A stretch of 64,000 nt of DNA from Tubiluchus corallicola (Eukaryota > Priapulida > Priapulimorpha > Priapulimorphida > Tubiluchidae): positions 372,001-436,000 of the forward strand of contig JAQGDQ010000127.1 of assembly GCA_030141605.1 (NCBI GenBank), written 5' to 3'. The translations under genes and the position numbers were made by a program. Shown one piece after another: positions 1 through 64,000 of the stretch (position 1 is the stretch's first letter; the number at the start of each line of letters is the position of its first letter). Below the pieces are notes generated by a model. The model searched no databases, was not told where the DNA came from, and saw only the letters and a program-made list of their open reading frames with translations.

Positions 1-2628
1 GCGCGCCTCTGAATGGTCATTTTCCAGTTTTAACTGCGATCGATGTAGGAAATAACTCTCGGGCAAATACTAGAAGTCGTATAATTCACAACTTCAAAAA
101 CAGTGACTGGTATTATTGGTCAGGCATCTTAGAAAAAACAATTCAACAGTCCTTTTCTGAAATCTTAATCCACCTACAAAATAATGATGCAAACAATATT
201 ATGGTGTTGTTTCCTGGAGTGTATTAAACAAGCTAATGAGTAAAGACCAAGCGCTCATGAAAAAGACTTTGGACGTCAAATCTTTCTCTTCCAAAAAGTC
301 CATATAAGCAAGGTGAATTACACCATACTCTAAGTGAGTTAATCACTGAGAATACGGCAAATCTGAACGTGGCACAAAGTAAATCTTTCTGGAAAACTAT
401 TTCGGATGCAAGAACAATGTCAAATTGACACTTTAAAAGTAGGCAACAATTTTTATACAACTGACAACGAAAAATGTGGTGTGTTATACACTGAATTTTT
501 TAGTGGAAAAAATTTTGACAATGAGTGGTATGACTATGTTAATAACTTTGTAGAAAAATTCATGATTGTGATTATGTAAATCAAAATAATGAAACTTGGT
601 ATAATGATGCGTTTATCATGACTGAATTAATTTGCAGTATAAAAATGGTAAAAGTTTAGACACTGATCGCGTTCATCCATTAATGGCAAATGGGGTTCTG
701 GGTCTGACCTCTCTTTTTAAACCTTGTTGATATTTGTTTTGAGTGTAAAGTATGGTCCTGGGATAATGCCAAAGCTATGTTTTTTAGAAAGCAGGGTAAA
801 GATGACTATAGTGCGCCAAACAATCATAGGCCAATCTCGGTAACATCATATTTTGGAAAACTTGCAGAGAAACTAATAGAAAACAGACTAAGAAAATTTT
901 TTAGCGGACATAATTTGCTTGATCATGTACAAGAAGGATTTAGACCAAATTGTAACACTGGTCGTTACTTTTGACAATTGAAAGACAGTTAGTTCAAATG
1001 TTTGATAGCATTGCAGTATTGTGTGACCTTCGAAAAGCTTTTGACAGCATTTGGATAAACATTTCTATTAAATCGGATAATCACTTTAAAAGTTAACAAT
1101 TTTAGCTCTAAAAATTACCTTGTTCAATGGGTTTGCCCACAAGGATCTGTGTTCTTGCCTTTGCTATTTGTATTTTTTATAACAGATATGCTTGGTGCAA
1201 TGGTATGTGAAAAGTTTACGTACGCAGATGATAGTTCAGCTTTAGGAAGGAACTGCTAAATCTAAGTGGGAACTAAACCCCCTAATCTCAAAATTGAAGA
1301 ACTATGTGGCCAAAAGCAAAGTATTAGTAGTTGTAATTGATGATCATTTAAATTTTAATGACCAGACTAAGGAGGTAAAGCGGCATGCTTGAAACACATT
1401 GCACAAAATAAAACAGTTCTGTTCAACATATAATGGCCTGTAAATGAAAACAATAATTACTCTGTTCAAAATTGATAATTTGCTACTGGTCTTATTGGCG
1501 ATCTTATACGGTTGTATAAAAAATTAGGTGCATTTGAAGATATTTGGTACGATTTTCAAGAAATTGCCGCATGCGTGGGTTACAATCCCTCAAAGCAAGA
1601 GCTAGGTATTATATATGGCTTACCACCAATAGTTGTTTTATATTCTGACCAGGTGAGCAAATTCATGGTAAAAAGTTTGTTGAGACTGCCAGAAGATCTA
1701 GTTGAGTGTGAAATTTTGGAAACTGACTGTTTAAGAGGCAGGTTAGTAACTGTAAACATTTCCTGGCGGAATATTTAAATACAACAGATCTTTCATCAAA
1801 ATAGCAAAAAATGTAGAGCTCTCTCGAAATTGTAGCATCCTCGAGGCAGAACCAATGCTCTAATATATATAGTAAAATTTAAGTAGATTGGTACTTAATT
1901 CATCTGTGGAAAAGAAAAATTATGCTCTGTAACCAAGCTGCAGGCATCCAGCCAACCAATGATTTACAGTTAAACCTAAAACATTTTAACTTGTCTCTTG
2001 AAAAATATGAAAGAAAACTTGAAACTAAAATTTTAAATTTTGGCTGCGGAGCCTTTTTTAAAAGAGTGGGTCTGACGGAGAGTGAATCGTGTGTCTTTAG
2101 TTCAGATAGCCAAACGCCTGAACATTTATTTTTGATTGAGATTTGGTTGATTTTAATGCAAGAACTGAGTTGAAAAATATTTAAGTCAAAAAATGTATTA
2201 CTGTTGCAATGATCAAGCCAAATATTGTGTAAATTGTTAGATATGTAAAAATGTAAAAAAATGATTGAGCCAAACTATTACTAAAGGAAAATGTAAGCAA
2301 TCTGATGCTAATAAATATTGTGTAAAAAATGTCTGGCAAAATATTGAAGAAAAACGTACAATAATATTGTGTATTCATAAAAATGATGTTGTACATTTTC
2401 ACAGTGGATATAACTAATATTGACAACTTGTTTATATGTATTGTGTTTAGCACATATTTTCTGCTATTATATATAAACGATGAAATCGTCTTTCTAATTA
2501 TCCACAATACTGCCCTGCAATTGGTGTGCTAGGTAAAAATTTTGAGCTTTGACTGTATGTATATTTCTGTATCTGTGTAACTATATTGTTATTTGTACAT
2601 TATGTTTTTGAATAAAAGATTTATAATA

Positions 2629-2640
<12 letters not shown>
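1..2640 (+). mobile_element. Decayed non-LTR retrotransposon (LINE), RT to 3' end
   Basis: Frame-shifted reverse-transcriptase remnants run in order along the plus strand. A pre-RT segment (KSFWKTISDA near 390) is followed by the RT start (NHRPISVTSYFGKLAEKLI near 820), EGFRPN (945), LRKAFDSIW (1030), PQGSVF..LLFVFFITDM (1137-1195) and YADDS (1220). A thumb/C-terminal region (YNPSKQELGIIYGLPPI at 1580) and a terminal segment with SCVFSSDSQTPEHLF (2090) follow. Many stops and frameshifts show it is dead. The 3' end is AATAAA-like sequence and an AAT-rich tail at about 2610-2630, followed directly by a (TC)n run. The order fits the Jockey/I/CR1 group; I cannot assign a clade. It probably lies in an upstream intron of the RNF31 homologue and may continue left of the window. 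Confidence 0.85.
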
Positions 2641-2688
<48 letters not shown>

Positions 2689-2692
2689 CCTC
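2632..2692. repeat. (TC)n microsatellite
   Basis: An almost pure TC dinucleotide run of about 55 bases sits between the LINE tail and the first visible RNF31 exon, ending only about 35 bases before the splice acceptor. It adds to the pyrimidine-rich character of the acceptor region. Confidence 0.95.
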
Positions 2693-2725
2693 CTAAAACC
2701 AACTAATTTTTTCATTCACTTTTAG

Positions 2726-5700
2726 GGTTTTCCAGAGTGACATCAAAGAAATTCATTTTCTTACTAGAGTACAGAAAACTCAAATAACAATGACAAGCTT
2801 GCACTGCAGTTCAAAAGCAGAGCCAGAATTGGATATCACAGCAGAGATAGGTACTGTAAAATGCTGCTTTTTATTCTTATTGTAGTTCACTTAAGTTTGT
2901 TGTTAAACTATCTTAACTGTGCAGAAAAATTATGTGAATTTTATATAAACTATCAGAATGTTATATTTCTTGCTTCCCTGGGAATATGCACTTGGATTTT
3001 CAGCAAGAAATGACCCAATTTTTTCAAGTCTGGTTTCTTCATACGAAAGTGCATTTGTTCTTGCTCGTAATGCTCACATTGCCAAATGGGATGTCAAGAT
3101 AAATGTATTTTGGCTTGTACTGAATTGCAATATTATCATTTTGAAAACTTTTGTCATCAGCTATGCCCACACAAAGTTCAGACTTAATAGGGTGAACAGT
3201 CATGCTTAATTCGGAGGCAGATCTACTGATCTCATACATGACTAACATAGTGAGTACTACTAAAATGGCTAACAGATCTACTTTCCTAATAAGGAAGGTA
3301 AATAATGAGCAATGGATCAAGCCTCCATGTCTAATACCTTGTGTAGCTTTGGAGACATATTTTCTAATCACTCCTCTGGTATGATTCAGGCCTTCCCCTA
3401 TTGTCATAAGGAATCATTACTACATCCACTTTCTCTGAGGTTATTCAATAACTCCTGCATATTTACATTGTCTTAAGTTTTGACATTGTCTGTAAAAGTA
3501 ACATAAGTATACTCTTCATCTTTTGGCCTCATCAATAATGAGTCTGATTCATCAAGAATCAGCATGTACACTCCCTTACTCCCTTGTGATTGCAGTACCT
3601 GTAGTTGCTGCAGGATTTAATGGTGCATTAAAATGATCCAGAAAATACTGTCACATAGCGTTTCTCAGAAATTCCACAATTATATTTCAAATTGCCCTCC
3701 ATAACCTTTTTAGGTCCCTCCACTTCAAACGTGTGTTCCACTTTTATTGGAAGACATGTATGCATTTATGCACGTTTGGTTATTTGATATGATCAGTGAA
3801 TCATAATAAGCCTTATACAAATTTTGAGTTTGAGATTCAAATAAAAAAATCTAGTGAAATGTTATTAAGACTAGACTGTTCAGAACTTTGTAAGCAGTTT
3901 AGACATTTAACCAACCTTTAGTAATTTAATACCTACAATACAAACAAATTTCACTTTGTATTGGTACACTATGATTTACACAGCTGCTTTTAATTGTATT
4001 GACAAAATTATTAAGTAAGTTATCTGTACTGTGCAATTAAGTGTATTATGAACTAGAATAGTTTTTTCTATTAAATTATCTACTGGACTTATCATGTAAT
4101 TTATTAATTTACAGAAAATTCAAATCTTGATATTTGCCAAGAATCCGGTAATGTTAAGGAGAACAATGCAGTTCCATCTTTTTTTGACGTATCATTCTCT
4201 GTTCCATCTTACACAGATGAGTCAAACAGTTATTCCTGGAGCCCCACTCCTGGCCACACTGATGAGATGATACCTGCAAATGTTGATACTTCTCCTGCAA
4301 CTGATGAAAATGGTAAAACTAGAGATTTGAATCCAAATGACATTACAAAATGTGAGGCTGCATCACCTGGGTGTGGTGATTTAATATTAGCAAGTTCTGC
4401 ACTGGAAGGCTATGGACAATTTTTTTACAGAAAGTTTCAGTGAATAATTTGAAAAAGATGAGATGAATAACATCTCATCAATTAATAAATTGTACAGCTT
4501 CAAACTATCTGATCATCATCAACCGTCTGAAAGTGTCCGGTTTTCTCGAGTTTATAACCTAAAGCATACTTTCCTTTCCATTGCCTTTCTGACAGAAGAA
4601 TAGTGTCATCCATTAAGATCAATGAATGCAGGGACTCCCAATGTCATTCTAGTCCATATCTGTTGACAGATCTGATTGTATCGTTAATAAAGAAGGTAAA
4701 TAATGAACAACTGGTCAAGCCACCATGTGAAATGCCTTGGGTAGCTTTGAAGATATCTTTTCTAATCATTCCTCTAGTATGTCTGAGGCTTTCCTCTATT
4801 GCCAGTCTGGAGTCATTACTACATCCATTTTCTTTGAGGTTATTCAATAGCTTCTACATATTTACATTGTCTTGAGTTTTTATATAGTTTGTAAAGGTAA
4901 CAAAAGTATACTCTTCATCTTTCTTGCCTCATCAGTTATGAGTCTGAGCGAAGATTTGTTTAACACAGCCACAATGTTTCTGCTCTCCTGCTTGTTCCAC
5001 ATCTGGGGTAAAACCACGATATAAATATTTTATTTAAAACACCATCATATAACTTAAGCAGTGCAGAGAGGATGCTAATACGGCTGTAATTACTGTGACT
5101 TTACCTTTCTTAAAAATCATGAAGACACTTGCTAATTCTCATTGTATTGGATATGCTACATTAATAGAAAGTAAGTTTAGCAACATCATCAGAAATAAAG
5201 TCCATTTGTCTGGCAGAACCATCAACACCCCTGGAGGAATTCCTGGGACACTTGCTAAGTTTCAGTCAGTTTAGCTAAGATTCCACTTCAAATGGCATGA
5301 GTGAGTACAGTACCACAAGGGACTGTAATCGCTGAGGGATTTAACAGTGCATCAAAATGATCACAGAAAATACTGTCAGCAGGCCTTTCTCAGAGATTCC
5401 ATAATTATATTTCCCTTTCCCGTTTCTTGCCTTCCATAACCTTTTTAAGTCCCACCACTTCAAAAGTGTGTTCCATCTCTCTCTCATTGGAAGACATGTA
5501 TACCTTTATGCGCGTTTGGTTTTCAGATCTGATCAGTGAATTGTTATTAAGATGAGACTGTTCAGAACTTTGTAAACACTTTAGAAATCTAACCAATCTT
5601 TAGTAATTTAATATCATTTCTACAATACATGACAAACTTCACTTTGTATTGGTACACTATGTTTTACACAGCTGCTTTTAGTTGTATTGACAAATTATTA

Positions 5701-8700
5701 AATAAAGTAAAATGAAGTATCTGTACTGTGCAGTTAAGTGCATTGTGAACTAGGATAGTTTTTTCTATTAAATTTTCTACTGGACTTATCATGTTATTTA
5801 TTAATTTACAGAAAATTCAAATCTTCATATTTGCCAAGAAACCAGTAATGTTAAGGAGAACAATGCAGCTCCATCTTTTTTTGATGTATCACTCTCTGCT
5901 CCATCTTACATAGCAGATGAGTCAAACAGTTATTCCTGGAACCCCACTCCAGGCCACACTGATGAGATGATACCTGCAAATATTGGTACTTGTCCTGCAA
6001 CTGATGAAAATGGTAAAACTAGAGATTTGAATCCAAGTGACATTACAAAATGTGAGGCTGCATCACCTGGGTGTGGTGATTTAATATCAGCAAGTTCTGC
6101 ACTGCAAGGCTCTAGACAATTTTTTACAGAAAGTTCCAGTGAAGAATTTGAAAAAGATGAGGTGAATAACATCTCATCAATTAACGAATTGTACAGCTCC
6201 AAATTATCTGATCATCAACCGTCTGAAAGTGTCTGTTTTTCTGGAGTTTATAACCTAAAACAAATTTGCATTCCGGTTTCATCTACAACTTTGGGCGCTG
6301 AGCAGTACATTATGTGTGTAGGTAATTTGCACGTTGGTTTTATTTGAGATTTTATTTGTTCTTACAAAAAAAGGCATTGCAAGTTTTAGTGTCCTCTAAA
6401 AATTCTTGAGAGCACTCTAACACCATTTTTCTAATGATGCTATATTTCTACATTTATATACATGCAGTAAAATTTTATAGTCTGTTATACATATCTATGT
6501 ATTCTTTTGGTCTGATGTACTTATAATTAATTGTGCTGTCTTTTTATAGCTCTGTGTTTCATTTTTCTACTGTGGCACCAATATTCTGAGTTTATTTTTG
6601 ACTAGTTTTTGTGATCAAGAGGATAGCCTCCTGTTTTGAATGATAAATTACCCACATTTCTTTTTTTGCTTTATTCTTCTTAACTGCTTACTGAAACCAT
6701 ATTAATTGTCTTTGCTGCTGTCAAATCTAATTCAACCTGAAGAATCAATTTTTATACCCGATATAACTTTACAATTTTTTTGAAATTAAGGTAGCTTATT
6801 GTACAGTTAGGTTTATTAATTCTTGTTTTTGCAATTTTGTTAGGGTCAACTTTAGAAGGAAAAATTCTGAATGAGATTTTAGATAAAACTAAGCAAGAAA
6901 TGTGCAGAGCAGCAGATTTACAACTGGAGCGGCTAAACCGTGTAAGCTTTTTTTAAATTATTGTAACTTCGTCCTTTATTTATGTCGGTTTGATGTTGAA
7001 AAGTGCACAAGAATTTCGAGTGTGAGCTATATATTCGAGTGCTGTATTGAGAGTATTACCCTTATAAGAAATTTTATGTAATTAAGAGAGCAAATAAACA
7101 GATGAATACTATATTTTGAAAATTACCCATACAAGGTCATATTATAAATTTTGTTATTAATTAAGAGAGCAAATAAACAATTGAATAATTTTGTTACCCT
7201 TATAAGAAATTTTATAAAATTAAATTATTTTCTGGGGCTCAAATATTTCGCACCCAAGTGGCCGTGCCCAGATGACCTGCCCCCCTTTCTGCCACATGGA
7301 GTGTTTTTATTGTCAACTTGGGTGTTTTGAACAAATTCTAGTGTTATGTCTGATGATTGAATACGCCAAAATAAATCATGTCAAGTTATGGATATTGTTT
7401 GTATATTTCCGTCAGGCTTATGACAGGGTACCACGATCAAAGTAAGTGTTAATGTTAAAGAATGTGGGTTGTAGTCAAAAGCTTATATTAATTGTTCATG
7501 CCGTGTATAGCTGTACTCATTTTGTGTTTAAAACTGCTATTATAAATTCTTCCATGGGCATTAAACAAGGTGCTCCCATGAACTGTTTGTTATTTGTGTT
7601 TTACATTGACCATATGATTCGTATGATTCAGATAAGTTTCTTCATAATTGTCATAGTCTGTTACTAATGGACGATAGAGCTTTGACTGCTACAAGTAAGG
7701 AAGCTTCTGTTGAAAAATGTAGAATTTTGTTAGAACAAGATTAGAACTCAATTTATGGTTACAAATTGTATTCCGGTAGATATAGAGAATATTGTAATTG
7801 ATGATTTGTGTGTGAAATGTACTAAGGCATACTGTTATCATAGATCTCCCATTAATGGTGATGGTAAAATGAGTTCTGTGATGAAAGTCCATGTTAAAGG
7901 CAAAAGAAAGCATAGTTGAAGTATGTGACTTTTGTAAATCTCAACTATAATGTGCCTTTTTATTTGAAGCAAAAAGTTGCTAAAGCTTGTAATTCTAGTG
8001 CAATTACATATGCTTCACAATTGTGGTTAACATGCAATTTTAAAGGTCTTGATTGTTTGTGTATTAAAGTGGTCAAGACATTGCTTGGAGTAAAACTCTC
8101 CACCCCTAGTGATCTGTGTCTTGTAGAAGCAGACATAGCTAATGTCAGTGACTTAATTTTAAAAAGACGTAAACAGTTTTTGGATAAAAAGCTTGATGAT
8201 CTCAAGATTAATGAACCCCTAACATCTGCTTGTAATTAACTAATATTTCACATTGTCACGCTCGTACATTTAATATCCTTCATAAGTGTTACAATTACAG
8301 TTTTGACAACATTTTAGCTAATATGTTCGTGTTAAAAGTGTAAACAAAAGTCTGTATTCTTGTTGTCAGCCCTCAACCATGTGCTGGTACAACATACAAT
8401 TTATTTGTCTGATATCCCCTATTCTCTACGAATCAGTTTTTGTAGGTTTTATATGATGTAGTGCACTATATAAATAAATTTTGCATTACATTAGGTTCAC
8501 ACTATCGTCTCATTATCTGAGGTTTGAGACTGGTAGATAAGCCAGGCCACCCATTCCTCATGATAGCAGGGTATGCTGGTGTGATAATGTCTCTGTTCAC
8601 ATTTGCATGTTATTGGACATTGTAGATTATCTGAGCCAATTAGAAAAATGAATGCTTTGTATTTAAAAGTGCAAGAGCTATTTGATTTAGAGCCTGAACT

Positions 8701-10858
8701 TTGCAGTGAATTCTTGTCAGCAATTTTGAAAATTTATGATTAACTAGCTGTGTTGTTATTTGCTGTCAACATCATTTATGTTTTCTAACTATGTGCAAGT
8801 TTTTAAAATGTTCTTGATGACTATAATGTTATTATTATATAATGTCAGTAAAGTACTACTACTAAGTAAGTACTACGTCTGTGCAGTTTTGCTTGTTGAA
8901 TTATAAATGTGTGGAATTCTTTGCAGTTTGAAGTCGTGAATGTACCTAATTTAACTGCTTTTAAAACTCATCTTCACAGTCATCTGCTATCAAAACTTGT
9001 AATTTTAGACTTTCTTTTCATATATTGTTATTGCCATAAGTACTTGAAGTTTAGCACTAAGGTACTTATATTATTGTATCGTATGATATGCTGCCCTATG
9101 TTATCCCCTCTGTATGCAGACTACTTTGAGAAATTTGAATTACTGTAATATTTGCATATCAGTAAAGCTACAATTTTGCTTTGTTTATGCTACAATTACA
9201 ATTGCTTCCACACTTCACGTAGCAGAAAGCATTAACAAATCTCTTCTGGCTACTTTGTTTTTGTTTTGTGAATAGCTCTGATACATCATTTCTGTAATGC
9301 CAACGAATAACGCTCTTAGAGAATGCTTAAACTGGTTTTGTGTGTTTACAGCAGTTTAACAGCGAGTTCAGACTATAGCGAGTTCAGACAGACAGTGAGT
9401 TTTCTATCGAAAGTCTTTTATTGACAATCTACTCACGTGTGTGAACTGCTTTGCAAGTTACTGTTGGCAAGAAATTGCAAACTATCCAACAGTTGTTACG
9501 GATTGATTTCCTGTGAGCTACTGCTTAATGCCTTGGCGAATTTCTTGCAGTAAATAGAGAACTGAGTGTCAGCTCAGCTTTTGAGAGTAGTACATTTGAA
9601 GTTTAGCTCTCTAGTCCGAACATGCTTGCAAGTTACTTGGCGAGAAAAATCTCTGGTCTGAATGCCGTAAGAGTCTAGTTATCATCTAACTTGAACCAGT
9701 GATTTTAAAACATGAATGTTTCTAATTTTTTTGTAGGTTGAGATGCATGGTCCATACAGTGATTTGCCAGACTTAGTAGCTGTTAAAAATCGAGGAGCTG
9801 CAGTTAAACCGTTAAGTTTTTTAACTGAGCAAACCTCCCTTAGTAATGATAATGTGGTCAAGCAGAGAACATCTTCAAATTTGTTAAGTATTGATGTATG
9901 TAATATTTCCTAACCTTCTTGCAGTTTGTCGTACTTAATTGCAGGACAAAATGCTGAACATTATCTAGATCATAGAATTATATTATCTGTCAAAAATGTT
10001 GGTATTGTGTTTTTAATGTAAAACTGAAATTTCTTGCGACAAATTGTCCTGGTTCATAATCATAGTGTTTCTACTTTCATTGCTTTGAGTTATTTATATT
10101 TAAAAAATGGTGTAACGTCTTTTGTTCACTTTAGGACTGTGCTTTGAAGATTTTTACTGACAAAGCAGTAAATAGTTGGGAACAAGCACAGTTAGCTGCT
10201 GAATTGATGTGCTTAAAGATTAGTTCTTCGGAAGCTATTAATGCTGCACTTCACTGCAAGAATTTGCAACAAGCTTTCCTTTTTCTGCAGCACTGCTGTG
10301 AAATATGTACGGAAAAGATCGCATCTAACAAGGTACTCAAGTTACGTTTTTCTTAAAGTTATCAGCACTTGTGAACAATGAACTGAATAAAATCAAGCTA
10401 CCAGCTTTTTTAGTTTGGTGAATTTTATGTTCTAAAAGTTTTGTCTTAAATCTAAATAATAAAATAATAATTTGTTCTAAATGATTTTGTTTAATGTACT
10501 TAATTAGCATTTTGTGTATGATAAAAAAATCTTTCCATTTTTTTAACACTGCAGTGTAATCCAATTGTGTGTGATAGGGCACTGACTTATTTTTTGCAGA
10601 TGATGCAGATGGTAAGTTGCATACACAAAGCATGTGAAAAATGCATGGAAAAACACTTTACTGACAAAATCATGAGTGCTAGCATACTAGAGCTGACTTG
10701 CCCATTCTGTGGCGAGCCTGATTTAGCTAATGATCCCAGTGAAGAAAAAACATTGAAGTATTTTAGGTAATGTAAACTCTTATAGTTTTGCAATTTTTAT
10801 AACATGAAAACAAAATGCCTAGGCATTCTATAGACTGCTTTGTTTCACACTTTTCCTT

Positions 10859-10911
<53 letters not shown>

Positions 10912-11959
10912 GTATTTTACAAATGTAAAGAAAATGTTTATTTGACAAGAACACTTAAAAGTGTTGTACATAAATAAGTTAACAATTATACAATTATTAA
11001 TATATACACCCATTCTACATTTTATTTGTCAACGTTTTACAAAAACATTTTTTTTGAGTAATTAATAAAATTATTTTGAATAATTTCTATCTGCTACAGC
11101 GTCTTCTAATTTCTTCATTACAATCAGGCTGCCTTTTTAACACATTGGCTAACGTTGAACGGCATATGCGTGGTTTCTCAGGCATGTCTCGGCACATAGA
11201 CGCAATGACTTGCTCTAGCTTAAATTCTGGATGAGTTTCTATAAGATTAACTGTATAGTCTCCCATTTCTTCATCGACAAGCTTTCTTCTGAAGCCGCCA
11301 CGTGGCTTGACAATTCTACGCTCCAGTGCTGTTGTTTATCCTCAAACGAAATTCTTTGATAAGCCATAACGTCGGCAGAAAAGAATAAATGGGTTCCCAC
11401 TTCTCAATGAACAGTGAATCACTAATTAGTTTTTTAAGTAATCCATTAGCACTGCATTACTGAATTAGTTTCTCTCAAGAAACATTGTTTATTTTAAGCA
11501 TGTATTGTTTTCTCTAACAGTTCCAATGGTATCTAAAGTTTACAGAATATAGTGAGACCTATAAAGTTATTATTTTCACAGTCTTAAGAGCAATTATTAA
11601 ATTAAGATTAAAGAAGATTAAATTTAACATCCTTAAACTTTACCACCTATTCACATTTGAGATACTAATGTCACATTTGACTTGACATGTGCCTTCATTT
11701 GACTTAACGCAGGTCTACATGTAAAACTATATATAATACATTACATTACATGCAGTAGTTAAAGTATGTTTTGTTGCACAGGTTTTTGCCATGCTCGCCA
11801 AGACCTGCATTTTATATTTTTTTGTACAGTTCAGCATTGCAAGCTGGTATTCAGCAATGGGAGAGCCTATTGTTTTTGTTAATGGTTGTGACTGAAGTGC
11901 GACCTCCTAAATTACTTTCTAAGATTACCACTAAGCCGACAGAGGCACATTCAGACATA

Positions 11960-12000
<41 letters not shown>

Positions 12001-15000
12001 TATGTATACATTCACATTCATACATATATATGTGTGTGTGTGTGTGTTTATACATATATTTATGTATGAGATAAATAGTCGGAGGTTGTATGGCAGATGA
12101 AACTGTCTCAGAGGCAATTTTCTTGGTGGTTATCTGTCCGTTTAATTAGGCTAATCAGTCCCAATGTTATTTAACTTTTTGTTACTAAGAACATACTGTG
12201 ACCATTTACTTATCTGGCACATTTTCATGTTGATATATTTTTCACATCCTGGGGCATTTTGTTTTGTTCTAATTACATGTGATACAGTGACTGTTAGTAA
12301 TCACTGTCTATTATATTTTTACAGTGAGTTGGACATTATTTTAAAACGTCTAGTTACAGTGAAAGTTCATGAGTTATTCCAAAGAAAGTTAAGAGATTAC
12401 ACATTAAACAAAGACCCAAATTTTCGCTGGTGTGCTCATGTAAGTATTTGATGCATTTTTCAGTAACTACATTTTAAAAAATTAATCATTTTAGAAATTA
12501 AAGCACTGGCACATTTTCTTGTGAATTCAATGCAAGTGCAAGTTTTCTGAGAAAGTAAGTCTTAACTGAAACTTAATCTAGTATTGTTTATTTTTTTTTG
12601 CTTAGTGTGCTATGGGATTTGAGACTGACTCTCGGTCGCAGTGCATACAGTGTCCCTCCTGCAGGAGATATATGTGCTTTTATTGCAAACAACCAGTACG
12701 TATAAATATTAACACATTTAGAGAAACGTGGTAACTATTGTCAATGGAAAGGCAGAACTATAGGTAATTTGTAGTCCTTATGAACCTGCCATTAACATGC
12801 ATTTGACTATACAGTTGTCTAGTAATCTAATAATTGTCTATAGGTATATAGGCTAATAAGCCATAGACACTTACATGGACAGTATTTGCAGATAAAAAGA
12901 AGCCATGTAATTCTAGCACTCATAACTACCTTACCATTTTTTATAAACAGCCAATTTTACTACATCCATATCTCTAGAGGCCAAAGGAATCATTGTGAAT
13001 TGTGTTTGTATTTACCTTGCATGTAATGAGCAGACTTGCTAAATAATGGGCACCATTCACCAAGGTCAAGAAGATTACCGTTCACTGTGGAGGTTAATTT
13101 ATTGATCGCACTTAAAACAATGTGTTATGAGTATCAAGTACAGCACAATCATGCAGATGTGCTGTTGAGTCAGCTCATCTACTACAAGCGCTGCTGTAAT
13201 TGTAACTTACAGACTGCAGTCAGAATGAAGTGAGCATTATGATGCAGACAGAAAAACAACCATGCAGTTTGTCACCAGGAAGTTTGTACAATAAGCAAGT
13301 TTTCTTAAATAAAATGTTCTGCTCATCAAAATAAATAATTCTGTGACTTTTCAAAGTTAAATTTTTAACAAAGATACTGTTCTAAATAAATATAGTGATT
13401 TCACATCACATAGGTTAGCCAGAGTGTAAATTTAGTTATTAAGCGACGTGGGTCCATGCTGAAATGCTTAACAGTTATATCTTGCCGGTACAGCTATTTA
13501 AATAAAAGTCAGTCATGTTTTCTGCCCATACAGACATCCAGGGTTTTTGGCAGCCATTTAAATTACAACACCCACGCAAAACACACTAGATGGTCAGCAG
13601 ACATCGCAATGTATAACAGCAGTGGCTTAGAAAAGCAACTCGCATGGTGGTCTTCAGCAGGATTATTGCATAAAATACTGCCTTAATAATAGAAATAATG
13701 GCGTTTAAACATAAGTTATGATAAAATAGTTACTGAACAGTGGCACTCATTAAAAAACTTGTGACAGTTTCAAAAGAAAGTGCCGTTTTTATCGTTACAT
13801 TGTATCAGTCTTATAGGTTTCTATATAGTACATACACTCAGATAATTGACCTCGGCTATAGCAAGATTCGGTTACAGTGAGCAAATTTTGGATTGGTTAT
13901 AAGCGCATTATACTGTAGTTTGATTAGTCATCTCTGTGAGCTATATAATTTTAAGTTAGTCCGAATCTGTTGCCTTTACCAAACTACACAGACACTGAAA
14001 CCTCTATAATAAAACAGCGTATGTACTAGCTGCTTGGTGCATATGCATAATTTTTGCTTATATTAGCTGAGTTTACAACTATTAGTTTTTCCGTGAACTA
14101 GACTGTAATATTCATTTTAAAAAAATTAATAAATAATGCTATTTATGCTGTTCTTATCTTGATGCTTTTAACTGGTGAATTAATGTGTGCAGTTAAAACT
14201 ATCCTTCCTCAGAACAAACTCTCAGGGACAACTTCACCCCAGTGATTTTTTTAAACTCTCACTTTGTTTGCCATAGCAGGTTGTTCATATTAAATTTTAG
14301 TTGAAGGGTGGGTTGGTCCTATACATAAGAAGTTAATTTAGATTAACAGTAGTAGCAGGAAAAATAAGTGTTAAGCTTCTGACTGAGTACGAAATACACA
14401 GAAAAATTTCCGTGTTAAGCACAGGTGGTCCAGAAACTAATAACGTATTAAAAGAAAATAAGAGCTAGTTGATGCAGTTTAAGTGATTTTTTAATATTAG
14501 CTTAGCCAAAAGGTATTAGTACTATCTACAGCTGCGTTTTTATCTGATTACCAGGGAGTACCAGCAGGCAAAGGCCTATACTAACTACTAGCAAATTGAT
14601 TAGAATACAGTCGGAAAACACACATAATTGCATGCAAATAGACAAATTTAATCTAAGTTAATCATTCATTTAAGTACAAACTTAAATTCCAGTAACTACA
14701 TACAAATTGTTTTTGTGCTTTAAGCAACTGGCATTATAGCGCAGTTGATTTATTAAGTAATAAACTTTTGGCACACCAACATTGCATTAGCAGGTGATAA
14801 TAAGCAAAGGTGGGGTATTCCCTGCTATTACGTGTCAAAAATGGTGTTACGTCAAAGTGGGGGTTATTCATACATACTTGTAAATTAATTGTTTAAAGTA
14901 TTGCATAAAATAAAACAACGAAATACTGTACAAATAATGACAAAATAATATCAATTTCGAAATTTGCCAATACATGGGAAGTTTGACGTAGCTGCTTTTC

Positions 15001-18000
15001 TCATTTAGAAAAGTTCAACGGGTAGACCTATGCAAACGTGCAGGTCGTACCTATGTTATAGTACTTAGTAATGGCTTTATTTTCTCAATGCATTGTAGAA
15101 ATATAATTTTTGCAACTCTTTGATCCAGGAAGTCTCTGCTCTTGTTCTGGTCATAGTACTATAAGCATACTACATGTCCACTTGTCTTTTTTTATATGGT
15201 TGATAAATAATTTCTCGTATTTTAATTTTAAGTGGGATGAATTGCATGAGCGTAAAGTCTGCCGTGCCCAACAGAAGCCTCTTAATGATACGTCTGGTTT
15301 GCCAACTTTACTGAAAAGAAATGTTATAGGTAAGTTAAGCCTGGGTATTAGAGATGAGCAGTGAATGTTCAAATCGAATTAAAACTTTCGAATTGTAACT
15401 TCAAACTATGAATTTTAATAATTCCACACTATGTGGTTCGGGTTGTTATGACCCCAAAGCCTTGCTATCGCGAACTTTATTCAAATTCTGAACCCTGTTC
15501 CCAAACATTCAGCCCGTCCAAACTCTGTACCCGAACTTGTCATCCTGACCCGACCCGATCCCAAACTTTAAAAGTTTATAATATTTCAAAGCTTACAATG
15601 GGTTTTTGAGGCATATGAAGAAAAAAGTGCTAGTTATCATATTATCTGTCGCTTAATTTTGTGATAACATATTGTTTATTGAGATTTTCATGCAAGCAGG
15701 TAATCTTCTTAGTAAAGTAGACCCTATGCATAATTTTTCCGTCTAGCAATCACTTTAACTTCATAGCAAATTTGTGGCTGGCAGGCTACCAGGCAGTGCA
15801 TGTGTATATGTGTGTGAAACCTGTTTGCGATGTAGGCACTTTTTCGTCCAGGATTATAAGAAGCTATAATAGTAAAGTTTTGAGCCTAAGTTATTAATAC
15901 AGCATTGAACAAACACATGCAAATAATTTATATACTGTAATCTCAATTTCAAGATTAGTTCTTGAAACTACTAATTAGTGGATAAACCTACAATTATTGA
16001 ATTTATGAATCCATACCAAAGAATATGCTCCACAGAAAGTGGAGAAAGTCCTACTGCGCAGCAGTTCGCGCAGTTAGTGTCGCCCTAGCGGCACAGCAGT
16101 ACCGACTGTTGTTGTCAGGTACACCATAGAGCAAGCTGTTTGCGCACCGGTGTTGATGAGACCACCAAAGCCAGGCCGGTCGACAGTCGCTCATAATTTG
16201 CTCAGCAGTTGCAAAAACAATAAAAATATCTTTTTAAATTTCCCGAGGATGCAGCCAGGTAATTATATCAAAATGCTAATTATAACACAGTTTTGTAACT
16301 TTTGTTACAAGCAAAATATTTGTACACTAAGCAAAGACTGCCTACATCTGTCTTTGGCGATTTATAGTAGCTGTTATATTTTTGAATATGATTTAAAGCA
16401 AGCATAAGGCACTAAGAATAATTAGTAGTTAAAATAAAAACTATTATACTCACATCTCATCAAAATTAATATTCTTATTTACAAAAGAGGTTAAGAAAGT
16501 TGATCATAAAGAAAGTTTGCTAACACCTGACTCTTGTAGTATTCTATTTCAGGAGAAATATTTTTTCTAAAAAACATTCCAATTTAATATGTTTTTATCA
16601 GGAAATATAGCTTGAAGAAATATTAAGCCTGACTTTCGTGTGTTTTACCTTTCATGGAAAAAAATCGATTTTTTCAGAAAAGCAAAATAATTTTTCCAGA
16701 ACAAAACTTAATCTAAGCATCTGCATGTTTTGTTAATTCTAAGTTAAACGATGTTTAAAAAACACATAATCATACATTGGCCTTTGTTATGAGTTGGAGT
16801 TGGTTATAAAATCACGTTGTACAAACGGAGAAGCATTTATGACATTACTCCTCTTTTTTATTGTCAGTGAACAAAGAATAACAAAACAAAACATCAGAGC
16901 TGTCATCCTGAGCAGCCGACATTACTTCCACCTCTATAACAGTCAACTAACTAGGTCAAAATCAACTTACAGAATTCAGGTGAGAAGCCAACCTGGCGCA
17001 TAAATTAGAATCTGCAGGCAGGTCATAACATCTCATATGTCATGTGTAGATGTCACTTACATTTAGCCTAATTTTTTAAGATTCAGTTAGGCTTACGTCA
17101 AAATCAATGTTCATTAAATACAGTCTGTTTACGTGTAAAAAAATGTACTTGTATAAGTGTACTAATAAAACACCTGTGGCTAAATCCACAGACAAAGTAT
17201 TGATAAATAATTTATTTATTGATGGGCTTAAATTGATTTTATAGGCCTAGGTGCTAAGGGCAATCAGTTTATGTTGTTAAATATATAGGCCCAGCTTCAT
17301 AGAATCTCTGTATGTAATAGTGCATACATCATACATGTATATGAGTGTGTGTGCATGGGTGTATCAAGACGTTACGACACCTTAGGCCGTGTTTCCACTG
17401 CGTCCGCACAGACACGTACAGACACAGACTTTTCTGTCCGCAAAAGTTGTTTCCATTAGGACCGCACTCATTCTGTAAAATACATCATAAATAAGCCAAA
17501 AGTTTAGCGCGAAATTCTAAAGATGAGACTTTCTAGAAGAAACAAGATTTTTAATTTGCTATGGTGGTTAAAGAAAAAGGTAAGTAGGCGATACAGGAAG
17601 TGACAACATCGTTTTTGGGTTCCCTATTTCAATATTTGAAAATCATGGACGGCTAGGCGAATATCATCATGTGTTGCAACAAGTTGTAATAATGGATGAA
17701 GAAAAGTGCCTTGGTCATTTGAGATTGCAACCTTCAACCCTCCGAATTTTACTTCATTTGTGTTTTGAACATCTTAAGAAACAGAACACAAATTTTCGGA
17801 ATTGTATTTCACCAGAACAGCATCTTGTTGTTACACTAAGCAGAGCCAACAACTAATAAACTGTATCTTAGCATGAAATTATTATTCACATTTTCAGAAA
17901 TATTATTATACGTGTATTACATATAGTTAATGTCTAATTTTAATTATTATCGAGGCTTTCAATTTACATTAACACTTACAATTCACATTTACATTCCACA

Positions 18001-21000
18001 TTAATGATTTAGTTAGCATACATGTGCGTTATGAAACTTGAAACAAAAGAAATGTTGCAATCTTGTGCTTGTGTTATGCAACAATATAGGTTTCAGCACT
18101 GGATTATGCATTCTTGCCTAAATGTTCAAGCTAACAATGGGCATCATTCCACCACCATATTCCGGTGCATTTTCTTTTACATAACACAAAAGAAGTTGTT
18201 GCACTTCAATACAAAACAACAAGTTCTTAATTGGGTCAAATTGCCACATCATTGGCACTAAACTCTTTAAAAAAAGCTCGTGATTATTTTTCACTTGGTG
18301 GTGAAGACAAACGGAAGCCTTAAAATTATCTACTGCAGCGTTTCTCCTTATTATTATTAACATATTGCAGTTGATTATGATTGTGCCTTGCATAACTCGA
18401 CGTAGTCCAGTCAATTTGTTAATGATAAACAAATTATAACAGATGAAGCCAACGTCAACAATTGGCTTAGAGCGAGAAGTTTTGTGGGTTTAGCAGGTTT
18501 GGGAGCAAAACGACTTGGCAGGTTTGGCATGTTGGCAAAGTGCATCTCTAGGCTGTGGGAAATCGGAACTGAATAGCATGATGTCAAGAGTTTAGCTAGT
18601 ATAGTAGTGTTGAGGTTGGAGGGGTATAGGATGAAAGGCTACGTGGCATAAAACAGCTTGAAGGTTCCACAATTTCGCGCGGCTCTGCATGATGTGCTTG
18701 CCTAATATCTACAGTTTTGCCTACCATGGCAAAATTTTCAGACATTTAAAAATCAGATTGTGCGAATATTTGGCATGTGGTTTTCTTTTAAATGCAAGCA
18801 ATTAAAAGCAGTCTTCCGGATGATCGTCCATCCATTATTAATCGAGCAGGGCATTTGTACAGCTGTGTTGTAGCCAAACATTTGCCTTGAGCACTCAGTC
18901 CAAAAACACTATTCTGTTCATATCCTGAGCATTAAAAATTACAGTTAGTTACAATAAGGTAACATATTTGCTAAAATATTTTGTTAAACATATGAACCAA
19001 GAAACATAGTACATATTTGTATAAAACTGATTATTAAAAAACATGTGAATGAATAGGCTGTGCTTTATTCTTAATATGATTAGGGCTCACATATAAAAGT
19101 TAGGGATCTATTGGAAGGCAACAAATGGTTACTTCCTGATTCTCAGGCTTAAACCTTATGGTATTTTTCACAGCTTTATATTTCTTGGTAAAATGACTAT
19201 CTAGAGAGAAATCATTATACTTGAAATGTACTTGATAAATTTGTACATGATTTAGAAGCAGAAAGTTTTAGTACAATTATTGAACGTTCCAAATTAGAAA
19301 AGCACAATCATTTTTGCACAACAGCTATCAAAGCTTTTTGTTGTATTGTGTTAATTGCTAGCTTTTAGCATGTCAGATCCTTTCTCAGCTATCATAACAA
19401 CAGCAGCCTGAATGTTAGCAGAAACTATTTCTGGCATAACAGATGCATCAATAACTCTCAAGCTTTGGATTCCTCTAACTTTGAGTTCAGGGTCAACAAC
19501 AGCATTTGTATCATTAGTCGCACCCATTCTACATGTACCAGTAGCATGGTATATTGATGCTGTCATTGTACGTACACAACATGCCCAGTATTCATCCTCT
19601 TTCAATTTTTCGCATCCTGGAACTAACTGAGTACGCATTCGTGTGCCAATAGACTTGAATGCTTTTGTTTCTGTTAGCTTCAGTGCCAATTTGATGCCTT
19701 CAACTAGCATTTTTACATCACCTTCCTTTTCAAAATACTTTGGATCAATAACAGGTTCATCAAATGGATCACTTGAATGAAGCCTAATTTCTCCTGTACT
19801 CTTTGGATGAAGTAACATGGTGGTTATTTTAAACATCTGTTTGTTTAATTGATCAGCAAAATTGAAATCATGGATAAATTTATCACTGAACCCAGATTTT
19901 CGTTTTGTTTCAGTGTCACCCAAAAAACCAATTACAGGTCCTCCAATCTCAAACTCAATGTCAGGAATTGCTAAGTTTGGATTCGAATATTTGGTTTTGT
20001 ACATCATAATACCACATGTTTGAATTGTTGCTAGTGGTCCATTTCCAAAAAGTTTATATTGTAACACAGATTTCCAGCTTTCTATTTGATGCTTAACATA
20101 CATTAAAGGTTTATCAATGTAGAATTCTGGAAACCAAGTGCCCATATGATCCTGCATGTTCTTGCCGACAGGAAGATCAGCAACAACCGGAATGCCCATT
20201 TTCTCCAAATGGTCTTTTGGGCCAACACCAGACAACAACAAAAGCTGTGGAGATGCAATTGAACCTGCAGATAAAATTATTTCCTTTCTTGCTTTTACAA
20301 TTTTTTTTTCAGCATAATGTATGAAGACTACTCCTTCTGCCTTTGCACCATTAAAGATAATTTTTTGTGCTCTGGCATATATAGCAACATGTAGGTTAGA
20401 TCTAATTGAAGCAGGCTTTAAATAAGCTTTTGATGTACTCCACCTTGTACCATGCTTTAAATTACCTTGAGGCTTCATGATTTTGAATTGATTCTCGCCA
20501 TTGCTGTCACCAACTTCATATCCAAGTTCTTTACCACCCTCGAGGAAAATATCAGATAATTCAGTAGTTGCTATGTCAGAAATTGGCCATGGACCTTCTT
20601 TGCCGTGGTAACGAGATTTTCGGTAATCAAGATTGAAATTATTTTCAGCTTTCTTAAAGTATTGCAGAATGCTCTCATAGTCCCACCCTGTTGCACCCAT
20701 TGCAGCCCAGCCATTAAAGTCTTCCTTGTTCCCTCTCATGTACACTAGCCCGTTAATACTGCTTGATCCACCGAGCATTTTTCCTCTTGGCCAATAACTT
20801 TGTTTATTTTCGCATGCATAGCAACTGTATTTTTGAGAGACTGTCTTGTATTTCCAGTCAGAAATGCTAACATTTCTCAAATTGCCGCGAGATGCAGGTA
20901 CATCTATGTCATTGATATCTGTGTCCTTTCCACCTGCTTCTATTATTAAAACTTTCACGCTTAAATTTTCACTCAACCGATTGGCTAGAACACAGCCAGA

Positions 21001-24000
21001 TGCTCCAGCACCAATAATAATGTAATCGTAAACTTCGTCTAAATTTTCTGTAGTTATATAATCATCATTCTTGCTTTTGATGTACAAAATGACTATTGCA
21101 AGTAAAACAATCATTAGTTTTGCCAACATGTTTATTGTATACTTTATACCCGTTTTACAAAGGGTTTTTGCCTTTAGCTGTGCGATCTAAAACTGAAAAT
21201 GCTGTTACCAAATAGTTTGACGAGTATTACTTGCTATTACTGTGAACTTGCTAGTACTGCTATAACTTGCTATTATCGTCACAAATAGACTAACGCACTT
21301 TGTTCAAACAGTACAAACTGCAAAGTACGAGATATGTTTACACGTGTGATACTATTTTCTAGCAATAAAACAAAACTTCTGTGAGCGAACATTCCGGATT
21401 AAAATACAAAGCATTGCATTTAAAAATGCGTACTACGCCGTCCTTTCTATTTTTTAAATCTCATTGTAGTCATCAACTTTGTTTAACACAGTTAGCGCAT
21501 CCAGATTACAGCAATTCTTTCAAGTGCGCAGCCATCTTTGATTTATTGGCTGATGTCAGTTCAACTTAGTTTATTTATAATCCCTAGTCTGCGTATCAAG
21601 GAAACAAAAACAACAGTTTTCAAAGGCAAGATTATGTGGTAAAAATTTGTATATTTGAAAGCAGGTCAAATAGGGATTACATATGCAAGATACAAGTGAA
21701 ACGAATATAGATAAATTAAGAAAAGTTAGGATGTATGTCACAAAGCTGTTGCAGCTAATGTAACGAAAGATGAGCAAACTATAAATTAAACATTGACTGG
21801 TGGAAAAGATGAAATTTATGTGTATAAAGTTACACTAAAGCACGTGTCTTTGATCTTGCAAACTGGCACTTTTTGTTGGTGTCAGTTTGCTCGCCAATTT
21901 AGTGAAGAGAATCAATTTTTCTTCTTGATATATCTTCATATGTTGCTAGAGGCCTGCCTAAATATTTATGTTCTCTCCACACATCATCTCCATTCCTTTT
22001 TACGTTGCACTCTTTTGTTATATCTTTGTTTAATAGGAGACACATTTCTTTTCATTTTGTTTGTAGCTTGATCTTGATGTCTTCTATTTCATCTCTGCCT
22101 CTTCCCATGGATACACTTGATTCTGGTTGGTTCTGGTTGATTCTGATTAATCAAGTGTATCCATGGGAAGAGGCAGAGATGAAATAGAAGACATCAAGAT
22201 CAAGCTACAAACAAAATGAAAAGAAATGTGTCTCCTATTAAACAAAGATATAACAAAAGAGTGCAACGTAAAAAGGAATGGAGATGATGTGTGGAGAGAA
22301 CATAAATATTTAGACAGGCCTCTAGCAACATATGAAGATATATCAAGAAGAAAAATCTTAGCACAAGTGGCATATTTCCAAATTAATGGAAAGTTTTGAG
22401 AGTAAGAGAGTCAGTCTGGAATTGGAAACAAAATTAACAATATTTAATGCACTTCTGTAAACTGTGTTTCTTTGCAACTCAATTTTATGGACAATCAAAA
22501 CACATACAAAATCAGAATTAGATCCATTTCAAAGAAGAAACTGAAGTAATATATACGAATAAATGTCCAAAGAAGCTGCCAAATCAGGATCTGTATCATG
22601 AATTCAAAGCAGAGAAATAGAATTTAGAAATACAAATTGAATATGATTGTTTTTCTTGAACTAGATTGATCAGCAGTGAGTGAGTAAGTGGGTCAATGAG
22701 CACAACGACTATTCTACCATATTAATGACAGATTTGAATTTAGTATAAAATTAATATATGTGAGTATGTAATCAACTGTCAAAAGTCATTGATAAACACA
22801 AAAATTGTAAGATATCAGACAATCAAACTTAAACTTAAAACAATCAAAATATTTTAAGGAACTAAATTGAAAAGAACTTGGAGAATAGTTAGAAAGGTAT
22901 CACATTGTAATAGTCTTTTGTGGTCAAAGTGGTCTTTTGTGGTCTGGAGTGAAATAAATTGATTGTTGATTATTGATTGAAGACCAATTTGCTTGTCTCG
23001 TGTTCCAAATCTTTTTGCTTTTATGTTAGACTAACTTTAAACTTCTAATATTTTTTTACAGATTGCCCAAATTGCAAACATAGTTTTGTCATTTCTAAAG
23101 GAGGATGTATGCACTTTAAGTGTAACAGTTGCAACTATAGCTTCTGCATTGGATGCAAAAGGAAGTTTACTGATGGCAAAGTATTAACTTCTAATAAACT
23201 TTTAATTGTTTATAGCGATATAAGAGGTGTCATATTTTTTGCCATATTATTCCAAAAAAATCTGTACCTCACATATACTTCTTAAGTTTCTTATTAAAAG
23301 TATTTTATTTTTGTTTTCCATATTTAGCTACATTTTGTTCCATGAAATTGTCCATAATTATTAAAATTTATAAAAAAATAATTAAAGCTGGATACTTCCT
23401 GTTTCTGATTTGCTATAGGATTACAACGGTCATCATCTCCAAGCAATAAATGTGTTAATTTGCATAAATTATGTATATTATGCAGTGCTGAATTTTTACT
23501 CTCCATGAACTTTTCCAGAAATGTGCGGTCTCTGTGACATGTAAGAATAAAGGTTTACATGCTCATCACCCTCGTAATTGTCTATTCTTTCTAAGAGATT
23601 ATGAAGTTGCAGGACTAGAGTCGCTTCTTGAGGTATGTCTGTAAAGGTCTACATTAAAACAAACTTAAGTTTTTGATAATGTTTTTATTTTAACCTATTC
23701 TTATGGAGAAGGAGCACAGGGTATAGCGAATTCTAACCACAGAATTAGCAAAATTGTATTTTCCAGGCTTCTGTAAGAATTTTTCTTTTTTTAATCCTAA
23801 CTAAATTTGTTTACAAGATACATAGTAGGGACGTAGTAAAATGTGTAATTTTATTATGTAAAATGGTTTCTGTAAGCTACTTAGTATATTACTGATAATA
23901 TTGTACATGTTACATAAAATTATATTTTGGCCAATCTTTTTATAGCAGCACCATGTAAATTACAGAGCAATAATACTGGAGCAGCTGCCTGAAATAGGTG

Positions 24001-27000
24001 TAAATGGTAAGTGAACTGTATCTATGCTGAATCTACAATTTGCTCGGCTTTTCTAAATAATGTGTTTCTTGATAAAATTTGTGTTTTTTTATGTTTCATC
24101 AAATGTGGTGTCCATGATTGAAAGACAACGATAAATGTGGCATAATGGATGAATTGCTGAACTATACACCAAAGTTAATTTACTTTGAGCATCTGAAACT
24201 AAGGTGAATTAACTAGGTTCTTCAAATGTGTGGCTTTACTTACTTTGCATTTTTTTGCAAAATGATCCATTTTTGTGCAAATGGTGCAAAAGTGCACAAA
24301 TATACACTTTCTACCAATGAATAATTTGTTTTCTGTTCCGAGTGATGTAATCATAATATGGCATTGTTTTTCTGAGTTGATACTACATGTATCCAACTCT
24401 CTGCGATACATATATATATGCTGCATATATACAGCTTTGTTATCTTAGCCCATTTACTTATTTGTCATTATGTAGAGTGTTCTTCTCCAGTGAATGATCA
24501 CATTCAAGATTAAAAGATTAAAGTTATATGTTATTATATCATGTTGAATTATGTCATATCACACATATCAAGTGCTTGTATTCGTACGTTGTAAAATACA
24601 TCACAGTTTATGTTGAACAGCCATGTGCTTGTCCCTTGCCACTAACCAAGTATCAACACGGTTTGCGTCACAGTAGTTTTTTTCTTTCAGGATATTGTGA
24701 TGTGTGATTGGTTGTCTTCTTGTTTTTTGTAAGAATAAGAGTTTGTTGTAAAGCAAGATCTTTACAATTACAAGCATTCCTTTCTTAGGCAATATAAGAA
24801 AGGAATTTATGCCCAACGTAGGGCCGGCTCTAGGTGGTTTGACATCGTTGATAAAGGCATTTTTTGTACTACTGTGGTAAAAACTCATCAGCCAACTTGG
24901 GCAGCTTATGGTAGTTGAATTTATTAACCCATTGATCTGGGTTTTCAGGAGCAATAAAAGTTTCTATAATTTCTGATGTGTGCTGTTTATATACATACTC
25001 TTGCAATTGGTTAGATTTTCCTTCAGCCTTTTGCCCTTTTCATTTAAAAATTTTCAATGTGCGTCTGCTTCATTAGTTTCATAACTTTGTTATGGTTGCG
25101 AGTGTTTAGTGAATCTTTTTGCTGTTCCATGTACGCCAGCTTGTTTATCTTTCGTTTTCTATATTACGTTCTTGAAGGCTTCGGTCTCGTATAAGTTTAA
25201 CTGCCACAATTAAATAAATGATTTTGCAAGAAACTTTTTTTGTTAATTGAACAATATGCTGTTGTTAAATTAGCTCTCCTGGTGTATAGGCAAAAGGGGG
25301 ATATTGTTCCAGTAGGATTCTGCTTAAAATAAAATAATTTCATAAAGCCAGGTAAAGCAAAAAGTAGAAAGTGCTTTGTTGCAGGACGGTAGCTCCGTAC
25401 TAGCGTGGGTGAATAGTACATGTTGACATAAAAATAATACAATAAATTTGTCATTTAATTAAAGTTTTGTGCATTAAGCAATTACACACGTACTATTTTA
25501 TTAATACACACAAACTTAAAAATTAAAGAATTACTTCTAGAATTTGCTGCTCTAGGTCACTTGCCTAGTTTCCCTGGTGGCAGAGCCGGCCCTGGCTTGA
25601 CCACATTGTTTAAAGTCTGGCTTCTAGAAGATATAGTGACCTAGGTGTAGTGTAATAAGAAATGAAACTCAAATCTTGGTAACTTTGCTCTACATCTCCC
25701 TCAGCATTCATAATCAAATCCTTTGAATTCAACCTAAGCATTCCTTAGACAACACCATAACATCTTTTTTATTATTTTACATTTTGAAGTTTCATAGGCA
25801 AAGTCACTTAGTGAAAATAATGAGTGAAAACAATGATATTTGCTTTTCAGAGCACAAAGTGTGTCAGGAAGTAATACAGAAGAGTACAGACATGGGCACC
25901 ACAAGTGATATTGTCTGTGGCAAACCCACATTGGACACATGTAACATGGGACTTTGTAGGTAAGAAAACCTTGAATGCACTGCAACCTGATGCTCGTGTA
26001 CAATGTAACTTTCTTATTTGCTAATATAAGTTTGGGGCATATATACTAGCTACATTAAAAAAATTATGCAGCTTATTTTAACTGCTTTGTACATTTTGTG
26101 CTTAGCTAATTATGTTTTGTAAAAGGCAGTTAATTTTTGCAGTGACATACGTCCATAAGGTCTTGCTGTAATTGGTTGTTAATGACATTATCATATTACG
26201 CCGTAATGTGCCGTTGTATGCTTAAAGCATCTGTGGCTGTCTATCAAGAACAGACTATATTAGCTTTAAAACTTTTAAGGAATTCATTGATTCCTAGTAA
26301 TCTACCTAGTAGCAGTAGCTAAAACACAGGAGAGTCCGTTCTCTCTCTGATAGAAACATTAGAGGAACCCAAATGTGCCAATGGCCTAGACAGAGGATAG
26401 ATTTTCTTGTTCTGTGTCTGTAACACTGACAGTGTTTTCTATAAATTTGCTCAACAGAAATTCAATATTTTATTTCTTGCTTTTTGGACCACTACATACA
26501 CTATACACAGCAGTACAACCTTATCATCGCCAGTTTTTTTCCATAGAAAAATTGACATGTTCAACTATATGTAATCATTGTGTATTTGTAATCTGCCCTT
26601 AGTTCCTAAGTTTTCTGTATGACTTTGTGATCACTTTATACATCAATGTATGTATTTTAAATTTATGAAAATTGTTGACTTTTATATTCAAATAAGTTGG
26701 AAAATTTCCTGCATATTCATTCATTGACACATTAGTATAATCAATTGTAGACAATATAATAAAGTATCACAGGCAAAAACATGACATGGGTTTCACAATT
26801 CATTGACGTCTGTTTGTTACTCCAGAACTGTGTTGTACTGAAGTACAGTGAAGAAAATACGGTTGATTGGATATTCTAGCCACATAAAATACTATATTAT
26901 TACCATGTACACTATTAATTAATCATTTCAGAACCCATTACATAGAGGCTTTAGGAAGTTTGATATGGCAGAAAAATATAGACCCAGCTCCTTTACTGAC

Positions 27001-27145
27001 AGAAAAAGAATTAGAAGCAATATTGCTTCGAGAGGATATACCAATGGAGCAACTGCGATCTGGAGAAACATCCAGCCAACGTCGAAAACGAATTCTGTGC
27101 CAAGTTCAAACTGAATTGCCATTGAAACTGGAATCAGAAGTTTAA
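2726..27145 (+). CDS. RNF31: RNF31/HOIP-like RBR E3 ubiquitin ligase (C-terminal 724 aa, 14 exons)
   Basis: HOIP is the catalytic subunit of LUBAC and makes Met1-linked ubiquitin chains. Exons: 2726-2850, 5812-6321, 6844-6941, 9737-9895, 10135-10332, 10600-10766, 12325-12439, 12606-12695, 15233-15329, 23062-23180, 23519-23632, 23946-24006, 25851-25959, 26932-27145; all have AG/GT borders and matching phases. In the visible protein: a 170-residue Ser/Glu-rich stretch with no known domain (42-211), a UBA-like helical region (about 300-345), RING1 (CEIC...CIHKACEKC...CPFC, about 348-400), IBR (WCAHCAMGF...CPSC...CFYCKQPW, about 445-495), RING2 (DCPNC...GGCMHFKC, about 520-560) and the HOIP-specific LDD ([14 protein letters not shown] to the C-terminus). 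The catalytic Cys and following His of GGCMHF are kept. The spacing and the LDD argue for HOIP rather than parkin or ARIH. The PUB and zinc-finger N-terminus is outside the window. One nested minus-strand gene lies in intron 9. Confidence 0.9.
2851..4114. other. RNF31 intron sequence with antisense LINE fragment (duplication copy A)
   Basis: On the minus strand, 3039-3407 encodes reverse-transcriptase thumb-like sequence ([33 protein letters not shown]) with an obvious decay. From about 3240 the DNA is homologous to the block starting near 4650, so this is the left half of a tandem duplication. I see no other gene here. Confidence 0.7.
4115..4560 (+). pseudogene. Broken upstream copy of RNF31 exon 2 (pseudo-exon)
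   Basis: This copy keeps the 3' splice acceptor and opens in the correct phase ([11 protein letters not shown]...). It has an extra T in a T-run near 4420 (seven T against six at 6120), which shifts the frame to a TGA at 4441-4443. It also lacks the 3' end and the splice donor seen in the intact copy at 6321. Inclusion in mRNA would truncate the protein before every RBR domain. It is most likely dead, although an acceptor that is still intact leaves room for use as a poison or terminal exon. Confidence 0.8.
4644..5300 (-). mobile_element. LINE reverse-transcriptase fragment in RNF31 intron (copy B)
   Basis: Read on the minus strand it shows FKKGKVTV-like sequence (about 5100), [11 protein letters not shown] (about 4990), LKENGC (about 4840), [23 protein letters not shown] (about 4690-4760). 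This is the EQAGAQ...GV.QGG..SCSLF type of LINE RT core, here with frameshifts. The second and third intron LINE pieces (7400-8500) look like the same broad group. Confidence 0.8.
7330..8500 (+). mobile_element. LINE reverse-transcriptase and thumb fragment
   Basis: Plus-strand pieces: RQAYDRVP-like (7415), [17 protein letters not shown] (7460), [20 protein letters not shown] (7555-7615), LMDDR-like catalytic box (7665), then a thumb/connection segment [49 protein letters not shown] (7916-8239). The tail near 8455-8500 (AATAAATTTTGCATTACATT) looks like a LINE 3' end. Frameshifts and stops separate the parts, so it is a relic. It lies in the RNF31 intron 6942-9736. Confidence 0.8.
8900..9150 (+). 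mobile_element. LINE C-terminal fragment
   Basis: A short open stretch encodes [11 protein letters not shown] followed by [13 protein letters not shown], the W-N-S-L-P...F-K..L..hL pattern that ends CR1/Jockey-type LINE proteins. No other part of that element is adjacent, so it is an isolated 5'-truncated piece. Confidence 0.6.
9150..9736. other. Rest of RNF31 intron 3, no gene seen
   Basis: AT-rich unique-looking sequence with short internal repeats of GCGAGTTCAGAC-type motifs at about 9362-9395. I see no coding potential before the acceptor at 9736. Confidence 0.5.
10860..10912. repeat. (AC)n-(AT)n compound microsatellite
   Basis: About 17 AC units pass directly into about 8 AT units inside the RNF31 intron 10767-12324. 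Apparent open frames across it come from the repeat. Confidence 0.95.
11092..11367 (-). mobile_element. IS630/Tc1-type transposase N-terminal (HTH) fragment
   Basis: On the minus strand a start [13 protein letters not shown] is followed after a frameshift or deletion by an open stretch with [33 protein letters not shown] and [18 protein letters not shown]. The opening (YxRISxED), the PRGG linker, the two-helix E.hPe..LeqI pattern and KP.i...T....L match the DNA-binding domain of DDE transposases of the IS630-Tc1-mariner superfamily. The second helix-turn-helix half after FEDKQ is missing and no DDE domain follows, so it is a relic. I did not find its terminal repeats. Confidence 0.65.
11960..12060. 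repeat. (TA)n and (TG)n microsatellites
   Basis: A TA run (about 11958-12000) and a TG run (about 12030-12048) lie in the RNF31 intron before the IBR exon. No gene is seen in the rest of this intron apart from the transposase fragment. Confidence 0.9.
12696..15232. other. RNF31 intron 8, no gene seen
   Basis: 2.5 kb of AT-rich sequence between the two halves of the IBR coding region. I see no splice-bounded coding exon, no recognisable transposon protein and no long repeat in it. Confidence 0.5.
15340..15720. repeat. Dispersed repeat, copy 1 (CCCGACCC.../AAAAGTT.ATAATATTT)
   Basis: A C-rich stretch (GACCC, CCCAAACTTTAAAAGTT, TATAATATTT) begins just after the donor at 15330. A related sequence lies at about 27440-27560, downstream of RNF31, sharing the run of ACCC/CCCAAAC words and the AAAAGTTCATAATATTTGAA-like ending. 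No encoded protein is seen. It is probably a short interspersed or MITE-like family. Confidence 0.45.
16030..16260. other. GC-rich patch in RNF31 intron 9
   Basis: This patch is clearly richer in G+C and CpG than its surroundings (GCGCAGCAGTTCGCGCAGTTAGTG, CGCCCTAGCGGC). A small open frame across it ends [20 protein letters not shown] before a GT, faintly recalling the start of a THAP domain, but the remaining Cys and His ligands cannot be found. I do not call a gene. Confidence 0.4.
17393..17860 (+). mobile_element. PIF/Harbinger transposon 5' remnant with transposase N-terminal region
   Basis: The left end reads TTA followed by GGCCGTGTTTCCACTGCG, which fits a PIF/Harbinger terminus next to a 3 bp TTA target. 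About 240 bases in, one frame reads [36 protein letters not shown] and [18 protein letters not shown]. This is the conserved opening of Harbinger transposases (GEYHxLxxEL..DxxxFxxxxRxxPSTFxxLL...R..I.p.erL.vTLR). It stops at 17854 before the DDE part. I found no matching right end, so the copy is truncated. It lies in the RNF31 intron upstream of the GMC gene. Confidence 0.7.
17861..19350. other. Intron sequence downstream of the GMC gene
   Basis: AT-rich sequence between the Harbinger remnant and the GMC stop codon. It contains a minus-strand open frame (18118-18432) with no recognisable domain, which might be the rest of the transposon, and the putative GMC polyadenylation signal. Nothing else is supported. 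Confidence 0.4.
19064..19069 (-). terminator. Putative polyadenylation signal of the GMC gene
   Basis: TTTATT on the plus strand is AATAAA on the minus strand, about 280 bases downstream of the GMC stop codon. Its position suits a 3' UTR, but other AT-rich hexamers occur nearby. Confidence 0.4.
19351..21129 (-). CDS. GMC-family FAD-dependent oxidoreductase (choline/glucose dehydrogenase-like), intronless
   Basis: A complete 592-residue protein in one exon. An N-terminal hydrophobic segment (residues 1-17, [16 protein letters not shown]) suggests a signal peptide or membrane anchor. The ADP-binding fold is [16 protein letters not shown] (GAGASG at 40-45); GMC signature 1 includes [19 protein letters not shown] (115-133); signature 2 is [16 protein letters not shown] (289-304). 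The C-terminal catalytic region has [10 protein letters not shown] with His528 and an Asn at about 572 in SANIQAA, the usual His/Asn pair. Length is typical of animal GMC enzymes. The alcohol substrate cannot be told from sequence. The gene is nested, antisense, in RNF31 intron 9 (15330-23061). The absence of introns in an intron-rich neighbourhood suggests a retrocopy or an old intronless family. Confidence 0.93.
   Translation of the reverse strand: MLAKLMIVLLAIVILYIKSKNDDYITTENLDEVYDYIIIGAGASGCVLANRLSENLSVKVLIIEAGGKDTDINDIDVPASRGNLRNVSISDWKYKTVSQKYSCYACENKQSYWPRGKMLGGSSSINGLVYMRGNKEDFNGWAAMGATGWDYESILQYFKKAENNFNLDYRKSRYHGKEGPWPISDIATTELSDIFLEGGKELGYEVGDSNGENQFKIMKPQGNLKHGTRWSTSKAYLKPASIRSNLHVAIYARAQKIIFNGAKAEGVVFIHYAEKKIVKARKEIILSAGSIASPQLLLLSGVGPKDHLEKMGIPVVADLPVGKNMQDHMGTWFPEFYIDKPLMYVKHQIESWKSVLQYKLFGNGPLATIQTCGIMMYKTKYSNPNLAIPDIEFEIGGPVIGFLGDTETKRKSGFSDKFIHDFNFADQLNKQMFKITTMLLHPKSTGEIRLHSSDPFDEPVIDPKYFEKEGDVKMLVEGIKLALKLTETKAFKSIGTRMRTQLVPGCEKLKEDEYWACCVRTMTASIYHATGTCRMGATNDTNAVVDPELKVRGIQSLRVIDASVMPEIVSANIQAAVVMIAEKGSDMLKASN
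21130..21900. other. Upstream region of the GMC gene, no other gene seen
   Basis: This holds the presumed GMC promoter and 5' UTR. A short hairpin (GCAAACTGGCAC / GTGTCAGTTTGC, 11 of 12 paired, about 21858-21891) lies just left of the large palindrome. Confidence 0.4.
21916..22355. repeat. 440 bp near-perfect palindrome (207 bp arms, 26 nt loop)
   Basis: Arm 21916-22122 and arm 22149-22355 are reverse complements over 207 bases with one mismatch seen and no indel; the spacer 22123-22148 is made of TTCTGGTT-type repeats. Similarity stops abruptly at both outer edges. No transposon protein or target-site duplication is visible. A transcript crossing it on either strand, such as RNF31 pre-mRNA, would fold into a hairpin of about 200 base pairs. 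Confidence 0.97.
22356..23061. other. RNF31 intron 9, 3' part, no gene seen
   Basis: AT-rich sequence from the palindrome to the RING2 exon acceptor. A short direct repeat GTGGTCTTTTGTGGTC occurs near 22920-22945. No coding signal is seen. Confidence 0.5.
24819..25594. mobile_element. hAT-like non-autonomous element (TIR AGGGCCGGCTCT)
   Basis: The left end AGGGCCGGCTCTAGGTGG and the right end, whose reverse complement is CAGGGCCGGCTCTGCCACC, form terminal inverted repeats 776 bp apart. CAGGGCCGGnnC ends are typical of hAT elements. The flanking 8-mers (GCCCAACG and GCTTGACC) agree at only four positions, so the target duplication has decayed or the ends are off by a base. It sits in RNF31 intron 24007-25850. 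The minus-strand open frame at 24601-24954 crosses the left end and has no recognised domain. Confidence 0.65.
25960..26931. other. RNF31 intron 13, no gene seen
   Basis: Nearly 1 kb of AT-rich DNA between the last two coding exons. Nothing recognisable is encoded and no repeat is obvious. Confidence 0.5.
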
Positions 27146-30100
27146 TCAGAATAACTTCGATATTTGTACATAGCAAGTAGCAAATAGTTTAACCTGAATT
27201 CGATTTTGCAGCACTGCAGAAAAATTAATTGTGCGTACAAAATCAGTTGAACAATATTGCTTAATGGAGCTGTTAATGATACGTGCTACCTTGCTAAAGG
27301 TCGTTATTCTAGAAGATGAAAAGGAAATGTCATCACACATGTGAATTTTGTTGTATTTTAAAACAGGGCAATTATAAGTTATATATTCAAGACAATCTGT
27401 GATATTGTATTACATTGATAATGATGGAGGTGTTCAGGATCGATATCACCACGATCCAGAACTTTTTTAAACCCTGACCCCGTTCAGTCCCATCCCAAAC
27501 CTCTGGCCTTTTCCCATGAAGCGAACTGTAAAAAGTTCATAATATTTGAAGAAACAACTTTTACTTATCTTTAAAGTCAACGTTCTTGAAAAAATACTCC
27601 CTGAAGTTTATAAATTGAAGCTTTTTACAAAAGAGAGCTTATCGACAATAATGTGAATATTTGATTAGAGATAAAAAAGTGCAGCAAACAGCATTGGTAT
27701 TTGCCGAAATAGATGCGAACTTTTGAGGATGGCATATTATGTAGAAATAATGGAATAATTTAGATGTCTACATTTCACTTGTTTAAGCCAAACAAAACGA
27801 TCACTACAGCATAGTGCCTACGAATTCTATAGTATCTAATATATGCTGTTCAAGCTTATGATTATTGATATTGAAGCTGTGATGAGACAAAAAACAAGAA
27901 TTATTCTTTTTTTATAGAACAACACCTGCAGTTTGTCTGCATTTCTAAATAAATTGTGTAAATCTACGTCGATTTTTTTCATGATTTTATTTAGGAAATA
28001 TCACGTTATTGCTATAATTTATCTGATGACCCCAATCTGCAGTTAACCTTTCTAGGTTACAGCACTTTATTTAAGTGAATTTCTCAGATAACTTTTGTTA
28101 CACTTTCTAGTTCCGTTGGTTCTTCGTGAAATTCAGAACCCTGCTTTTGATGAGTGAATGTTGGGTATGTTCCTTTACATTAAGTAGTCGGTCCATTACA
28201 TCCCAAATCCCAGTCTTCTGTACAATGAATGTTCTGCTCACTAGAGCTTGACTATCTATATCTAGTCACTTGAAATGAACTGGAATTGGCTTATCTTTAA
28301 TGCAAAAAAATCCAAACTTGTACATCCTTTTCTTGCTATTGCAATACTACACTGCCTAATGTAAGTATGAATATTTCATCTCTCCCAGACTAGCCTTGTT
28401 TCATTTAATGACCTGCATTCCATCTTGGATGAGATAAGTAATTTACAAAAGTGGCTAAGGGTATTTCGAAGAGTGGGATCCTTGTATCCATACTTGGAAA
28501 TATCTAACTTCTTACGCAGTATACTCTATCTTTACAGAAACTACGTATAGGCTCATGTCTTAGTTTCTTACCTTAGCTTACTACAAACACTAATCTCTTT
28601 ATCAATTCTGTTAAATTGTTTCTTCCAAAGCAACCAACAGTTTGCTGTCGATACTCGGTTGGCTACTTCCCAGCCTTTGATGTTCCAAGATGCGACGCTT
28701 ACATGCCGACTGTGAAATTCTCCTCGAAAAAATGTTTTCTTGCTAATTGCAACCCCTCATGCTCCAAGAATAATATCAATTGACACTTCCTGTAACTAGC
28801 AATAAGGAACCTTTTATAAAAGAATAACTGTAACGACAAAGATTGAATATTTCTTTCAACACTTTATTTAACATTTTAATTGATGTCCTTCCAGGAAGTT
28901 TTGATAACAATACATCATTTTGCTAAACCCACATATCACAAGTCAGTGCAAAAGTTATGCTTAGTCTGTCATCACATTTCTGCATACTACAAAGGATATG
29001 AAATTAACTTGTCAAAACAAAATTGGTAAATAATTGGTTATTGCTTGTTTACTTCTGATTTGAAACTGTCAACAAACAAAGGGTACAGTAAAACTAATGG
29101 ATTCTGCAGTTTTCTCTTTTTTAGAATACTATACTTAGATTTAGCAGTTTACAAAAATTATTTCACTGTGCCTGTATCTGCAGGCAAATATGTAAAAGTC
29201 AATGATTTTAAACTCTGAGTCTTAGATAATTTTCCAAACACTGAATAATATTATTACAAAACCCAAGCATAGCCTACTTACTAAACAAGCACTAGACCCC
29301 AAACTAAGAACTTTAACCACACACAGTTTTATACTTTCTTTAAATTAAAACTATATAAAAAGTATATAATACTAATATACATAACCAAACATATTAATGC
29401 AGAACACATATCTGCTAGCTGTCAGTCTGTCATACATATATATTACTAATACATATTGAGCAATTATTCCATAAACAATATAATACTAAAATCATTCAAC
29501 ACCACTTATTTTGATTCACAAGACTTGAAAACTGAGCACAATAATATATTGACGTTATAACTACAAAATCAACAAATTTTCAGTTTGACATTAAACTTAA
29601 TTTTATACCATCATAATGCTTGTTTAGACAGTTGAGATTTTTGCTAAGCAAACAGACATACAGTTACCCACAGTCTGACATTAACGATATGATTTTTGCT
29701 GTATGTTATTTCTGCAATTATTTAATACTTTATTATATATGCACTACGGTGAGTCACAGTCACATGTTTATCCTCACTTGGCAACCTCTTACTTTCAAAA
29801 GCTACGACTTAGACTAATGCTGTTTTGATTTAATATAACTAATCGCTAGAATAAATAAAAAATTCTCATAATCTACACAAAGGTCAACAATAATATTCTG
29901 CCCAAAGTAATAATGTAATTTCTGTACAGGCAGTTAATCTGATAAAACTAATGCTAGTAAGAAGATTTCTTACATATTTATTGTCAAAATTAGAAAAATT
30001 AGTAGAAATTTCTAGCTTTTCTAGCAGTTTTATAGAAAAATAACTGTGAAAAGATTAAAATTGTATAGCTTTATAGTTTACATTAACATTTTATTGCAAA

Positions 30101-30862
30101 TCAAAGTAAACTCACACTAAGCGCTGTTGTTAATTTGACTTAACACATTGATTTCACGTGAAATTTATGGACACATCAAGTTAAATTAAATACTGAACGA
30201 GTGCAAATAACCATAAAACTTTGATGATCACTGTCACCTAATTTATCAGGCTTCCAAGGACTGGTATCTCATCCAAATTACATGACTAGGCATTACGTAA
30301 AAGCCATCACAAATGATTATCACATCAGATCAAGTCAAAAATTTCTGATTAAGGAAAATGGTTTTACAAACTTCTTATAAAAGTAAACATTTAAAGCTAA
30401 ATGAAGAATGAAATTTTTAACATTTTTTTAATATAAAGTTAGAAACATTAAATTAAAAAGCAGTTTTGAGAATGTGAACTGAGACGAATACAATTTATAT
30501 AAAATTAAGGTTTGGATAATAGAATAAAAAGATAATTTCTAACTTAACCATACAATTCTTCAGCCACTTAGGACATTTTTTAAAGTCCTATTATAATGAA
30601 AAGTGTTTTGAGCTATAATCAAACTAAACTTCCACAAATAAAAACTAACTGAAAGCTCTTAATCAAACAACTAACGATAAACTTAAAAAAACAAAAAACA
30701 AAAAAGTAAACTTCCATATACCATCTATAGACAAATAATTTTATACACATAACAAAGAAACACATAACATTTACATAGGATTATAATAACAATGAACAAA
30801 ATCAGTGGCACTTCCGATTCATTTCATTTGAAATGCATTAAATTTAAAAATTGGAAAAAACA
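27146..30862. other. Convergent intergenic region between RNF31 and the zinc-finger gene
   Basis: 3.7 kb with the 3' ends of both genes. It contains copy 2 of the C-rich dispersed repeat (about 27430-27720). A stretch at 28300-28740 shows fragmentary similarity to LINE-like sequence on both strands, but I cannot fix a frame. The rest, especially 29000-30860, is very AT-rich with no coding signal and may be 3' UTR of the zinc-finger gene. Confidence 0.45.
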
Positions 30863-33800
30863 TCAAATGCTCAATTTCTCTGCAGCAGCAATTTCTGAAT
30901 TAACTTTCCATGCATTCTCCTGCTTAGCTGGGTCAGGAAAAAGTTCATCTAGAGTCTTTCTGGCATTGCTTTTTCCTGTAGGTGTTTTACTTTTTACACT
31001 TTCTGAGTTTGTAGGTGTCAAATGTTTCTTTGATTGAGTTACAAGTGAATCCGGCAATTCGTTTCTTGCCAGTGCAAAGAAATCTTCGCGAGTATCTAAG
31101 TCTCGAATGCTCTCATTATCTTCAGAACTATCACCATCTTCTTCTTCATCGGTTTCATGGCCTTCATTACTCGCCATGCCCCAGTGCACTTCCATATGAC
31201 ACATCATTGCATTACGCGAACTAGAGGAAAAACTACAGAGCGAGCACTGAAAAACATGTGACAATGTTTCACGACTACTCCCATTATCATCTATGCGCTG
31301 TACTTCAATATTACTGTCATCCAAGGCAGAAAAAACAGACGTGTGCTGCGAATCATTTCCATAACATGAATCTAGTATGATTTCATCTGGGGTTTTCTCC
31401 TGAGTTAAATTAACTGCATCTTCAGCACCACCCGATACTTTCAGCACTTTGCAGTGATATTTTGTATGGGCCCTCAAACCTTTTCGAGAAGCTAGTATTT
31501 TACCACAGAAGTCACACATCTGCTTTTTCCAGAACATTGAGCCCAACAATGGTTTATTTGGTGACGTTCCTGAATCTACAGAAGTGAACACATTTGAGGA
31601 ACACGTTAATGTAGGTGGTTCGACATGTGAATACTCCATGTTGCTTGTTGTGCTACACTGTGGACCTAAACGAACAAATCAGTGCTAATTATATCATTAA
31701 CTAGATAGTTTTCGATACATTTGACACTCTACAAGCTGGGGTCTGGCACTCATTGTTAGGGCCTACTCAGCACAGAAGGTTATGGCATAATATTCTTTAG
31801 GATAAGACATCAGACAAGCAGAAGCATATCAGCCACATTCTAACACAACTTTGTATAAGTTCGCCTTCAACCAGGAGGTAACTGACTATGATGAATATTA
31901 ATATTAAACTCAACAGTCATTTGTTTAACTGGTCAGGCTCAACATTGCTTAAATTCGAGAAGCACACACAGTATAACCACTTAGCTGTTACCTCACTTGA
32001 ATTCTATAAACTAAGTCAATATCTCACGTTAAAATAATTTAAATAAACTCTTATCTCCTTGTTTCCATAATTCTTTTTGCAGTTAGTTGCCACAACTGAA
32101 AAACCATTTATTAGTTAGCTACTTTTTGAACTATAAGCATTTAAATGAGCTGAATTTCTCAACGAAACAGAGTAATCGGTTGTAAAAACAGAGCAAGAGT
32201 TATATAAAGATGAAACTCCTAAAAGCTGCCAATAATATCACCATTAATTTTTGTTAAGTTAGTATTTAGCAATGTGGGAATGTTTACCGCTATGAATGAA
32301 TATCAGATGGTGGTCCAGCTGGTCGCTGCTGTGAAAACTAATTTCACATGCCTTACACCTGTCAAAGTAAAAAAAGTATAGGTATTATATTAATGCAGTA
32401 TAACATAATGTTATATATGCAATAACATAAGTCATGTAAATTTATTACACTGAAACATCACGCACAATGCTTAATGCACAACATTTTTATGGAACCATGC
32501 AATGTCTTGTTCATTTCCTTAGCTCTACAAACTGTTTATTCAAATTACCAATGATTATTTCAAAATAGTAGAGGTAGGTACATATAATGAGTGACTCTTG
32601 AATGTACTCTTTCCATGTGTCTGTGAATGCTATGCACACTAACAAAACTCACAACACTTTTTCTGCCACTATGGTTGATATTCACTGGAAGCAATAATTT
32701 TTTTGAAGTTTCATCACGATAATTACAGCATTAGTTTATTATTCCACTATTAGAAAGAAAAGAAAGCCCAAATTTTGGGTGCATAACAAATTGCAAGTTA
32801 GAAGACAATATACTGCATAATACCACTTCGTAAAAGATCTGCGATTAGGTGAAGAAAAACAACGTAATTATACACTTACTGAATCTCTCAAAAACTCGAA
32901 TTGAAGACATATTGTGTATAGGTCTTGAAATGACCAAAACTCACTTGACCGGGAAGTCAATCAGCGAAATAAATTTAAACTACTGTACACCCATTACCTA
33001 TTATGGACCACATATCACTTGTATATGAAGTTCTACCTCAAGCCCAGTTCTAGTTGAATAAAAGGTGCAGCAGTTTATCTGCTGTGCTTCCATGTTTTTC
33101 TATATGCTTGTATTCCTCTTAGTATGATATCCTTTTTACGTGTTAATAATGTTAGTGATTTTTTCCTAGTTCACTTGAACAACTAAGGTGGTAGTTTGGA
33201 ACAATGTGCCTTTTCTTTCTATTTCCTTGTTTTTTAGTTAAGGTATTTTTTACTCATTGTCATTATTCTTAACATTAAGAATTAATCTATGTTATTAAGT
33301 CATGTCCTCACCAAATTGTTGCTCTGTTTTGAATGACCCTAACGTCTAATAAATTATGATAATACAGTATTACGTGATAGTGTATTTAATTTTCACTAAG
33401 TCTAAGACTTCACTTCAACTTTCTCAACTTCTAATTTTGCTTTTACTATTATTTATTTTCACCAGTCATTGTTATTATGAAGTTTTTGTCAAAGGTTTAC
33501 AAGTAATTTGTTTCTTAAAGTTATAATTTTGAAGAATATTCGACAGTTATGCACACAGTGTTCTCAAATGTATGGCCTGTGCAACACCTGAAACAGCATT
33601 TGGAAAAAATTGTACCAATAATAAGTAGTGACTGTACCCTTCTGATGTAAATATGATTTGATATTTACTATTTCTAAAGGTAAACTTACCGATATAAATA
33701 CTTCCAATGCTCTTTATCCCGGTGATTGATCAACGCAGCTTCTCCATCACCAATAAACTCGCACATATCACATTTTAGCTTATGATGCTGACGACGCATG

Positions 33801-36800
33801 TGAGTGAGCACTCTGTCCCAGTAAGTTGCTCTGTACTTACAAAACTTGCAAAGGAATGGCTTCAGTGCAACATGACGAGCTCGTATGTGTCGTTGCAAAT
33901 GCCAATTATCCATCGCGAAAAACTCGCACTGCGGACAGTTAAATTTGATGCCTTTCAATTGCTTAGTTTCTGTTGACGGCACCTGTCCTGAACTCAATTG
34001 ACTGTTTTTACTTGCTAATTTTGCTTTTGAAATTTTTACTGCCACATTATCAGAACTGCATCCACCATACAGCATATCTTCACAGCTTAACGTACTTAAT
34101 GTTTCAAACTCTGAAGGATGTCGTGTAGATATGTCAAAAGGAAACAAAGAAACCCGTTTAGAGTCTTTCTGACTATCTATGTTTTCTAATACTTTACGTT
34201 TTGAGCCATTTACATTTGGATCGGACCTCACTTCACCATTATCTTCTTCAGCCAGGATTTCACACAGCTCCCCGTTTAGCGTTGGGGTAGGTATTCCAAG
34301 CTCAGGGCCTTTGCCAACTTTTTTAATTGGACTGGGCATTTCTATTGTTGTGAAATACTTGTATCCACTAGAAACATCTCGCGGCATGCGAATGACCCTT
34401 CCTGATTCCCATGGTTCATTTGTGTGCAATCGAAGAAAATGCTTTTTGATGTGTTCCACTCTCTTGAATTTCTGTTCACAAATATAGCAAGCAAACGGTC
34501 GTTCTCCACTATGAGTCAACGCGTGTCTACGTGCCAAATCACCACGATTTGTTTCATAGCCACACACATTACACTTGTATTTCTTAGGACTTTCTTCTCC
34601 CAAGCCAGTTATAAAACCAGCTAGCTTCTTTAGCACCTTAAGCAAATGGACAACCTGTACAATTTATAAGCAAAAATGTTAATGGGTGAAGCTAATGAAC
34701 ATCAATAAAGCATAGCAAATTCACAATTTTCATGGTTCAGAAACTACGGAGTGACGTTAATTTGTCTCCGTTAATTTAAAGGCCACAAAAATGTAACAAA
34801 AAGACTGTGATTAGTTTGTGATTACTACATCGATGTATAACAAAGAAAACCCATATTCAGAATTTGAATTTTGTTGAAATGGCCAGGTCTACAAGATCTT
34901 TATGCATTTTACTTTATGCAAGTAATGCTAAATATCACAATAATTAGTTTCATCTTTTGTATTTACATGGAGTAGAACATTACTGATTACCCCATGAAAG
35001 GCATGGCTTCATTTAATAATATTCCACTGTCTGTAGGGCAACATTTTCAGATTAACACAGCAGTTTACTAGAACACGCATTACCATTGTTTAAGCATAGG
35101 GCTACTCTATTTCTTTATCCAAAGTTCTTTTGGTGTTTTTGCACTCTTAATATAGTTACCCCAACGAAGTGGGTAACTATAGAATTCTCGGTTCGGTCAG
35201 TCTGTCCATCTGTTGCCATTTTTTCTCGACCCTGGAGTAATGTTGGAAGTTGATAGCTTGCACAAAGGAAGGGATTCATTCAAGCTTTGAGCCAACTATA
35301 GAATTAGCAGTCCTGTCTATCTGTCTGCCTGTACATAGCCATGTTTTCTCGATTCTGGAGTAATTTAGGTAATTGATACCATGCGCAATGGTAGGGCATG
35401 GTTAAACTCGAAGAGAAGACTATAGATTTTGGGGTCAATTGGCGCAGATTTGAAATTTATACAATTTTTTTAAAATCTGTAGCTATCTTTCAGCTGCACG
35501 TGATAGATAAACACCAGTATCAGCGAAATGCTTTATGATCCATCGCGGGTATAAGATAACAACAACCATGTTATGCAGAAAACAAATTTTTGCAATAGCC
35601 TCCATGTACAATTGTACATTGTTTAGTTTAAACCCACAGAGTAGGGTATTCTATTCAGAATTTTACTTAAAGCTTTACACCCATGTGCATTGGTGTCTTG
35701 GCTGCATTGGTGCAAAAACAAAAAAAAATTAACCTTACAGTTTTGTCTGTATAAGGTTCTAATCTCAACTAACTTGATGCTCTATATGACGGTAGCTCTT
35801 CCACAGAAAGTTAGTATTATTTTAAGTGTCAATGCAGAAAACACATCTTTGCAGCAGTCAGGGAGTATGTCGATTTTATTGAGGCAACTATGTCCCTCTA
35901 GTTTATATCAAAAATAAGGAAAACTTAACACTAGCAAAGGCAATTAACTTGACATCTGGGGTAACTCTCTAAAGATTTGACTCCAAAAGAACAATTTGTA
36001 ACATATATTTATGCTACCATAGTCTATGGTCTTACCCAGATGCCAAATCATGCGATCTTGTAAAACAGGCCATACTTTCAAAGTTTGTACGACATAATTT
36101 TACATAATCTTATTATGAAGTGTATTTCTTAACTTGCATAAGCAAAATTTTGGTATAAAGTTTACAGAAAAAAATCTAAATCCTAGCCATATACACCAAT
36201 AGTAACACCACAAACAAAAAATGAAGCCAAGAGCAAACATACCTCGCCATACACTGGCACAGCTTTAATTAACTGCTGTTTGTCTACTGTTTTCTCATGA
36301 GCTGATTCAAAGTGAGCTAGCAGACCACGAATCCAAGACGTAGTAAATTCACAATGGGGGCATGAAAAACACTTGTTATTCAAGTGAACACCTAAAAATA
36401 TCATTGGATTTAGTAAAATAGCAGCAACTATAAATTTTGTGCCACCAGAAAAATCCACTGTTGTTACCACTTTTCACAGGATGTGCTTTGCATTTTTCAG
36501 TTTCGTACTTAAAAACATTATGCACTTAGTAATATCTTTTCTAAGCAATACCAAAAATTGTACTACACATAAATGTGTTTTCGAGCATGTTGCACAGTTT
36601 TTTGGTGTGGAATACTCGTTCAAGCAAAATATTACCAAGGAATTTCATTAATTTTCAGAAAGAACTTCTCAGAGTTTAAATATTTCTGAATGACAGGGAG
36701 TGTGCGATCTGTGAGACACTGCAAAATGTCACTATTGTAAACAAGTTAGCAAATTATCAGTTAACAAATGCAAATGGCAAATGTGATTAGATTGAGAATG

Positions 36801-39761
36801 GTGTGGTTGGGAAGTTGGTTATGGAATGCCATATATGTGTGTGTGTGTGTGTGCATGTGCGTGCGTGTGTCAGGTTTCAGTGTGGTAAAAAGTTGTAACA
36901 TTTGTCATTGTTATCACATACGTATGTGCAAAACAACAAGAAATGTTACAATTTACCACCAACAATCTTCATTAAGTTATTACTACATTTGTCATCAAAA
37001 ACAATTTAATCACAGTTAGTCGCTGCAATTTCTACCAAATCCATCATTGCCGATTTGTAGCTTTTGACACCAGTATTATAATGGCATTCCAGAATTGAAG
37101 CCCACTAGCATTGAAACCAATGGACATTTAAGAGGTATAGTCACAGCATATCCTATATACTTACGCATAATTACACAAACATCACATTGTAATACAGTAA
37201 GTCCTTGCTTAACGACTCCCAGTATAGAGACGTTTCGTTTTAACGACACTGAACATTTGACACATTTTCTCACTCAACGACACGTTTCGTTTTAACGATG
37301 ATTTTTTTACTTTGCTCACAGCCATTTTTATTTCATCAACAATGTTGTTTACCTAATTTGAAGCATTGGAATGGTACATATTGTGTTATTCTGTTCTAGA
37401 AATGCATTAGTAAACCAAACAGCTTAATTATTATAATGCTTTGGCTTCCCGACGACTATGAACTAAAGTCTAGTGGCTCTAGCCCTGTCAAGTGAGATCT
37501 ATTTGCAGATTTACATGCCTCCACATACCTGAGTTTAAACTTTATGCCAAGGAATTTTCTCTGCACATAGCTGTTGCTATAACAACCAGGTTATTACTAC
37601 ATGAAATTGTTTCAAGGTCGCTTCATACAGGCTTGGCTTTCACTACTCAGTATTTAACTGATAACTGTCTATATATAGGCTTCAACGTTAAGGAAAGAGA
37701 ACTGTGAGGAAATCCAGGTAGACATTATAGAAGGACAAGTGGTTTCAAGCAAACAGAAAGAAATTAATCAGTAGACATATGAATATCACACACAAAACAT
37801 TTAATTTACATGATTTAAGAAGTATTGATTTTGCTTCTTGAACGTTCCCCAATTCTTTTACATTACTTTCTACGGAAATGTTGGTTTCATTTAATGACGT
37901 TTCTCTTAATGCCACGTTTTTCTGTGATGCATTAGCATTGTTACACTTACTGTAACAACACTTCAGAAACTAACAGATAAGTGCAAAAAAGTCATTACAC
38001 ACGTTATAAGCAAAAACATATACAGGAAATCTAAACCAATTTTGTCATGCTGTTCAGTCTATACATACAAACCACTACTGCTACAAATAAAGGCTTACCA
38101 ATGTAGTGTTCAGCAACATGGGATGGACCACCATGCATTGGACAGCTGACACAATGGAATTCCTTAGATGTAGGATTATACCGAGCAACCTTTGATGCAT
38201 TGCAAGACAAGCCTAGAGGACTTTCAATTAATCCATCCAAATCCGTAAACACTGAAGCGCCAGCAGCCAGACTAGCTAGGTCTGGAAGTATAGAAACATA
38301 GTAGAAACGTAAGTATAGAAACATACCTTTTAAAATGACTCAAATGAACTAATGCAGAAACAATAAAAATGCAAAGGTATTAAAGATTGTAATACTTCAA
38401 AGAAGCAACTTCAAAAAGTTACAGACTCTGTGGCAGCTTTTTGTTTCCACATAGGAATTATTTTCGTTACTAAAATCAATGTAATGTTAAAAATCGTTAA
38501 AAATAGAAATAATAAAAAACAAATTTTTCTTTTTCAACTTGGATGTTTTAAGTACACATACCACTAAGGCTCCCTGTAAACTAGTCACAGTTTCAGCAAT
38601 CATGTAAACTAACAAACAACACAAGCTAAATGCATTACAGAAGCTATAATGTTAAATTGGCGAGCACAGATTATTTATATTAACCACTCTTCTTATGAGA
38701 AAAGACTTTTAAAGTAGAAGGGATTTTGTTTATGAATCTGTATTTCAAGATTTGCAAACATCACTATTAAATAATGTCTTCCATTTACTTTTAGAAATGG
38801 TAGAAATTGCAAAGCCAAAACATAATGTTCCTTTATAAAGGATTATGAGAGTATTTGCTATTTTTCAGTAAGAGCTAAAAATACTGTTAGAACAACAAAC
38901 TTATATATTGTTCCTGTTGACCTTTATTAGCAGCATCTAAACAAAGCTACATTATCATTGTCAGTGTGGCATACTAGACAGAAGTGCAAAATAAACAAGC
39001 AAGAGTTCTAAAGAAAACATGAGACCACTAAATGCACTTAGTCCATAGAAAAGTTGTTAATTATTTATACTGACATACTTGTACGGTTTTCATAGATCTC
39101 GCACAATGTTTTATCCTACCTGTCTCATCACTTATTTCAGATGCAGCATCATCATTTTCAAACTGATGATAAGACGACAAGCTGTATTCGGAATTGACAA
39201 GTCTTTCTGACACATCATATCGATCATTACTGGTACCAGTACCATTTGTTTGACTGCTTCCTTGTAAATCCTGCTAAGTTACAAATGAAAAAGTCATTAT
39301 TAAGTTAGTTATTGCTGTATGGCAAGTCTTGCAAAAGCAAAACACAGCTTTTGGCAAAGAACAACCAGCAAGCAAATGCCTATGTAATAGCTAGTTGCCT
39401 AAACATTTGCCAATATTCAGATTATCTACAAAAAAGAGCAAATTCTGCAAGGCATTAGATATCAGATATTAAAAACAAAACAAACTCATCAGCCATTAAA
39501 CTTTGCTTAGAATAGCAAGATTACGCCAAATTACGGAAATTTTAAAGTGCTTTAAATAGCCTATTATTAGAACAAATAACAAACCTTTCCACTCAAAGTA
39601 TGATCAACAGCATGAAGAAACTTCTGACTACCAGATGTTTCTACAGCCTCAGGTTTTACTGCAATGTATTCAGCAAGTGCTTGGGTGCCATCAGGATCTT
39701 CTTCTGGATCAGTTGGCTCAACTTTGACTATTAAATTTTCCGTTCCTTCCAAGCCATCCAT
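30863..39761 (-). CDS. C2H2 zinc-finger protein, 10 fingers, 7 coding exons
   Basis: Minus-strand exons 39585-39761, 39120-39270, 38099-38281, 36243-36391, 33690-34654, 32288-32358, 30863-31665 join in frame to 832 residues. An in-frame TAA 10-12 bases upstream of the ATG fixes the start. At exon 2 the acceptor may lie three bases earlier (CAG), adding one Gln. The N-terminus is acidic with VKVEPTDPEE and VKPEAVE, SUMO-consensus-like motifs. Ten C2H2 fingers follow: one split by the exon 3/4 intron (HCVSC...HYIGVH), one in exon 4 (FSCPHC), five in exon 5 (YKCNVC, FACYIC, FNCPQC, FLCKFC, LKCDMC), one in exon 6 (RCKAC) and two in exon 7 (MCDFC, FQCSLC). Most are C-x2-C-x12-H-x3/4-H. An acidic stretch (DEEEDGDSSEDNE) precedes the C-terminus. 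It is probably a nuclear DNA-binding regulator; I do not recognise the orthologue. Confidence 0.85.
32359..33689. other. Zinc-finger gene intron 5, no gene seen
   Basis: 1.3 kb of AT-rich intron between the large five-finger exon and the single-finger exon. No coding or repeat structure was recognised. Confidence 0.5.
35154..35966. mobile_element. 813 bp putative DNA element with AGTTACCCC termini and internal tandem duplication
   Basis: The left end AGTTACCCCAACGAAG and the right end CTGGGGTAACT are inverted (AGTTACCCCA). The left part carries two imperfect direct copies of a unit of about 110 bases with TATAGAATT...TCTGTC...TTTTCTCGA.TCTGGAGTAAT (about 35178-35275 and 35290-35400). No transposase is encoded and I see no clear target-site duplication. 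It lies in zinc-finger gene intron 34655-36242. Confidence 0.5.
36835..36870. repeat. (TG)n microsatellite
   Basis: A TG run in the zinc-finger gene intron 36392-38098. The open frame across it is repeat-driven. Confidence 0.9.
37195..37952. mobile_element. Putative Tc1/mariner-pogo-type non-autonomous element
   Basis: The ends are TA-CAGTAAGTCC on the left and CACTTACTG-TA on the right, so CAGTAAGT terminal repeats are flanked by TA as expected for this superfamily. Subterminal copies of CGTTTCGTTTTAACGA occur at about 37230 and 37282. No transposase frame is present. It lies in zinc-finger gene intron 36392-38098. The terminal match is only 8 bases, so the call is tentative. Confidence 0.45.
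38282..39119. other. Zinc-finger gene intron 2, no gene seen
   Basis: AT-rich intron sequence with no recognised coding or repeat signal. Confidence 0.5.
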
Positions 39762-41100
39762 GCCCTGGCATTATTTCCTAAAGCACGTAAAAGTCGGATG
39801 ATTAAATCGCTAAACTCCTTCACCACCACTTCTAAACAAATAATCCTGAATAAATAAGACGAAAAATTATTTTAAAAAATCATGATAAAGCATTATTATG
39901 TTTAGTGTTTATAACATTACAAACAAATTGAAACATTATTATACTAAAGCACCAAATTAAAAGTGCACGTACACACATACCTTAGCACTGGTTACTGTAG
40001 ACCAATTTTGTGATAATATGCAATAGGCTATAGTACCTGAAAAAGTTGAAAAAGTCTTTTAAATGCAAAATACATAGTAATAAATTTCGAACAGGTTTCA
40101 AGCTCTAACTTCTAGCTTCGAAGAATCAGTTTTTCGCTAGCTAAAGTCAAGAAAGAGTTCATAAATACGATAATGCACAAATGTTGCACGCTACAGCAGA
40201 GCTTTTTCACCCATGAGATGCTAAAGACTTAACCATGATCAAATCAATTGTAAACTTATAGTACACCTAACTAGGTACATACATGTATTATTCTAGCAGA
40301 CTCTCTTTAACAAAAATTGCAAGCTTTCAAACTTGCACACTTTAATACAAGCGATTGCTTTCAAAAGTAACTACTCTTAAAATGCATACATTATCTAGAA
40401 AGAAAGCTTGCAACTAATAGAAAAAACAATAACAATGTTGAATGATCCAGTCTTGACTGCCAATCAGAATTCATTTAATGTTAATCTCAGTATTCATTTA
40501 ATGTTAGTCAATTCTGATAGTTAATGCTGTAAGTCGGAGGCGAAAATGACTAGGCATTTCACAAAATTTGCCACAAAAGGTGACAAAGGACATCCATTGT
40601 GTTACCATTAAGCGTACTAAGACAATATAGATTTCTCAGATTTTGAGCTCAATTATTGATGGTACTTTCAAGCCTAATAAGAAAGCAGAATAATATCAGA
40701 ACTTCAGCTCGCATTTGGTAAGCCAGAAAAAACAGTAGGAACATTTTTCAAAAAAGTTTTTTTATTCTTACTCCTTCGAAAAAACTACGATTGTCTGACC
40801 TAGAACTTTTTGGTGCCATTCTGTTAATAGTATGCATCACAGTGCCTCCTATAGAGTGGCCAGCAGACACAGACAAGGTTAAAATTTGTATTTTTTATAA
40901 ACATATTTTTAATTTTATATTGTAAAGCCTGAGGTAAACAGTCTAAATAAACTAATTTGTACCCAGCTTATACAAACATCTAAAATTACATAGTACGTAC
41001 GGGTATAAATATACACTAAAGCATAGAGGACATTACATTATAAAAAAGTGTATTATACTCTGTAAGCACACTAATTTCTAACTAATTTAACTGCTAAAGC
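39762..41100. other. Upstream region of the zinc-finger gene
   Basis: This holds the 5' UTR and promoter of the minus-strand zinc-finger gene. A possible 5' UTR acceptor (minus-strand ..CTTTAG) lies at about 39780, so a non-coding first exon further right is likely. A short direct repeat with ATTCATTTAATGTTA occurs near 40470-40510. No coding region was found. Confidence 0.4.
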
Positions 41101-41124
41101 ACTGAATATCAAAATGACCAATTT

Positions 41125-43450
41125 CTACGGTGCAATCTCCTTAATATATCTTTGTCCTAATTGACATATATGTTCATTTTGATTGTGGCTTAGTTGCGAA
41201 TTAACAGATAGAAGAGTTGATATTTTATCGTGTGAAATGAGATTATTGAAGTTAACAGCTATGGCATTAGAAGTAAATAAGTCATAGAGTTCTTGATGGA
41301 GTTGGCTTCTACTTGCAATATACAATGAGCAACAGAGCAGATAATGGTGAATATTTTCAGTATGATATCCACACAAACAACTTTTACTAACAATATTTCC
41401 GGTAGAGCCCTTGTAGCCGTGGCTATGTAGATGATCATTAAGTTGTGAGAAACCACTGCTAAACTTGGTGTGAAGAACTGTGATTCGAATATTTCCATAT
41501 GTAAAATATTTTGGTCGATTAAAAAAACCAATGTATTCTTTTTCTTTATTTACAAATATACTAATCAATGTAGTACATTTAATATCAGACAGTGAACTAT
41601 ACCACATAGCAACAGTTGAAAGAAAACGAAGTTCTAAAGTAACCATAATGCACTTGGTAAAAAAAAAATCATCTACATTTCTTAACGAATAGTCAACAAT
41701 ATCTCTAATTTGAACAGCCAGTAATTCATACAAAAATAAAAGTGATATCATATTGACAATTTTATAAAACATAGTGAGTCAATGAAGTTTACGTCTGTTA
41801 GCTAGAAAATCAAAGTTACTATAAAACATGAGCTTATACATATTAGATCCTTTCGTAGCCTTACTACAAACACAGGCAGCATGCTTCTGCAAATTAACAA
41901 TTAAATCAGACAAAATCAAGGGGAGATTACATCATACACAATCGGCATATTCAAGGATAGGCCTAATCATTGCTTTGCAGAGATGTTCCAGTACAGGACA
42001 TGGAACATACCAAGAAATTTCCTTTAATACGTCAACAAGTAATTCGTCTTTCTCAATGATGGCCCTGACATGAGTATCCCATTTTAAATTGGACTGCAAG
42101 TATAAATCTAAATGTTTATGAGTGTTTACCCAGTCCAGGTGTCTATTATTAAGATACAAACTGGGATAGACGGGTAAATTAGGTTTGTTAATAAATAAAA
42201 TGACTTTGGATTTTAGTGCATTAAATATAACATTTCACTGAAGTGCTCACAATTCAATAATTTTTAAGACATCATTTAATTTATTAACGCTGGCTATTGG
42301 TTCATGTACAGTTTTGAGTAACGTGGTATTGTCAGCAAACAGACGAATATCACTTTGTATGTGACATATTAAACCGTCAATAAATACTAAGAATAAAATT
42401 GGCCCTAATATGGGACCTTCCGGTACACAAGTATCAATAGGAGTAAATTCAGATGATTGGCATTTGATTATAACTCTCTGCCAATGGCCTGATAAATAAG
42501 ATTCAAACCAATTTCAGCAATAAACCTGTAAAACTGCATTGATTTAATTTAAAAATTAATCCCTTATGCCAAACCTTATCAAAAGCTTTGGAAATATCCA
42601 GGAAGACAGCCATTACCATTATCAAAAGTTTGGTATATATTTTATGGGTAATAGATAACAGTTGATAAACAGTACTTTGATTTGGTTTAAAGCCAGAATT
42701 TTTACTAGTTAATGAACTATTAACTATAAGCAAATAATTATAGAAGTATTTGCAAACTACGTTTTCAAACATTTTCAATATGCAGGGTTGCAATGAAACA
42801 GGCCGATAGTTTGTTTTTAATTGTTTATCACCATTGTAAAAAATGGGGCAAACATTTGTTTTTTCCAGATAGTGGGATATACGGAACAAGTACGCGGTTC
42901 ATTAAATAAATTACACAAAGGTTCGGAAACGGAAGATGATATATTTTTCAAAAATAAATTACTAATACCTTCACCACCAGATACTTTATTAATGTCGAGA
43001 CTTAATAATGCATCGCGTATTTCAGTACTAGTTAATACTATTCTATAGAGCACAGATGACGTTTTTCTAACGAAGGAAGTAAATTATTAGTTGGACTTAT
43101 TGTAGACTGTTCGCAAAAATAAGTTAAAATTTTTAGCTTTTTCAGAATTATTGGAATGTTGCCATTTTCGTATAAAGGGGGTATGCCGTATAGATTTTTT
43201 TACCACACACTCTTGGTAATTTTCCACCAATTTTTATTTGCGGTATTGGGATCTAATAACCCTTCAGGTAAACTTTTATAATAACGCCTTTTTCTCTCTG
43301 AACACGTGTTACTATATACATTATGGGCTCTGTTGAAATTTTGACGATTACGAGCACTGGGTGTTCTTTTAAACTCATTCCATGCATGAATTTATTGCTT
43401 TTGAAGTTAGAGACATTCGGAATTAACATACAAACTTAGAGTAACTTGAA
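41125..43450 (-). mobile_element. Decayed CR1/Jockey-type LINE, linker to C-terminus
   Basis: Minus-strand segments in order: linker (KNWWKITKS near 43220), pre-RT (ALLSLDINKVSGGEGI near 42990), NYRPVSLQPCILKMFENVV (about 42800), NSGFKPNQSTVYQLL (about 42690), FLDISKAFDKVWHKGLI (about 42590), VPEGPILGPILFLVFIDGL (about 42400), LFADNTTLL (about 42320), thumb HLDWVNTHKHLDLYLQSNLKWDTHV (about 42110) and a C-terminal region (41125-41772). The catalytic FADD box reads FADN and the PQG box reads PEG. Together with the stops this shows the copy is inactive. Confidence 0.85.
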
Positions 43451-44604
43451 TTCTTTTTGCAACATTTTGACCAGAAATGAATGCTCTACAGTCTTATGTC
43501 GAACAGTTTTAGATACAAGCTGTCGCTTGGAAACTAGAAGATTTTGAAATGACTTTTTGAATTATCCTGTGCATTACTCCAGTGAATAACTAATATTTAG
43601 AAATATAAACATAAATTTAGAGTGCTAGAAAGAAAATTTAGTCCTCTTTATGAAAATATAAATGTATGTACTGGTATCTCATAGAATCAAACATTTACGG
43701 GCAGTTTTATCTGAGCATGACAAAACTATCCAAATATTCATAGTCGTGAAGGAGTTAAGACTTGTCAATAAAAGTTTGCAAAAACAACTCAAAGTCGCAT
43801 CAGTTTTGCGAAAATATTCATTACTATGTTAATTAGTTTGTTGAACTTTAGATCTACAGTGGGAAACAAGAGTGGGCGCACAAAATATCGCTACTTTGTA
43901 ACCGAGTCTAGAATTTTTTCAGCGACTAGACAAGCTACGATATAACGCGCATCAAGTTGCGTATGCGTTATAGCACACCACAAAACTTAATGCAAATTTC
44001 AATTTTTACTGCCATTAACATAAAAAAGCATTAGCGTAACTGCACCGATTACTGACAGAAAACCGAAACGATTGCAAACTACAAACACCTCCAAATTCCA
44101 CAATCCAATCGCCTCTGACTCGACTCTAGGCCACCGGAAACGGAAACATACTACAGCTAAAATTTATCAGACGCACCCAAATGAATAAAGCTTAAAAATG
44201 AAAATACAGCAATAGGTGACTGGTCATGGATATAATTAAAGTCACCAGTTGGTGAGCACAGTACCTATCGAGTCATTGGCTCTCATGATAATAAATGTTT
44301 AAGGCGTGCGAGCTGTGTAATTTGCTTTACACTGCTGGAAGCAGTTCTTGGTGTAGGCGAGGTAGCATGCTCCATCTCCAAGCACGCCAGTTGGCTAGTG
44401 CTACTTGGCATTAAGATAGGAGATTTCTTGTGCAGAGATATTTGTCACAGTTATTTTAAAGCATGTCACATTTGCAGCACTAACTAAATAATATTATAAA
44501 AATTGTTTTTTATTGTTTTACTTCACAATTTATATAATACCATCTGTGGTTTACAGTTCACACTCGTAATTCTCGTAATTCTATCAATTTGGTTTTTCTG
44601 GAAC

Positions 44605-44605
<1 letters not shown>
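43451..44605. other. Intergenic, no gene seen
   Basis: AT-rich sequence between two LINE remnants. It could include more decayed LINE upstream region, but no motif was recognised. Confidence 0.4.

Positions 44606-44661
<56 letters not shown>
44606..44661. repeat. (TAA)n microsatellite at a LINE 3' end
   Basis: About 18 ATA/TAA triplets. On the minus strand it follows AATAAAAGATTATT, so it is the 3' tail repeat of the minus-strand LINE at 44661-45636. Confidence 0.95.
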
Positions 44662-45636
44662 CTTTTATTTATCTTTTAACACACGCACAGTTATAATACA
44701 ATTAATTTGGTAACAAAAATGTGAAGAAATTGCAGCGAAAGACCAATTGGTCATCTAGTCAGCTGCCCTTTGGTTAGTGATGAACATTTTTTATAGGCGC
44801 TATGCTACAGTGTATTAGTGTTAGTACTGCTTATAATAAAAACTAAATTGTTACGAATAACATTAAATTGATATGCTTATAACGTGTTAGTACAATTCAT
44901 ACACAGTAATAATAAGTTCATAATATAAAAAAAAAAAAACTGAAAATAACTGAACTGAAATAAGAACTGAAACAAGACTTGAAATAAAAATCTGACAGCA
45001 GAAACATAATAACAATGGCAACTGAAATTTACTTCATAACACAAGCATATTTGTTAGACATAAGCAAGCGAATGGAGTCATAATATATCATAATAATGTA
45101 AAAAAATAGAGAGCAATTTTTGATGATCTGAGGTAAAATAAATAGGCAGATAGTTAAAGCACAAAAATTACCTGTATGACTGCATGAGGAGATTGACAAT
45201 TAGAGTCCAGACTTTGAAAATGATCTACAGAAGTTAGACTATAAACAATTAAATATTGAAGTTAATTGAACCTGCTATAACAGTAACTGCTCTTGCACAC
45301 AGTTAGACAATTTATTAGTGGGCAAAAGGAATAAAAATTGTTAGAAAATACTGCACGCTTATATGTAGTTAATCTCAGTAATAAGTTTGCAAGAGTTGAC
45401 ATTAATATAATTTACTTAAGTGACAGATACTAGTTGATTGCTTAAGATCATCTGAAAGAGTATTCCATAGTATTGTATCATTATGTTTTAAAGTTTGTAG
45501 ACCTTTTGTTGTGCTAAATCTTTCCTGAAAATAGTTTTGTTTGGTAGCTGCTCTCGTAGAATTTCGCTAGTTCAAGCTTATAAATTTCATTAATTTTTAA
45601 TAATTGCAAAGCATAATAGGAAGGGGTGTGCAGCAA
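44661..45636 (-). mobile_element. LINE C-terminal fragment and 3' UTR
   Basis: Minus-strand translation gives SYYALQLLKINEIYKLELAKF near 45600, the pL...L.IL.i..IYKLqL..F pattern of LINE thumb/C-terminal regions. Weakly conserved, stop-ridden sequence follows down to a tail ending in a triplet repeat. The element is interrupted on its 5' side by the inverted-repeat element at 45637-46242; about 100 bases beyond it may be the continuation. Confidence 0.7.
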
Positions 45637-46242
45637 GGACTTGTTCCATGAATTTTATGAGATTCTTTCGCGATCCTCTTTCGCACATAATCTATGTGCA
45701 GCAAGATTGGTGATTCCCCGTATTGCTGGTTCAGAGCACTCGTGATAAACTTGTTTTGATTCCGGAGTTGATGATGATGATTATGAAATAAGTTGTTTTA
45801 TTGTAAATTCATCCTCGCAGTTTTGCAGTTAGAGTTTAGTACATTCAAGGCTGCTAATCTAAGATGTTTATAAGGATTCTGGATTTTACTACCGTTATGT
45901 ACAGGATAATGAATTTGTGATCAGCATTTTAATGAGTGAGTACAGTACTCAGTAGGTCACTTTTAAGTTAGTTTTTACCTTCTTTGTTATCTACCTTTTA
46001 CATACGTTTTTTGCTTTTACTTTTTACGCCACATGGGACGTTCGCGCTTGCGCGACGTCACCGTGATCTTGAATTCCATCAACCTTGAGACTTCGCTCGA
46101 CTTTAGATGATACTGATAATCATTTTTTCAATCCAAACGTGCGTTTTATACACGTACGGTAAATGAAATAAGTAACGGTGGTTAAATACCGTCGCGGAAA
46201 AAGGATCGCGAAAGAATCTGATAAAATTCATGGAACAAGTCC
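45637..46242. mobile_element. 606 bp element with about 50 bp terminal inverted repeats
   Basis: The left terminus GGACTTGTTCCATGAATTTT and the reverse complement of the right terminus agree over about 50 bases (continuing ATnAGATTCTTTCGCGATCC) with few mismatches. No transposase is encoded, so it is non-autonomous. The flanks AGCAA and AGCCA could be a decayed 5 bp duplication. The interior is richer in CpG than its surroundings (46030-46080). It splits a LINE fragment. Confidence 0.85.
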
Positions 46243-48262
46243 AGCCATTTTTCAATAGGTAAAAGTTCTATTGGGAGGCACATGTAACTGTTTGCAGTCA
46301 AGATCAGAATACTTGAGAATATCTTAATACTTTACCTAGCACGTCAAAATGATCAGTTTAAGCTACCTATGCATGGTAGATTAAACTGAGAGAGAGAAAA
46401 ATATAAGAAAATACTAAACGAACTAAACCTTGTAAATATGTCTTCTCTCAGTTGGGACTAAAAATATGTTTGATTCCGATGTGTTGTCAATTTACTCTGT
46501 AGGTAGGAATTTTATATCATTTCATTTTTTGTCGTGTGTTATATCAGAGTAGCTTTAACTGATTTTTCTAGCCAGATTACCACAGCTTAATATGATATTT
46601 AAAAGTGCAACTTTCATTAAAAAATTCATTATTAATAATAGACGAAGCTAAACATGAAACTGTAGCACCATCAACACCTCTCACCATCGCCACTTTCATC
46701 ACCAGATTATTCTCATTTACTGTATGATGAATATTAAGGCACCTTGGCTACACATTTTTTACTTGTATTACACTTTTGATTGTAAGTACCTCTTGCAAAG
46801 AGAATTAGCATTAAGTAAATATAGGTGTACTATATTGATGAATTATGGACAGTCTTTTGCATTGCATAGTCATAGTCGAATTGGTTTCTTATATCCCTTA
46901 TCTCACATTCTGATGAACTGGGATTAAAAGGTTTTATGGTTTATGCTTGGTAGTGGTGAGCATATGCTACCACAATTGAATCGAACTCATTCAGATATTT
47001 TTAGAATTAGTAATAGTAATCAGTGTTAAGATCATGCCTATTGCTAGATTTTGTTTTAGGGTAAGAGTTATCTTAATTCATCAAAAAGTTGTGCACAAAG
47101 ACTGAAGCTTAATTGTGCTGATTGCATGGTGTTTCAAATGTTTTAGCGATAAAGAACAAACGTAATAAGAGCACTGGATTACTCTAATCCATAATTATTT
47201 CTAAATTCAAATAGAACTTGAATTCAAAAAATGTATTTGATGATTCAAACCTGAATATTCGATCCTCAGTTTTAGTACTTGGTATAAATAATAAGTATTT
47301 ATGTGTATTTGCCTGTATCCCTCACAGAGAGCTGGTCAGGAGTTGGACAATAAAATGAGCCAGTCGTCCACTTGCTCTTGTACCCTCCCTACTTACTCTT
47401 CGCAAACGTGTTTAGATGACATTTAAAACAATTGACAGAGTTGGCTGGGACTGTTTTGTAAGGTAGTTCATTTCACCAATTTACCATTCCTTGGGAGAAA
47501 AGTATTTAAATTTCCTCGATCTTGCCTGTAGATCTTACAGATGTGTTTCTACTGCCTTGCTCATAGCAAATGAATCATCTGGATTGGACGGTTAGACCTT
47601 CACAGCCTTTAATATTTTTAGACTTACAACAAGTCTCCTCAAATGCATCAGGAGAGACTGAAGATTTCACTGATTTGTACAGCCTTAACATAATCCTTAA
47701 ATAGACAAAAGTCCTATTTACCTTCTCCAGGAGTTTTTTTGCCATTTGTGCTCATAGCTTTACCAGGCCCAGTGACTTACTGATTGTCACACAAAACTTT
47801 CTCCTCATCCACCACATTCTCACTGAGGTAATGCAAAGTGTCAGACAACGTGTTATCAAAGCCTGAATGCAAACAAACAGACGTACTTGGACTAAACAAC
47901 ATTTTGCATTTTTGAGCCACCAAAATATAGCATGCAAATTGTCACAGATAACAGCAGTAGTTTGTTTCTAGGATTTATTCTGAATTTGTAAACCACTTTG
48001 AATTGAATTGTCGGAACTTTGAACAGTAGAAGTTTGGCATAATAACTGCATTCATTATAGAAAACAGGGATACAACTTTCTATCATCTGCTAATTTCAAA
48101 ACTGTACTTCATCTACATCATTAATGAAGACAGTAAATAGTGCAGTTCCTAACACTGAATCTTGTAGCACCCCACTCACTAGCATTTACTAATCACTTGC
48201 TGTATCACTACCATCACCTTTTCTTATTGCACCAATAACTGTTTCTGCTCTCACTTTGACAT
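46243..48262. other. Intergenic, no gene seen
   Basis: 2 kb of AT-rich sequence. A stretch near 47440-48200, read on the minus strand, has the look of LINE-like sequence but no certain motif. No exon or repeat could be supported. Confidence 0.4.
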
Positions 48263-48272
48263 GAAAGTAATG

Positions 48273-50158
48273 GTTACAAGAGTCTTAGATGCAGGCTATT
48301 TTGACAAACATTTTGGACACAGGTTATTTTGACACCAAAGACTTGTGGACACAAGGGCATTTAAGACACATAAGACATTTGGACACAAGGTAATTTGGTA
48401 CATGGAACATTTGGATGCATAGGACATTTGGACACAGGACTTTTGGCTATATAGGCCATTTGTTCTTTTTTGATCTCTTGCTGATGAGTAATGGGTCAAA
48501 ATTTGTTTGGCTTTGCGGCAGTCTGCAGTATGAGTTGTTATGAGTCCAGATAGCACAAGGTAATTTGGACACATAGTGCATTTGGACAAACGTAATTTGG
48601 ACATGTAGGACATTTGGACACAAGGCATTTGGACATGTAGGACACTTGGACACATAAGACATTTGGACACATAGGATATTTGGACAAATAGGCAATTTGT
48701 TCTTATCAGGATCTTGTTAATGAGTGATGGGTCATAATTTTTTTGGTTTCATCAACAGTCTACACCATGAGTTATTATGGTAGGATATTTAAAAATTATA
48801 AAAAAAGCTAATTTGTGTTGATTGACCCAAAATATATACGTTCCATTTTTCGTATTTTTGTGTTTGTACGTTTTCTTGTGCATGGGCACCGCAGGCAGAC
48901 GCACGTGCATCCACAGAATTCCTTCAATTAAAATTTTTTATGGCTAAATAAAATTTTTAACACTAAATTGAGAAACACCCTAACCCTTGTTTGTTTGCAT
49001 TTTAAACTAGTGAACTTGCCTGAGGAAATAGCTTCTAGCAACCACATTATGGAAAAAAATGCAATAAAGTGCATGTGTGGCCGAGACATTCTGCTGTTTA
49101 GCTGTGTCTGGTGGGAAAAATTAGCAGGTGGGCTGTAAACTTGACAGTCTCAAATCAGTTATATGTTTGACTATCCACGTTTTGCTGGGTAGATAATCTT
49201 GACACTAAATAAATTAAGCTTAAGTGGTCATCCGAAGCAGTGGATTACGAACTTGCTTTTAAGATATATGATTACTACAATAGAATACAATGATTATTAC
49301 ATAGATAAATGTAGATAAAATATATTATTAAAGCAGAATTTTTTGCATTTGAGGAAGTATATGTAATTGAATTTAGATCTCATTTGAGGCCTCCAAAATG
49401 TGCTTAAATGCAGGAAAACGCATTGGAGGAACTTACAGTGCTTCCCCAGACCCCCTAGCTGCCTTTGCATCACACTATTTTAACTCTGGCGGCGCCCATG
49501 TTCCTGTGTCATTTTTTGTCATGCCATTTTCCTGTTCTATTTTTACCTACGTTCGTCATTGGCTCTTTGTACTTCATGGAAATTCATGGAAAAAGATTGT
49601 GATGTCAATGAGTCGATGGGCTAATGCCCACCACCTTCATTTTCCAAAAAATTTAAATTATTTTACTATATATGTATAAGCAAATTGTACGTACCAAGTA
49701 ACATTTATTCTGCTGGTTATATTATATTATCAGCTAGAAATTTGTTATCATATTATGCATTTCTGTAATCGTAAACCCCATGAAAGCCTAGCATAAGCAA
49801 CTTATACGTCCAGCTCACCTTGTGTTCAAATGTCCTGTGTGTCCAAATGTCCTATGCACCCAAATGTCCTTGTGTCCAAATGCCCTATGTGTCCAAATGT
49901 CCTGTATGTCCAAATGACTTATGTGTCCACATCACCTTGTGTCTAAATGCCCTATGTGTCCAAATGTCCTGTATGTATAAATGACCTACGTATTTAAATC
50001 ACCTTGTGTCCAAATTACTTATGTGTGGAAATAGCCTTGTGTTCATATATTTTGCATCAAATTTACCTATACGTGTGTTGAAATAGCCTTGTGCCTAAAG
50101 TGCCTCATGTCTGAATGACCTTTGTTCCAAATGTCTTGTGGCAAAATGTCTGCACACC
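48273..50158. mobile_element. Foldback-type element with inverted tandem-repeat arms
   Basis: The left arm (about 48290-48690) is an array of a 17-20 base motif of the form TTTGGACACATAGGACA. The right arm (about 49810-50150) is the same motif inverted (TGTCCAAATGTCCTATG). Both flanks carry GAAAGTAATG (48263-48272 and 50159-50168), a candidate 10 bp target-site duplication. A larger direct repeat of about 130 bases (48440-48560 and 48675-48785, ATGGGTCA...TTTGG...CAGTCT) lies in the left arm. No transposase was found in the 1.1 kb centre. The structure recalls foldback elements such as FB of Drosophila in architecture only. Confidence 0.8.
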
Positions 50159-50168
50159 GAAAGTAATG

Positions 50169-50919
50169 CCATCTGCTTCCAAATTGTTTATTAGTCTTTA
50201 ACATGGAACTTTGTGAGAAGTCTTCCTGAAGGTTAAATGCAACATGTGTACAGCATGCTGCCTTGGTAACAGCTTCAAAAAATTAATAGATTAACGAGAC
50301 AAGGTTTTCCTTTGGTAAAACTTTGCTGATTGCTTTTGATAATCATGTAAACTCTTTAAGATGAAGGATTGTATCGTACTTTATCAATCAGTTTCTGTGA
50401 CTTTACGCTGTGCAGTTTGTTAAGTTATTTGTCCTACATTTTGACACTACGTTTCCCTAATTCACTCTTCTGAACTAGAGACACATTTGCACGCCTCCAT
50501 TTGTATGGGATTCCTCCTGTATTAGTACTTTCTCTATAATTATTATATTTTACTAAGCAATAATTTTATTACACTGAAGATTTCCTTTAGTACAGTAGAA
50601 TTGACTCCAGGCTTACCCACGCCTACTGATTTCTCAGGTTTCCGACTTACAGATTATTGTGTTATCTGGATTGGGCTAAAATTTAATTTACCATGGACAG
50701 AATTGCGTGTACGCCGTGTTTCATAAATAAAAGTAAGTAACTGCTCGGTGCGCCACTGCCGCAAATAGAATTCAAACGATAGTATGTGGCGGCGGCCATG
50801 TGCGAAGTCAATCAGTAGCTTCGTCTTGCCGAAATAACTTGAGTTTTTGCGTTTCTAAAATTTTTAGTTTTGTTTACTGCTGATCAATAAGGAGCAGAAT
50901 TAAACGCTCTCCTAATATA
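50169..50919. other. Upstream region of WDR77
   Basis: This contains the promoter and 5' UTR of the WDR77 gene; a local GC-rich stretch (about 50705-50830) just upstream may mark the core promoter. No other gene is seen. Confidence 0.45.
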
Positions 50920-51858
50920 ATGGAAGACTGGGGTTTTCAAAATATTGATCCGCATTTGCAGGCAGTTGTACACTCTCCAGATGGACAGCATGTATTTGTG
51001 TGTTCATCAAATTTTATTGGTCGGTACTGGTCTGGCAGGATGGGAATTTGGAACGCCTGTAACAAAGTCTCGGATATGCATCAGATCATGGCTGGAGCCG
51101 AAACACAAACTGGTATTAATGATGCAAAATGGTTTTCTCCTTCTGGCATAATTATAGCTTCCGACTCTGGTGCCGTCGAGGTGTGGGGGTTTGATTTGGA
51201 AGACTTCATTCTTAATAATGAAAGCTATACCTATATCCATGATGATGTTGTAAACTCGGTCGCTGTTTGCTGTTTGGGTATTTCCTGCTTTACTGCAAGC
51301 AATGATTGCAATATAGTTTCATTTGATATTGAAACTACAACTATGCTTCACAAATTTAAAGGTCACACAGACAATGTTCATGCTGTTGCATGCCATCCAG
51401 AGAATGACAGCCTCTTTCTCTCCTGTTCGCAAGATGGTTTAGTATTGATATGGGATAATCGAAAGGAAAAGCCTGCAAAAATATTTTCTAATCAAAGTTT
51501 TTCTCCTAACCCCTCGACAGTCAGCTGGCATCCAGATGGCAATGGCATTACAATAGGCAGTGAAGTTGGGGAAATCTTATTAGCAGACGCTAGGACTGAT
51601 TACGTCAGGTATTCCTCTAAGCCACATTCTCGGTTTGTTTACCAAGTGGGGTTTTGTCGTCAAGATACATCGCTTCTTGCTTCTGTTTCTCATGATGGTA
51701 GTGTAGTTGTCACACAAGTTGGTGATGATATGCAAGTTATATATGAGAACCAAGAGCATGAAGATTCTGTCCATGGACTTTGCTGGCATAATGATGACAA
51801 AAGTTTCTGCACTTGCGGCTGGGATCAGAAAGTTGTAATACATGCACTAGATGTCTAA
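50920..51858 (+). CDS. WDR77: WDR77/MEP50 methylosome WD-repeat protein, intronless
   Basis: A 312-residue single-exon protein. MEP50 is the obligate WD-repeat partner of the arginine methyltransferase PRMT5 and presents substrates such as histones H2A/H4 and Sm proteins. Recognition rests on IGRYWSGRMGIW near the N-terminus, GAETQTGINDAKW, IIASDSGAVEVWGF (human MEP50 has ILVASDSGAVELWEL), the EHDD-like YIHDDVV, HTDNVHAVACHP...FLSCSQDGLVLIWDN, and the final blade with HNDDKSFCTCGWDQKVVIHAL. WD-type blades cover the whole chain, as expected for a seven-bladed propeller. Human MEP50 is 342 residues; this copy lacks the long N- and C-terminal tails. The first ATG in the open frame gives the natural N-terminus. 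Its lack of introns is unlike the neighbouring genes. Confidence 0.92.
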   Translation: MEDWGFQNIDPHLQAVVHSPDGQHVFVCSSNFIGRYWSGRMGIWNACNKVSDMHQIMAGAETQTGINDAKWFSPSGIIIASDSGAVEVWGFDLEDFILNNESYTYIHDDVVNSVAVCCLGISCFTASNDCNIVSFDIETTTMLHKFKGHTDNVHAVACHPENDSLFLSCSQDGLVLIWDNRKEKPAKIFSNQSFSPNPSTVSWHPDGNGITIGSEVGEILLADARTDYVRYSSKPHSRFVYQVGFCRQDTSLLASVSHDGSVVVTQVGDDMQVIYENQEHEDSVHGLCWHNDDKSFCTCGWDQKVVIHALDV

Positions 51859-51989
51859 CATTGTCTATAATATTGTTATGTATTGTCTATAAATTTAATG
51901 CTCTTAAAAGCGCAGACAAGTTTGTGTGGATTAGTGATGTCATTTTCTTATATACTGTTTTGTGCAGTCACAATAATTATTTAGATCTA

Positions 51990-51995
51990 AATAAA
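51990..51995 (+). terminator. Putative polyadenylation signal of WDR77
   Basis: AATAAA lies 132 bases after the WDR77 stop codon, a normal distance for a short 3' UTR. Confidence 0.55.
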
Positions 51996-53056
51996 AAATG
52001 ATTGCAATTTTGACTTAAGCTACTACAAAACAACTTTTAGTTGTCCTGACTCATAGACTTTAAAGTTATTTTTTTGTCCAGTAATAAGGGTTGAATATAA
52101 TAAATCACCGTACAAAATGTACTTACATAAATACATTACACTTAAGTCTTTAGCAGTTTTTTTCATTGATTCACATGAGTCTGCTGAGATGTCTGACACA
52201 GTATCTGAGAAATTCAATTCCAAAGGAAGTGCAATTAGACAAGCAAATTAAATTGAGCAGCAGTGATGAGTCAGGTATTCTCTCCAGGCACATAGCTCTA
52301 TATTAGGGACAATTTTACGGTATTAAATTTTTGCAAATTAAATTTCATTTCTTAAAAGCCCCTTCTGTGGCATGATATTGCTGGTAGCACATTATAAACT
52401 GCTGTTATATTACTTGTATTGAATAACCCATAACATTTTGATTTTAAACAACACTAATAGCAGTAATGTATAATAAAACAGCAAGTGACAAAAAGGTTCA
52501 AAAGTCATTCTTGGTTTTAATAAACAGCTATTTACAACTGAATCGCAGATAACTGAGGTAAGTGCCAATTGGTACCTGGTAATTTTTACAAAAAAGTTTT
52601 CATGATTTGCTACAATAATAATTGATGTTTACATTAATGTGTAATTAATGCTTGATGAGTATTATTTATTACACCGCATCTGCTTTACAAAATTCTGAAA
52701 CGTTTTCTGTTCATATATTTTCTACCATTTATAGTATTGCTCATGACTAAAGGTGTTACGACTTAACAGGCAATGTAATTGGTGTGATTTTAGCCTAGTT
52801 ACATAATATTCTTATTCAAAAAAAATCACAAACAAGTGGATGCATGAGAAGCCTTTGTGATTTTGGTGTTGGTTTTTAGGATAATTACTATAACATGTAA
52901 GTCTGCTAATACATTGTAAGTGTTGTTTTTGAAGTTGTTACCTCTATTCAAATTTTGAAATCACTAATTTGTTGTTTTGTATAAGGTGTTTAAATGCTTC
53001 AAAGAGCATTTGAAAGACACGTTTTTACTTAATTATACCTTTCTTTAATTTTGCAG
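51996..53056. other. Region between WDR77 and TMEM64
   Basis: AT-rich sequence with no coding signal. A good splice acceptor (TTAATTTTGCAG, ending 53056) suggests that TMEM64 has a 5' UTR exon somewhere upstream and that part of this region is intron. Confidence 0.4.
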
Positions 53057-53137
53057 GCTGCTGGTTAATGGGAAGTGGTCTGAGGAACACTGGATTAACC
53101 GATAACAGGCTTTTCTTCCTTTCTTCCATCATTTAAT

Positions 53138-53860
53138 ATGCTTTTGAGTGGTGTTTCATCGGGGCTACTGGCAGATTGTAGAAATGAATATACAAATTGG
53201 TTTAGTAGTATATACAAAAGCTTCATGTCATATTTTGGGAATATACTTGAGAAATTCAAGAAGAAATTAAAAATCAGTACTTGTGAGAACTGTGAGTGCT
53301 TGTGGCAACCTTCTACTATGTCTTTTGCTGCTATAGCCTGTATCTGTGTTATATTATTTTTATGCTTCCATCTTATCAAAGGGCTTTTATTGTGGCTTGA
53401 ATATCAAGAAAAAGCAGTGTCAGTTGCTATATTTATTATGTTGTTTATAGTTGTATCATTTCCTTTAACGTGGGGTTACCTGCCACTAAATCTTGCAGCT
53501 GGATATCTATATGGTGTAATGTATGGCATCATTCTGGTGTTTTTTGCGTGTTTGATAAGTGTACCATTTGCTCAGGTTATTGCAAGGAATTTCTTTTATG
53601 ACATTATACGTAACAAGTGCATTGGACAAAATGAACAGCTCAACATAATTTTATCAGTTGTGGAAACAAAACATGCTTTTAAAATCGTGGCATTATCTAG
53701 GCTGACACCAATTCCATTTGGACTGCAAAATGCCATGTTTGCGGTATGTAAACAAACTAAACTTTTTCAAACAGTATGACAAACATGTCAATAGCTGAAA
53801 CCCAGCAAATATACGGTGAATAGCCGAGTGGTCTCACCTTACGCTTATGTTACGATATGA

Positions 53861-53893
<33 letters not shown>

Positions 53894-56723
53894 CATATCC
53901 ACTGGCATATTAAGCCCTAAGCTGATAGTTCAGTCCCACCGATATCAATATCAATTATGGTTGCTTATATATGAGATGTATTTTACTTTTGCATAGTAGG
54001 ATGATAGTTTAGTAGCGCCTATATTCATTATAGTTGTCTATATATGAGATATATGTGTAGTAAGCTGATAGTTCAGTCCCACTCATATCATTGACCAAAC
54101 GCATCGGTGTTCAATTGGTTATTTGTGCCCTTGTTTATACCATAGCAAATTTGATAAAAAAGTGGGAATTGCTCACTGTCAGTTAAGTGTAAATTGGGTC
54201 AGTTGACACAATAGTCATTCTAGTGTTAACTACTGCTGTATTAACCAGTGTGCTGTGCCCTTCGATAACCTTAATGAATGCTGCTAGGCTGAAGCTGGTT
54301 TATTTAGTTTAGCGACAAACAATAATTATGGTTGGAATACCCTGAATATGTACAAAATAATTTACCCGCTTTAGATAAAACATGCAAATGCGCGCATTTT
54401 CTTTTGAGAATGATAAGAATAGAAAAATTTTAGCACTAGGCCCCTAAAAATCTGGCACCCTCAAATTTTGATGCCCTGTGCTACAGCCTAGTTAGCCTAA
54501 TGATTAATTTACTCCTGAGTATACTTGTTCACTGAGGTGTCGTTCGACAGCTTAAACATGTCAACCCTAATAAAGCCACAGGACCTGACGAACTACCAGC
54601 TCGTGTTTTTCATGATTTTGCCATGGAACTAGCACCAATACTAAGGTTCGTCTTTGAACAGTCCTTCAGCACTTCAAGTATAACTGATGACTGAAAACTG
54701 CTTGTGTTACTGCTATACACAAAAAAGGATCTACTTCTTCAGCTTCAAACTATAGACCGATCTCGTTAACATGCATAGCCTGTAAAACAGTGGTTCCCAA
54801 ACTTTCTCGGACCGTTACCCAAATCGGGAAACCTGGTCATGTCCATTGCCCCCCACCTAGTACTACTTCTCCAACTCAAAAAGAAAACTACGTAAAATGC
54901 ATTCCGAGTGAAGTTTTAAAAATTTTGAGAGGGGTGCCCGTTACCCCCCAAAAAAACCATATTACCCCAGGGGGTAATTTACCCCTACTTTGGGAACCAC
55001 TGCTGTAAAATAATGGACATCAAGCGCGTCAAGCAGGTCAAGCAAAATGCAGCACGATTTGTACGAAATGAATATTACTGCTGAAGCATCTAGGATGATC
55101 TCCGAACTCGGGTGGGAAACACTAGAAATTAGACACAAACGATATTAAACATCTTTCATGATATAGTGCATCATAGGATAGGTATAAATTTACCAACTTG
55201 CATCACCCCATCTCTCAAACATGAAAACAAATTTGTTCAGCCAAGAGTCAAGCAAGAGTCAATATTTATTTATACTCCTACCCCAGAGCAATACGTTTGT
55301 GGAACAAACTTCCACCGGATATCAGAGAAATCACTTCAGAGCACTAGCACCTTCTGCTGTTTCTTCCATGAGGGTGCCATCCCACCTAACCTGTCTGTAA
55401 ATCTAACTGTGTTTTTAGCCCGCGCCCACCAAATTTGTTTTGCTTGTTTCACCTCTTCTCATAACCTCTAATACCATCACCAGTTAGTGAGTTGCAGCAT
55501 GTGTACTAGCAATGTGTGCCCCAAAACTTCTAGTATGTCGTCAAAGACTTTCTAGAAGTATATTATTCAAGACTCAAGCCAGACTCTAGTCTTACCGTAA
55601 AAGTCATTGCAGCTATCACTGTTTAATGCTGGAGGTTTTCAGTGTGCCAAATTATATGAAAAAGTATCTCAACACCTGAAATTTCTGAATGCTGTTGCTC
55701 AAACTATATTGTATTACTCATAGCAAAAGCTAGCACTAATAACATTTTTTAATTCAGGTTAGCAAAATTGGTACTTCAGTGTACGTTTTAGCTTCAACTG
55801 TTGGACTGTTTCCCACTCAGCTATTAAATGTCTATCTGGGTTCAACTCTTCGTTCCATGGAAGATGTTTTATCGGACAGTGCTAGTTCATCAACTGTCTA
55901 TTTGGTTTTTGTTACTCAGGTAAGAATCAGCTTATATAATGACGAATGCCTACCTAAGTGAAGCAAATATAACCAAAAATTTACCTTGATTTTTTCGCAT
56001 ATTGGCTTCCAGTGCTCTAACCTGAATCTCGGCTTGTTTGCTTAACTTGTTTGGTATTGCCACTAATTATTTGTTTATGAGATTTCTGTATCTTCTAGCT
56101 GATTGTTTAATTGCATGATAATTTAATCTGGGATTACTATAAAATGGGGTCATGTTAAACCAATAATTGTCCAAAATAAAATGATTACATCTTTTAAAAT
56201 GTTATTTTTTAAATTACGATAAAGTAACAATTTATTACTTTCAGAATTCCTACTTCAAAGTCGCATCATTGAATTACAGCATACTTACAGCAATTCCCAG
56301 CCATTAAATCATTCTTCATGGTATATTTGAGTCAAGCCTGTTGTGATTTAACATTAGGTAGTTAGAAAAATTATAACCTGCAGATTCCTTGTTTTGCCTC
56401 TTCAGCATGGTAGATTCTCAACACAGTTTTCGTGCTCACCAAGTCCACATTTAAAAGTATGTATATGTAATTTATAATTAGGCCATTGGCATTGTTAACT
56501 GCATCATTAGAAATGATATATTGGTATTGTATATGTGCTGTTTTTTCAGATTTTTATTAGTATTGGTTTGATGCTATACATTCTAAAAGTAGCCAAAGAG
56601 GAATTGAAGAAAACTGTATCAAGTTTTGATATTCTTCCAAAGCACGAAGTACATCTGGATTGGAATTCGGCTTCTTCAAATAATGGTCAGGCACCCTTTG
56701 CAAAAGTACCAGAAATTATATAA
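53138..56723 (+). CDS. TMEM64: TMEM64-like VTT/SNARE-associated-domain membrane protein, 3 exons
   Basis: Exons 53138-53743, 55758-55919 and 56550-56723 join in phase 0 to 313 residues. An in-frame TAA 42 bases upstream supports the start. A cytosolic N-terminus is followed by hydrophobic segments (FAAIACICVILFLCFHLI, VAIFIMLFIVVSFPL, MYGIILVFFACLISVPF, a segment across exon 2, and IFISIGLMLYIL in exon 3). The diagnostic VTT-domain motifs are WGYLPLNLAAGYLYG and ALSRLTPIPFGLQNAMFA, followed in exon 2 by ASTVGLFPTQLLNVYLGSTLRSMEDV; human TMEM64 has near-identical blocks. TMEM64 is an ER-type multi-pass protein linked in mammals to SERCA2/calcium and Wnt signalling, but I cannot infer that role here. 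Intron 1 carries repeats described separately. Confidence 0.93.
53815..53940 (+). repeat. tRNA-like (SINE or tRNA pseudogene) sequence in TMEM64 intron 1
   Basis: TAGCCGAGTGGTC (53821-53833) is an almost ideal polymerase III A box of Leu/Ser tRNA type. AGTTCAGTCCC at about 53927-53937 resembles a B box. An AT microsatellite (53858-53892) lies between them. A second copy of AAGCTGATAGTTCAGTCCCA occurs at about 54061. The arms do not fold as a functional tRNA by eye. Confidence 0.4.
54535..55480 (+). mobile_element. CR1-type LINE with internal deletion, host of a hAT MITE
   Basis: The 5' part encodes LKHVNPNKATGPDELPARVF (54552) and YRPISLTCIACK-like sequence up to 54780. The 3' part, from 55011, encodes RVKQVKQNAARFVRNEY and, after frameshifts, LGWETLE, FHDIVHHRIGINLPT and a degenerate C-terminus near 55300. 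The RT core between RPISL and the thumb is missing, so a deletion had removed it before or at the time the MITE at 54788-55002 was inserted. It lies in TMEM64 intron 1. Confidence 0.8.
54788..55002. mobile_element. 215 bp hAT MITE with perfect 8 bp target-site duplication
   Basis: Terminal inverted repeats are CAGTGGTTCCCAAA and TTTGGGAACCACTG, and the element is flanked on both sides by CTGTAAAA (54780-54787 and 55003-55010). This 8 bp duplication fits the hAT preference for T at position 2 and A at position 7. The interior is C-rich and non-coding. It interrupts a CR1-type LINE, so it is younger than that LINE copy. Confidence 0.95.
55920..56549. other. TMEM64 intron 2, no gene seen
   Basis: AT-rich intron without recognised repeats or coding sequence. 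Confidence 0.5.
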
Positions 56724-59211
56724 ACAAGTGTTTTGTTAAGATTCCATAATAATTATTTCAAAAAGAAAGAGTAAGGTTGCATTGTTTGGTTGTGAAAATG
56801 ATTGCTTTTTCTGTTTGTCTGGAAGATCCGCCAACCTATATTTTGAGTTTAATTGTACATCTTTTAACAAGAAAGTGCTTTGGTACCAAAACGTCCAGAA
56901 TATTTGAAGATTCATTTATAGCTTTTCAGCTAGACAACTTGTTATCTGATGTTTCAAACTGTGAAATTATTGTCCAAACAGTTTGTGTAGTAGCAACAGT
57001 TTTTTTTTTATATAAAAAGTGCAATTATATAAGATTTTGCTATGTAATATTGCTGTTTCTAGTAGACAAGAGATCATGCTATGATAATACATGTAATATA
57101 TAATTATAAATCTCAGGTCGACCTATTAATGTTACAAATTTTTTGCCATTTCTTGTTGCCATTGAAGATGTGAACTATCTAGAAAATTATTTATTTTACA
57201 TGACTGCGCTATAACAAAATAATGGTGAAATTCTACAAGTTTGATTGTGAAAAAGAAATGTGATAGTAGTTTTATTCTCTTTTTTCTTACTTTTCTCTTT
57301 TTAATTTATCTTTAGTGTAATGTAACTTTATTTATTTTAGAAATGTTTCTCGTTTGATTTTGTAGTTTAGTTATTAACTGTTACTTTAATTTCTTTGTCA
57401 ACTAAATTTAGAGTCGAACCGCATTTCACAAACCCACTACAGCCCTGGCAGACAATTTTTCAAAATTTAAAGTTTTAATTGGGTCGTTTTTGATTTGTTT
57501 GACTGGTTGTGAGATTTTGAAGTACATACTGCATTGCACTGCATGCATTTTAAGGATAATGTTGCTTTATCAAAAAATTTTTTATGTAAAAATATGACAA
57601 ATTTTTGACACTTTTTATTTGTTTTCTCAAAAGTACACAATTACAACTCCCCCAAACATTTGCAAATGCATAATGTGCTAGTGATTTGTGCCAGAATAGG
57701 AAGTTATTGTGCTTCATTCCAGTTGATCGTATGCATTGTTCATTGTGTGTCATTGATACAGACAAGTATTTTTGCAATGCATGTTACATGTTTACGTTAT
57801 TGATGAACAGGTTTATGCATTAATGATATTAATTTTTAACAGCTGGCTGTAAAACTTCCAAATGAATTGCAATGTAAACTATTTATCTAAAAGGTAATTG
57901 TTAAAGTTAAATCAAAGAACACTTGAAGAAAACTCAAGAATTATTGTTGAAAATAAGATTAGAGAATATTGAAACCAATGGGCTTCCAAACTTTCCTATC
58001 ATATCATAATTTTTATACTTAATAATTGATCATTATTCTTTAATCTGTGTGGGAATTTTGAATCTTTTTTTGTAGTATAGTTTATTATAATTTTGATGAT
58101 GTCTGGTTAATCAAACATAATTTTAACATAATTTTGTATCAGTAGGAGAAATTTAGAAATTAAGAAACATCATTAGCTGATGATATGGCTGGCTTTGAGA
58201 TTTTTATAACCATTAAACTAAAAATTTGTTTATAAGTTGTTGAATTCTTTTGTTTAAAATATCATAGTTATTACAGTTTTGGTTAATTAATTCCAAATAA
58301 TGCAGTATAGAAACTTTTGAGCCTATAATATTTTTGTTTTGGACCCATTTATTCTTGCTGTAATCAGCTAAAATGATTATGTCATGTACTACCAGACTAC
58401 GAATCTATAGTACTGCACAATTAAATGGCATAAATGCCTAATAACTTGAGTGCCATATATTCTATGACTTTTGGTATCCAAATCAAATTTTAATCAATAC
58501 GGGTAAATTTGCAGTTTCCTCACTTGGCTATATATATCCTGCAGAATTACGCGGTTGTAGTATTGTTATGTGCCATGAACACACGTACAGTAAAACTTGT
58601 TTCACTGGTCAGTATATCTGTTCATTATATTTGTTACATATGAGTTTTGTGTTTTTTCTTGGGCAAATTGTAATAAAAACATATTTGCAGTTTCATAAAA
58701 TTTTTGTGGTTGTTGAATATGGTAGTTATGGTGTCCCCTGAAAACTATTAGACTTTGGAGCCAGTGGAACATAAAATGCTAGAGGTAGAAACTAGAAAGT
58801 AAATTCCCAAAAAATGCTGTATATCTTTGAAATGATACAAGTTCGATAGTGGAAATATTTTTATCAGTAAACTAATTCATTTGCTAAGGTGCAGTTAGTA
58901 GTTTGCGTGCTGCCATGGAATTTTTTGTTGTTGTTGCTCTTGCAGAAACAACAGAAAATTGCGTGACAATCTTCTTGCTTGCTCGTTTGTTCTGCGTTGG
59001 TCGTTAGAAAGAAACACAAGATCGTTATAATTACGTATAACACCACGCTGTGGCACATTTTAATAATAGTTGCGTTGATACAGTCTGCGTTGAGATCTGA
59101 AAAACTTGTAAAATTTTTATTTTTGTTTCTCAGCAGTAAGCTGCAGAATATTGCGTGATCGCATGAACTTTTAAACGCCCAAGGCATTTCTGCAAATACC
59201 ACGTTGATAAG
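56724..59211. other. TMEM64 3' flank and DYNLRB upstream region
   Basis: 2.5 kb of AT-rich sequence holding the TMEM64 3' UTR and the DYNLRB promoter and 5' UTR. Open frames here (for example 56777-57103 plus and 58864-59328 minus) are rich in low-complexity hydrophobic codons and show no domain, so I do not call genes. Confidence 0.4.
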
Positions 59212-62200
59212 ATGGTAAGTTCTTATATTTGTACTACAGACAATTAGGGGCCATCCACATAACGATATTACTAGGATAGGTAGAGGTGGCAGGAGACGTG
59301 ACGCAAGATAAGTAGGTGATTTAGTCATGATATCGTTATTTGACGTTACGCGTTCTTCTCACATGTGTGCTAGCGGCAGATGACGCGGAACAAGGAATGG
59401 CTGGTTGTAATCGACCGCGAGGAGGAATCTGCAGAATGGGTCGATGAGGACGATGGGTTCAGTGAATTAGGGCTGCCACCGCCGATGCTAGTAGAACCCA
59501 CTGATGGCTTCCCATTAATTAACACAAGTGATGTTGTTATCTGTTCTTGGGAGGAGGAAGAATAAGATGTACAAAAAGCTAGGTATTGATATCAATACAA
59601 AGGGTAGGTAAGTGGTAGGGCATATGATAACGTCATTATAATGTAAAGTAGGTAGGTCCTTGAAATCGGCCGAAAACTTGATATTTTTATATTTGGATAT
59701 CCCCTTGGATGGTTCCATTTCAGTCACATACTTCGAACAAACTGCTCAAATTGTTGGGCATTTACAGCGCTAGCAAAAAATTGTTCAGCTGCTAACCCAA
59801 TGCAAAGTGAGAGGGTGAGCAAAACAAATACAGCTGCTAAGAATGTGCACCATAAAGCCGAAAATCAGTATGGCAAAATATATAGCAACTAATAGATTTG
59901 CAATGTGTCTTGATTGCAAGATAGCAGTAGCTGGAACCAAAGGAATTTTATGTGAATTTTGCATGCTAGAAAATTTCTGATGGTGAATATTTATTAATAT
60001 TCAAACCCAAGAGCCAAATTCATTGGGCCTACATTAGGTATGATGCTGAAGGTATGAACATTTCCAAAACTTTATCTTCTCGACTATCCACTCAGAATAC
60101 CCAAATGATCATGAATAACTTATCAGAAACTAGCAGCACAGAATCTTCATTGGAACACAAAGAAACAACTACTCCTTGCTTCACTCCATTAGGAGTGTGT
60201 GTCAGAGCTTTATGGTGGTTCAGACAGGGAGCTCTCTCGCAATTTGTTGCGCAATAGCTGCGAGATAAATTGCGATGCCCTTCACACCTGTGAGTTTACT
60301 CTCAGAGAGCAGTTGCACAACAAGTTGCGAGAGAACTCTCTACACGCAATTAGAAACCAGACAGTTTGCTCGAGAAGATATCAGAACTATTGTGCACGCA
60401 GAAGGGGACAAAGATTCAAGAAGAAAAATTTCATAATCAAACATCCGAAGATGCTCCTGCAGCATCTAGTATTCCAAATATCATATAGTGGCTGTACACT
60501 CACTTGGACATGCACAACAATTCTGTCAATATAACTGAAATGTTCAGCATCGGTAACCAGAAGAACACTTTCAATGGGGCATTAAATCTCACCATGAACA
60601 GTGTCTCTCTTGATAATCTTATGCAAAAGCAAAACCTTGAGAACCAGTGTGACATGCACAATAAACTATTCATCGGACAGAATGTTATGAAAGAAGAACA
60701 CGAAGCACAAAATAAACTATTGAATGAGTTTAAAGCTAGGAAACAGAAAGATGAAGTTGATTTAATTTTAAGAAAGGGTGCAGTAGTCAAGAAGTCTAGT
60801 GATGGCAGTTCTAGCATACATTTTGTAAAACCAGCTGGTTCAGTTGACCCTAAGATGTCTCACCTGCCAGTAGTTGATGAATTAAATAATAGTGACAAAG
60901 CACACATGGTTCGCTAACATTTATTATGCGAAGATAATGGTGATTACTCCGACAATGACTTTCTCACAAAACTATATCATTCCTGATGATGAAAATTGCA
61001 GAGACTAGCGAGATATTCAATAATGAAGACAAGTCTCTAACTTCTGTTCACATATCAGTTAAGTCAATTTATGACAACAGCAACTTGTCAAACCAGCAGG
61101 AATCATGTCAGTTAAGAATCCTAATATAGTCAGGCAAAGACTGTATACTAGTAGTGCTAACCCTTGCACTGCACGTAATTTTAGAAATAGCAGTGGCATT
61201 TCAGAATAACCCAGGGTCGGATTAAGCACACCCAGCACTTGCCCCGGGCGCCCCCTTTGCTTCTTTCACGGCTGAAAGCATATGTATTACATGGTGCAAA
61301 TTATGCAACATTGTTATATAAAACAAATTCCATTGCTCTGCGTACCACCTAAATTCTTTATTTACTTCAAAATGAAATTTTAGCAAAATAGCTGCAAAAA
61401 GATATGATGCCTGCCAACAGCAAAAAAAATAATCGTCCTGTAGCCCTCTACTTCACACTTTGAACTGTGTAAGACTTTCATGATCTTTTACATACTTTAT
61501 TTAATTTTTTATCTGTTTTCAGTTTATTTTTTTTGCCAGCTCGGTGCCCCCTGAGCATTGGTGCTCTAAGGAGGTGCTTAATGTGCTTATAGGTTAATCC
61601 GGCCCTGACAGTACCTCAGTTTGCAACTGGAAACTAAACTTTATATTTTTCAATGCCAACTTTTTGAACAACAAGATCACCGAATAGAAAGCGTATATTG
61701 TGACGACCAAGCCTGGCATAATGGGGTAGTGGAAGCCAAGCCAAAAATTTCACCTATTGATTACTCACCTAAAAGATTTAACTTGAGTGGACATCATGCT
61801 CCATTTGCAGATTTTACTAGTTGCTGTCCAGGGACAAGGAACTCCTTTGTTTGTAAGTGAGAACTTTAGTGTTAAGCAACTGCAGCAGTTTGGCAATTGT
61901 GAGTTTTCTGAAAATGTTTGGATCAACCAGCCACAGCTGTAAATACCTAATAGGCTGTATTAATCAGAGTCCAAATTCATCAGGGTTAAACAACAAATTT
62001 CTTTTGGAGCTACTAAACTACACAACTATTCATAAAAACAGCAACATTCTCATGGGAGATTTCAATTTGCCAAAGCTGATACATAACCTGGATCCTATGC
62101 CTTCTGAGGCTGAGTTCATGGAAGTAGTATATGAAAATCTGCTGTATCAACGTGTGCATAGCAACACACGTTTTCGTGAAGATCACAGTCCTATCTGTCT

Positions 62201-63471
62201 GGACTTGGTAACTACAAATAATTGTGAACTTGCTGATTGTGTTTCAATCGAACCTCCACTTGGTAAAAGCGACCACTGTGTTATAAGTTTTCACATTGTA
62301 TCTAGCACAGCTATTGTAGCTGACATTGTATCTACCACAGCTATTGTAGCTGACTTTGTATCTAAGCACAATTCTGTAGATAAATTACTTCAAAGCCAGT
62401 TATGATCAAATAAGACAGAAACTAAATCGCTGGGATTGGTCAGTGTTGTGGAAAAGCTTTTTAGTAGACACCAAACTGCGCTGAAAAATTAAAACCCGTG
62501 TGGATTACCAAAGATGCACTAGATGAGTAAAGTAAGTGGAAAAGCTGCAAAGTGCTAGAAAAGATACCATTAGCAATCAATTGGTTGCTCAGCAAAGAAA
62601 CTGCACAACCTGGTAGATTCGTAATGCTAAGAGAGACTACAAAAAGCAGTTTGTCAACTCTGCAAAGGCAAGACCATAGTTGTTTTGGGTATATACAGTC
62701 AAACCTCATTATAATGCCTCCTCCCTTTATAATGCCAACTTCACTTGACTCTTAGTATGTATATTTTTAGCAAAACAAAATGTCTATATTTGCATAGACA
62801 TGTACGTATTAATGCACCTCATTATAACTCCAACTTTTTTGCAGTCCCAAATAGGCGGTATAAAGAGGTTTGACGGTTTGATTATGTCAATCAAAAATTG
62901 GGGAAAATAGGATAAGATACCAATGCTCACGGAGAATAGAAGTGGCGTTATAACTGATAAGGTCAAGGCAGAATTGCCTAGTCAATACTTTGCTAGTATG
63001 TTTGCTGATAAAAGAAATCACCATGGCATTCCCATGCCGAACCACTATGACCATTGATTCTGTGGTTTTTGGCATCTGAATGATACACAACCCTTGAGGT
63101 TGCTGTTCATAATAAATGTAAATATCAATAGCTTGCCTGGTTTTTATTATAGTGCATAGTCACTGCTGAATAGGATTTGCTATTATTGCTTAGAGTTTTT
63201 TTTGTTGTTGTTATTCTGTTATTGCTGCACCTGTGACAAGTCTTTAATTTTGCACCAGATTTAGTTAGTCAAAACTTAAGCACATAAGATACAAAAAGAA
63301 GAAAAAATACTCACTAAAAATTGTGCACTACAAGTCTTATGTTCTTAATCCATTGACTAATATATCTGTATTTAAGTAGCAAACTAATTTTCCAGAGTGA
63401 AGTTGAAGACACACTGAAACGCATCCAAGGTCATAGGGGAGTAATTGGAACTATAATTGTAAACGGTGAAG
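59212..63471 (+). CDS. DYNLRB: Roadblock/LC7-type dynein light chain (DYNLRB1/2), first two exons
   Basis: Exon 63396-63471 has an AG acceptor and GTAAGC donor and encodes [25 protein letters not shown], which matches the N-terminus of roadblock light chains (human [27 protein letters not shown]) over its whole length. Roadblock dimers bind the dynein intermediate chain and help link cargo to cytoplasmic dynein. The exon starts in phase 0 without its own Met. The best upstream partner is ATG at 59212-59214, followed at once by GTAAGT, which would give M-SEVED and a first intron of 4.2 kb; this start exon is inference. The remaining 70 or so residues lie right of the window. Intron 1 is filled with LINE and MITE sequence. 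Confidence 0.75.
59248..59660. mobile_element. Possible MITE with GGGGCCATCC-like ends
   Basis: The left side begins AGGGGCCATCCACATAACGATAT and the right side reads ATAACGTCATTATAATG...GGTAGGTCCTT, a weak inverted relationship (CGATAT/ATAACG and GGnCC.ACC ends). The interior repeats GGTAGG/GATAGG words, and a plus-strand open frame (59380-59565, acidic, no domain) spans it. It starts only about 35 bases after the proposed DYNLRB exon 1. Confidence 0.35.
59860..60920 (+). mobile_element. Probable LINE ORF1 remnant
   Basis: At 59885-59970 a frame reads [27 protein letters not shown], resembling the first half of the PHD-like finger of CR1-type ORF1 proteins; stops follow. A later open stretch (60504-60917) encodes a polar protein with a coiled-coil-like segment ([30 protein letters not shown]). 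It precedes an endonuclease fragment in the same orientation, so both could be one broken CR1 element. The ORF1 assignment is tentative. Confidence 0.45.
60228..60345. repeat. Short inverted repeat (AGCTCTCTCGCAATTTGTTGCGCAA and partner)
   Basis: The sequence at 60229-60255 and the reverse complement of about 60310-60338 agree over roughly 27 bases with three mismatches (TCTCTCGCAAnTTGTTGnGCAA). It looks like a very small MITE or hairpin inserted in the LINE-like region. Confidence 0.65.
61212..61607. mobile_element. 396 bp hAT MITE (TIR CAGGGYCGGATTAA)
   Basis: The left end CAGGGTCGGATTAAGCAC and the right end TTAATCCGGCCCTG are inverted repeats with one mismatch over the last 14 bases. Interior GCCCCGGGCGCCCCC and GGTGCCCCCTGAG blocks are typical of this widespread hAT type. 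Flanking 8-mers GAATAACC and ACAGTACC match at four of eight positions, so the duplication is degraded. It lies in DYNLRB intron 1. Confidence 0.85.
61640..62695 (+). mobile_element. CR1-type LINE endonuclease fragment
   Basis: Across frameshifts: [15 protein letters not shown]...ENVWIKQPQ (about 61840-61935), then an open stretch 61857-62405 with [29 protein letters not shown] (the conserved GDFN box), [34 protein letters not shown] (the SDH box), and after stops [17 protein letters not shown] (about 62620). These are the apurinic-type endonuclease and the linker before RT. A 30 bp tandem duplication (GCTATTGTAGCTGACnTTGTATCTA) lies at 62300-62362. The element ends where the MITE at 62696 begins. 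Confidence 0.85.
62696..62875. mobile_element. Pogo/Tigger-like MITE (TIR CAGTCAAACCTCATTATA)
   Basis: The left end is TA-CAGTCAAACCTCATTATAATG. The right end reads TATAAAGAGGTTTGACGG, the inverted CnGTCAAACCTCTTTATA, with a degraded last base and TA. CAGTCAAACCTC ends are characteristic of pogo/Tigger-group Tc1-mariner elements. It is about 180 bp and non-coding. Confidence 0.7.
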
Positions 63472-64000
63472 GTAAGCATGGATTTTTTGAATTTTTTGTA
63501 GTGTGTTTTCATACTGTTCATGACAGTGTGTTTCTGTAAAAAGCAGCATATACATTGTATTAACATTGGGAGCTTCTCCCACATAAATTCATAGATAATA
63601 TTTGTTTGGGAAGCAAAACTCAAAGGTAATTTGTGACTCGTGAAATAGAAGAAAAACACTGTAACTTGTAATAAAACTGATCACTGGGATAGTTTTGCAA
63701 ATGATAACAAAAACAACGTGAGTCAGCTTGGTCAGCGATCGGGGTTTATATAAATGAGAATAAGGTAATGTAGTGTACTATTTAGGACAAACATTTAATA
63801 GATTTTATTAGTCATTTGAGAACTTTATAATAGTTTATTAACTTATTTCTGCATTAACAATGCTAAAATCTTCTTTTTAACCTAAATATAAAGAAACTAA
63901 AGACATCTAGCAGTCTTATGGGTTAGGAGTTTCTGTGTATTTTTTTCTGTAAGTCACTTTCTACAGCTAACATTTTTATAATCTGATTTACTAAATATTA
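63472..64000. other. DYNLRB intron 2 (5' part), no other gene seen
   Basis: AT-rich sequence from the donor at 63472 to the window edge. No second coding exon of DYNLRB is seen before the end. Confidence 0.5.

What the first reader, a model, noticed from the sequence alone, without database searches (positions are those of the whole stretch)
21916..22355. 440 bp near-perfect palindrome in the same intron
Two 207-base arms differ at a single position and end abruptly, with a 26-base loop. Such identity means a very recent inverted duplication, an active foldback element, a hairpin-RNA source, or a sequencing or assembly artefact. It lies upstream of the GMC gene, inside RNF31 intron 9, so RNF31 pre-mRNA would carry the hairpin.
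Basis: partly seen in the sequence, partly recalled or inferred. Interest (0 to 1): 0.7.

Follow-up and report, generated by a model that had tools for sequence, protein, structure and literature searches.

The report
Recent inverted copy beside LINE fossil
A dead jumping-gene fragment in an animal gene's intron appears to have been copied backwards next to itself fairly recently, most likely by a DNA-copying slip, leaving a long near-perfect hairpin; the mechanism is of a known kind and no function is shown.

Summary
The palindrome is real in the given sequence: arms 21915-22122 and 22149-22356 (208 nt, one mismatch, 26-nt loop). It is not a foldback or TIR transposon. A search of its genome (343.5 Mb) shows that the right arm plus right flank, about 22154-22621, is one decayed copy of a dispersed non-LTR retrotransposon (reverse transcriptase PF00078 in family copies). 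In 20 of 20 fetched copies, 18 of them independent, homology runs from the right arm into the right flank, in none into the left flank. So the left arm is the newcomer: an inverted copy of the remnant's first ~201 bp. The remnant differs from the family consensus at 88 of 439 sites (codon positions 27/26/35). Of 203 arm sites, 36 changes are shared by both arms, 1 is right-arm only, 0 left-arm only. The copy was therefore probably made late, after the element had broken. Junction words (TTGATT/AATCAA; AGAATCAA/TTGATTCT) fit replication template switching or foldback priming; that step is inferred. Twin priming, foldback element and assembly error are less likely; the last is not excluded without raw reads. 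Any RNAi or ADAR role is speculation.

The parts
22154..22621 (+). decayed LINE remnant (reverse-transcriptase region just downstream of the YADD motif of family copies), truncated at both ends; the source copy
   Evidence: nhmmer with a profile of 10 family copies, E=8e-96, model 21-483 of 793; 20 of 20 fetched loci colinear; RT domain in ORFs of two family copies
22149..22356 (+). right arm (original orientation, part of the LINE remnant)
21915..22122 (-). left arm: inverted copy of the right arm; newly inserted part about 21916-22116 (inferred)
22123..22148 (.). 26-nt loop, within a 2.9-copy array of a 10-bp unit (22117-22145)
21908..21915 (+). AGAATCAA, reverse complement of TTGATTCT at 22117-22124, at the outer end of the left arm
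22117..22124 (+). TTGATTCT; its TTGATT is the 6-nt microhomology with AATCAA at 22149-22154
21957..21957 (.). the only arm mismatch (partner 22314); the left arm carries the family-consensus base
22217..22219 (+). in-frame TGA in the RT frame, present in both arms: the element was already broken when copied

Best explanation
The palindrome is a secondary mutation inside an old, truncated non-LTR retrotransposon remnant in the RNF31-like intron. Shown: the right arm and right flank are one element fragment, and the left arm is an inverted copy of its first ~200 bp. Inferred: it was made late, when during replication or break repair a nascent strand switched template through short complementary words (TTGATT/AATCAA at the loop; AGAATCAA/TTGATTCT at the left junction), copied about 201 nt of the remnant in the opposite sense, and switched back. 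The 208-bp stem is the by-product. Speculative consequence: a transcript of the intron contains a long hairpin that could be edited by ADAR or cut by Dicer; nothing here shows that it is.
For: Forty other places on 39 contigs match one arm only, at up to 85% identity (40 of 64 candidates scored). In 20 of 20 fetched loci (L007-L026; L010-L012 are identical) homology continues from the right arm into the right flank (in L008 after a gap), in 0 of 20 into the left flank. Variable 5' ends, a common 3' end in 13 of 18 independent copies, GATGATG-type tails in several, and RT-domain ORFs in two copies identify a LINE. Of 203 arm sites, 36 changes from consensus are shared, 1 right only, 0 left only; the arms share a stop codon. 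The remnant's changes are spread over codon positions, 27/26/35 of 146/146/147 sites (no test run), as in neutral decay. If the left arm is the insert, junction homology is 3 and 6 nt; if the right arm, 0 and 1 nt. Taking out 21916-22116 leaves a perfect 16-bp palindrome at the join: 4.5e-5 of 200,000 random single joins, 0.0012 allowing 28 placements. PMC8794818 (abstract and passages) describes template switching creating perfect hairpins in one event. PMC7999016 (passages) reports 5-9 bp inverted repeats driving palindromic duplications in yeast.
Against: The ancestral locus was not seen: no relative is held, the right flank has no second full-length match (40 of 68 candidates scored), and the left-flank search did not complete. 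The junction argument is post hoc and uses an inferred empty site. The consensus was made from 11 other copies, so some of the 36 shared changes may be subfamily differences rather than decay, and homogenisation of old arms would also give shared changes. The yeast seeds in PMC7999016 had 3-12 bp spacers in Mre11- or Sae2-deficient cells; here the spacer is 26 nt. About 201 copied nt is long for the local template-switch study PMC7954356, which looks within a mutation cluster plus or minus 100 nt (passages).
Confidence: 0.75

Rival explanations
1. LINE 5' inversion: the inverted segment arose at retrotransposition by twin priming, or by the cDNA end folding back and priming on itself, at the 5' truncation point; the arms have since been kept alike by conversion.
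For: The element's 5' limit (about 22140-22168 by the three comparisons) lies near the inner end of the right arm, so the inverted piece is the element's own 5' end. 5' inversions are common in human L1 (18.4% germline, 21.9% somatic; PMC12016303, passages).
Against: The arms share 36 of 37 changes from consensus and a stop codon, so formation at insertion needs near-complete homogenisation since, or a source already carrying most of those changes. In human L1 the cDNA overlap has median 12 bp (quartiles 4, 17) against about 200 here. No 3' tail was found: homology ends at 22621, so a target-site duplication could not be looked for at a true 3' end.
Confidence: 0.13
2. Assembly or library artefact: a fold-back chimera joined into the contig.
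For: Raw reads could not be examined. The assembly holds identical stretches of nearly 5 kb on three contigs (L010, L011, L012), so redundancy exists.
Against: Two separate misjoins back to unique flanks are needed. The one arm difference puts the family-consensus base in the left arm and another base in the right arm, as expected of a mutation after a real duplication, although an error in the right arm would look the same and one of 19 readable loci (L021) has the right arm's base.
Confidence: 0.1
3. A foldback or palindromic MITE inserted as a unit.
For: Long inverted arms with a short loop. A different MITE-like inverted repeat (97-bp arms, 98-bp spacer, 6 mismatches) exists in the genome (L015:140-431).
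Against: No second palindromic copy among the scored places (40 others; 24 of 64 candidates unscored). Homology is not confined to the arms but runs past 22356 in 20 of 20 fetched loci. I see no target-site duplication beside the arms (by eye).
Confidence: 0.02

Closest known systems
Replication template-switch mutations that create hairpins (four-point model; PMC8794818 abstract and passages, PMC7954356 passages)
   Same: a reverse-complement copy of adjacent sequence made in one step, short homology at the switch points, perfect stem, local
   Different: about 201 nt copied, long for the local events of PMC7954356; ancestral state inferred from element copies, not from an orthologous locus
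Foldback inversions / inverted duplications primed by short inverted repeats in yeast (PMC7999016 passages; PMC7467729 search listing only)
   Same: short inverted words at the turn-round point, palindromic duplication
   Different: here small and interstitial, spacer 26 nt rather than 3-12, no repair defect known
LINE 5' inversion by twin priming (PMC12016303, PMC4245944, passages)
   Same: 5' end of a LINE copy present in inverted orientation
   Different: inverted piece fully duplicates the forward piece (about 200 bp against median overlap 12 bp), and shares the remnant's decay
Hairpin-RNA (hpRNA) loci of Drosophila (PMC10317233, search listing only)
   Same: long inverted repeat able to give long dsRNA
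   Different: no expression or small-RNA evidence; arms derive from a LINE fragment in an intron

Membership tests
Template-switch inverted duplication | one arm is an original sequence, the other its reverse-complement insertion | tested here: met
   20 of 20 fetched family loci (18 independent) colinear with right arm plus right flank, none with left flank
Template-switch inverted duplication | short homology at the switch points | tested here: met
   3 and 6 nt for a left-arm insertion; relies on an inferred empty site and was looked for after the fact
Template-switch inverted duplication | ancestral allele without the inverted copy | not tested
   no related genome held; no second full-length match for the right flank; left-flank search unanswered
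Non-LTR retrotransposon remnant (source of the arm) | RT domain, variable 5' truncation, shared 3' end in the family | tested here: met
   PF00078 in two of three ORFs tried; 5' limits vary, 13 of 18 copies share a 3' limit. The label RTE-like is recalled; no clade test was run
LINE twin-priming 5' inversion | inverted and forward cDNAs adjoin with little overlap | tested here: not met
   about 200 bp overlap against median 12 bp in human L1
LINE twin-priming 5' inversion | both parts as old as the insertion | tested here: inconclusive
   36 of 37 changes from consensus shared by the arms argues against, but homogenisation or a diverged source is not excluded
Foldback / TIR element | multiple copies with both arms, flanked by target-site duplications | tested here: not met
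   0 of 40 other places palindromic, 24 of 64 candidates unscored; no duplication seen by eye
hpRNA / endo-siRNA locus | 21-23 nt small RNAs from the stem | not testable with these tools
   no RNA data; only stem stability computed
Known structured RNA family | match to an Rfam model | tested here: not met
   0 matches in the window at gathering score

The most novel reading that the evidence does not exclude
A newborn hairpin-RNA locus: a template switch turned a dead LINE fragment inside a transcribed intron into a long dsRNA source whose siRNAs or edited transcripts act against other members of the LINE family or on RNF31 splicing. Fifteen of the arm's 188 21-mers match exactly in at least one of 18 other copies, and each copy has 6-33 of 188 within two mismatches.
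Probability: 0.06. Interest if true: 0.5.

Novelty: new member of a known kind. Interest (0 to 1): 0.24.

Why it matters
It is a readable case of how a long near-perfect hairpin, the raw material of small-RNA genes, can appear in one step. Because the copied sequence belongs to a repeat family, the direction and probable lateness of the event can be read without an outgroup genome. Beyond that it looks like an ordinary private mutation in an intron.

Tried and rejected
Coding function of the arm: the 59-aa stop-free stretch had no Pfam match and only a chance-level solved-structure match (E 0.58). Its codon score is matched or exceeded by 12% of 126 stop-free runs from stretches I took as noncoding. 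The family search later explained it as broken RT. No relatives in the prokaryotic and viral collections. Rfam: none. Extension of LINE homology through the loop: gain of 1.5 bits in a profile match on the joined flanks; a pairwise alignment with shuffles gave nothing (1586 of 2000 shuffles as good, and the alignment itself was poor), so left open. Tail and target-site duplication of the window copy: none found; homology ends at 22621. Base rate of palindromes in the genome: only 90 kb of fetched loci was scanned (18 loci, L011 and L012 dropped as duplicates); one other inverted repeat with arms over 50 bp was found. RT search of family ORFs: the third ORF tried (L016) had no RT match, only DUF6451 below its cut-off.

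Rows dropped: L011 and L012 were left out of counts of independent loci as identical to L010. The family profile used 10 loci and the consensus 11 of 20 fetched. Twenty of 40 other places were fetched.

Full report
Observation. The inverted repeat is present: arms 21915-22122 and 22149-22356, 208 nt, one mismatch (21957 C, 22314 A), 26-nt loop. It stands far outside chance: in 20 Markov resamplings of the window the longest arm was 21 nt, and the next longest in the window itself is 46 nt. The stretch 21800-22420 folds as RNA at -415.2 kcal/mol against -140.4 on average for 20 shuffles. It lies in an intron of an RBR ubiquitin-ligase gene with the RBR C-terminal domain downstream, consistent with RNF31. 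The intron limits 15330-23061 rest on a heuristic exon list from which I chose an exon scoring 4 over three scoring 5, by recalled resemblance to HOIP; two of those three would overlap the left arm and look spurious.

What the arm is. The window's genome (G000, 343.5 Mb, 2344 contigs) holds at least 40 other places on 39 contigs similar to one arm, at up to 85% identity. Each is listed twice because the query is its own complement; 64 candidates were seen and 40 scored. None of the listed places is palindromic. I fetched 20 of the 40; L010-L012 are identical, so 18 are independent. In 20 of 20 the homology continues from the right arm into the right flank, in most to between 22607 and 22635 (L020, L024 and L025 stop earlier in the joined match, L008 after a gap), and in none into the left flank. 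Among themselves the copies have 5' limits from about -1079 to +85 relative to 22149; 13 of 18 have 3' limits between about +690 and +775, and five (L008, L019, L020, L024, L025) end earlier (only the best pairings were printed). Several end in GATGATG-type tails. ORFs from two copies match the reverse-transcriptase domain PF00078 at 1.7e-11 and 4.5e-12; a third, more 3' ORF does not. This is a non-LTR retrotransposon family. The RTE-like label is from recall of tail and sequence style. The window copy spans profile positions 21-483 of 793 (22154-22621, E 8e-96), so it is truncated at both ends.

Which arm came first, and when. The right arm is part of the element and the left arm is its inverted copy. 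The window copy differs from the family consensus at 88 of 439 aligned sites, with 27, 26 and 35 changes at codon positions 1, 2 and 3 (no significance test), close to the even spread of a dead copy; it has stops and frame breaks. The 11 copies behind the consensus differ from it by 5.1 to 18.7%, which is partly because they made it. In a three-way comparison over 203 arm sites, 36 changes from consensus are shared by both arms, 1 is in the right arm only (22314) and 0 in the left only. At 22314 the left arm has the base of 18 of the 19 loci that could be read; L021 has the right arm's base and L008 was not shown. The in-frame TGA at 22217-22219 is in both arms. The simplest reading is that nearly all decay came before the inverted copy was made. 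Homogenisation of older arms, or a source subfamily already carrying many of the changes, is a less simple alternative.

How it formed. If the left arm is the insert, it begins after 21915 and ends at 22116. The first junction then has 3 nt of homology and the second 6 nt (TTGATT, which is also the first part of the 10-bp array 22117-22145). The opposite model gives 0 and 1 nt. At the inferred empty site AGAATCAA would abut TTGATTCT, a 16-bp palindrome; the chance for a random join is 4.5e-5, or 0.0012 allowing 28 placements. This was noticed after the fact. Short inverted words of 5-9 bp are reported to drive palindromic duplications in yeast, though with 3-12 bp spacers and in Mre11- or Sae2-deficient cells (PMC7999016, passages), and template switching is described as a one-step source of perfect hairpins (PMC8794818, abstract and passages). 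I therefore favour replication template switching or foldback priming. This step is inferred. For scale, a survey of perfect inverted repeats with spacers up to 8 bp gives 140 bp as the longest arm in the human genome (PMC13155455, passages).

Rivals. LINE 5' inversion is attractive because the element's 5' limit (about 22140-22168) lies near the loop. But human L1 inversions overlap by a median of 12 bp (PMC12016303, passages), not about 200, and the shared changes argue against formation at insertion. A foldback element is contradicted. An artefact needs two misjoins and cannot be settled without reads; no second full-length match for the right flank was found, and the left-flank query did not complete.

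Function. No evidence of one. Of 188 21-mers in the arm, 15 occur exactly in at least one of 18 other copies, so siRNAs from the stem would mostly mismatch the family. No Rfam family matches the window. Whether the organism has the proteins that dice or edit such stems was asked but not answered.

Verdict. A genuine-looking, probably late inverted duplication of a LINE fossil: a new example of a known mutation type.

Noticed in passing
window 19351-21186 (-): A 611-aa open frame with both GMC oxidoreductase domains lies uninterrupted on the opposite strand, by my intron limits inside the same intron; its first ATG is about 790 bp from the palindrome.
   Followed up: partly
window 22944-22980: A 37-bp stretch matches 39 other listed genome places, nearly all at 94-95% identity, and looks like the 3' end of another LINE with a (TTGA)n tail.
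   Followed up: partly
window 21857-21892: A small hairpin of about 13 bp (GCAAACTGGCAC...GTGTCAGTTTGC) stands about 20 nt left of the palindrome.
   Followed up: no
L015:140-431: 97-bp inverted arms with 6 mismatches and a 98-bp spacer, with further inverted repeats in and beside it, like a MITE or foldback element.
   Followed up: no
L010, L011, L012: About 4.8 kb identical on three different contigs (C2263, C2262, C2196), so the assembly holds redundant or very recently duplicated stretches.
   Followed up: no
window 48308-50042: Two arrays of a degenerate 17-bp repeat in opposite orientation about 1.1 kb apart.
   Followed up: no
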